The notes under the pieces are model-generated. The model saw only the letters and a list, made by a program, of their open reading frames with translations, did not search any database and was not told the origin of the DNA. The position numbers and the translations under genes are program-made. A DNA stretch of 40,200 nucleotides from Candidatus Peregrinibacteria bacterium (GTDB taxonomy: Bacteria > Patescibacteriota > Gracilibacteria > CAIRYL01 > GCA-016699755): contig JANTGK010000009.1 in assembly GCA_024762935.1 (NCBI GenBank), forward strand, positions 1 to 40,200, given 5' to 3'. Shown piece by piece: positions 1 through 40,200 of this stretch (position 1 is the first letter of the stretch; each line of letters starts with the position of its first letter).

Positions 1-65
1 AAAGATGGCCTGCCCTTTATAACTTTCAGGAAGAATGGCCTGCCATTCGAAGCTTTAGCGAAGAA
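1..65 (-). repeat. Short imperfect 30-nt tandem repeat next to tRNA-fMet
   Basis: The blocks beginning at 1, 31 and 61 share the start AAGAATGGCCTGCC or a variant of it at exactly 30-nt spacing. The third block runs into the tRNA 3' end, so its TGG is the complement of the encoded CCA. On the minus strand the units begin CCATTCTT and end GGCAGG, with a divergent middle. Bases 33-48 also form a perfect 7-bp inverted repeat (GAATGGC, CT, GCCATTC). The array may continue left of the window. Confidence 0.45.
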
Positions 66-140
66 TGGTTGCGGGGGTGGGAATTGAACCCACGACCTTC
101 GGGTTATGAGCCCGACGAGCTGCCACTGCTCCACCCCGCG
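66..140 (-). tRNA. Initiator tRNA-fMet (CAT)
   Basis: The reverse complement folds as a cloverleaf with anticodon CAT. Initiator hallmarks are visible: an unpaired C1:A72 at the acceptor end, and three G:C pairs (GGG/CCC) in the anticodon stem. The T-loop is GGTTCAATTCC. The 3' CCA is encoded at 66-68. The D-loop is slightly shorter than in E. coli. It is a single gene with a candidate promoter just upstream at 154-184. Confidence 0.95.
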
Positions 141-153
141 TCAAGAATGCACT

Positions 154-184
154 ATATTATTTCGAATGAAAACACTCTTGTCCA
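154..184 (-). promoter_or_regulatory. Candidate promoter for tRNA-fMet
   Basis: On the minus strand, TGGACA (179-184) and TAATAT (154-159) are separated by 19 bases, and the -10 ends 13 bases before the tRNA. The hexamers fit a sigma-70-type promoter but the spacing is long. Confidence 0.4.
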
Positions 185-286
185 GCATTTCTTATAAAAG
201 AGTTAGAAATTATCTAAAAAGTATGATATCATTACTACAATATGAATTTTATTGTCACAAATAATTTTTCCCTTTTTATACAAAAA

Positions 287-2236
287 ATGAATACTCGCTT
301 CATTCGAGGAGTACTAACTTCCTCATTCTTTCTTGCACTCCTGTTTATTGTCCCGAACCAAGGGTTTGCAGCTGTTGCAACTCCGTGTACAACGGACATC
401 ACCGAAGGATTTCCTCTGGAAAAGAATCCAGATGCTCCATGGGATAATGCATATATTATTCCCCCTGCTTATGTCGGTGGACCAGCATATCAACGAGCTA
501 TTATGACAGAAAAAATGGACAATCTCACTCTTCGCGAAGGAGATATGGTTGAATTTGAAGGAACTGGTGATCCAAATGGAGATATCTATGTTTTTATCTT
601 TTCTGAAGACAGGGATGCGAATGGCAATTTGAAAAAACCAGATCTCGCCACTTGCTATTCTGCCGGTAAAGCAGACGAAAAGGGGTTCTTTAAAATGGAA
701 ATCCATTCAAATCTCTTATGGGATGCATTTGCGTTTGGAGATCAAAAAATGATTGTTGATTCCTTTACCACCATGACCGATAATTGGGAGCAACAATATC
801 GAGAGTGGGAGAATCAAAATTTCTTTGTGGGCACACATATGCTCCCAAAAGAAATCGATATAAAAGTAGAAGCAAAAAAACCAGAAGGATGTCGATACCT
901 CTGTGACGACGACAATAATTCTCAGTGGGGTCGGCTTCAATTAGCCTATACAGGAGATCCCTCAAAATATAGTCCTCGTATAGTAAACGATAATTTTGAT
1001 GGTATTATCACTCCAGGTGGAAACACCGATTTTGCCCTTGTTCGACTACAGCATAACTTTTACTCGGGCGTAAAAGGTGGAGAGATCCCACCAGACGATG
1101 AACTTATTGACGTGGCTTTTAAAACAACCATGATGGAGATGCTAAAACAAGTTCTCGTTGATTATCAAGTATATCCAGAAGATCTTGGTGGTCTTACCAA
1201 AAACACTGGTGCTCTTGAGAGTGTGTCTGCTCGTGAATTAAAAATGGCAGCAGATGGAGCATTTGCCTACGATGAAGATAAACAAGCAATCGCTAAAGCA
1301 ATTAAAACAGCTCTTACGAGTCCTGTTGATGATCCTGATCGAAAAGCAGCTCTTACCCTCATTGCTGAGGAAACTGCCAAAGGAATGGGAAGTTGTGTAG
1401 AAAATCAAACAAGTGGTAATTTTGGATATGGAAACCATGGATGTCTTATTCCAACAGCAGACATATTCCATGAAATTTTTCCTCCAAAACCTCCACCAAC
1501 ATGGACGAAAGACTGGTCGAGTGATGCAGAAAAGCTCTTTCTCCTCTGGACAGAATATGTCACACCAAATGAATGTATCCTCCCAAAAGAAGAAAGTCGA
1601 CAAGCGTTTGATGATAAATTTGGAACAAATTTCTGGGTAAATGGACATCATCATGAAAAGGGTCGGATGTGTGGATGGGACTTAAAATATGCTACAGGAT
1701 TTTCATCTCCTGCCATTCTTCTCAATATCCCATCACAAGTTTCATTAACCCCAAATTTCACAGAAGGACTTCAGATTACATATGTAAGCGAAAAGTTTAA
1801 TGAAAAAACTGATAGCTGGAATTTATCAGCCGGACAAAAATTTCCGATATTCTATAGATATAGGTCAAGCAATCTCATTACTGAAAACTTCAGTTCTATT
1901 AGTTGTTTGACAGGAAACGACCTTGGAGAATATGCAGACTTTCTTTCACAAGAATTGCAACTCTCCCCAGCAGAACGTGAGCTCATTATTGCTGAAATCG
2001 GTGCACAACTTCCCGATTCAGATTCATACTATCAATTTGGTATTGCTGACCCAAAAGACATTGCAGAACATTTTTCATGGAAAATAAATGGTGCTCATGC
2101 CAATCTTGGTCAACTCTTTTTTGATATCAATAAAGATGCTTGTGCTCAAACACTCTTTACCCCTCTCAGTAATGATGTAAAAACGTCTTTCCTCTCTGAT
2201 CGAGATGGTTTTGAGGTTGGTGAAATAAAAAACTAA
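287..2236 (+). CDS. Exported cysteine-containing protein of unknown function
   Basis: I do not recognise the family. The start at 287 is chosen because the following residues (MNTRFIRGVLTSSFF...) form a normal signal peptide ending near FAAVA. An upstream in-frame ATG at 242 would add 15 residues. Neither start has a clear Shine-Dalgarno; a TATGAT box at 222-227 could be the -10. The mature protein is about 620 residues. Near residues 80-140 is a segment with the pattern EFEGTGDPNGDIYVFIFSE, resembling Ig-like beta-sandwich domains of bacterial surface proteins. There are ten cysteines, an even number that would allow disulfides, and a GHHHE cluster around residue 453. No C-terminal anchor is seen. 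It is followed after 28 bases by a second exported protein, so the two are probably cotranscribed. Confidence 0.75.
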   Translation: MNTRFIRGVLTSSFFLALLFIVPNQGFAAVATPCTTDITEGFPLEKNPDAPWDNAYIIPPAYVGGPAYQRAIMTEKMDNLTLREGDMVEFEGTGDPNGDIYVFIFSEDRDANGNLKKPDLATCYSAGKADEKGFFKMEIHSNLLWDAFAFGDQKMIVDSFTTMTDNWEQQYREWENQNFFVGTHMLPKEIDIKVEAKKPEGCRYLCDDDNNSQWGRLQLAYTGDPSKYSPRIVNDNFDGIITPGGNTDFALVRLQHNFYSGVKGGEIPPDDELIDVAFKTTMMEMLKQVLVDYQVYPEDLGGLTKNTGALESVSARELKMAADGAFAYDEDKQAIAKAIKTALTSPVDDPDRKAALTLIAEETAKGMGSCVENQTSGNFGYGNHGCLIPTADIFHEIFPPKPPPTWTKDWSSDAEKLFLLWTEYVTPNECILPKEESRQAFDDKFGTNFWVNGHHHEKGRMCGWDLKYATGFSSPAILLNIPSQVSLTPNFTEGLQITYVSEKFNEKTDSWNLSAGQKFPIFYRYRSSNLITENFSSISCLTGNDLGEYADFLSQELQLSPAERELIIAEIGAQLPDSDSYYQFGIADPKDIAEHFSWKINGAHANLGQLFFDINKDACAQTLFTPLSNDVKTSFLSDRDGFEVGEIKN

Positions 2237-2264
2237 AAACCTTTCCTTTCCTTCTTTTTTACTT

Positions 2265-3446
2265 ATGAAAAAAAATACACTTCTGATTCTCGCAGCCATT
2301 CTCATACTTGTTGGTATTGCTGCATTCTTTTTGCTTTCTTCTTCTGAAAAAACACCTATAGATATTGCTCCTGATCAGAAAAAAACTGAGCAGGTCGCAA
2401 AAGATAAGGATAAAACTGATCAAGAGGATAAAGCTGATGAAGAGGATAAAACTGATGAAGAGATATCAGCCGAAATTCCAGAGGTCACCGTTGAGGATAT
2501 TGAGAAGACTGTCCTTTCTCAAGATGATACAACAAAAAGAAAATTCATCATTCCTGAGCAGACTGAAGAGCTCGATGCAGCTACAACAGGTGCCTCAAGA
2601 GCTGTTCCTAAAAAACATCAGACTTTTACACTTGACTGGGCCAGTACCGATTTCTCTTCGGTACTTCCAGATCTCCCAAAATCAGCACCAATCTACCTTT
2701 TGGATCGACCAGGATCTGGAACTGTATATGATTCTGTTGTAAATATGGGAGAAAAGCTTGGAATCCCTGGAAATGTACGAAGGATGAACGAAAGTGATTA
2801 TTCTATTGTAGATTTTGCCACGGGAATATATTACGCAAACTATGATCTTATGGACCTCTCCTTTACCGCTGACAATGTTGCTATAAAATCAGAAAGTCCT
2901 GAAGAAACGCTTGTATCTGCTGGACTTCTCTCCTTCCCTCATACGTCAGCAGTAGCAAAAGAAGAGGAAAATGGAAAATGGTACCGATTCAGTCCTGATA
3001 TGCCACTGCCTATCCTGAATCTTGGAAAAACAGATGATACCTTTATTCCAGGCATGAGGGGATATGTAGATGCTTTTGTAAAAGATGGAAATATTGTTGA
3101 TATTCGAAGTGGTTTCCCCAATGTTACCGAAAAGGAAACTGCTGACATCATTGACTCAGAAAATCTTTCATCTGCTCTAGAAGGTGGAACCTTTGAGCGT
3201 GGATCTGTTGAGCTTCAATATTCAGGAGCAGTAACAACAAAAGAAAAACAAGCATTTTTCCCTACCATTAACGAGCCTGAAGTAAAGGTTTCTAAAGCTT
3301 CTCTTTCAAAGCTTGAGTGTGGATACCTTCTCGATAATGATAAAACCCTTCAGGCGCTTCTCGCTCCTGTTTGTATAGCAAAAGGAAAAGGTGAAGTATC
3401 TGGACATGCCGTTCTCTTTCAAATGGTTGTTCCAGCGGTACAATAA
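2265..3446 (+). CDS. Membrane-anchored or secreted protein of unknown function
   Basis: The 393-residue product starts MKKNTLLILAAILILVG, a single hydrophobic segment (about residues 5-25) serving as signal anchor or signal peptide. No lipobox cysteine follows. Residues about 34-70 are a low-complexity, highly charged linker (DKTDQEDKADEEDKTDEE) encoded by an 18-bp tandem repeat. The remaining 320 residues look globular and extracytoplasmic and contain only two cysteines, one of them near the C-terminus. I do not recognise a family. It lies 28 bases after the preceding exported protein and ends just before a strong terminator, so the pair forms a two-gene unit, probably a surface complex (inference). 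Confidence 0.75.
   Translation: MKKNTLLILAAILILVGIAAFFLLSSSEKTPIDIAPDQKKTEQVAKDKDKTDQEDKADEEDKTDEEISAEIPEVTVEDIEKTVLSQDDTTKRKFIIPEQTEELDAATTGASRAVPKKHQTFTLDWASTDFSSVLPDLPKSAPIYLLDRPGSGTVYDSVVNMGEKLGIPGNVRRMNESDYSIVDFATGIYYANYDLMDLSFTADNVAIKSESPEETLVSAGLLSFPHTSAVAKEEENGKWYRFSPDMPLPILNLGKTDDTFIPGMRGYVDAFVKDGNIVDIRSGFPNVTEKETADIIDSENLSSALEGGTFERGSVELQYSGAVTTKEKQAFFPTINEPEVKVSKASLSKLECGYLLDNDKTLQALLAPVCIAKGKGEVSGHAVLFQMVVPAVQ
2409..2462 (+). repeat. Three 18-bp tandem repeats coding an acidic linker
   Basis: Three adjacent units of the form GATAAARCTGATSAAGAG begin at 2409, 2427 and 2445. They differ by one or two bases and encode DKTDQE, DKADEE and DKTDEE in the linker of the surrounding gene. 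Repeat number could vary by slippage. Confidence 0.85.
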
Positions 3447-3458
3447 AAGTACGAATAC

Positions 3459-3502
3459 ATTTATACAAAAAGATGCCTCAAGGGGCATCTTTTTGTATAA
3501 AT
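3459..3502. terminator. Strong bidirectional hairpin terminator
   Basis: The 19-base arms at 3459-3477 and 3484-3502 are perfectly complementary with a 6-base loop. The stem has a GC-rich top (GATGCC/GGCATC) and A/T tracts on its outer part, so it gives a U-run on either strand. It separates the exported pair from the convergent fructose-bisphosphatase gene. Confidence 0.85.
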
Positions 3503-3531
3503 AGAACTTTTTGCAAATAATAGAAGTACTC

Positions 3532-4482
3532 TTATTTTTTATTCAGAAATGAGAGTGCTTGTTCTACCTCATTTTTTGAACCAATAAGAATTGATGAACG
3601 GTGATGAAGAGTTTTGATTTCTTTATCAAGAATATTCACACCAAACTCATCTTTGGCTACACCTCCTGCTTTTTCAATGAGATAAGCAAAAGGGGCACAC
3701 TCATAGAGAAGTCGCAATTTCCCATTTGGATATGCCGAATGTCCCGGATAACAAAAAATTCCAGATCCTTTAGAAATAATCATGTGAATATCAGGAACCA
3801 TTCCTCCAGAATACCGAAGAGTAAGTGGAGTTTTTGCCCAATGAAGAAACAATTTCTCATAATCACTTCGTTCAGCTAATGCTCTCAAATTTCCTGGGGC
3901 AAAGTATTTTGCATCTGGTTCAACAACAATATTCTCTCGTGAGAGAACAAATTCACCGATTCCATTTTCTGTAAATTCCCACATCCCTTTTTCCGTCGCC
4001 ACCACCAAAAGAGTTCTTGGACCATAGAGAATATATCCTGCTGCTACCATTTCCCTCCCCTTTTTTCCAAGAAACTGATCTCCAGCGTATATTCCAAAAA
4101 TCGTTCCAATGGCAAAATTTGCACTTACCAGAGAACTTCCATCGAGGGGGTCAAAAGCAACAGCATAATGTTGTCCATCAGAGCACGTAATCTTTACTTC
4201 CGCCTCCTGCTCTTCACTAGCGAATGTTCCTACACGACACGTGGAATTTAAATGCTCACAAAATATTTTATCTGCAACAACATCTAATGCGAGTTGATCT
4301 TCTCCTGAAGGATTCTCTGAATGGGCATATCCAAGACTTCCATTACGAATAGAATGGGCCACATATTTACCAGCATGCGCAATGGAGAAAATAATATCAC
4401 GAAGATCATCCGGTATCCCTACATCTCGTAAAAAGGGGTTTACTCGCAAAAATGCTTCATTGTTTTCATGTCTTTTATCCAT
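3532..4482 (-). CDS. fbp: Class I fructose-1,6-bisphosphatase
   Basis: This enzyme hydrolyses fructose-1,6-bisphosphate to fructose-6-phosphate, a step of gluconeogenesis; related enzymes act on sedoheptulose bisphosphate. The metal-binding motif DPLDGSS sits at about residues 111-117, preceded by the acidic ASEEQE near residue 90 and followed by NFAIGTIFGIY. Later family features include YSGGMVPDIH and KLRLLYECAPFAYLIEKAGG. The start at 4482 (MDKRHENNE) is chosen because the longer frame to 4605 would add 41 atypical residues. The product is 316 residues, a normal length. Diagnostic NID residues after DGSS are replaced by LVS, so some preference for another sugar bisphosphate is possible. 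It is divergent from the small gene at 4674. Confidence 0.92.
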   Translation of the reverse strand: MDKRHENNEAFLRVNPFLRDVGIPDDLRDIIFSIAHAGKYVAHSIRNGSLGYAHSENPSGEDQLALDVVADKIFCEHLNSTCRVGTFASEEQEAEVKITCSDGQHYAVAFDPLDGSSLVSANFAIGTIFGIYAGDQFLGKKGREMVAAGYILYGPRTLLVVATEKGMWEFTENGIGEFVLSRENIVVEPDAKYFAPGNLRALAERSDYEKLFLHWAKTPLTLRYSGGMVPDIHMIISKGSGIFCYPGHSAYPNGKLRLLYECAPFAYLIEKAGGVAKDEFGVNILDKEIKTLHHRSSILIGSKNEVEQALSFLNKK

Positions 4483-4623
4483 AGTGTATGAAAAAGTACA
4501 TATAGTATTCCTCAAATAAATAATTTTGAGAACAAAAAGCTGTCGCTCAATTTGCAAAAAAAGAAAATATCTCTTTATAAAAAGAGGGAGTATTGTTTTA
4601 CTCAAAAAGAACAGAGAAACATA

Positions 4624-4652
4624 TTGACAAAAATAATCATTTTACATATTAT
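4624..4652 (+). promoter_or_regulatory. Strong sigma-70-type promoter
   Basis: TTGACA (4624-4629) and TATTAT (4647-4652) are separated by exactly 17 bases. Predicted transcription starts near 4659, which lies upstream of ATG 4674 but downstream of the alternative ATG at 4593. This decides the start of the next gene. Confidence 0.8.
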
Positions 4653-4673
4653 TATGCACTAGAAAAGGAAATT

Positions 4674-5219
4674 ATGGTCACCAAAAAAATACCAGCAGCA
4701 CAAGAAAAAGAGGTTCTTCAAGAACCGAAAAAAAACTCGCTTACAGAAAGTAGTACAGACATCCGAAAAGAAGCTGGTGCCATAGCCCTCTCAGCTGAAG
4801 CAAGAGTTGATAGTGCAGATTTTGTAGATACTATTCCTGGTACCGATGTGGTCTCAGAAAGGATATCTGAAGATAAAAGAAGGAAAAGCGATCCAGGCAT
4901 AAAAGGATATCAATCATCAAACGATGATACTCAAAAAACACAGCTCCCCTCAATACAAAAACTCCAAATCCCTTCTCAAAAAGTGATGATACGAAAGGTT
5001 CGAGTAGCCATTCAAAAAGAAATTCAAAAAACAAAGCAGCACATAAAACAACTCGATAATAATCCAACCACAAAAGCATTTGAGCTCTCACAAGCAGTGG
5101 ATCTCTTGAGAAAATTATATGGGATGCTTCAAGAAATCAGCTATAAATCAGCAGAATTTGTAAAAAATATATGGATTCATATATCTCAAGGAAAACAAGT
5201 ATCTGATATCCTGAAATAG
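4674..5219 (+). CDS. Small soluble protein of unknown function
   Basis: The 181-residue product starts MVTKKIPAAQEKE, after a purine-rich AGAAAAGGAA that can serve as ribosome binding site and just downstream of a consensus promoter. The first half is polar and probably disordered (rich in E, K, S, D). The second half (about residues 100-175) is predicted helical, with a pattern like VRVAIQKEIQKTKQHIKQL that could form a coiled coil. There is no signal peptide, membrane segment or cysteine pair. I do not recognise a family. A terminator follows directly, so it is probably monocistronic and, given its promoter, well expressed. Confidence 0.7.
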   Translation: MVTKKIPAAQEKEVLQEPKKNSLTESSTDIRKEAGAIALSAEARVDSADFVDTIPGTDVVSERISEDKRRKSDPGIKGYQSSNDDTQKTQLPSIQKLQIPSQKVMIRKVRVAIQKEIQKTKQHIKQLDNNPTTKAFELSQAVDLLRKLYGMLQEISYKSAEFVKNIWIHISQGKQVSDILK

Positions 5220-5233
5220 ATTTTTTATGGTTT

Positions 5234-5269
5234 ATCTTTTTTCGTATGTTTTTGAAAAAAGATTTTTTT
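5234..5269 (+). terminator. Rho-independent terminator
   Basis: A 10-bp stem (ATCTTTTTTC at 5234-5243 with GAAAAAAGAT at 5254-5263) and a 10-base loop are followed by a run of seven T. The stem is A/T-rich and so weaker than usual. Confidence 0.65.
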
Positions 5270-5299
5270 ATGAAAACAACAACCTGTTAGGATTTTATC

Positions 5300-6256
5300 A
5301 TGAGTGAGAAAAAGAAAGTTCATCGTGCCCCTTCTCCACACCCAATTCTCTCAAAAGAAAATTTATCTATTATTATTGATACGTTCCTTCGGAAAGCAAA
5401 AAAACCTCTCATTGCCATTGTCGGACCAACTGCCAGTGGGAAAACCTCACTCTCCATTCAGATTGCAAAAAAATGGAAAGGAGAAATTATTAATGCAGAT
5501 AGTCGACAATTTTATAAAGGAATGGATATTGGAACGGCAAAAATCTTGCCAGAGGAAAAACAAGAAGTTCCTCATTTTCTTCTAGATTTTCTCAATCCTG
5601 ATGAACAGTGCCCAGTCGCTGTCTTTAAAAAATTAGCAGATAAAAAAATTGAAGAAATTCATAAGAGAAATCATATTCCGATGCTTGTGGGCGGAACTGG
5701 GCTCTTTGTTGATGCCATTCGTCACAATTTCTGTATACCAAAGATTCCTCCTCAGCCAGAATGGAGAAAACAAAAGGAAGGCCATACTTCTGAGCAACTC
5801 TATAAAGAACTCACAGAAAAAGATCCACATGCTGCCAAATGTATTGATAAAAAAAATAGAATTCGTATACTGCGAGCCCTAGAAGTCTATGATGTGAGTG
5901 GAGGAAATAAAATATCTGATCTTCAAAAAAAAGGAGAAAAAAAATGGGATACACTCTTAATCGGAGTATGGCAAGATCCCGATGCTCTCGCACTCGCTAT
6001 TAAAAAGAGAACAGAAAACATTTGGCAATCTGGTTTTTTACAAGAAACACAATCTCTCCTAGAGAAAGGGTATACAGAAGAAACACCAGCAATGATTGCC
6101 CATGGATATCGTGAAGCTATGCAATTCTTAAAAGGAACACTCCCAGAAGAAGAAGCAAAATATCAAATGATGCGAAACACACGTCGCTACGCAAAAAGAC
6201 AGCGAACATGGTGGAGAAGAGAGAAAAAAATGTATTGGGTTAACCCCACCATATAA
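5300..6256 (+). CDS. miaA: tRNA dimethylallyltransferase MiaA
   Basis: MiaA transfers a dimethylallyl group to N6 of adenosine 37 in tRNAs that read UNN codons. The P-loop GPTASGKT is at residues 42-49, followed by the family motif NADSRQFYKGMDIGTAK, then VGGTGLFVDA, a basic IRILRALEVYDVSG segment, and a C-terminal MIAHGYREAMQFLKG with the Arg-rich RNTRRYAKRQRTWW. At 318 residues the length is normal, although the N-terminus is about 35 residues longer than usual before the P-loop. TTAGGA about 8 bases before the ATG is a plausible ribosome binding site. It is convergent with NAD kinase. Confidence 0.95.
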   Translation: MSEKKKVHRAPSPHPILSKENLSIIIDTFLRKAKKPLIAIVGPTASGKTSLSIQIAKKWKGEIINADSRQFYKGMDIGTAKILPEEKQEVPHFLLDFLNPDEQCPVAVFKKLADKKIEEIHKRNHIPMLVGGTGLFVDAIRHNFCIPKIPPQPEWRKQKEGHTSEQLYKELTEKDPHAAKCIDKKNRIRILRALEVYDVSGGNKISDLQKKGEKKWDTLLIGVWQDPDALALAIKKRTENIWQSGFLQETQSLLEKGYTEETPAMIAHGYREAMQFLKGTLPEEEAKYQMMRNTRRYAKRQRTWWRREKKMYWVNPTI

Positions 6257-6258
6257 AT

Positions 6259-6280
6259 ATTCTTTTCTCCACAAAAGAAT
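6259..6280. terminator. Possible bidirectional terminator hairpin
   Basis: ATTCTTTT (6259-6266) and AAAAGAAT (6273-6280) form an 8-bp stem with a 6-base loop, filling the whole gap between convergent miaA and nadK. The stem is A/T-rich and lacks a long T tract. Confidence 0.4.
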
Positions 6281-7147
6281 CTATTTCTCCTGACAGAGCT
6301 CTTCCCCCCAATGCATTTTTCGCTTAATGGTCTTAAAGAAATGTTCATCTGGAAGCCGCAGGAATGTGATTTTATCGGTACTGATTTTTATATCTACTCT
6401 ATCCCCCTTCTCGAGAAGAATTGGTACTTGCCCATCTATAGTAAGAACAAGTGGTTCCCGAGTCTCATCGTCAGCCATTGCTGTAATACCCTTGTTATGA
6501 GGCAAAACAAGCGATCGATGAGAAAGTGAATGAGGACAGACAGGTGTCAAAATAAGTGCATGTAATTGAGGATAGACGATCGCGCCCCCTGCAGAAAGTG
6601 AATAAGCAGTACTTCCTGTTGGAGTAGCAATAATAAGCCCATCTGCACGATATGTTGTGAGATATTCTCCATCAATAAATGTTTTTATCGATACTAATCG
6701 TGCGACAGATGATTGTGAAACAACAGCATCATTTAATGCATGAAAAAATTTTTGCTCTCCATCATGTGTTGTTACGCAAACATGCAAGAGTGATCTTTTA
6801 TCTTCTGTGAATGCTTTTTCTTCTATTTGCTGACATGCTTGTGAAAAATTCTCAGGAGGAATTTCAGCTAAAAAACCCAACCTTCCAGCTGAAATCGGCA
6901 AGAGTGGTGTTGAAAAATTCTTCATACGCCGTGCTACGCTAATGACACTTCCGTCACCTCCAAGAATGACAAAAATATCATATGCATCTGCAAAATTTAC
7001 AGCGGGATACTTTTTCTCAACATGATTTTGAGCCTGACTGGTGAGGAATATTTCTTTTGAACAGGAATGGAGTTGCTTGAGAATATCCAAAAAATCAATT
7101 GTATTATCTAGTTTATGCCGTGCGTGGACTGCTATTTTTGCAAACAT
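6281..7147 (-). CDS. nadK: NAD kinase
   Basis: NAD kinase phosphorylates NAD to NADP with ATP or polyphosphate. The diagnostic GGDGS is at residues 63-67, followed by PISAGRLGFLAE. The second conserved region reads ADGLIIATPTGSTAYSLSAGG, and VCPHSLSHRSLVLP follows. At 288 residues it is full length. The start MFAKIAVHARH gives a normal N-terminal Rossmann-like strand. It is transcribed divergently from the pilin-like pair. Confidence 0.93.
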   Translation of the reverse strand: MFAKIAVHARHKLDNTIDFLDILKQLHSCSKEIFLTSQAQNHVEKKYPAVNFADAYDIFVILGGDGSVISVARRMKNFSTPLLPISAGRLGFLAEIPPENFSQACQQIEEKAFTEDKRSLLHVCVTTHDGEQKFFHALNDAVVSQSSVARLVSIKTFIDGEYLTTYRADGLIIATPTGSTAYSLSAGGAIVYPQLHALILTPVCPHSLSHRSLVLPHNKGITAMADDETREPLVLTIDGQVPILLEKGDRVDIKISTDKITFLRLPDEHFFKTIKRKMHWGEELCQEK

Positions 7148-7187
7148 GGAATGTATTCTTCACAATTTTTATAGAGATTTCAAGTAT

Positions 7188-7216
7188 TTGATAGATTTTT
7201 ATATAAATGGTATAAT
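7188..7216 (+). promoter_or_regulatory. Strong promoter for the pilin-like operon
   Basis: TTGATA (7188-7193) and a perfect TATAAT (7211-7216) are separated by 17 bases. A TGG just before the -10 also gives an extended -10. The predicted start near 7223 leaves a leader of about 13 bases before the ATG. Confidence 0.8.
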
Positions 7217-7236
7217 ATAAAGATTAAAACAGCATA

Positions 7237-8115
7237 ATGAACTCCTTCTTCCGATTTTTTGCAGCCATCACGATTGGAATCACCTTTCTCCTTCTTGCGA
7301 GTCCTCAAGTAAGTGCCGGACCCCTTGGTGATGGCTGGGATAAGATGTTTCCCAAAATGAATGAATTCATACATCCTCAAGAAGGAAGTACGGCTGATGA
7401 AATTCGAAGGATTTTTTATCTAAATCTTGTTCCCACTTTTAAATATCTTTTTATGTTTGCCGCTGTTATTATGTGGCTTATTTATATTGCTATGCTCATC
7501 GGGTCGACTGGAAATGAAGAGTCCATCAGCGAACAACGAAACAATATTCTTTATGGTATGGCAGGATTTCTCATTATTTCCCTGGCTGTTTCTTTTGGTG
7601 ATGCCCTCGCCCCCGTTGACAATGCACAAGATATTGTAAATATTCCTGAAACTCAAAATCTCATACAGAAAATAGTAGCTTTTCTCCAGATGTCTATAAC
7701 AATCATCTCTATTATTATGATTTTTTATGCAGGAGTGAATTTTATACGCTCTCATGGTGACGAAGAAGATATTGGAACATCAAAAAAATTATTCCAATGG
7801 GGTCTTATGGGCGTTGTCATAGCTATGCTTGCCGAACCAATGGTAAATATATTCTATCCCCCAGATCAGTCAGTGGGCCCTGAAGAAGTAAATAGTCTTG
7901 CCAGTGAATTTGGTGGATTTCTTAGGTTTTTCCTTTCGTTCCTTGGTATTGGAGCTGTTATTACCCTTATCATTGCTGGATTTTTCTATATCACCTCATT
8001 TGGAGATGAAGAAAGACAAGAGAAGGCAAAAGAAATCATTTTTGGAACACTTATTGGCATTGTTATTATTCTCTCTGCCTTTGTTCTCGTTTCTACATTT
8101 GTTCCGAATGCATGA
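7237..8115 (+). CDS. Tandem triple T4SS-pilin-like membrane protein
   Basis: The 292-residue product has a signal peptide (residues 1-27, cleavage after VSA) and three repeated modules. Each module is a hydrophobic helix, a short polar turn and a second hydrophobic helix. The turns read TGNEES (91-96), HGDEED (173-178) and FGDEER (255-260), and lysine or arginine residues follow the last two. This is the architecture of VirB2/TrbC-type pilins as found in patescibacterial T4SS-pilin proteins, which are usually single modules. Each module would give a transmembrane hairpin, so the whole protein has six helices after the signal peptide. It overlaps the next gene by ATGA and sits behind a strong promoter. 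A role in a pilus or DNA-uptake channel is inferred. It could instead be a structural membrane protein that shares the fold. Confidence 0.75.
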   Translation: MNSFFRFFAAITIGITFLLLASPQVSAGPLGDGWDKMFPKMNEFIHPQEGSTADEIRRIFYLNLVPTFKYLFMFAAVIMWLIYIAMLIGSTGNEESISEQRNNILYGMAGFLIISLAVSFGDALAPVDNAQDIVNIPETQNLIQKIVAFLQMSITIISIIMIFYAGVNFIRSHGDEEDIGTSKKLFQWGLMGVVIAMLAEPMVNIFYPPDQSVGPEEVNSLASEFGGFLRFFLSFLGIGAVITLIIAGFFYITSFGDEERQEKAKEIIFGTLIGIVIILSAFVLVSTFVPNA

Positions 8116-9050
8116 GAAAAATGAAGCAATGGAATTGGCTCCAAATAGGAATTGTAACCATTACTCTTTGCCTCTCTCTTGGAGGGAGTCTTTTTGTTTC
8201 GGGAGATGTTTTTGCAGAAATAGAACTCCCAGACCCACCAAAAACTAATCTCTCTTCATTTGAAACACCTGACGGCCCTGGAGAAGAAACTCTTAGCGCA
8301 GCCATGCAAGCCGTCATTGATGTTATAAAGGCTCTTCTCGGCGTTATCGCCACTGCGTGGATTGTCTGGAGTGGAATCCTTCTTGTAACAGGCGGAGGGA
8401 ACGACGAACAAATTGAAAAGGGAAAAAGAGGTGTCACGTGGGGCACTCTTGGTCTTATTCTCGCCCTCATGGTCGATACCGTTATAATGGATGTCTTTGA
8501 TGGATCGGGGGGATTCCAATTCACGGATAACCCAGCAAACATGAATGATGCTATAGAAGAGGGGCTCAAACTTACCCTTGATGCCATTCAGTGGTTTAAG
8601 GGACTCGTCATCATAGGGGCTGTTGGATTTGTCATCTATTCTGGAATTCGAACCATTACTGCACTCGGAGATACCGAAGAAATCAACAGACAAAAAACTG
8701 TTTTTCTTTGGATTGGAGTAGGAATCATTGTCATACTCCTCAATGATGTTATCATTCAGGAAGTACTCTATCCTCGTATTCTTGGCGATGACATGAAGGT
8801 TGTATATAACCCAAATGCCGTTGCAGGAATTAGCCAAGCGGTGTCGCTCATCAAATATTTTCTCCAATTTTTGGGTGTTATTGCTTTTGTTGCCTTTGTT
8901 TATGGAGGAGCAAAAATGATTAGCGCTTTTGGAAATGAAGAACAGATTGAAAGTGGAAAAAAAATTCTCATCAGTGCTTCGATTGGTATTGTCGTCATTT
9001 TGATGAGCTTTGTTATTGTTTCCACTTTTGTGAGTGGACAAGCAAACTAA
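8112..9050 (+). CDS. Second tandem triple T4SS-pilin-like membrane protein
   Basis: The 312-residue product repeats the plan of its upstream neighbour. It has a signal peptide (about 1-35, ending VFA) and three helix-turn-helix modules, with turns GGNDEQ (95-100), LGDTEE (185-190) and FGNEEQ (273-278). The closing segment of module 3 (IGIVVILMSFVIVSTFVSG) is very like the end of the upstream protein (IGIVIILSAFVLVSTFVPN), which points to gene duplication. Translation is probably coupled through the ATGA overlap. The Gly-Asn/Asp-Glu turn matches T4SS-pilin-family proteins of Patescibacteria. Exact function is unknown; coassembly of the two proteins is inferred. Confidence 0.75.
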   Translation: MRKMKQWNWLQIGIVTITLCLSLGGSLFVSGDVFAEIELPDPPKTNLSSFETPDGPGEETLSAAMQAVIDVIKALLGVIATAWIVWSGILLVTGGGNDEQIEKGKRGVTWGTLGLILALMVDTVIMDVFDGSGGFQFTDNPANMNDAIEEGLKLTLDAIQWFKGLVIIGAVGFVIYSGIRTITALGDTEEINRQKTVFLWIGVGIIVILLNDVIIQEVLYPRILGDDMKVVYNPNAVAGISQAVSLIKYFLQFLGVIAFVAFVYGGAKMISAFGNEEQIESGKKILISASIGIVVILMSFVIVSTFVSGQAN

Positions 9051-9147
9051 AAGCCATATTGCTGATAGAAGACAAGTACTCCAAAAGAGATAAATTGCAT
9101 TTTTCTAAAAAAAAAGTGAAAATATCGGCATATATATTCCCCTCCTT

Positions 9148-10656
9148 TTGCGGAAAACAACTGTAATTCTCCTCGGAATCCTTCTTTTCCTCTTACCGTT
9201 TCATCCTTTTTTCAGTACCCTTCTTGAATCTCTCATAGGTACAGAAAACAGCATGTTTATCAAACCTTGGAAAGAAATACTTATTGTTCTTATTTCTGTA
9301 TTTTCTTTTACAATATGGGTGCGAAAAAAAGAGAATACCAAACTAGACTCACTCGATACAGCGATCATTATTTTTTGTGCTACTGCACTTATTTCTGGGA
9401 TATTTTTTACCGGAAACGGATTCCCCGAAAACACCAAACAAATTATTTGGGGTGTGAAGTATGGGCTCCTTTTCCTCGCCCTCTTCCTCATGCTCCGTCA
9501 AATCCCTCTTCATAAAAATGAAAAAGAAAATCTCATAAACATTGTTCTCCTTTCTGGAACGGCTGTTATTCTCTTTGGCATTGCTCAGGCCACAGTTCTC
9601 CCTGAAGATTTTCTTATTTCTTTTGGATACAACCCCGAATATGGAAATACAGATCTTGTTGGAGGTATATCATATTGTCATAAAATTGAAAATGCACTTA
9701 CTCATGAAGAATTCTGTCGAGTGCAGTCAACTCTCTCTGGACCAAATCAACTAGGGGCATATCTCCTTATTATTCTCCCCCTCTTTCTTTATCGAATATT
9801 CACAGCGAGAGGCAGAAACAAGGTTTTCTATATTCCGCCATTCCTCGGAGGTATTTTTGTCCTCTTATTCACATGGTCACGATCTGCATGGATTGGGGCT
9901 GTAACTATGGCAGCTACATTTTTCATCATTCAAGCACGAAAACCTTGGGCAGCGCTTTCATACCTCTTGCTCCTTGGAATAGGTCTCATGTCTATTTTTC
10001 TTCCTATTCTTACTTCAGAAAGATGGGATGAGTTAAAATTTCTCTCCCTGACAGGTGCTGGTTTTATGCTCATGCTTATGCTTCTTATGTTTGTGGCAAA
10101 CCTTCAACACCGCTTCTTTTCTCAATTTGGAGGATTCCTCTTCCCAACCCTCCTGAGTGCCATTATGTATGTCCGAGCACGCTATGATACATTTTTCTGG
10201 AATAATATTGTCAGACCAAGTAGTAGTCAGGGCCACTGGGAACGATGGTCTGATGGGGTAAAATATATGATTGAAAATCCCCTTGGACTCGGTCTTGGAG
10301 ATGCTGGCCCAGCGAGCATACGATTTGCTCATCCTGGCGAAACAGGCTTTCTTCCCGAAAGCTGGTACCTACAAGTCGGTCTTGAGTCAGGCTTTATTGG
10401 ACTCGTCTTATTTCTCTCGATTATCCTTCTTTTGGGCTATAAACTCCTCACCTCAGAGAGCACCATTGCTAAGCCTCTCTTTTTGGGTCTTATCGGTATC
10501 TCTACAGCTGCAATCTTTCTTCATTCCTGGGAATCAGCCGTCGTTGCATTTAGTTTCTGGAGTTTAGCAGCAATTGCTCTTATGCCAACAGATAGAGACT
10601 CTCTTGTAAAAAGAATTTCTAACTCTATATGCAAACTCTTCTTTAAACAATCATGA
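9148..10656 (+). CDS. O-antigen ligase/polymerase-like membrane protein (Wzy_C)
   Basis: This polytopic protein of about 502 residues has roughly twelve hydrophobic segments. Family marks are STLSGPNQLGAYLLI, then TWSRSAWIGAV, and near the C-terminus NPLGLGLGDAGPAS followed by ESWYLQVGLESGFIGL. These are typical of O-antigen ligases and polymerases (PF04932), which join lipid-linked glycans on the outer face of the membrane. No ATG fits the N-terminus: the frame opens with TTG at 9148, giving a membrane-inserting start (MRKTTVILLGILLFLL). No clear Shine-Dalgarno is visible. It overlaps guaA by ATGA. It probably works with the sugar transferase at 16954 and the GT4 at 37960 in making a surface polysaccharide (inference). 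Confidence 0.85.
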   Translation: MRKTTVILLGILLFLLPFHPFFSTLLESLIGTENSMFIKPWKEILIVLISVFSFTIWVRKKENTKLDSLDTAIIIFCATALISGIFFTGNGFPENTKQIIWGVKYGLLFLALFLMLRQIPLHKNEKENLINIVLLSGTAVILFGIAQATVLPEDFLISFGYNPEYGNTDLVGGISYCHKIENALTHEEFCRVQSTLSGPNQLGAYLLIILPLFLYRIFTARGRNKVFYIPPFLGGIFVLLFTWSRSAWIGAVTMAATFFIIQARKPWAALSYLLLLGIGLMSIFLPILTSERWDELKFLSLTGAGFMLMLMLLMFVANLQHRFFSQFGGFLFPTLLSAIMYVRARYDTFFWNNIVRPSSSQGHWERWSDGVKYMIENPLGLGLGDAGPASIRFAHPGETGFLPESWYLQVGLESGFIGLVLFLSIILLLGYKLLTSESTIAKPLFLGLIGISTAAIFLHSWESAVVAFSFWSLAAIALMPTDRDSLVKRISNSICKLFFKQS

Positions 10657-12458
10657 AGCCAATTCTTATTCTTGATTTCGGCAGCCAATTCGCCCACCTC
10701 ATCGGAAATCGCATCCGACGACTTAGGGCTCACTCAGAAATAATTCCTATTGATACTCCAGCCGAAGAAATACAAAAGATGAATCCCGCTGGGATTATTC
10801 TTTCGGGTGGGCCACAATCAGTTTTTGCCGTAGAATCTCTGCAGCCCGATCCAAAAATATATGACATCGATGTCCCCTTTCTTGGAATTTGCTATGGCCA
10901 TCAACTTCTCGCACATCACTACGGAGGAAAAATTGAATCTGTTCATGAAGAATTTGGAAAAGCACAATTCACAGTAGACGAAACAAAAAACTCTTTACTC
11001 CTCCGCACGCTTTCGAAAAATTCTACAGTATGGATGAACCATGGTGACTCCGTCACTCTTCTTCCAAAAGATTTTCAAATAACAGGAAGAACGAAAGATT
11101 GTCCCATTGCCGCATATGAAAATAAGGCTCAAAAAATTTATTCCGTTCAATTTCACCCAGAGGTCACCCACACAGAAGAAGGGATGACTGTTCTTGATAA
11201 TTTCGTTGATATCTGCGGGGCGAAAGGGAGTTGGAACTTGGAAAAAATCCTTGAAGACCTTATAGAAAACCTCCAAAAACAAATCGGAGACAAGAATGTC
11301 TTCCTTCTTGTTTCTGGAGGTGTGGATTCTTCTGTTGCTTTTGCTCTCCTGAATACAGCAATTGGAGCCGATAGAGTATATGGACTCTTTGTCGACCATG
11401 GACTCATGAGAAAAGATGAAGGAAGGGAAGTAAAACAAATGCTCGACAAAGCCGGATTTCAAAACCTGCATGTTGCCAATGAGTCTCAATATTTTTTGAA
11501 CAAGCTTCAGGGACTTACTGAGCCCGAAGAGAAGAGAAAGGCAATTGGTGACGCATTCCTAGACATTCAGAAAAAAGTTTCTCATGAATTACAACTTGAT
11601 TCTGGAGATTGGTTACTCGGACAAGGAACTATTTATCCCGATCATATTGAAACAGGAGGAACAAAACATGCGAGTAAAATTAAGACACACCACAACAGAG
11701 TTCCTGAGATTGAAAGAATGCTTAAAAAAGGACTTATTATTGAGCCAATAGCTGATTTTTATAAAGATGAAGTTCGTGAAATTGGTAAGAAACTCGGACT
11801 CCCCAAAAAAATGATTATGCGCCATCCTTTTCCTGGACCAGGACTTGGAGTACGCATACTTTGCCAACATGAAGAAAAGATATTGAAAAAGAGCAGAGAA
11901 ATTAAAAAAGAAATTCTCAAATCTTTTACAGTTGATTCTCTTGTTATCCCCGTTCAATCAGTTGGAGTACAGGGTGATGCCAGAAGCTACAAACATCCAG
12001 TGGCAATTTTTTCAAAAAACAACATAGAAAGTATACTTCCTCTCGCAACAAAAATTCCAAACACCTTTTCAGAAATAAACCGAGTTTTATATTGCCTTTC
12101 TCAGGAGAGAACTCCCGAAGTACTTCTTCCGATTTTACCTGCAGAAGTGACCGAGAAAAGAGTACAAATTCTTCAGCAAGCAGATGCGATAGTAAGAAAA
12201 ATTTTATTTGAACACGATTTACAAGAGTCAGTATGGCAATTTCCTGTTGTACTGCTTCCTTACGGATTCAAACAGGGAACCGAATCAATTATTCTTCGTC
12301 CGATTCAAAGTGAAAATGCCATGACAGCTACTGTTGTGCTCTTCACTCCGAAAGTATTTCAACAGATGAATGACGAAATAATACAAAAGATACCAGAAAT
12401 ATCGGCAGTATATGTCGATCTCACCAGTAAACCTCCTGGCACCATCGAATGGGAATAA
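10653..12458 (+). CDS. guaA: GMP synthase (glutamine-hydrolysing), long form
   Basis: GMP synthase converts XMP to GMP using ATP and glutamine. The N-terminal class I amidotransferase has Cys80 in GICYGHQ, and His168 and Glu170 in FHPEVTH. The ATP-pyrophosphatase P-loop SGGVDSS is at 221-227, with GTIYPD and HPFPGPGLGVRIL (391-403) following. The C-terminus ends SKPPGTIEWE, as in the family. At 601 residues it is about 75 longer than the usual bacterial enzyme. The extra length lies in the C-terminal dimerisation region, where a first unit (IPVQSVGVQGDARSYKHPVA, 432-451) is followed by a second, similar unit (FPVVLLPYGFKQG, 530-542). This resembles the long eukaryotic-type layout. It overlaps the upstream polymerase gene by four bases. 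Confidence 0.95.
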   Translation: MKPILILDFGSQFAHLIGNRIRRLRAHSEIIPIDTPAEEIQKMNPAGIILSGGPQSVFAVESLQPDPKIYDIDVPFLGICYGHQLLAHHYGGKIESVHEEFGKAQFTVDETKNSLLLRTLSKNSTVWMNHGDSVTLLPKDFQITGRTKDCPIAAYENKAQKIYSVQFHPEVTHTEEGMTVLDNFVDICGAKGSWNLEKILEDLIENLQKQIGDKNVFLLVSGGVDSSVAFALLNTAIGADRVYGLFVDHGLMRKDEGREVKQMLDKAGFQNLHVANESQYFLNKLQGLTEPEEKRKAIGDAFLDIQKKVSHELQLDSGDWLLGQGTIYPDHIETGGTKHASKIKTHHNRVPEIERMLKKGLIIEPIADFYKDEVREIGKKLGLPKKMIMRHPFPGPGLGVRILCQHEEKILKKSREIKKEILKSFTVDSLVIPVQSVGVQGDARSYKHPVAIFSKNNIESILPLATKIPNTFSEINRVLYCLSQERTPEVLLPILPAEVTEKRVQILQQADAIVRKILFEHDLQESVWQFPVVLLPYGFKQGTESIILRPIQSENAMTATVVLFTPKVFQQMNDEIIQKIPEISAVYVDLTSKPPGTIEWE

Positions 12459-12636
12459 ATGAAAGAAATAGAAGATACCCAATAGAAAGCAATTTACAAA
12501 TCTGAGAGACTTGAATAAGAAACAGTTTCTTCAAATAAGAATCATCGCATATTTAAAAGATATTAATGGATATGCAAGCAAAAATCCTTGCGATTGTTTC
12601 ACAAATTTGCGAAAAAAGAGAAAACAATTTTGAATC

Positions 12637-13191
12637 ATGGATCAACCAGGTAATGCCCACATTGATGAGCTTGTAATAAAAGCACAAGATGGCTGTAAGA
12701 ATTCCTTTGGTGCTCTTTATGATATCTATCTTGATGCAATCTATCGTTATATATTCTTTCGTGTCTCTTCAACTCAAGTTGCTGAAGACCTTACCGGAGA
12801 AGTCTTTTTTAAAGTCCTAAAATCACTCAAAAAATACAAGAAGCGAAAAAATATGCCATTTTCTGCATGGCTGTTTCGAATAGCGAAAAATATAATCATA
12901 GATTACTACAGAAAACAGTTACACACAGAAGAAATACCTGAATCACTCATAGATGAATCAGAAACTGCTGATTCTCAAAAAGAAACTGTTCTCACTATTG
13001 AAAAAAAACGACTTCTCATGGGCATTAAACAGCTTCCTGAAATGCAAGCCCAATCAATAATTCTGAAGTATTTTTCGGATCTCAAAAATTCAGAAATATC
13101 ACAGGTTCTCGAAAAAAGTGAAACAGCTGTCCGAATCTTGCAATCCCGCGGACTCAAACGACTCCGAGAAATACTGAATGAAACCAAATGA
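12637..13191 (+). CDS. ECF-type RNA polymerase sigma factor
   Basis: The 184-residue protein has sigma region 2 (ALYDIYLDAIYRYIFFRV, then AEDLTGEVFFKVLKSL and PFSAWLFRIAKNIIIDYYRK) and region 4, a helix-turn-helix (LPEMQAQSIILKYFSDLKN, SEISQVLEKSETAVRILQSR). Regions 1 and 3 are absent, as in extracytoplasmic-function sigmas. It should bind core RNA polymerase and direct it to a small regulon. No anti-sigma gene lies next to it. Its stop overlaps the murC start (ATGA), so expression is tied to cell-wall synthesis. About 180 bases precede it, with no convincing promoter. Confidence 0.92.
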   Translation: MDQPGNAHIDELVIKAQDGCKNSFGALYDIYLDAIYRYIFFRVSSTQVAEDLTGEVFFKVLKSLKKYKKRKNMPFSAWLFRIAKNIIIDYYRKQLHTEEIPESLIDESETADSQKETVLTIEKKRLLMGIKQLPEMQAQSIILKYFSDLKNSEISQVLEKSETAVRILQSRGLKRLREILNETK

Positions 13192-14504
13192 TTGCTCATT
13201 TTATAGGTATCGGCGGCATAGGAATGAGTGCCCTCGCACGATATTTTTCGAGTAGAGGAGTGACTGTTACTGGTTCAGATATGGGTTCATCCCCACTAAT
13301 CGAAGAATTGAAGTCTGAAGGAATCCATATATATACCGAGCATAACAAAGACAATATTCACTCCGGCATGTATCAGGTGGTGTATTCTGAGGCAATACCC
13401 GAAGAAAACCCAGAAAGACAGGCTGCAAGGGAAATGGGTATCACACAAAAATCATACTTTGCAGCATTGGGAGATATTTCTCGAACAAAACTGACCATTT
13501 CCATTTGTGGTACCCATGGAAAATCAACAACAACTGCAATGGCGGGGCTCGCTCTAGAGGCAGCAGGAGAAGATCCCCTTGTTATACTCGGAACAAAAGT
13601 TTTTGAATGGGAAGGAAAAAACATACGAATAGCTCAAGGTACCGCACCACTCTGTGCTCCAAAAAACAGTAGTTTCTTTCTCGTAGAATCATGTGAATAT
13701 CATAATTCTTTTCTTCATCTTGACCCGAACATCATTGTCGTTACTAATGTTGAGCCAGACCATCTTGATTTTTTTGGTACAGAAGAACGATATTACAATG
13801 CTTTTCGGACATTCGCTGGAAAACTCAATGAAACAGGAGTTATTATTGCTGATTTTTCTAATCCTAAAATAAAGCGACTCTTTGACAATACATCTGCCCA
13901 TAAAATCAGTACACATGAGTTCTACCGGCAGGTTCCAACACTGAGCATTCCTGGAAAACACAATCGAGAAAATGCCGCATGTGTCCTTGCTATTGCAAAA
14001 ACAATCGGATCCCCCATGAATGAAGTGAAAAATTCTCTCAGAAATTTTCATGGAACTTGGAGACGTTTTGAAAAAAAAGGAGAGAAAAATGGGATTCTTG
14101 TTTTTGATGACTATGCACACCATCCAACAGAAATAAAAGCGACACTCACATCATTTCGAGAAAAATTTCCAAAAAATAAGATTTGGGCTGTTTTTCAACC
14201 ACATCAGTATTCTCGAACTCGAGAATTTCTTAAAGAGTTTTCCAGAAGCTTTCAAGATGCTGATGAAATCCTTATTCCCAATATATATCGCGTCAGAGAT
14301 AGCGAAGAAGATGTGCAATCCGTGAGTGCAGAAATACTCGTATCAGAAATTAAAAAACAGAAGAAACACGTCAGATATACAGAAGACTTCAAAAAGACAG
14401 TAACACTCTTGCGCAAAGAAGCAAAAAAGGAAGATGTTATTGTCACTATTGGTGCAGGACCAATTTTTGAAATAGGAGAAGATTTCTTAAACACTCCTGC
14501 TTAA
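13188..14504 (+). CDS. murC: UDP-N-acetylmuramate--L-alanine ligase
   Basis: MurC adds the first L-Ala to UDP-MurNAc in the cytoplasmic stage of peptidoglycan synthesis. The N-terminal Rossmann motif [14 protein letters not shown] is at 7-20. The ATP P-loop GTHGKST is at 108-114. The central domain has [14 protein letters not shown] and the C-terminal ligase domain has [15 protein letters not shown] and FQPHQYSRT. The length of 438 residues is normal. The start overlaps the sigma-factor stop, implying translational coupling. No other mur genes are in the window. Confidence 0.95.
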
Positions 14505-14538
14505 TCATCAGAAAAAATATTTTTTTATTTCCACCAGT

Positions 14539-15981
14539 ATGAATTCCTACAATATGCATCCCCTTCTTGTTTCTTTTATTCTTTTTTTTGCGTTGGCGTT
14601 GCCTCAATCTCTTGCAGTCAATACAGATACACAAATTTTTTCTGATGTTTCTCCCTCAATGTCCAATGCAGATGCCATTAAATATGTAAAAGAACGAGGA
14701 CTTGTAAAAGGCTATGAAGACGGGACCTTTGCGCCGAAAAAAAATATTAATCGGTATGACTTTATAAAAATTATTATTGCTGCAAAATTTTCTGAAGATG
14801 ACATCAGTTCATGTGATCAGAAAGCATATGCTTTTCCAGATGTCCCAGAAGATCAGTGGTTTACACCATATGTCTGTACAGCAAAAAAAAATGAGATTAT
14901 TAAGGGATATGATGATGGAACGTTTCGGGGACAAGACAATGTCTCTCTTTTAGAATCACTAAAAATAGTACTAGAAACATACGCAGATGAACTTTCTCAC
15001 CCAATAGAAGCCAATACAAATCAAGACTGGTACATGCCGTATGTACAAGCAGGAGAAACAAATGGACTCATTCAAGGGTTCGAAAAGGAAGACATAGAGA
15101 AAAAGATATCACGAGGTGATATGGCCTCTTATATTTATCAAATTGAAACAGAAGCACAACAGATGCCAGAAACATCTTCAGAAAGTACTCTCTTTGCACA
15201 ATGCGTCACCGAATCAGGAGCTGTGTTTTATGGAACAAATTGGTGCCCACATTGTACAAAACAAAAAGAAAAATTTGGCGAGAATATTGTCGATATACAT
15301 TTTGTCGATTGCGATAAAGAAAGTGACCTCTGTCATGAAAAAGATATTACAGCATATCCCACGTGGATATTTGGAAATGGAGAAAAAGCTGTTGGAACAC
15401 AATCACGAGAAGAACTCTCCAAAAAAACAGGATGCCCTCTTGCTCAAGATGAGAAAATAAAAGAGGAAGATGCGTCTTTCTCACAAACAGATCTCCCTCA
15501 AAAAGGTGATACTGTTGCCATCATTACAACAAACATGGGAGATATAAAAATCCGACTTTTCCCTGATTACGCTCCAAAAGCAGTAGAAAATTTTACCACT
15601 CATGCAGAACAGGGGTACTACAATGGAACTATCTTTCACCGCGTTATTAAAGACTTTATGATTCAAGGAGGTGATCCCACTGGAACTGGCACAGGAGGAG
15701 AAAGTATTTGGGGGAAAAATTTTGAAGATGAATTCTCTCCAAACCTCAAAAATATAAAAGGAGCCCTTTCGATGGCAAACGCCGGACCAGCAACCAATGC
15801 CTCACAATTTTTTATTGTTCAAAAAACTGAAACACCGTGGCTTGATGGGAAACATACGGTATTCGGACAAGTGTATGGAACACTAGAGACAGTAGATGCA
15901 ATAGCAAACGTAAAAACAACCCCAGAAGATAAACCTATAGAAGATGTTATTATAGAATCCATCGATATAGGGGAATACTGA
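14539..15981 (+). CDS. Exported SLH x3 - thioredoxin (CPHC) - cyclophilin fusion
   Basis: The 480-residue protein combines three functions. After a signal peptide (about 1-26, ending SLA) come three S-layer-homology repeats: FSDVSPS... with [19 protein letters not shown] (34-78), [14 protein letters not shown] with KGYDDGTF (99-148), and a weaker third (162-203). A thioredoxin-like domain follows (about 221-299) with redox motif CPHC at 236-239 and the segment [17 protein letters not shown], resembling the thioredoxin domain fused to VKOR. The C-terminus (322-478) is a cyclophilin-type peptidyl-prolyl isomerase with FHRVI (366-370), [16 protein letters not shown] and [10 protein letters not shown], so catalytic Arg368 and the proline-pocket residues are present. 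It probably sits in the cell wall and folds exported cysteine-containing proteins (inference). A second ATG at 14554 is also possible. Confidence 0.9.
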
Positions 15982-15994
15982 AGAAATCCCTTCG

Positions 15995-16957
15995 CTACTC
16001 ACTTGCAACAAAACTCTCTTCCCGAAGGGCAATTTTTGAGATATCAACTCCTGTTACAACGGAATGCTTCCCGACTATAGAATCTCTTACACAAGCATTT
16101 CGAATAACGCCACCCTCATGAACAATAACATTTTCTAAAAGAGCATTTTCAATAACGACATTCTTCCCGAGATAATTACTCCCTGAAAAAGAATTCCTAC
16201 CCTTAATATCTGCCCCTGCATTAACTGTCTGCTGACCAATAAGAAGTTTTTGTGCCTCCAAAAGGGTCGGAAAACTTCCAATATCAAACCACTGCTCATG
16301 AAACTGAAAATATTCGACATTTTCATGAATATGTAAAAAATGTTCAAATACTCCTCCGAGATTATCATTATGATCCTGCGAATATCGTACCAACTCTCCT
16401 AAAAGTCGCTGAGGGAAATAGAGACACCCCGTAGAAACAAGTGTCGATTGAGGGGCTTCTGGTTTTTCTTGAAAACCGGAAACAGTATTTTCCTCCCCTG
16501 GAATAAGAACTCCAAAACTTCTTGCCTGTGAAAGATTTTGAATATCATATGCTGCTATGAGAGGAGAAGAGAGGCAACAATCAAGAAATTTTGTAAAATC
16601 GAAGAAAAAGAGGTTATCACCTGCAAGAACAAGAAGGTCATCATCAGCTCCAAATTTTTCAAGCACAAGAGCAACAGCAGCGAGTGCTCCTTTTTTCTTT
16701 TCTTCATGATGAGAATCCTCAATGAATATCTCAATATTTCGATTCTGATGATCAGTCGAGAATACTTCTTTCCAGTGTGAAAAATCATCTCCAAACACAG
16801 AATTTGTTGATACGATAACAGGTATTTCTTCTGGAAGACTTTCAAGGATATATGAAAGAATCGGTCTTCCAGATACTTCTAAAAGAGGTTTTGCCGTTTT
16901 TTCTGTCAGAGGCCACAAGCGTGTTGCAAACCCACCAGCTAAAACAATTGCCTTCAT
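15995..16957 (-). CDS. NDP-sugar nucleotidyltransferase
   Basis: This 320-residue enzyme activates a sugar-1-phosphate with a nucleoside triphosphate. The N-terminal signature GGFATRLWPLTEKTAKPLLEVSGRP is that of the RmlA/GlmU/GalU superfamily, followed by LVLAGDNLFFFD with the metal-binding Asp. After about residue 235 the spacing of V/I/G residues (ENALLENVIVHEGGVIRNACVRDSIVG) fits a left-handed beta-helix of hexapeptide repeats. That favours a glucose- or mannose-1-phosphate transferase of the long RmlA type. Its ATG overlaps the stop of the sugar transferase, so the two act in one glycan pathway. The exact sugar cannot be told. Confidence 0.85.
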   Translation of the reverse strand: MKAIVLAGGFATRLWPLTEKTAKPLLEVSGRPILSYILESLPEEIPVIVSTNSVFGDDFSHWKEVFSTDHQNRNIEIFIEDSHHEEKKKGALAAVALVLEKFGADDDLLVLAGDNLFFFDFTKFLDCCLSSPLIAAYDIQNLSQARSFGVLIPGEENTVSGFQEKPEAPQSTLVSTGCLYFPQRLLGELVRYSQDHNDNLGGVFEHFLHIHENVEYFQFHEQWFDIGSFPTLLEAQKLLIGQQTVNAGADIKGRNSFSGSNYLGKNVVIENALLENVIVHEGGVIRNACVRDSIVGKHSVVTGVDISKIALREESFVASE

Positions 16958-18204
16958 TTCTTTGAAGAAAAAAGAAGAACAACACTCTTTACAAGAATCA
17001 ATATGTCACCCATATACGACCAATTAAAAATATACTTTGTATCGAGTTCTATTGCTTTCTGAATATCATCGGGTGCACCGTGAAGTCGTTCAATTTGCCA
17101 TAATCCGAATATGCCAGGCTTTACTGTAAGGCGGCGACGCTCATGAAGCTTCAGATTCTCTCTTTCAGAATCAGATCTTGGTCGAGGCCCCACTAATGAC
17201 ATCTCCCCATAAAGAACATTTATAAACTCTGGCATAAATTTAAAAAAGCCATGAGCATTTTGAAACTCATACTTGTTAAATACATTCCTTTTTGGACCGG
17301 TTGCCATTTCTTTTCCATTTATTTTTTTAAAAAGAAAAAAAGGACTACAAACAATAAGAACAACACCCGAAACAAGAATATCTGTAAGACGCTTCCCGAC
17401 TTGCCCCCACCCAAAGAGCGGTGAAAGACTTTGTCCCAAAAATGGAAGTCCCGCTATTTTTTCAGAAACAAGTGTATTTCGAAAGGCCCCAAATATGGCT
17501 GGACACATATGAAACTCTAAAAATTTCCCCTCAGAGAAAAGGAGGAGATTAATTGTTTGCTCACCTGCTTCTGTTTGAAAAAGAGCATCAATATTCTCCT
17601 CTTCAACTACCCTCTCAAGAGCATCAAGTTTCCCTAATACTGGAATACCATTAACCTCCTTCTTTCCTCCTCCGTAAGGTGCCAATATGCCTACGGGCTG
17701 AAAACGTGTCCCCTTTGCAACAATACGTTCGATAACCGATTCAGCAGCTCTCCCGTTCCCAATGATAAGGGTTCGCAATGTATTTATGCCTTTTTTGTGC
17801 TGATGTGAGCGATACTGTAAGAGAAAAAAGTGAAACAAAAACAAGAAAAAGGTCGAAAATATAAAGACAAATAATACAATAAGACGTGAAAAGAAAAACT
17901 CTCTCTGAAAAAAGAAAATGAGAACAAACAGAGTTACACCTGAAAGAGAAGAGAGACTAACGATTCGAAAAAGTTCTCCAGAATTTTTTTCTCGAAGAGA
18001 ATAGAGTCCAGACCACGCCAATAAAAAAATAAAGAGTGGCGTAACAGTAAGCACCAAAGAAAAGTATGGCCAAAAAGGAAAATCACTGCTGTGCCATTGC
18101 CCAATCCGAAGGAAGTATGAGAGAAGAAAGGCACTGAGAACCAAGAGTCCATCAATAATTATTTCCCCGAACTTCTGGAGCAGAAGGAGTTTTGCATTTT
18201 TCAT
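16954..18204 (-). CDS. Polyprenyl-phosphate sugar transferase homolog, catalytically degenerate
   Basis: The 416-residue product has the WcaJ-type layout. About four to five N-terminal transmembrane helices (to about 130) are followed by a Rossmann-like domain (TLIIGNGRAAESVI, 146-159) and a C-terminal bacterial sugar transferase domain (about 270-416). The landmarks GEMSLVGPRP (333-342) and LTVKPGIFGLWQ are present. However, the region between the membrane-associated helix and INVL (328-331) is much shorter than in the family. The usual KFRSM and catalytic Asp-Glu of LDELPQ are replaced by EFQNA and FKFMPE. It may be inactive, regulatory or changed in chemistry. It is cotranscribed with the nucleotidyltransferase. 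Confidence 0.82.
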   Translation of the reverse strand: MKNAKLLLLQKFGEIIIDGLLVLSAFLLSYFLRIGQWHSSDFPFWPYFSLVLTVTPLFIFLLAWSGLYSLREKNSGELFRIVSLSSLSGVTLFVLIFFFQREFFFSRLIVLFVFIFSTFFLFLFHFFLLQYRSHQHKKGINTLRTLIIGNGRAAESVIERIVAKGTRFQPVGILAPYGGGKKEVNGIPVLGKLDALERVVEEENIDALFQTEAGEQTINLLLFSEGKFLEFHMCPAIFGAFRNTLVSEKIAGLPFLGQSLSPLFGWGQVGKRLTDILVSGVVLIVCSPFFLFKKINGKEMATGPKRNVFNKYEFQNAHGFFKFMPEFINVLYGEMSLVGPRPRSDSERENLKLHERRRLTVKPGIFGLWQIERLHGAPDDIQKAIELDTKYIFNWSYMGDILILVKSVVLLFSSKK

Positions 18205-18243
18205 TATGAAGATTGTGCCGGAAAAAAGAATTGATTTCCATTA

Positions 18244-18252
18244 TGTTATACT
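18244..18252 (+). promoter_or_regulatory. Extended -10 promoter for the DUF1361-xthA pair
   Basis: TGTTATACT is an extended -10 (TG, one base, TATACT). The predicted start near 18259 lies 14 bases before the ATG. No good -35 is present at 17 bases, as is common for extended -10 promoters. Confidence 0.45.
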
Positions 18253-18272
18253 GACAAAGATTTTTTTAGATT

Positions 18273-18887
18273 ATGCTTACTATTCCCGCTGCCATATGGA
18301 ATCTTATACTCGTTTTTCTTGCACTAGGAAACATGATTGTCCTTGAATATTTTTTTTCCAATACGTCCTGGAAACATCTTCCGATAATGAAAAGGGCTGG
18401 TTTTATTTTTGGACTCGCACTCTTTATAATCCTCTTTCCAAATATTCCATATATGTTTTCTGATTCTCGTCATATTCTGGATATGTGCTCAGGAAATACC
18501 CCCTATAAAACTTGTCCTGAAGCACCATGGTTAATTCTTCTCTTTTTCTCTTATGGAACCATTGCCATTCCTTTTTTTGTCATCACCATTAAAAAATGCT
18601 CAGCTCTATTGGGAAATATATTTTCCCCCATTTTCAACACAATAACCCCTTATATCCTCATACCGATGTCTGCTTTAGGGGTGTGCTTGGGTCTTTTTGA
18701 ACGTTTCAACTCTTGGGAGATAGTCTATAAGCCACTCCATATTATTGAAATGGCATTCTCCTATTTCCTCGAGAAAGAAAAATTATTGACCCTTATTTTG
18801 TTTACTCTTTGTCTTCTCGGTATTTACCACTTTTTCGGGTATTTTATATCCACTAATACACGTTTTTCATCTCACCAAAAAAAATGA
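18273..18887 (+). CDS. DUF1361-family membrane protein
   Basis: The 204-residue protein has about six hydrophobic helices. FPNIPYMFSDSRHI matches the conserved LPNxPYxxTDxxHL of DUF1361 proteins, and VCLGLFERFNSWEIV matches the later GxYLGRFLRWNSWD motif. The function of the family is unknown. It overlaps xthA by ATGA, so the two are cotranscribed; a functional link is not obvious. Confidence 0.75.
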   Translation: MLTIPAAIWNLILVFLALGNMIVLEYFFSNTSWKHLPIMKRAGFIFGLALFIILFPNIPYMFSDSRHILDMCSGNTPYKTCPEAPWLILLFFSYGTIAIPFFVITIKKCSALLGNIFSPIFNTITPYILIPMSALGVCLGLFERFNSWEIVYKPLHIIEMAFSYFLEKEKLLTLILFTLCLLGIYHFFGYFISTNTRFSSHQKK

Positions 18888-19657
18888 AAATTATCTCTTG
18901 GAATGTCAATGGAATTCGAGCAATCGAACGAAAAGGTGATCTCACAAATTTTTTACAAACCTACTCGCCAGATATCTTTTTGATTCAAGAAATCAAAGCA
19001 ACATCAGATAAGCTTTCTCAGGCACTGACGAATCACCCAGAGTACCTTCAATTTTATCATTCAGCAGAAAAACCAGGGTATGCAGGAACCGGCATCTGGA
19101 TAAAAAGAAGTGAATCTCGAAAGGTTTCATTTTCCTCTGGAATGCCAAATTTTACCGATAATGAAGGTCGTATCTCCCGTGTTGATTTTGGGGATTGGAC
19201 AGTTCTCAGTGTTTATTTTCCGAATGGAGGGAAGTCTGAGGAGGCATGGAAAGGGAAAATCATTTTTTATAAAAAGTTTCTTGAATACATAAATACTCTT
19301 CGAAAAAATGGGAGGAAAGTCATCTGGGCAGGAGATGTCAACTGTGCCCATGAAGAAATAGATATTGCGAGGCCAAAAGAAAACAAAAATTCTATAGGAT
19401 TTTTACCCGAGGAACGAAGTTGGATTAGCTCTGTCATACAACAGAAATGGATTGATGTTTTTCGAAACTTTTTTCCAACAACAGTCATATATTCCTGGTG
19501 GCACGTTCTTTCTGGAGCACGAAAGAGAAATGTAGGATGGCGAATCGACTATTTTTTTATAGATGAAAAACTTCTCCCGTCAGTAAAAAAAATAGAATAT
19601 CTCACAACACAAATGGGCTCAGACCATTGCCCTGTTCTCCTTGAAATACACTCTTAG
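18884..19657 (+). CDS. xthA: Exodeoxyribonuclease III / AP endonuclease
   Basis: This base-excision-repair enzyme cuts 5' of abasic sites and removes 3'-blocking groups. Catalytic residues are in place: ISWNVNGIRA (Asn), FLIQEIKA (metal-binding Glu), VYFPNGG, WAGDVNCAHEEID (Asp and Asn), GWRIDYFFID and the terminal GSDHCPVLLEI (Asp-His). At 257 residues it is full length. It overlaps the DUF1361 gene and converges on the VanW-family gene with only eight bases between. Confidence 0.95.
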   Translation: MKIISWNVNGIRAIERKGDLTNFLQTYSPDIFLIQEIKATSDKLSQALTNHPEYLQFYHSAEKPGYAGTGIWIKRSESRKVSFSSGMPNFTDNEGRISRVDFGDWTVLSVYFPNGGKSEEAWKGKIIFYKKFLEYINTLRKNGRKVIWAGDVNCAHEEIDIARPKENKNSIGFLPEERSWISSVIQQKWIDVFRNFFPTTVIYSWWHVLSGARKRNVGWRIDYFFIDEKLLPSVKKIEYLTTQMGSDHCPVLLEIHS

Positions 19658-19665
19658 AAACAGAA

Positions 19666-20913
19666 CTATATGGTTGATTCTATCGGCTTGGGTGCTTCTT
19701 GCACTACAGGCTCTTTGGGTTTTGGTTTTTCCAACTTCCAATTAACACTTGGCTTATACTCAGAAAATATTTTGGAAATGATAACATCTCCTGCTTGTTT
19801 TATTGTATCAGCTGTTTCCTCAGGCATAAAAACCATACGAAACCATGTTGTATCAAAACCTTTTGTTGCTCTTCCCGCCGTCTGTGTCCCAATCATTTTT
19901 ACCTGACGACCATCTTTCGTCCCATAAAAATGAAATCGTAATGTCCTGGAATCACGATGCATCGTTGTCTGCATAAGAATTGCTCCTTTTGTATTATTCT
20001 CAAATTTCATATCTTTTGACCCCGGATAAATAGTTGCGTCCGTACCCCATGGAGAATAGTAATGAACTGCAAATGAATGAGGATAACGTTCTAAAATAGG
20101 AAGTCCTGCAAGGAGTGCTGCCCGAAATGCAGTACTGCTCACCTGACAAAGTCCACCACCATATTCTTTTTTTAATTCTGACCCCATAATGACAAGCTCT
20201 CTCGTATACCCTTCACTTCCATTAACTGGACCCAAATGATCGTTAAAACTTGCCACCTGACCCTGAGGAATAAGAAAGCTATTAAATTTACTTGCTCCAA
20301 CCTCAATATTGTACATACGAGCCCATGAGCTTCCTGAAAAATCTGATTCCCCCACAGAAAGAAGATCTTTGATTCCCATTTCACGAAGTTCTTCATCTTC
20401 CACAATGATATCTGGATCAACTTCTATAAGGGGGAGTTCAACTCGAGTCACTCCTTCTTCATAAGCTTTTTGAGCAAAAAGAAGGGCTTTTTCTCGGTCG
20501 AGAACCTGTCCTACTCGAGCAGCTCCTTCAAACTGAATATTCCCTTCTTCATCTCGAAAAATTCGAACTCCTTCTGGAGGATGATTAACTTTTGGCTCTA
20601 TAAATTCTTGAAAAAATTCAATCATCTTCTCAGGGTCGAGTTCAAATTCTTCACCTTCACTGATTGAATTTTTTTTAGGTTTCCGTAGTTGAGAAAGATC
20701 ATAACTCGCATCTTCTCCATACGGAATGAATTCTTCTGATTGTTTTTTTCGAAGATATTCCGGATATTTTTTTAACGACAAACTATATTCATAGATTTCG
20801 TGATAAAAAATCAAAGTATTTTCTTTTTTTTCAGAAGAATTATTACTCTCTCCGTTTGCAGAAACGGGAGAAAAAAAGAAGATAGCCAGCAAAAGAAAGG
20901 AGATTCTTTTCAT
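19666..20913 (-). CDS. VanW-family exported protein
   Basis: The 415-residue product starts MKRISFLLLAIFFFSPVSANG, a clear signal peptide, so the start at 20913 is preferred over 20952. Roughly residues 75-185 resemble the peptidoglycan-binding-like domain that often precedes VanW (segment FEGAARVGQVLDREKALLFA). The VanW domain follows with SFNDHLGPVNGSEGYTREL, EYGGGLCQVSSTAFRAALLAGL and the aromatic HSFAVHYYSPWGTDATIYPG. The C-terminal tail is rich in Pro, Lys and Glu. VanW is found with vancomycin-resistance genes and in many surface contexts, but its activity is not established. Here it is probably a cell-wall or surface protein. Confidence 0.88.
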   Translation of the reverse strand: MKRISFLLLAIFFFSPVSANGESNNSSEKKENTLIFYHEIYEYSLSLKKYPEYLRKKQSEEFIPYGEDASYDLSQLRKPKKNSISEGEEFELDPEKMIEFFQEFIEPKVNHPPEGVRIFRDEEGNIQFEGAARVGQVLDREKALLFAQKAYEEGVTRVELPLIEVDPDIIVEDEELREMGIKDLLSVGESDFSGSSWARMYNIEVGASKFNSFLIPQGQVASFNDHLGPVNGSEGYTRELVIMGSELKKEYGGGLCQVSSTAFRAALLAGLPILERYPHSFAVHYYSPWGTDATIYPGSKDMKFENNTKGAILMQTTMHRDSRTLRFHFYGTKDGRQVKMIGTQTAGRATKGFDTTWFRMVFMPEETADTIKQAGDVIISKIFSEYKPSVNWKLEKPKPKEPVVQEAPKPIESTI

Positions 20914-20923
20914 TCTATTTTTA

Positions 20924-20952
20924 TTCTTACAAAAATGGTAATGAGAATTCAA
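20924..20952 (-). promoter_or_regulatory. Candidate promoter for the VanW gene
   Basis: On the minus strand TTGAAT (20947-20952) and TAAGAA (20924-20929) are 17 bases apart. Transcription would start only a few bases before the ATG at 20913. The -35 overlaps the stop codon of the small frame at 20949-21059. Confidence 0.4.
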
Positions 20953-21059
20953 ATCATTCTCTCATACTTTTGCCATAAAAGAAACACATTTTTTCTGATT
21001 TCCTCTCTCAAAACACATTTACCTGTACCAACGGTAAGGCCATCTAATTGTTGTCGCAA
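20949..21059 (-). pseudogene. Possible gene relic or tiny gene upstream of VanW
   Basis: An open minus-strand frame of 36 residues (from TTG at 21059) ends TGA at 20949 and reads like the C-terminus of a real protein: GLTVGTGKCVLREEIRKNV, then FLLWQKYERMI. It includes an amphipathic charged helix and codon use like the neighbouring genes. Upstream, the frame continues for about 15 AT-rich, less protein-like codons to a TAA. There is no ATG. I do not recognise the family. It may be the truncated 3' end of a gene cut off by whatever brought in purU. Confidence 0.3.
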
Positions 21060-21084
21060 TGTTCGTATTAAATACCTCTTTCTT

Positions 21085-21113
21085 TTGATAAATAAGCAAG
21101 AGTTTTTTATTTA
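21085..21113 (+). promoter_or_regulatory. Candidate promoter for purU
   Basis: TTGATA (21085-21090) and TATTTA (21108-21113) are 17 bases apart. It lies 60 bases upstream of the purU ATG in a very AT-rich stretch, so chance matches are likely. Confidence 0.35.
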
Positions 21114-21172
21114 AAATAGAATACATAAAATAAATATGCTTCAATAAGGGTCATAAATTAATTTAATGAAAT

Positions 21173-22027
21173 ATGGAATCTACCAAAAAAGCAAATCTTT
21201 TAATTTCTTGTAAAGATACCCCTGGCATTGTAAAAACAATTACAGGATTCTTATTATCTCATAATGCCAATATCGCAAATTTAGAACAACATATTGAAAA
21301 TGATTTATTTTTTATGCGTATTGAATGGGAATTAGATAATTTTACTATTAAAAACCGACAAGAATTTTTATCAAAATTTTCATACATCCAAAAACAATAT
21401 GATATCACTCTTACACTTGCCCTATGTAATAAAAAAATAAAAGTTGGCTTACTATTTTCACGAGAACCTCATTGTTTAATTGATATTTTAAGCAGAGTAG
21501 AAATTCATGAATTAAACATTGAAATCCCCTTTGTTATTAGTAATTTTAATGATTGGAGAAGTATTGTAGAAAAATTTAATATTCCATTCTATTATATTCC
21601 AACAAAAAAAAATTCTGTTGAGCATGAAAAAGAAATTCTTAATATTGTTCAAAAATATGATACTGATCTATTAGCTTTGGCTCGATATATGAAAATTCTT
21701 AGTCAGGATCTCATTAAAAATGTAAATCAAAAAATAATAAATGTACATCACTCATTTTTGCCGTCTTTTATTGGTGCAAATCCTTATGATGAAGCATATA
21801 AAAGGGGTGTAAAACTTATTGGTGCAACTTCTCACTATGTAACAGAAGAGTTAGACCAAGGACCAATTATTGAGCAAAGTATTCAACGTGTGAAACATAT
21901 TTATGACACTACTAACTTAAAACTTATTGGACGAAGTTGTGAAAAAGAAGTGTTCTATTTTGCAATAAAGAAACATATTGAAAATAAAATTATTACTTTT
22001 AACAATAAAACTATTATTTTTGAATAA
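21173..22027 (+). CDS. purU: Formyltetrahydrofolate deformylase
   Basis: PurU hydrolyses 10-formyl-tetrahydrofolate to tetrahydrofolate and formate, balancing one-carbon units and feeding formate-dependent purine synthesis. An N-terminal ACT domain (LISCKDTPGIVKTITGFLL) is followed by a formyltransferase-like catalytic domain with INVHHSFLPSFIGANPY and the family motif TSHYVTEELDQGPIIEQ. The 284-residue length is normal. The gene stands out in composition: three 60-base lines inside it count 23-30% G+C against 35-42% in neighbouring genes, and TTA is a favoured leucine codon where neighbours use CTC or CTT. That suggests recent horizontal gain. A palindrome and a duplicated segment follow it. 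Confidence 0.92.
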   Translation: MESTKKANLLISCKDTPGIVKTITGFLLSHNANIANLEQHIENDLFFMRIEWELDNFTIKNRQEFLSKFSYIQKQYDITLTLALCNKKIKVGLLFSREPHCLIDILSRVEIHELNIEIPFVISNFNDWRSIVEKFNIPFYYIPTKKNSVEHEKEILNIVQKYDTDLLALARYMKILSQDLIKNVNQKIINVHHSFLPSFIGANPYDEAYKRGVKLIGATSHYVTEELDQGPIIEQSIQRVKHIYDTTNLKLIGRSCEKEVFYFAIKKHIENKIITFNNKTIIFE

Positions 22028-22069
22028 AAAAGAGGGAAAAACGCAATAATTACTTCTTTAGCACGTTAC

Positions 22070-22126
22070 AAAATCAAATTATGTATGCCATGACTATTAT
22101 GAATCATAATGCATCATTTTGATTTT
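22070..22126. repeat. Large imperfect palindrome downstream of purU
   Basis: The outer arms AAAATCAAA (22070-22078) and TTTGATTTT (22118-22126) are complementary. Inside, ATG-T-ATGC pairs with GCAT-CAT across small bulges. The loop carries its own perfect hairpin ATTATG-AAT-CATAAT. The 3' arm ends in T-rich sequence, so it may terminate purU. It could also be a miniature mobile-element end. Confidence 0.6.
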
Positions 22127-22196
22127 TAAGACTGCTCTTATTTTTACCAATCTTCTTTCGATACACTGTGAAGCGACACGAAAATTGAATATGGAT

Positions 22197-22288
22197 AGGA
22201 AGCTGAGAATTTAAAAGTTCTCATTCATCTTCTTTTCAGAAGCAGAGTTGGATTTCATATTACTTTTATTCGGGAGCTTTCTTTTTAT
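22197..22288 (+). repeat. 92-bp repeat, copy A: truncated duplicate of the traG-like 5' end
   Basis: This segment aligns without gaps to 22971-23062. I count five mismatches, all in the first half, with the last roughly 58 bases identical. It includes the TTG start and first 13 complete codons of the traG-like gene, then diverges. Here it is a dead fragment: the frame runs on into tRNA-Pro on the opposite strand and stops. The roughly 300 bases between purU and tRNA-Pro (22028-22329) hold only the palindrome and this copy. Confidence 0.9.
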
Positions 22289-22329
22289 ATTTCATCTTCG
22301 ATTTTTTACTCCACTCCTTTTTTATCGCA

Positions 22330-22405
22330 TGGTCGGGGAGACAGGACTTGAACCTGCGACCCTGCGACCCCCAGCCGCATACTCTACCAACTGAGCTACT
22401 CCCCG
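22330..22405 (-). tRNA. tRNA-Pro (GGG)
   Basis: The reverse complement folds with a perfect 7-bp acceptor (CGGGGAG/CTCCCCG), D-arm GCTCAGTTGGTAGAGT and anticodon loop CTGGGGG, so the anticodon is GGG. The T-arm is GCAGGTTCAAGTCCTGT. C1:G72 with A73 is characteristic of bacterial tRNA-Pro. CCA is encoded (22330-22332). The anticodon stem closes with a G-T pair and position 38 is G, which is unusual but tolerable. Confidence 0.93.
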
Positions 22406-22431
22406 AAATTTTTAACTCAAATCTTAGTCCA

Positions 22432-22459
22432 TTATTAATGATTCAAATACAGTTTTCAA
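22432..22459 (-). promoter_or_regulatory. Candidate promoter for tRNA-Pro
   Basis: On the minus strand TTGAAA (22454-22459) and TAATAA (22432-22437) are 16 bases apart, placing a start about 20 bases before the tRNA. Confidence 0.45.
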
Positions 22460-22484
22460 TACAAATCGATATACAAAGATGCTT

Positions 22485-22877
22485 TTATTCCCCTATTATT
22501 TTCTCAATCTCCTGAAGAAATGCTGATATTGCCTTTTCTGATTCTTTTTTCGTAGGAATAAATCCAATTTCATGAACAAGTTTATTTCGAAGCTTATGAG
22601 CATTCCAAATAGCATTTTCATTTTCAAATTGTTTTCCATATTTTTTCATTTTTTCACCAAGAGAACCTGATATATTTTTAGATTGAAGACATTCATCAAG
22701 GATTTTATCTAACTCTATAATTTTCTCTTTGTCAGATGATGATTCGATTTCTCGAAGATGTCTCATAATAAATTGTCGTTTCTTTTGAGAAAATGTGATT
22801 TTCTTTTTTTTTATTAAAAAAAGGACCAATCCGCCAAAGACGAGAATTCCAAAGAGAAAAAGAAATATATCTTCCAT
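22485..22877 (-). CDS. Small membrane-anchored protein with an RX4H (HEPN-like) motif
   Basis: The 130-residue protein has one N-terminal transmembrane helix (about 3-22) followed by KKKK, predicting a cytoplasmic C-terminal domain. That domain is helical and charged, with the motif WNAHKLRNKLVHEIGF (91-106) in which R97 and H102 fit the RX4H pattern of HEPN-fold proteins. HEPN proteins are often RNases, but similar sequences also occur in non-catalytic helical proteins, so activity is not claimed. It is transcribed divergently from the traG-like gene and between the two 92-bp repeat copies. Its N-terminus is similar in character to the traG-like N-terminus. Function is unknown. Confidence 0.7.
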   Translation of the reverse strand: MEDIFLFLFGILVFGGLVLFLIKKKKITFSQKKRQFIMRHLREIESSSDKEKIIELDKILDECLQSKNISGSLGEKMKKYGKQFENENAIWNAHKLRNKLVHEIGFIPTKKESEKAISAFLQEIEKIIGE

Positions 22878-22935
22878 AGATAAAGTGGGATATTAAGTCC
22901 TATGCAGGTATAAATATAATACGCCTTTTCACCCA

Positions 22936-22964
22936 TGGAGAAAACCTCATATATTTGATATACT
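22936..22964 (+). promoter_or_regulatory. Candidate promoter and strong SD upstream of the traG-like gene
   Basis: TGGAGA (22936-22941) and TATACT (22959-22964) are 17 bases apart. A strong AGGAGG follows at 22968-22973, but no ATG, GTG or TTG lies at normal distance. The nearest in-frame codons are CTG (22977) and ATT (22983). TTG 23022 is 48 bases away. Confidence 0.45.
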
Positions 22965-22970
22965 AAAAGG

Positions 22971-23062
22971 AGGAAACTGAGAATTCAAAAGTTTTCTTTC
23001 ATATTCTTTTCAGAAGCAGAGTTGGATTTCATATTACTTTTATTCGGGAGCTTTCTTTTTAT
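22971..23062 (+). repeat. 92-bp repeat, copy B: functional 5' end of the traG-like gene
   Basis: This is the intact partner of 22197-22288 and spans the start region of the traG-like ATPase. Copy A lacks the promoter and the AGGAGG seen just upstream here, so copy B is the working one. Confidence 0.9.
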
Positions 23063-25535
23063 CCTTCTTGTCCTCACTACTATGAGTATTGTGGGGAAAA
23101 TATACTGGAGAAAAAAACAGGAAGATGAGTCATGGAAAATACTAAAGATTCGTCCAAACACTCTCAGCGAACGAAATCCCGCTGTTGCAGAACAGATATA
23201 CTCTTCGCTTCATGGTATTTTTAAAAAAAAGTCCCTCATCGAAACTCTGACAGGAAAGAAACAGCCAAGTTTTTCTGTGGAGATTGCCAACACAGATTAT
23301 CAAATACATTTTTACGTTCGAGTTCCTGCACGATTTTTTGGTTTTGTAAAAGGCCAACTCCACGCTCAGTATCCAGATGCTGAAATCGAAGAAACACCAG
23401 ACTACCTCGATAAAGTATCAGAAAATAATGAAGTAGCCTGGACAGAACTTGTGTTTGAGAGTGCAGATCTTTGGCCGATAAAACGCCATTCCCAGTTCGA
23501 AGATAAAACGGCGAATACTCTCAATGACCCTATATCAGGAATACTCGAACCCTTTACCAGAGTTGATGAGAATACGAACCTTCAACTCCAAATCAGCTGT
23601 CGACCTATAGACCCAGAGGTTTTTCGCAAAAGAGGAACCCGGTATCTCCAGAGTATCGGAAGAAGTCGAGCTGAAAGTGGTTTTTTAACCAACCTCTATG
23701 AGCGCCTCAGCATGCAAATTGGAGCCATTCCCTACTTTTTATATAGTCCAGTACGACTTTTTCTTCGTGCCTTTGCTACCCGATCTGGTGAACCAGGAAA
23801 ATTTGAAAGTGAGACAGAAGCTCCTGTTATGGAAATGAGTAAAACTCATGATCGTGAGAATGAAATCACAGCAGCAACAGATAAGCTCGGAAAACTTCCC
23901 TTTATGATCTCCATTCGGATTGGTTGTTACTATAAGAAGGGATATAAAGTGACTGCTGAACAGAAAGTAGAAGAGATTTGTGGAGCCTTTAAACAATTTC
24001 ACCTGCCCCAGCTTAATGGATTTACTCATAGGACCATTTATTATCAGAAAAAAAATTTTTTGAATCGTGTCAAATCATGTGAAACACGACATCAGATGAT
24101 TGTTAATACTGAAGAATTGGCAACACTCTTCCACCTTCCCAATAAAACTGTTTCTACTCCAAATATAGACTGGGTTTCATCAAGAAAACTCGAACCACCG
24201 CAAAACCTTCCTACTCCTGACAAAGAAGAAAGTGTCACCCTCTTAGGAAAAACAAACTTCAGAGAATGCCAAAGGAAATTTGGAATATATGAAGATGACC
24301 GAAGAAGACATATATATGTCGCCGGAAAAACAGGAATGGGAAAATCAACACTTTTGGAAAATATGATTTTCTCAGATATCGCATCTGGAAAAGGTATTGC
24401 TGTTATTGATCCACATGGAGACCTTGCCGAAGCTGTCATTAATTTTGTCCCAAAGAGCAGAACAAATGATGTCGTTCTTTTTGATCCTGCAGATGCCGAA
24501 TATCCTGTTTCTTTTAATATTCTCGAGTGTAGGAATCCAAACCAAAGGCACCTCGTAGCATCAGGTGTTGTGGGGGTATTTAAAAAAATGTTTGCAGAGA
24601 GTTGGGGTCCTCGATTAGAACATATTCTCAGAAATACACTCCTTGCCCTTATAGAAGCACAAGGAACAACAATTCTCGGGGTTATGAGAATGCTTGCCGA
24701 TGAGAAATACAGAAGAGAAATTGTAAACAAGGTCGAAGATCCCATGGTCCTGAGCTTTTGGAATGATGAATTTGGAAAGTGGACACCAAAGCAAGTAACA
24801 GAAGCTGTCTCACCCATTCAAAATAAAGTAGGGCAGTTTTTATCAAGCTCAATGATTCGAAATATCCTCGGACAAACAAAGTCTTCTATTGACCTCAGAT
24901 TTGCAATGGATAAGGGGAAAATTATAATTGTAAACCTTTCGAAGGGAAAAATAGGAGAAGACAATTCTGCACTCTTAGGGGCAATGCTCATCACTAAATT
25001 CCAGCTCGATGTCATGAGTCGTGCAGATATTCCAGAAAAAAATCGGAGAGATTTTTATCTCTATGTTGACGAATTCCAGAATTTTGCTACCGATTCATTT
25101 GCCACTATTCTTTCTGAGGCAAGAAAATATCGACTTAATCTTACAGTCGCAAACCAATATCTTGCACAAATGAGTGATGAAGTCCGAGATGCTGTTTTTG
25201 GAAATGTAGGAACCATGGCAGTATTTCAGGTTGGTTTTGATGATGCTGAAGCATTGTCTGATCAATTTGGCGGTGAAGACATTATCACCCCTGCAGATAT
25301 CGGATCACTTCCAAAATATCAAATATTCCTTCGACTCATGATAGAAGGAATGCCAAGTAAAGTTTTCTCAGCAACGACACTCCCTCCTCCTGAAATAAAA
25401 GATGAAGAAGACCGAAAAGAGCAGATTCTCAAAGTTTGTCGCATGAGATATGGTCGCCCTCGTGAAAAAGTAGAACAGCAAATTCAAAAATGGGCTCAAA
25501 ATACAAAACTAAAAAAGAAGGAAAAAGGAGAATAA
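23022..25535 (+). CDS. VirD4/TraG-like type IV secretion DNA-binding ATPase
   Basis: The 837-residue protein starts with one transmembrane helix (about 1-22) followed by a basic stretch. A roughly 390-residue N-terminal region of its own type precedes a RecA-like ATPase. Walker A is GKTGMGKST (435-443), followed by IAVIDPHGDL. Walker B is YVDEF (681-685), and ANQYLAQMSDEVRDAVFGNVGT fits the C-terminal motor of coupling proteins. Such proteins pump DNA or protein through type IV systems, and membrane-anchored versions are common in Patescibacteria. The first standard codon is TTG 23022; an ATT at 22983 lies 9 bases after a strong AGGAGG in the same open frame. No other VirB genes are close. 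The pilin-like genes at 7237-9050 are possible partners. Confidence 0.88.
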   Translation: MDFILLLFGSFLFILLVLTTMSIVGKIYWRKKQEDESWKILKIRPNTLSERNPAVAEQIYSSLHGIFKKKSLIETLTGKKQPSFSVEIANTDYQIHFYVRVPARFFGFVKGQLHAQYPDAEIEETPDYLDKVSENNEVAWTELVFESADLWPIKRHSQFEDKTANTLNDPISGILEPFTRVDENTNLQLQISCRPIDPEVFRKRGTRYLQSIGRSRAESGFLTNLYERLSMQIGAIPYFLYSPVRLFLRAFATRSGEPGKFESETEAPVMEMSKTHDRENEITAATDKLGKLPFMISIRIGCYYKKGYKVTAEQKVEEICGAFKQFHLPQLNGFTHRTIYYQKKNFLNRVKSCETRHQMIVNTEELATLFHLPNKTVSTPNIDWVSSRKLEPPQNLPTPDKEESVTLLGKTNFRECQRKFGIYEDDRRRHIYVAGKTGMGKSTLLENMIFSDIASGKGIAVIDPHGDLAEAVINFVPKSRTNDVVLFDPADAEYPVSFNILECRNPNQRHLVASGVVGVFKKMFAESWGPRLEHILRNTLLALIEAQGTTILGVMRMLADEKYRREIVNKVEDPMVLSFWNDEFGKWTPKQVTEAVSPIQNKVGQFLSSSMIRNILGQTKSSIDLRFAMDKGKIIIVNLSKGKIGEDNSALLGAMLITKFQLDVMSRADIPEKNRRDFYLYVDEFQNFATDSFATILSEARKYRLNLTVANQYLAQMSDEVRDAVFGNVGTMAVFQVGFDDAEALSDQFGGEDIITPADIGSLPKYQIFLRLMIEGMPSKVFSATTLPPPEIKDEEDRKEQILKVCRMRYGRPREKVEQQIQKWAQNTKLKKKEKGE

Positions 25536-25547
25536 GAAGACTAATAT

Positions 25548-25576
25548 TTGACTTATAAATATATTATACGTATAAT
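25548..25576 (+). promoter_or_regulatory. Strong promoter for the small exported protein
   Basis: TTGACT (25548-25553) and a perfect TATAAT (25571-25576) are 17 bases apart, placing the start near 25583 and a leader of about 17 bases. Confidence 0.8.
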
Positions 25577-25599
25577 AGTTTAAAATTTAATACAAACAT

Positions 25600-25962
25600 A
25601 TGAAATACGGAGTATCAGTTCTTGCGGTCATTCTTCTGGTTGGAGGAGTTCAAATTTTTTCAGGAAACTGGGTGAAGTACCCCAAACAAATGTGTTGGGC
25701 AGAGATTACTGTTACTTCTCAAACAGATGAAACATCAGGGGAGATAGTACTCGTTGGAAGAAAAAAGAAACACGGTTATACTGATCAGCAACCTGTATTA
25801 GGAGAATTCGACATTCATAAATCTGATGGAAAATCTATTATTTCTACACCTATTTTTAATCCCCAGCAACTCCTTCCATCACATACAAAACTCTTTACCA
25901 TAGGACTTAAAGTCAATGAAGGAAAACTCAAGAAAAAATCATACCACATGCAATGTAAATAG
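25600..25962 (+). CDS. Small exported protein of unknown function
   Basis: The 120-residue product starts MKYGVSVLAVILLVGGVQIFSG, a signal peptide or signal anchor. The mature part (about 98 residues) has two cysteines, one early (KQMCWAEITV) and one third from the C-terminus (HMQCK), which could pair. Alternating hydrophobic residues suggest a small beta-rich domain. I do not recognise a family. It has its own near-consensus promoter, which suggests abundant expression. It lies just downstream of the traG-like gene and converges on trpA. Confidence 0.7.
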   Translation: MKYGVSVLAVILLVGGVQIFSGNWVKYPKQMCWAEITVTSQTDETSGEIVLVGRKKKHGYTDQQPVLGEFDIHKSDGKSIISTPIFNPQQLLPSHTKLFTIGLKVNEGKLKKKSYHMQCK

Positions 25963-25995
25963 AAGCTCTTTATGAGTAACGGAAAGCAATAAAAA

Positions 25996-26015
25996 AAGAG
26001 TAATCATCATCTCTT
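25996..26015 (-). terminator. Weak terminator after trpA
   Basis: On the minus strand AAGAG, a 10-base loop and CTCTT are followed by a run of T. The stem has only five pairs, so this is a weak call. Confidence 0.3.
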
Positions 26016-26024
26016 CTCATCACC

Positions 26025-26819
26025 TCACCGAAGAGACAGGAGAAATAATTCTGCTTCACGAAGATTCTGTTCAAAATCATTCTCTTCTTGAAGAAATATA
26101 TTTTGAACAGCACTCCCAATAACAGCCATATCTACAAGAGATCCTATTTTTTGTACATGTTGTTTCTTGCTCACCCCAAATGCCAATGAAATAGGCAAGG
26201 ATGAATATTTTTGAATATATTTTATTTGCTGCTGAGTAGAATGAGAAAATGTATCACTCGCCCCTGTAACACCTAATCGGGAGACAACATACCAAAAACC
26301 CCCTGCATATGAGGACATTTGAGCAATTCTCTCCTGAGGAGTAATGGGAGAAACAACAGGAATCCAATCCAGTTCATATTGAGCACAAAGTTCAAGAAAG
26401 TGATTATATTTTTCTTCTTCTACTGGCATGTCAGGAACTATAAGCCCCGAAGCTCCCGCTTGTTTTGCTTCTCGGCAAAAATCTTCAATACCGTGTGTAA
26501 AGACAATATTAAAATACGTCATAAAGAGAAGTTTCGCTGAGACCTCATCTTTCATCTCTTTCATCATTTCAAATGCTTGAGAAACTCGAAAACCTCTCTT
26601 GAGTGAAAGCTCATTACACTTCATCATAGTCGGACCATCAGCGACAGGATCTGAAAAAGGAATTTGCATCTCAATAACATCTGCCCCAACAGAATCCATC
26701 ATCAGTACAATTTTCTGAGATTCTTTTCTCCCTGGGAACCCAGCAACCACATGAGTCATAAGGGCAGGCTTTTGTTTTACAGATTGGATATGCGTAGCGA
26801 GTAAAGACACAAAAAACAA
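26025..26819 (-). CDS. trpA: Tryptophan synthase alpha chain
   Basis: TrpA cleaves indole-3-glycerol phosphate to indole and glyceraldehyde-3-phosphate, normally passing indole to TrpB. The catalytic Glu lies in ADVIEMQIPFSDPVADGPT, which also holds the second acid (Asp of VADGP). GLIVPDMPVEE and the phosphate-binding SRLGVTGA and AFGVSKKQHV follow. At 264 residues it is full length. No trpB or other trp gene adjoins it, which is unusual because trpA normally follows trpB. It may act with genes elsewhere or supply indole alone. Confidence 0.93.
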   Translation of the reverse strand: MFFVSLLATHIQSVKQKPALMTHVVAGFPGRKESQKIVLMMDSVGADVIEMQIPFSDPVADGPTMMKCNELSLKRGFRVSQAFEMMKEMKDEVSAKLLFMTYFNIVFTHGIEDFCREAKQAGASGLIVPDMPVEEEKYNHFLELCAQYELDWIPVVSPITPQERIAQMSSYAGGFWYVVSRLGVTGASDTFSHSTQQQIKYIQKYSSLPISLAFGVSKKQHVQKIGSLVDMAVIGSAVQNIFLQEENDFEQNLREAELFLLSLR

Positions 26820-26849
26820 AAGAGAAATAAAAACTGAGTTTTTCTATAT

Positions 26850-26855
26850 ATTATA
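26850..26855 (-). promoter_or_regulatory. -10 box for trpA
   Basis: A perfect TATAAT on the minus strand lies about 30 bases before the trpA ATG. The -35 region at 17-18 bases is poor (TCAAGT). Confidence 0.45.
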
Positions 26856-26962
26856 CTAATTTTACGGAATTGTACTTGAAAAAAAATAAAAAAATCAGGA
26901 ACAAAAGGAGCCCTATAGACCTTTTCTAAATTTTGCTACACTCTTTTAGTGTTTCTTATACT

Positions 26963-28648
26963 ATGATTGAAAAAAATATTAAAAAGATCCTTGCAGATGC
27001 AACTCAAAAGGCAGGATATACAGAAAACATCATACTGGAAAATCCGCGCCAAAAAGATTATGGAGATTATGCGTGTCCTATAGCTATGAAAATTGGCAAA
27101 AAAGAGGGAGAAAACCCAAGAGAAATAGCAGAAAAAATTCTTAAAAATATTCCAAAAAATCCTTACATAAAAACCATTACTATTGCTGGTCCTGGTTTTT
27201 TAAATATTTTTATTGCACCAGAAATAGTTGCAAAACAAATACAATCTTATGAGCCATTACTACCGATACAGACAAATCAACCAAAAAAAATAATGGTGGA
27301 GTTTGGAAATCCAAATATCGCAAAACCACTTCATTTTGGACACTTTCGAGGCCTTATCATTGGGGAGAGTCTCGCCCGAATCTTACGGTTTACTGGTAAT
27401 GATGTTTTGACAGATAATTTTATTGGGAACTGGGGAACACAATTTGGAAAACTCATTGTTGCCATTCGCAAATGGGGGGACCGAGAAAAAATAGACAAAA
27501 ATCCCACTGAAGAGCTCGTCAGACTCTATCGAAAATTTCATGATGAAGGAGAAAAATACCCAGAACTTGAGAAAGAAGGAGCAGAGGAATTTCGAAAAAT
27601 GGAACAAGATCGAGATAAAGAAAACTTTGAACTTTGGGAGTGGATTGTCAGTGAGTCCATGAAAGATTTTCACCGAATTGCAAATCGTCTAGACGCCCAT
27701 TTTGATGTCATTCGAGGAGAGGCATTTTATGAAAAGATGCTTCCAGATGTCCTACAAAAACTAGAAAAAAGTGGTATAGCTACAAGAGAAAAGGAGGGGG
27801 CATTGGTCGTTCATTTTTCTGAAGAAAAGAAAATTCCGACTATGATCTTTCAAAAAACTGACGGTGCAACGCTTTATCAGACTCGAGATCTCGCAAAAAT
27901 AATATTTTATGACGGAGAAAATTTTGATGAAATGATCTACATCGTCGCCACCGATCAATCGTTACACTTTCGACAAGTCTTTGAAACAGCGAAACTCCTC
28001 GGCTATACAGGTACTTATATTCATGTAAATCACGGAATGGTACGACTCCCAGAAGGAAAAATGAGTACACGAGCCGGGCGATCAATCGGACTCGATGAAG
28101 TACTCGACGAAGCAAAACAGAGATCTCTCGACATCCTCACTGAGCATAACACAGAATTCGTCGGAAAAGAGAAGGAGGATCTTGCGGAAATAATCGCCAT
28201 GGGGGCTTTAAAATTTAATGACCTCTCACAAAACCGAAGAACCAATATCACATTTGATTGGAAAAAAATGCTGAGTTTTGAAGGATTCTCAGCACCCTTT
28301 CTCCAGTATTCTGCCGTACGATGTGCCAGTATTCTTCGCAAAGCAAAGCCACTTCAAATATCATCGAGTATGATAAATATTACTCAACCTGAAGAAATTA
28401 CCCTCGCAAAAAAAATATTAGGGTTTCAAGCAGCAATCCTCGAATCAGCAAATACACTTGAGCCACACCATTTGGCCAAATATCTTTTTGAACTAGCAGG
28501 TGAGTATAATAGCTTTTATGCGAACTGCCCAGTATTAAAAGCTGAAGACACTGAAAAAATAACTCGCCTCTTCCTCACTAAAAAAACAAGTGAAACCTTA
28601 CAACAAGGACTCTTCCTCTTGGGAATTAAAACTCCAGAAAAAATGTAA
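26963..28648 (+). CDS. argS: Arginyl-tRNA synthetase
   Basis: ArgS charges tRNA-Arg. The N-terminal additional domain is short and includes KDYGDYACPIAMKIGK. The class I HIGH-type motif is HFGHFRG in the context EFGNPNIAKPLHFGH. The second motif is the arginyl-specific GKMSTRAGRSIGLDEV in place of KMSKS. A DALR-type anticodon-binding domain ends the protein with LAKYLFELAGEYNSFYANCPVL. The start at 26963 (MIEKNIKKIL) is chosen over 26933 because it matches the usual N-terminus; the product is 561 residues. No Shine-Dalgarno is seen. Confidence 0.95.
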   Translation: MIEKNIKKILADATQKAGYTENIILENPRQKDYGDYACPIAMKIGKKEGENPREIAEKILKNIPKNPYIKTITIAGPGFLNIFIAPEIVAKQIQSYEPLLPIQTNQPKKIMVEFGNPNIAKPLHFGHFRGLIIGESLARILRFTGNDVLTDNFIGNWGTQFGKLIVAIRKWGDREKIDKNPTEELVRLYRKFHDEGEKYPELEKEGAEEFRKMEQDRDKENFELWEWIVSESMKDFHRIANRLDAHFDVIRGEAFYEKMLPDVLQKLEKSGIATREKEGALVVHFSEEKKIPTMIFQKTDGATLYQTRDLAKIIFYDGENFDEMIYIVATDQSLHFRQVFETAKLLGYTGTYIHVNHGMVRLPEGKMSTRAGRSIGLDEVLDEAKQRSLDILTEHNTEFVGKEKEDLAEIIAMGALKFNDLSQNRRTNITFDWKKMLSFEGFSAPFLQYSAVRCASILRKAKPLQISSSMINITQPEEITLAKKILGFQAAILESANTLEPHHLAKYLFELAGEYNSFYANCPVLKAEDTEKITRLFLTKKTSETLQQGLFLLGIKTPEKM

Positions 28649-28669
28649 TCATTCTTCCCTGAGAATGAT
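28648..28669 (+). terminator. Hairpin directly after argS
   Basis: ATCATTCT and AGAATGAT form an 8-bp stem with a 6-base loop that begins at the last base of the stop codon. No T tract follows. The remaining gap to 28843 shows no other gene or signal that I can support. Confidence 0.35.
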
Positions 28670-28843
28670 AAACAAAAAGCCCCTTCCTTTTAGAAAATCC
28701 AACAATATTTATTCTATCACTTGGGCATTTCTCTTTCTCAATGATGAGAAGATTTCAATTGATGTTTTTTCATAATTTCTCCACACTTCATCAGCTGGAT
28801 TACTCCCCATTTCCAGCCCTTCCTCCATCACTCGCACCAAACT

Positions 28844-29680
28844 ATGACTGCACTCTCCTTTCAAAATGTCGAAAAAAAATATGGCAACTTCACCGCCCTC
28901 CAATCGGTTTCTTTTGCAATAAAAAAAGGTGAATTTTTTGCGCTTCTTGGGCAAAATGGGGCTGGAAAGACGACGCTCATCAATTGCCTAAGCGGACTTA
29001 CAAGACGAAGTGGAGGAGAGATCAACGTTGAGGGAGAAGATCCAGAAAAAAATCCAAATTTTACAAAAAATAAACTGGGTATTGTTTCTCAGGAAATTAC
29101 TTTTGATCCTTTTTTTACACCAATCGAAATTCTTCGACTTCAAAGAGGATTTTATGGAAAATCAGAAAATGAAGAATACCTCTTTTGGCTCTTAAAAAAA
29201 CTCTCACTCCTTGAGAAAAAAGATACTCGAGGTCGACAACTCTCTGGGGGAATGAAACGAAGACTCATGATAGCCAAAGCACTCGTTCATGAGCCAGAAA
29301 TACTTATTCTGGATGAACCAACTGCAGGAGTAGATGTCGAACTTCGTCAAAATCTTTGGCACTTCATGGAGGAACTTCGTGAAAAAAAAGGAATTACAAT
29401 ACTTCTTACGACACACTACCTCGAAGAGGCAGAAGCCCTTGCAGATCGAATTGCCATTCTGCACCAAGGAGAAATAGTTATCTGTGATGAGACAAAAAAG
29501 ATACTTGCAGGACACAAAAGAATTCTTGAAATAGAGAAGACAGACGGGGAAGTAACACATTTTGAAATCAATCCGGGTGAAAATATATTTCAAAAAATAT
29601 CTCAATGCCCAAGTATTAAAGATATCCGTATTCGAGAACCAAAACTCGAAGAAATTTTTCTTGAAATCACAAAATCATGA
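28844..29680 (+). CDS. ABC transporter ATP-binding protein (ABC-2 type)
   Basis: The 278-residue ATPase has Walker A GQNGAGKT, a Q-loop near IVSQE, signature LSGGMKRRL, Walker B ILILDEPTAGVD and the switch His in LLTTHYLEEAEALADR. After about 225 comes a C-terminal extension typical of drug, polysaccharide and natural-product exporters (DrrA/YadG type). It overlaps the permease by ATGA, so together they form one exporter. The substrate is unknown. Confidence 0.93.
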   Translation: MTALSFQNVEKKYGNFTALQSVSFAIKKGEFFALLGQNGAGKTTLINCLSGLTRRSGGEINVEGEDPEKNPNFTKNKLGIVSQEITFDPFFTPIEILRLQRGFYGKSENEEYLFWLLKKLSLLEKKDTRGRQLSGGMKRRLMIAKALVHEPEILILDEPTAGVDVELRQNLWHFMEELREKKGITILLTTHYLEEAEALADRIAILHQGEIVICDETKKILAGHKRILEIEKTDGEVTHFEINPGENIFQKISQCPSIKDIRIREPKLEEIFLEITKS

Positions 29681-30441
29681 ATTTCATACGCCTCTGGACT
29701 CTTACAAAAAAAGAATCACATCGATTCTTAAAAGTATGGCTTCAAACCATTATGTCGCCGGTAATCATTGCTATTCTCTATTTCGCCGTTTTTGGAGCAG
29801 CTCTTAATTCACGAATCGGTGAATTTTCTGGAATCCCGTATCTCGCATATATTGTGCCTGGATTAGCACTCCTCCAATCAACCACAAATGCATTCCAAAA
29901 CCCATCCAGTTCAATAATTATTTCTGAGTATCATGGAACAATAGCGGATTTGCTCATGTCACCACTTACGGCTTTTGAAAAGACACTTGGCTATTTTTTT
30001 GGAGGAGTACTCCGTGGGATGATTGTTCTGTTTGTCATCTTCTTAATAGCAGGCCTTATGGTTCCCCAATTTTTTCCAATACACATTGCTGCTCTGCTGT
30101 TGATGTGCTTTTTAGCAAATGGTATTTTTTCATTTCTTGGTACGCTTGCCGGAATTTGGGCAAAAACATTCGATCAGATCTCTGCCATTACGACATTTCT
30201 TATTACTCCTATGGCATTTTTAGGAGGAGTGTTCTATTCCGTACATAATCTCCCTGTCCTCGCTCAAAAACTCACACTTCTCAATCCATTTTTCTACTTT
30301 GTCGATGGAGCTCGATGGGCATTTTTTGGAGTGAGCGATATCTCACCTATCATATCATTCTCAGTAACAATCAGCCTTTTTCTGATTCTATTCCTTATAA
30401 CTTTCTTTGCCTTTCAAAAAGACTGGAGAATGAAGAGTTAG
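29677..30441 (+). CDS. ABC-2 type transporter permease
   Basis: The 254-residue integral membrane protein has six hydrophobic helices and the ABC-2 pattern: FIRLWTLTKKE at the N-terminus, LAYIVPGLALLQS, SEYHGTIADLLMSPL, then FLGGVFYSVHNLP and LNPFFYFVDGARWAFFG. It pairs with the ATPase immediately upstream. The substrate could be a lipid, glycan or small molecule; nothing here decides. Confidence 0.92.
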   Translation: MNFIRLWTLTKKESHRFLKVWLQTIMSPVIIAILYFAVFGAALNSRIGEFSGIPYLAYIVPGLALLQSTTNAFQNPSSSIIISEYHGTIADLLMSPLTAFEKTLGYFFGGVLRGMIVLFVIFLIAGLMVPQFFPIHIAALLLMCFLANGIFSFLGTLAGIWAKTFDQISAITTFLITPMAFLGGVFYSVHNLPVLAQKLTLLNPFFYFVDGARWAFFGVSDISPIISFSVTISLFLILFLITFFAFQKDWRMKS

Positions 30442-30457
30442 ACACCTAAAAAATATT

Positions 30458-30493
30458 GTAAAAAAACAGATGAAAATTTTCCTATGTTTTTAC
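30458..30493. terminator. Possible bidirectional terminator between the permease and priA
   Basis: GTAAAAAAACA and TGTTTTTAC pair over about nine bases, with two extra A on one side. The hairpin fills most of the gap between two convergent genes. Confidence 0.4.
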
Positions 30494-30500
30494 ACTCTCA

Positions 30501-32702
30501 TTACTTCACACAGTCTATTGGGTCGACATCAATTCGACATCCTTTTACTGGTGTTGCACTGAGAATCTTTTCTGGATTATCTGCCGTCAGAAGAAGATTT
30601 ACAAAATACTTCCCATATTTTTTGGGATGAAGTGCTGGTGCGACAGAGACTTCGACACTCTCTTTTGAAAATCTCTGTAAAACAATAGACATGATAATTT
30701 TTTCTGTTTCTCGTGCCTTTTTAAAAACAGTATCACGATTTGCTCCAGAAAAAATCAATTTTATAACTCTTCGAAAAGGAGGAAGAGAAAACTGTTTCCG
30801 AATATGGAGTTCATACTTTAAAAAACCTTCTGTGTCATTTTTATGAAGAAAAGAAAAAATAGGATTCTCAGGAAGCCGTGTCTGAAGAATGACCTGAGAA
30901 GGTTGCCCCCTTCTCCCTGCTCGCCCAATAACTTGTGTTAAGAGCTGAAATGTTTTCTCTGATGCTCGAAAATCAGGAATATGTAGGCCTGCATCAGCAT
31001 CAAGAACACCTACGAGTCCTATATTCCTAAAATCAAGACCTTTGGCAATAATTTGTGTTCCCACTAAAATATCAGCATCTCCAGAACTAATATCACCATA
31101 GAGATCTACAAAACCAGTTTTACTGCTCGTTGTATCACGATCTATTCGAACGACTTTTTTTTCAGGAAAAATGCTTTTTACCATTTGTTCGATTTTTGCT
31201 GTTCCACTCCCCATATATCCGAGTTCTGTTGACTGACAAAACGCACATGTCTTTGGTACTCCATACACACGCCCGCAATGATGACAGAGGAGATGCTGCC
31301 TACCGTTTCCTGCATGAAGAACAAGTGATATTCCACACTCGGGACATCGAACAACTTCAGAACAATCTTTACAAATAAGAGCCCTATGGAAACCTCGTCG
31401 ATTTAAAAAAAGAAGTACTTGCTGATTTTTAGAGAGTACCTCTTTCATTTTCTGCTGCAATAATCGAGAAAGGAGAGTTGAATTTTTTGCGAGCAACTCC
31501 TCTTGAAGATCTACATAAGTAATTTTTGATAATGGCGTTCGTGAAGGAAGAGAGATTCGTTCATATGGTACCTCTCGAACACTTGTAGAAGATTGGCGAC
31601 ACTCGTGCTGAGAACTTACTGCTGAGCAATAGGTCTCTAAACTCGGTGTCGCGGATGAAAAAACACATTTTGCCGAATGAATTTCTGTAAGTTTTTCAGC
31701 CACGTCCCGTGCGTGGTAACGAGGAGATTGATCAGATTTAAGAGTCCACTCGTGCTCCTCTTCTATGGCAATAAGACCAAGATCTCTAAAGGGCAAAAAA
31801 AGTGACGTCCTGCTGCCGATGACCAGTTTTGTAACTCCTGTCTTTACACGCCAAAAGACATTTGCCTTTTCTCCTTCTGAAAGCCGAGAGTGATATACGT
31901 CTGAAACATCCTCTCCAAAAAGAGTCTTACATTTTTGAATAAGCTCTTGTGTGAGGCCTATTTCTGGAACAAGCAAAAGGACGCTCTTTCCCTTTTTCAT
32001 TTCTTCATGTGCAAGCATACGCAAAAGATGACTTTTGCCTGACCCTGTAGGGGCAAAGAGGAGAGTGTGAGAGTATTTTTGTAAAGCAATATATGCCTTT
32101 TCTTGCTGAGGAGAAAGAGGGGGGAAAGAAACTTTCTTATCATATCTTTCGCCAGAGGGTGTCTCTTTTTCTACAGAGAGCATCTCCCTCTCCAAAAGAG
32201 AATCAATAGTTTTCCGAGTTGCTTTTGCTTCCCGCAACAATACATGAAGCTCCTTTTCTGGAGATGTCTGAAGAATACTCATCACTCTTGCCATTACTTT
32301 TCCGAGTGGCTTGTGGTCATCTCCTTGTGTCGGAGTAATTTTTACTATTGTCTTATCAGGGGGTAAGCCATTTCCATCAAAAATCTTCTTTGGAAGCAGG
32401 AGAGGGAGTACGCGAGCAAGAGGAACAAAATTCTTTGTAGCTATCGACTGTGCGAGATGAAATTGCCAAGAATCTAAAATCTGAGGAGTACATACTTCGA
32501 CAATTTCTTCTGTATCAAAAAGAGGTTTTTTATCGTGCATTCGGACGATAACAGCCCTTTCAAGATTTCCTCTTAATGGAGCAAGGACAATAGATCCCTG
32601 ATTACATTTTTTTTCAAGTTGTTCCGGAACAGAAAAGGTAAAGAGACCATTATTGGAAGGTGGTATTCGCCGACGAAATGCAATATCTACAAAAAGGCTC
32701 AT
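30501..32702 (-). CDS. priA: Primosomal replication helicase PriA
   Basis: PriA reloads the replisome at stalled forks. The 733-residue protein has an N-terminal DNA-binding region, Walker A FAPTGSGKSHLL, a DEAH-type box written IAIEEEHEW, then YHARDVAEKL. Zinc-binding cysteines are present in CKDCSEVVRCPECG and CHHCGRVYGVPKTCAFC. The helicase core ends with GTQIIAKGLDFRNIGLVGVLDAD and QVIGRAGRR. It overlaps fmt (ATGA), a pairing common in bacteria. Confidence 0.95.
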   Translation of the reverse strand: MSLFVDIAFRRRIPPSNNGLFTFSVPEQLEKKCNQGSIVLAPLRGNLERAVIVRMHDKKPLFDTEEIVEVCTPQILDSWQFHLAQSIATKNFVPLARVLPLLLPKKIFDGNGLPPDKTIVKITPTQGDDHKPLGKVMARVMSILQTSPEKELHVLLREAKATRKTIDSLLEREMLSVEKETPSGERYDKKVSFPPLSPQQEKAYIALQKYSHTLLFAPTGSGKSHLLRMLAHEEMKKGKSVLLLVPEIGLTQELIQKCKTLFGEDVSDVYHSRLSEGEKANVFWRVKTGVTKLVIGSRTSLFLPFRDLGLIAIEEEHEWTLKSDQSPRYHARDVAEKLTEIHSAKCVFSSATPSLETYCSAVSSQHECRQSSTSVREVPYERISLPSRTPLSKITYVDLQEELLAKNSTLLSRLLQQKMKEVLSKNQQVLLFLNRRGFHRALICKDCSEVVRCPECGISLVLHAGNGRQHLLCHHCGRVYGVPKTCAFCQSTELGYMGSGTAKIEQMVKSIFPEKKVVRIDRDTTSSKTGFVDLYGDISSGDADILVGTQIIAKGLDFRNIGLVGVLDADAGLHIPDFRASEKTFQLLTQVIGRAGRRGQPSQVILQTRLPENPIFSFLHKNDTEGFLKYELHIRKQFSLPPFRRVIKLIFSGANRDTVFKKARETEKIIMSIVLQRFSKESVEVSVAPALHPKKYGKYFVNLLLTADNPEKILSATPVKGCRIDVDPIDCVK

Positions 32703-33595
32703 TTTTGCCCTCTTGAAAATTCCTCACCACTTACTTCCCGCTTCCCTTCTTTTTGAAGAGAGAGAAGTGACAAACAGCCTTCTGAAAAACCAAGAAAAGT
32801 GCCGTTCTTCTGAAAACAAAATTCACCGGGGGCAAGAGAAATATCTGAGAACTGAGCACTATGAATTTTTAACCTCTTTCCGTGAAATTCCACATAGGTT
32901 CCTGGCCAAGGATAAAAAGCATTTACCTTTAATAACGCCTCTTCGGCAGAATCTTGAAGAGGGTTAATACAAGCATCTTGTTTTTTTATCTTCCCACAAA
33001 TTGTTGCTTTGGATTCATTCTGGGGGATTTCGAGAAACTCTTGTTTCGCTTTTTTTTGTAATAGAAGCGCAATAAGAAGCTGTGAACCGATATGAATCAT
33101 ATCTGCAAAAACAAAATCTGCACGCATCCCCTCTATGACAGTCTCTTGTTGTCCAAGAATCGGTCCATTATCAAGTCCTGGAGAAATATGAAAAACAGTA
33201 ACTCCAGAAATTTTTTCTCCAGCCAAAATTGCTGCTGGCACTGGTGATGCACCACGAAATTTTGGCAAAAGTGAAAAGTGAAGATTCCAAGCCGGAGGAG
33301 CAGAGCAGAGAAACTCTTCTGAAAAAATTTTTCCGTATGAAACCACAATCATTACTTCAACACCCTTTTCTTGAAGCATATTTGCCAATTTTTTATCTGG
33401 TTTCTCAGGCTGAAAAAGAGGAATAGATTTTTTTTCAGCCCACTGTTTTACAGGGGAGGGGGATAATTTTTTCCCCCGACCAGCTCGTTTATCTGGAACA
33501 GTAACAACACTGACAATATCTATTCCAGATACTGCTGAGATAGATTCAAAAATATCGGCCGAAAGCTGAGGAGTTCCAAAAACTGCAATCTTCAT
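32699..33595 (-). CDS. fmt: Methionyl-tRNA formyltransferase
   Basis: Fmt formylates initiator Met-tRNA with 10-formyl-tetrahydrofolate. The start at 33595 (MKIAVFGTPQLSADIFES) gives the normal N-terminus; the open frame to 33682 would add 29 odd residues. The catalytic segment is WNLHFSLLPKFRGASPVPAAIL, followed by GVTVFHISPGLDNGPIL. The C-terminal domain has KVNAFYPWPGTYVEF. The product is 298 residues. The initiator tRNA it acts on is at the left edge of the window, and purU consumes the same folate. Confidence 0.95.
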   Translation of the reverse strand: MKIAVFGTPQLSADIFESISAVSGIDIVSVVTVPDKRAGRGKKLSPSPVKQWAEKKSIPLFQPEKPDKKLANMLQEKGVEVMIVVSYGKIFSEEFLCSAPPAWNLHFSLLPKFRGASPVPAAILAGEKISGVTVFHISPGLDNGPILGQQETVIEGMRADFVFADMIHIGSQLLIALLLQKKAKQEFLEIPQNESKATICGKIKKQDACINPLQDSAEEALLKVNAFYPWPGTYVEFHGKRLKIHSAQFSDISLAPGEFCFQKNGTFLGFSEGCLSLLSLQKEGKREVSGEEFSRGQK

Positions 33596-33629
33596 TTGCC
33601 TTTTTACTAAAAAGTAAGCAAAAATATTT

Positions 33630-33971
33630 TTGCTTTTTTTTAAAATTATTTCCACCAGAACTGATAAAATATCTAGTGTCATTCAAAGAGCCCTTGCGCC
33701 ACATATGATACAATACGAGGAAGAATATGGACTGATAACTCTTTCAGAAGTTCATGTTCTCCCTGACCTTTCAGAGGCACGAATATTTGTCCATTCCATG
33801 AGAAGTATGAAACGCCTTATTCAGACTCTTAATGCACATGCTGGCGTTCTCAAGAAAAATATTTCCCAAAACCTCACTCAAAAGCGTACTCCAAAACTCA
33901 TTTTTATGATTGATACCGGAAGCATTGCTTCTCAACACATAGATGAGCTCTTAAGAACGGATACAAAATAA
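33630..33971 (+). CDS. rbfA: Ribosome-binding factor A, TTG start
   Basis: RbfA helps mature the 16S rRNA 5' end in the small ribosomal subunit. The 113-residue KH-like protein shows STRTDKISSVIQRALAP, then LITLSEVHVLPDLSEARIFV, and KKNISQNLTQKRTPKLIFMID near the end. There is no ATG in the N-terminal region: the frame opens with TTG at 33630 (an ATT at 33645 is a less likely start). It is divergent from fmt with about 34 bases between, and is followed by queD after 17 bases. Confidence 0.85.
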   Translation: MLFFKIISTRTDKISSVIQRALAPHMIQYEEEYGLITLSEVHVLPDLSEARIFVHSMRSMKRLIQTLNAHAGVLKKNISQNLTQKRTPKLIFMIDTGSIASQHIDELLRTDTK

Positions 33972-33988
33972 TAATTTTTTACCATTTT

Positions 33989-34348
33989 ATGTTCCTCGTC
34001 ACCAAAGAATTTCGATTTGAATCTGCTCACTTCCTTCCGAAATATTATGGAAAGTGCGAAAATCTTCATGGTCACAGCTATCGACTTCAAGTCACTGTTA
34101 AAATTCCTGAGCTAAACGATGAAGGAATTGCTTACGATTTCACAAAACTCAAAAAAGTAGTCAAAAAAGATATTGTTGATGTTTTAGACCATAAGCTCAT
34201 TAATGATTTTGTTCCCATCGCATCTGCTGAAAGAATGACTGAGTGGATATGGGAGCGGATAGCACATAAAATCCCTATCTTTGAAATAAAACTCTGGGAA
34301 ACAGAAACGTGTTTTGTATCGTACCGAGGACCAAATGGGGAATTTTAA
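33989..34348 (+). CDS. queD: 6-carboxytetrahydropterin synthase-like protein (QueD/PTPS)
   Basis: The 119-residue protein has the zinc ligands His14 (ESAHFLP), His27 and His29 (LHGHSY), and the catalytic Cys23 in GKCENLHGH. The pattern AYDFTKLKKVV and DHKLIND follows, and the conserved Glu lies in WETETCF. QueD makes 6-carboxytetrahydropterin for queuosine; related PTPS enzymes make other pterins. No other que gene is in the window. It lies between rbfA and ribBA in a same-direction run. Confidence 0.92.
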   Translation: MFLVTKEFRFESAHFLPKYYGKCENLHGHSYRLQVTVKIPELNDEGIAYDFTKLKKVVKKDIVDVLDHKLINDFVPIASAERMTEWIWERIAHKIPIFEIKLWETETCFVSYRGPNGEF

Positions 34349-34428
34349 AGAGTTCTAGAGACCTCTCTTTCGGGATTCTTTTTCTTTTTATTCCGTGTAC
34401 AATCACAAAGAAATTATCTTATGTACCT

Positions 34429-35637
34429 ATGAGAAAAACTGACATTCAACTCTCAGAAATCGATGATGCTCTTGAAGACATAAAGGCAGGAAAAATGATT
34501 ATTGTTGTTGATGATGAAGAAAGAGAAAATGAGGGAGATATTGTGATGGCTGCAGAACTGGTTACTCCTGAAAATATTAACTTCATGGCCAGTCATGCTC
34601 GAGGACTTATCTGTACACCAGTAGAACCGGAAATATCTGATCGACTCCACTTTCATCCAATGGTCAGTGAGAGTGAGCCAGGAACTTGTAATTTTGCAGT
34701 ATCGGTTGATGCCCGTAACGGAATAGAGACTGGAATATCTGCAAAAGATAGAGCGGATACCATTCTAAAAATAATGGATCCTTTCAGTAAACCAGAAGAT
34801 TTTGTACGACCCGGGCATATATTCCCTCTTCGTGCAAAGAGAGGTGGAGTCCTTGTGCGAGCAGGACACACTGAAGCATCTATTGATCTGTGTACATTAT
34901 CTGGTCTCAATGGTGGATCTGTAATATGCGAAATAATGAATGAAGATGGCACTATGGCGAGACTTCCCGATCTTTATGTTTTCGCCAAAAAAAATAATAT
35001 GAAGATTATTTCTATTGAAGATCTCATTACGTATCGACGAAGACGAGAAACACTTGTTGAGGAAGTTGCTACAGCAAGACTCCCCACTGTATTTGGAATA
35101 TTTGATATTCACATCTTTCAAGAAAAACTTACTGGTAAAGAGCATGTTGCTATGATTAAAGGGGATATTTCAAAAGTAGAGTCGCCACTTGTTCGAGTGC
35201 ATAGTGAGTGTTTAACTGGTGATGTATTTCGTTCTCTTCGCTGTGATTGTCGAAGCCAACTCGATGCTGCGCTCCATCAAATATCAGAGGAAGGATCTGG
35301 AATCGTTTTGCGAATGGCACAAGAAGGACGGGGAATCGGATTGGCAGCAAAAATAAAAGCATATGCTCTTCAAGATGAAAAAGGTCTCGATACAGTAGAG
35401 GCAAATACGCATCTTGGTTTTAAGGATGACCTTCGAGATTATGGAATAGGTGCCCAAATACTCAAGAGTCTTGGTGTAAAAAAAATGAAGCTCCTCACAA
35501 ATAATCCGCGAAAAATAATTGGTCTCTCTGGATATGGACTTGAAATCGAAAAACGTATTCCCATAACTGTTGGTGAGTCAGAAGCCAACACAAAATACCT
35601 AAAGACCAAAAGAGATAAAATGGGGCACCTCTTATAA
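34429..35637 (+). CDS. ribBA: Bifunctional 3,4-DHBP synthase / GTP cyclohydrolase II
   Basis: RibBA supplies both precursors of riboflavin, from ribulose-5-phosphate and GTP. The N-terminal RibB half has VVDDEERENEGDIVMAAE, FMASHARGLICTP and RAGHTEASIDL. The C-terminal RibA half has the zinc-binding CLTGDVFRSLRCDC, then RMAQEGRGIGLAAK and KLLTNNPRKI. The start at 34429 (MRKTDIQLSEIDD) is chosen because the longer frame from 34309 overlaps queD and adds unrelated sequence. The product is 402 residues. No other rib gene is near. Confidence 0.95.
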   Translation: MRKTDIQLSEIDDALEDIKAGKMIIVVDDEERENEGDIVMAAELVTPENINFMASHARGLICTPVEPEISDRLHFHPMVSESEPGTCNFAVSVDARNGIETGISAKDRADTILKIMDPFSKPEDFVRPGHIFPLRAKRGGVLVRAGHTEASIDLCTLSGLNGGSVICEIMNEDGTMARLPDLYVFAKKNNMKIISIEDLITYRRRRETLVEEVATARLPTVFGIFDIHIFQEKLTGKEHVAMIKGDISKVESPLVRVHSECLTGDVFRSLRCDCRSQLDAALHQISEEGSGIVLRMAQEGRGIGLAAKIKAYALQDEKGLDTVEANTHLGFKDDLRDYGIGAQILKSLGVKKMKLLTNNPRKIIGLSGYGLEIEKRIPITVGESEANTKYLKTKRDKMGHLL

Positions 35638-35708
35638 AATCAATGATTTTCTCTTGAAGAGAAGAGAGTGGAGGGCAAAAGATGAACTTTATACATTTTA
35701 ATACATAT

Positions 35709-36755
35709 ATGTCACAAGAGTACAAAAAATCGGGAGTCGATATCGCCGCTGGTGACGCAGCCAGTTCACTTGCTGCAAAAGCAGCCAAAAGCACCTTTGC
35801 CGGAAGAAAGGGGAAAATTGGAGAACCCGTAAATCTCCCCGGAGGGTTTGCCGGAATATTAGATTTTAAAGATTACTACCTCGTGCAATGCTGTGATACC
35901 GTTGGAACAAAAATTGATCTCGCTCAGCAGACTGGTGATTACTCTCAACTCGGATCTGACCTCCTCGCGATGGTAGCCGACGATGCTGCCTGTCTTGGAG
36001 CAGAAGTCATTTCTATCACCAATACCTTTGAAACACAAAAAATAGAATCCGAAAAAATCAATGCCATGATGAATAGCCTCGCACAGGCGTGTACAAAGCA
36101 GAATATCGTTATTGCAGGTGGAGAGATTGCAGAAGTAGGAGAAAAAATAAATGGAACCAGTTGGGGAGCTGATGCGATTGGAATCGTTGAAAAGGATAAG
36201 ATTATCACTGGAGAGAATATTCAGATTGGAGATAGTATCATTGCCCTTCAAGAGACCAGTTTTCGGTGTAATGGCTATTCACTTGTCCGTAAGATTATTC
36301 GTGAACACATGCCCAGTGACAATGAGTTCAAAAAACGATGCCAAAAAGGTTCCATAGTGTATCATGCAGGCATATTAGATATTTGTGGACGATATCAAGA
36401 GAAGCCTACAGCAAAAATTTCTGGAATAGCTCATATTACTGGTGGTGGAATTGCAGGAAATCTCAGTCGAATACTCAAAAAAGAAGAGCTTGGAGCTGAA
36501 CTCTCAAATATTTTTTCACCAACACCAGAAATGCTTCAGCTTGCAGAACAAGGAAAGATTTCATCAAAAGAATTGTATGAAGTATGGAATGGGGGAAACG
36601 GAATGATGATTATTTGCCCACCATCTGAGGAAGAGAGTATTATAGAAACTTTGGCAAACAGAGACATTCACGCACAAGTTGCTGGTAGAGTGACTGATAC
36701 TGGAAAAATATGTCTCACTTCGTGGAGCGGCGAGGAGATATCCTATGAGAAATAA
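35709..36755 (+). CDS. purM: Phosphoribosylformylglycinamidine cyclo-ligase
   Basis: PurM closes the imidazole ring to give AIR in purine synthesis. Family motifs are YKKSGVDIAAGD, CCDTVGTKIDLA, DLLAMVADDAACLGAE, AGGEIAEV, HITGGGIAGNL and VWNGGNGM. The start at 35709 (MSQEYKKSGVD) fits homologs; 35682 is an alternative nine codons upstream. The product is 348 residues. With guaA and purU in the same window it points to at least partial de novo purine synthesis. Confidence 0.93.
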   Translation: MSQEYKKSGVDIAAGDAASSLAAKAAKSTFAGRKGKIGEPVNLPGGFAGILDFKDYYLVQCCDTVGTKIDLAQQTGDYSQLGSDLLAMVADDAACLGAEVISITNTFETQKIESEKINAMMNSLAQACTKQNIVIAGGEIAEVGEKINGTSWGADAIGIVEKDKIITGENIQIGDSIIALQETSFRCNGYSLVRKIIREHMPSDNEFKKRCQKGSIVYHAGILDICGRYQEKPTAKISGIAHITGGGIAGNLSRILKKEELGAELSNIFSPTPEMLQLAEQGKISSKELYEVWNGGNGMMIICPPSEEESIIETLANRDIHAQVAGRVTDTGKICLTSWSGEEISYEK

Positions 36756-36808
36756 CATTCCCCTGAAATAATTATTCTGGCATCCTTTCCTCCTCTTTTT
36801 ATCTGGGG

Positions 36809-37897
36809 ATGGAAAAACCAGAAATACTTGCCGGCTTTGCAGAAACAGACTTTTTAAATGTTCTCAGAATTGCTCAGCTGAGAAACTATTTTGGAAGCCT
36901 AGAGAATGCCTGGAATTGTCAGAATATGGGTGACTTTCTCATGGCGGGTATTTTGCAAAAACCCATAATTACTTTTTTTGAAAGGCGAAAAAAAGGAAAC
37001 CATCAAAGATTTTTTGAAAAACTCCATACAATCAATGCTCAAATGATTTTTTTAGAAGATGATAATTACCCGACATCACTGCAGACAATAGACGCTCCAC
37101 CAGTATTTTTGTTTGTCAGAGGAGAACTAAAACGAGAAGATACTCATTCTCTTTCTGTTGTGGGAGCACGAAATATAACTCTTGACGGAAAACAGATGAC
37201 TGAAAGAATTATTCCTGAACTCACTCGAAATGGTCTCGCTATCATCTCTGGTCTTGCGCGAGGAATAGATGCCGTTGCACATCGGTGTGCTCTTGAAAAC
37301 GGAGGTCGAACCGTAGCAGTCTTGGGAAGCGGAATTGATATTCTCTACCCCTCACAAAATCGTAATCTTGCGGAAAACATCATTACGAGTGGAGGTGCTA
37401 TTATTTCAGAGTTTCCTCCAGGAGTACCGCCAAATGCCTACAATTTTCCTCGAAGAAATCGAATTGTCTCAGGCCTATCATATGGGACGCTTGTCATTGA
37501 AGGTGCTATAAAAAGTGGAAGCCTGATTACTGCTCACTTTGCGCTAGAGCAAGGACGAGAAGTTTTTGCTGTACCAGGAAATCCGACTTCAAAAATGGCT
37601 GGTGGTCCAAATCAACTCATTCAACGAGGTGAAGCAAAATTGATACTCTCGGCTGAAGATATCATCAATGAACTTCCTATGGAAACAACATATATTCCTA
37701 CTGCTCCACGTCAACTCCCATCGGATCCTATACAAAAAACAGTATTTAAACACCTCAAAGATGAACCAACCCTCTTTGATGATATGCTCAGAGAAAGTAA
37801 TTATTCCTCTTCTCAGTTTTCAGCAACACTTACCATTTTAGAAATAAAAGGATTTGCTGCCCATCTCGGAGGAAATAGATGGGTAAGAAAAATATAA
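36809..37897 (+). CDS. dprA: DNA processing protein DprA
   Basis: DprA binds incoming single-stranded DNA and loads RecA during natural transformation. The 362-residue protein has the Rossmann domain with SVVGARNITLDG, IISGLARGIDAVAHR, VAVLGSGIDILYP, YNFPRRNRIVSGLS and VFAVPGNPTSKMAGGPNQLI. A C-terminal winged-helix segment follows. Patescibacteria commonly keep competence genes, so this fits DNA uptake alongside the pilin-like proteins (inference). It converges on the glycosyltransferase. Confidence 0.95.
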   Translation: MEKPEILAGFAETDFLNVLRIAQLRNYFGSLENAWNCQNMGDFLMAGILQKPIITFFERRKKGNHQRFFEKLHTINAQMIFLEDDNYPTSLQTIDAPPVFLFVRGELKREDTHSLSVVGARNITLDGKQMTERIIPELTRNGLAIISGLARGIDAVAHRCALENGGRTVAVLGSGIDILYPSQNRNLAENIITSGGAIISEFPPGVPPNAYNFPRRNRIVSGLSYGTLVIEGAIKSGSLITAHFALEQGREVFAVPGNPTSKMAGGPNQLIQRGEAKLILSAEDIINELPMETTYIPTAPRQLPSDPIQKTVFKHLKDEPTLFDDMLRESNYSSSQFSATLTILEIKGFAAHLGGNRWVRKI

Positions 37898-37959
37898 AAG
37901 AGGAAGCAATATTGAATAAAGAATTTTAGGAAGAGGATAAATATTGCAATGTCAGAGTG

Positions 37960-39072
37960 TTATTGTTCTGTAATTTTTTGAATATATTTTTTTATTTCTT
38001 TTTTAAAGTGTTCCTGAGAAAACGTATCTGCATGTTTTCTAATTTTTTTAGCATCAAATGATTTTTCAATCTTAAAAAATTTTATAAGAGCCCTTTCAAG
38101 CGATTTTTCATTTGGTTCACCAAAGAGTACGCCTGTTTTTGAGTCAATAACTGTCTCTGTAGCCCCACCCTTTCCAAGAGCAATAACAGGCTTTCCACAA
38201 GCCATAGCCTCCACAGGAACAATTCCAAAATCATCCTCACCTGGAAAAAGAAGTCCACGACAATTCTGCAAGTACTGTGTGACCACTTCATCTGATTTTC
38301 GCCCAAGAAACTCTATATTCTCCCCTGCAATTGACTCTAAATATTTTTGCTCTGACCCCGAACCAATGATGACAAGTCGATGTTTTGGAAGGGCGGAAAA
38401 GACCCGTACCGCGAGATCAATATTCTTGTAAGGAGAAAGTGCAGAGACAATAAGAAAATAATCTTCATTATTTTTTTGAGCAGAAAAAAGATGAGTTCGT
38501 ACCGGTGGATATACCACCTCAGATGGCTGATTCCAATACTTTTTTACACGCCTTTGTACAGTTGTGGCATTTGATAAAATTAAATCTGCACGTGATCCCG
38601 CTGCAAAATCCCATTTTCGAAGCCTGTGAAAAATTCTCGGAAGAAATAACTTCTTTAACGGAGATGTAAACCCACGGCGACTTTGTTGTTTTTGGACAAA
38701 AAAAGTTTGATCCCAGAGATATCGAGCCGGAGAATGACAGTAGCATATATGTTTTGTATCAGTGGAAGTAAGAATGCCATGAGCAAAGGCCGAGCTACTG
38801 GAAAGCACGAGATCGTACTGAGAAAAATCAAAATTTTCGACAGCCGTATCCATCCACGGAAGAAGGAATCGACGAGGATATTTCAATGAAAAAAACCGCT
38901 GCAAGCCAGGGGCAACATGAACTCTATTTTTTGGAAAATCACTACCACATTTCTTTTCATCATAAAGAAGCGTAAAAATAGGTGCTTCTGGAAACATATC
39001 TGCAAACACCTTTGCAACCCTCTCCGCTCCACCCAGCTTTACTAAGAGTTCATGAACAATAGCAACCTTCAT
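37960..39072 (-). CDS. GT4-family glycosyltransferase
   Basis: The 370-residue protein has the two-domain GT-B fold. The N-terminal acceptor part has VHELLVKLGGAERVAKVF and CYCHSPARYLWDQ; the C-terminal donor part has YFLIVSALSPYKNIDLAVRVF, LVIIGSGSE and FPGEDDFGIVPVEAMACGKPVIA. It resembles mannosyltransferases of the WbaZ type used in polysaccharide building. The donor is unknown. It starts MKVAIVHELL, with a structured intergenic hairpin upstream. Confidence 0.9.
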   Translation of the reverse strand: MKVAIVHELLVKLGGAERVAKVFADMFPEAPIFTLLYDEKKCGSDFPKNRVHVAPGLQRFFSLKYPRRFLLPWMDTAVENFDFSQYDLVLSSSSAFAHGILTSTDTKHICYCHSPARYLWDQTFFVQKQQSRRGFTSPLKKLFLPRIFHRLRKWDFAAGSRADLILSNATTVQRRVKKYWNQPSEVVYPPVRTHLFSAQKNNEDYFLIVSALSPYKNIDLAVRVFSALPKHRLVIIGSGSEQKYLESIAGENIEFLGRKSDEVVTQYLQNCRGLLFPGEDDFGIVPVEAMACGKPVIALGKGGATETVIDSKTGVLFGEPNEKSLERALIKFFKIEKSFDAKKIRKHADTFSQEHFKKEIKKYIQKITEQ

Positions 39073-39095
39073 TTCTTATAAAAATACAATATAAA

Positions 39096-39140
39096 GCATA
39101 GCGAAAAAGCAGGAGAGAAAAAACTCTGTTTCGTTTATGC
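39096..39140 (-). terminator. Structured hairpin between the VTT and GT4 genes
   Basis: On the minus strand GCATAAACGAAA pairs with TTTCGCTATGC around a nested CAGAG/CTCTCCTG stem. T-rich sequence follows, which would terminate the upstream VTT gene. It lies just before the GT4 ATG, so a leader-regulation role is also possible. Confidence 0.45.
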
Positions 39141-39148
39141 CTGTTGTT

Positions 39149-39832
39149 TTATTTTTTTCTTCGAAAAAATATTTTAAAACGAGGATGTTTCCATGCCCAA
39201 AGAGTAATAATCAAAAGGAAAAGAAACGGAATAGTAGACCAAAGAATGCTTTCAGAACCAGTAAGAGATTGTCCCAACAAGATAAATGGGACAAAAATAC
39301 CCATTGATCCCAAAAAGAAACCGAGAAGGAAATCAGCAAATGATATCCCTGTTAGAGCAGCAACAATTGTTACAGAATCTGCTGGAACAAATGGAATAAG
39401 GGTTAAAAGAAGAGTGGCAAAAAAACCTTTCTTCGAAAGAGCTTCATCAATACTTTTGAAAAATTGATTCTCATGACTTGCAACAAATTCACGACCAACG
39501 AATTGAGCAATAAGATACAAGAGTATCCCCGAGAGCAACTGACCAACAAGAGAATAAATAAAAGCATCAATTGGCTCAAAAAGAGTGCCAGAAATAAATA
39601 CTAAAAGAAGAGGTGGAATAAGAAAGAACCCTCGAAATGCAAAAACCAAAAGGAATATTAGTGGTTTCCATTGATTTGTTCCAGATATGAGACTCATTAA
39701 TTCCTCTTTTCCATCAGAAAACCCATTTTGAAAGAGATATATGATGAACCACATAGCACCACCCAAAAGGACAGTTCCCCACAACAGAAGAATGGTGAGC
39801 CGGAGATAGTGTATTATTTTTATTTTCCGCAT
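39149..39832 (-). CDS. VTT-domain (TVP38/TMEM64, DedA-like) membrane protein
   Basis: The 227-residue protein has about six hydrophobic segments and the VTT pattern: FRGFFLIPPLLLVFISGTLFEP, then a re-entrant region with LIAQFVGREFV, and LTLIPFVPADSVTIVAALTGISFADFLLG. Related proteins act as lipid scramblases or undecaprenyl-phosphate recyclers, which would suit the glycan genes nearby (inference). It ends in a basic tail (RRKK). Confidence 0.85.
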   Translation of the reverse strand: MRKIKIIHYLRLTILLLWGTVLLGGAMWFIIYLFQNGFSDGKEELMSLISGTNQWKPLIFLLVFAFRGFFLIPPLLLVFISGTLFEPIDAFIYSLVGQLLSGILLYLIAQFVGREFVASHENQFFKSIDEALSKKGFFATLLLTLIPFVPADSVTIVAALTGISFADFLLGFFLGSMGIFVPFILLGQSLTGSESILWSTIPFLFLLIITLWAWKHPRFKIFFRRKK

Positions 39833-39853
39833 ACTTTTTTATTATCTCAAATA

Positions 39854-39883
39854 TTCATATTTTTTGGAATACATTTTCTACAA
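39854..39883 (-). promoter_or_regulatory. Candidate promoter for the VTT gene
   Basis: On the minus strand TTGTAG (39878-39883) and TATGAA (39854-39859) are 18 bases apart, 20-50 bases before the ATG. Confidence 0.35.
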
Positions 39884-39954
39884 TTTATAAAAATCATAGC
39901 TTTCCCTCCCTAGAGAAGAATTATCTTGTAGACAAAGAGAATTAAAAAAAATTA

Positions 39955-39983
39955 TTGATAAATATGAAAAGAATCAGTAATAT
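39955..39983 (+). promoter_or_regulatory. Promoter for tRNA-Ser
   Basis: TTGATA (39955-39960) and TAATAT (39978-39983) are 17 bases apart. The predicted start near 39990 lies 15 bases before the tRNA. Confidence 0.7.
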
Positions 39984-40004
39984 TCCGCAGCTGACAACAC
40001 TCGC

Positions 40005-40094
40005 GGAGAGATGGCTGAGTGGCTGAAAGCGCTTCCCTGCTAAGGAAGTGATCGGGTAACCGATCCGGGGGTTCGAATCCCCCTCTCTCCGCCA
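40005..40094 (+). tRNA. tRNA-Ser (GCT)
   Basis: The 90-base gene folds with acceptor GGAGAGA/TCTCTCC, anticodon loop CTGCTAA (anticodon GCT) in stem CTTCC/GGAAG, the long class II variable arm (TGATCGGGTAACCGATC) and T-arm GGGGGTTCGAATCCCCC. The discriminator is G73 and CCA is encoded at 40092-40094. The long variable arm confirms serine. Confidence 0.96.
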
Positions 40095-40100
40095 GAAAAG

Positions 40101-40123
40101 GAATGCCAATATGATTGGCATTC
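40101..40123 (+). terminator. Terminator after tRNA-Ser
   Basis: A perfect 10-bp stem, GAATGCCAAT with ATTGGCATTC, and a 3-base loop are followed by GTTTTCT. Flanking AGAAAA and TTTTCT can extend the stem past a G-G mismatch. Confidence 0.8.
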
Positions 40124-40152
40124 GTTTTCTGGATGAAGAGAGGAGGAGATGA

Positions 40153-40195
40153 GAACCCCCATTTTTGTGCAGTGAAACGGAACAAAAAGGGGTTC
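40153..40195. repeat. Inverted repeat at the right edge
   Basis: GAACCCC pairs with GGGGTTC and, past a two-base bulge, TTTTTGT pairs with ACAAAAA, enclosing a 13-base loop. It is not part of a gene that I can identify. It may be the start of a further terminator or a leader in the next region. Confidence 0.5.
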
Positions 40196-40200
40196 GAGAG

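Follow-up and report, generated by a model that had tools for sequence, protein, structure and literature searches.

An SLH–thioredoxin–cyclophilin fusion as a candidate wall-tethered folding enzyme in a Peregrinibacteria genome

In bacteria without an outer membrane, the folding catalysts known to act beyond the membrane are either lipoproteins or membrane proteins. Among cyclophilins, PpiA of Lactococcus and SlrA of the pneumococcus are lipoproteins on the cell surface (PMC3307742, PMC11853100). For disulfide chemistry, a Synechococcus protein joins a VKOR membrane domain to a thioredoxin domain with a CPHC site (3kp9/3kp8). CPR bacteria are enriched in a thiol-disulfide oxidoreductase family, fam000318, often encoded beside VKOR (PMC6744442). 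Exported oxidases that lack a partner and are recycled by small oxidants are also known (PMC12453122). Attachment to the wall has been described for SpaA, in which the primary SCWP pocket takes an Arg from the first SLH repeat, a Gly and a Lys from the second, and a Trp from the third (PMC6081394).

Here we describe a protein with a new domain architecture built of known families: three SLH repeats, a VKOR-type thioredoxin domain and a cyclophilin. It is encoded at positions 14539 to 15981 (forward strand) of the window, the whole stretch of 40,200 nucleotides that was analysed. A sequence-only reading had proposed that these domains lie in this order on one polypeptide. This is borne out by a single, uninterrupted frame of 480 codons with no internal stops, whose 480-residue product matches the Pfam families SLH (97.5 bits, in three stretches), Pro_isomerase (176.8 bits) and Thioredoxin (PF00085; 25.6 bits, only just above the cut-off of 23.5 bits). 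The genome comprises 1.38 Mb in 82 contigs, with a completeness of 95.84%. Several families in its class read through TGA, like the UGA-recoded Gracilibacteria and Absconditabacteria, which points to a Patescibacterium.

The architecture appears to be rare. The search took in 353 genomes from the class and 380 from the phylum, together 694 different ones (G000-G693); no other match in them covers both the thioredoxin and the cyclophilin, and a scan of GTDB contigs and a plasmid collection returned single domains (thioredoxin or cyclophilin) and no second triple fusion. The triple architecture is known from one genome assembly, and our search of the open-access literature found no publication linking SLH, thioredoxin and cyclophilin. 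Pairwise fusions do occur in other families. One (G269, L136:2239-5082) is a protein of 948 residues in which DUF3352 is followed by three SLH repeats and a VKOR-type thioredoxin with CSFC replacing CPHC; another (G267) carries SLH and, further along, a thioredoxin with the site CPAC; a third (G295) has the order SH3-SLH-cyclophilin. Such counts of partial fusions are lower bounds, as the frames inspected were those that were conspicuously long.

In the thioredoxin tree, the domain of the fusion groups with a free lipoprotein thioredoxin from the same genome (93/78). The G267 fusion likewise groups with the free copy in that genome (97/94, starred). The starred branches force at least two origins of SLH–thioredoxin proteins, and the best tree has three; the cyclophilin tree gave no resolution of fusion origins. 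The closest relative of the SLH module is likewise a paralogue in the same genome. The fusion probably arose within the lineage from components that were there before it: a paralogous SLH anchor, one copy of the lipoprotein thioredoxin and the sole cyclophilin of the genome. Of more general interest is that folding enzymes have been joined to SLH anchors more than once.

An assembly or gene-calling error that fused separate genes would account for an architecture seen in one assembly, with no second copy in the genomes searched. Against this, the frame continues through both junctions, the SLH and thioredoxin parts are nearest to copies in the same genome, GC and GC3 are alike across the SLH, thioredoxin and cyclophilin parts, and the pairwise fusions come from independent assemblies. 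We therefore rejected a mis-join and consider an artefact highly improbable.

The three SLH repeats, all above the Pfam cut-off, lie at 14638..14763 (with pocket residues G58 and R72), 14833..14946 (W107 and G123, with E139 and K142 just beyond) and 15016..15153. The third is degenerate (GLIQG...ISRGD, with F-x-P absent) and retains W164 and R192. A model of the module (pLDDT 86.9, low solely in the signal peptide and tail) has a trimeric fold, and its top structural matches are the SLH trimers of Sap (3pyw) and SpaA (6cwf), ligand-bound forms included. The primary SpaA pocket (PMC6081394) maps onto R72, G123, K142 and W164, and a second SpaA-type pocket onto R192, G58 and W107; the residues of both are invariant across all 11 SLH modules aligned, and they comprise the TRAE-type Arg, the GIIxG Gly, Trp13 and the Lys. 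The anchor proposed in the earlier reading has an intact ligand pocket, and the SLH trimer would probably bind a wall polymer that is probably pyruvylated. The resemblance extends to the second repeat, which lacks Arg in SpaA and in the fusion alike. The fusion differs from Sap and SpaA in that its cargo is two folding enzymes rather than an S-layer protein, and in a likely disulfide at repeat 2.

SLH modules are widely used in this genome, in which 40 repeats were found. Other enzymes carried on SLH anchors include a sortase, CAP, M23 and a beta-propeller. The sortase sits behind an SLH module on contig C2 (L093:2597-3835, reverse strand; Pfam Sortase, 83.5 bits). Further SLH fusions at L081:1527-2717, L083:2998-4263, L091:1932-4574 and L087:2783-4408 carry CAP, an M23 peptidase, a beta-propeller (PF09826) and a zincin-like segment, the last with HELAH and a sub-threshold Pfam match.

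The sequence-only reading took the protein to be exported. A putative signal peptide spans about residues 1-26 (14539..14616, forward strand), ending in LPQSLA with VN following. It is weak, its n-region being without Lys or Arg, and for this reason we grade export as likely only. The two genes upstream, on the same strand, encode an ECF-type sigma-70 factor (12637..13191) and a MurC-type Mur ligase (13188..14504). The ligase gene shares 4 nt with the sigma gene, and 34 nt lie between its end and the fusion; because of this spacing the three genes probably form one operon, with the sigma gene first. A scan for promoters and terminators gave no more sites than were found in shuffled sequences. 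The composition of this probable operon (12637-15981), with an ECF-type sigma factor, a MurC-type ligase and a putative wall-tethered folding enzyme, may hint at envelope-stress control.

The thioredoxin domain (15181..15444, forward strand) contains the CPHC site (C236/C239), a cis-proline (P274) and the further cysteines C222, C258, C265 and C299. We modelled it separately from the SLH module because a MAFFT alignment of mixed full-length sequences placed thioredoxin rows on the cyclophilin. When the family profile was compared with the PDB, the best matches came from the VKOR of Synechococcus and its thioredoxin domain: 3kp8 (E 4.8e-27) and 3kp9 (4.9e-26). The AlphaFold2 model (pLDDT 93.5) agrees with 3kp8 at a TM score of 0.91, with ordinary thioredoxins far behind. 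Given this agreement between profile and model, the VKOR-type label of the earlier reading is right. Neither of the outcomes that it had named as fatal, a frameshift or mis-join and a CPHC segment outside the thioredoxin fold, was encountered.

An alignment of 24 homologues has ten invariant columns, six of which are cysteines: the CXXC pair and four more. We predict that C222/C299 and C258/C265 form disulfides. All 24 homologues keep the equivalents of the outer pair C222/C299, which the cyanobacterial domain does not have. The fusion shares family, fold and CPHC with the Synechococcus protein and differs from it in this extra pair and in lacking the VKOR membrane domain. Like fam000318, it would be an exported CxxC protein of Patescibacteria; that family is described as MdbA-like and partly wall-anchored, and the passage on it (PMC6744442) reports no fusion to SLH or cyclophilin. 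In 17 genomes across the class, a member of the thioredoxin family of the fusion follows a VKOR match, 91-220 nt downstream, and this connects the family with oxidative folding. In one of these genomes (G048), VKOR and thioredoxin lie within an open frame of the same length and are probably fused.

The cyclophilin domain (15511..15975, forward strand) is the only copy in the genome. The structure models cover the SLH module and the thioredoxin domain, and the cyclophilin was judged from its plain sequence match. Its active-site set is complete by motif, as the earlier reading had held: FHR (R368), F373, Q376, MAN (M412/A413), F425, W434 and H439, which include the catalytic Arg, Phe, Gln, Trp and His. 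It is accordingly a predicted PPIase. A catalytically idle surface protein, such as an adhesin whose folds serve as binding modules, would be compatible with surface location alone; retention of the full cyclophilin site together with CPHC and the cis-proline leaves this idea with hardly any credence.

Relatives encode the orthologous cyclophilin mostly as a free lipoprotein with a lipobox, and in one case with an N-terminal membrane segment (G001). PpiA and SlrA are similarly anchored extracytoplasmic cyclophilins. Unlike the fusion, they are held by a lipid or membrane anchor and have neither SLH repeats nor a thioredoxin domain. In three genomes (G002, G003 and G059) the cyclophilin gene adjoins or is near gltX; the window genome has its gltX on contig C38, with no cyclophilin there. 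The acidic linker between thioredoxin and cyclophilin (15445..15510, forward strand) retains FSQTDxPxKGD, a stretch found ahead of free cyclophilins in relatives. A separate combination occurs in genome G164 (L132:3549-4574), where a cyclophilin is fused to an FKBP-like domain, placing two different prolyl isomerases together; its signal peptide is not obvious.

The earlier reading had proposed checking for a VKOR or DsbB partner, and this check came back empty. In the window genome, 95.8% complete so that about 4% may be missing from the searches, no VKOR was found by Pfam with positive controls or by a class-specific profile run without one. Searches for DsbB (PF02600) and DsbD/CcdA (PF02683) gave no match at E<=1, and control genomes did give matches. 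The searches gave no conventional redox partner, neither membrane oxidase nor reductase, to close the redox cycle, which counts against a tethered enzyme of two activities. One interpretation is that the domain serves as a reductase or isomerase, correcting wrong disulfides, and is no oxidase, in which case a reoxidation partner would be unnecessary. The failure to find VKOR or DsbB is in keeping with this, as is a wall tether that distances the enzyme from membrane oxidases. Counter to this, an electron donor of the DsbD/CcdA type was likewise not found, the family is coupled to VKOR, and CPHC carries the DsbA-type dipeptide. We consider this interpretation improbable.

If the domain is instead an oxidase, reoxidation may perhaps proceed via the free lipoprotein thioredoxin encoded on contig C38, which could act as a membrane-side relay, or via low-molecular-weight oxidants. 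Partner-less DsbA-type oxidases (PMC12453122) offer a possible analogy, in that they too perform extracytoplasmic thiol-disulfide catalysis without a dedicated membrane oxidase. The fusion differs from them in its thioredoxin subfamily and in having a wall tether and a PPIase domain.

The sequence-only reading named the protein at 287-2236 as a possible client. Beyond its ten cysteines we found nothing in support: it has no Pfam family above cut-off and no specific link to the fusion gene. The genome's own SLH proteins are better candidates, because of a conserved cysteine pair and even cysteine counts. C92 (just ahead of repeat 2) and C113 are both present in 8 of 11 SLH modules and both absent from the other 3, which suggests a likely disulfide at repeat 2. 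Mature cysteines are even in number in 12 of 13 SLH proteins sampled, by a criterion picked post hoc and covering sampled genome stretches. The exception has an NlpC/P60-like segment, and we infer that its catalytic cysteine must remain free, which would explain the odd count. Among sampled proteins more broadly, even outnumber odd counts by 21 to 9 in exported and 31 to 30 in cytosolic proteins, a weak difference (Fisher p 0.064). The SLH-anchored surface proteins of this genome are thus the predicted clients. Elsewhere on contig C38 (L079:2049-5768), an exported protein of 1239 residues with 40 cysteines is encoded near the free lipoprotein thioredoxin gene and is a possible client of that thioredoxin.

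Looking across the entire analysis, we think it rather probable that the fusion is a wall-tethered disulfide oxidase or isomerase and prolyl isomerase, a folding catalyst with two activities. Of the wall-tethered folding station proposed earlier, the anchor, the thioredoxin and the cyclophilin stand; the oxidising or isomerising role is drawn from the CPHC motif and the kinship to VKOR. The SLH trimer would keep the enzyme on the wall polymer, the thioredoxin would form or reshuffle disulfides in freshly exported proteins, and the cyclophilin would accelerate cis/trans proline isomerisation in those same clients, presumably the genome's own SLH surface proteins, most with the conserved pair. 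Two neighbouring extracytoplasmic folding steps would then share one tether. Alternatively, the fusion may be an opportunistic anchor swap, in which two lipid-anchored enzymes were relocated to the wall and work independently, sharing localisation only. In favour of this, SLH is a general tether in this genome, thioredoxin and cyclophilin are each joined singly to SLH elsewhere, and acidic linkers separate the domains. We regard the swap as unlikely: both partners are extracytoplasmic folding catalysts with no other addition, and a joint role fits this better than chance.

More tentatively, and as less likely than not, we suggest that Gracilibacteria-type Patescibacteria repeatedly shifted oxidative folding from the membrane to the S-layer or wall zone when VKOR-type thioredoxins, and cyclophilins, became attached to SLH modules. 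Where VKOR is absent (the window genome and G267), the tethered thioredoxin would use an oxidant different from a membrane quinone oxidase, with disulfide-bonded SLH surface proteins as its main clients. If the two-activity reading is true, the folding of surface proteins in small uncultivated bacteria takes place right at the wall, with disulfide and proline chemistry on one enzyme, and the recharging of exported thioredoxins without VKOR or DsbB becomes testable.
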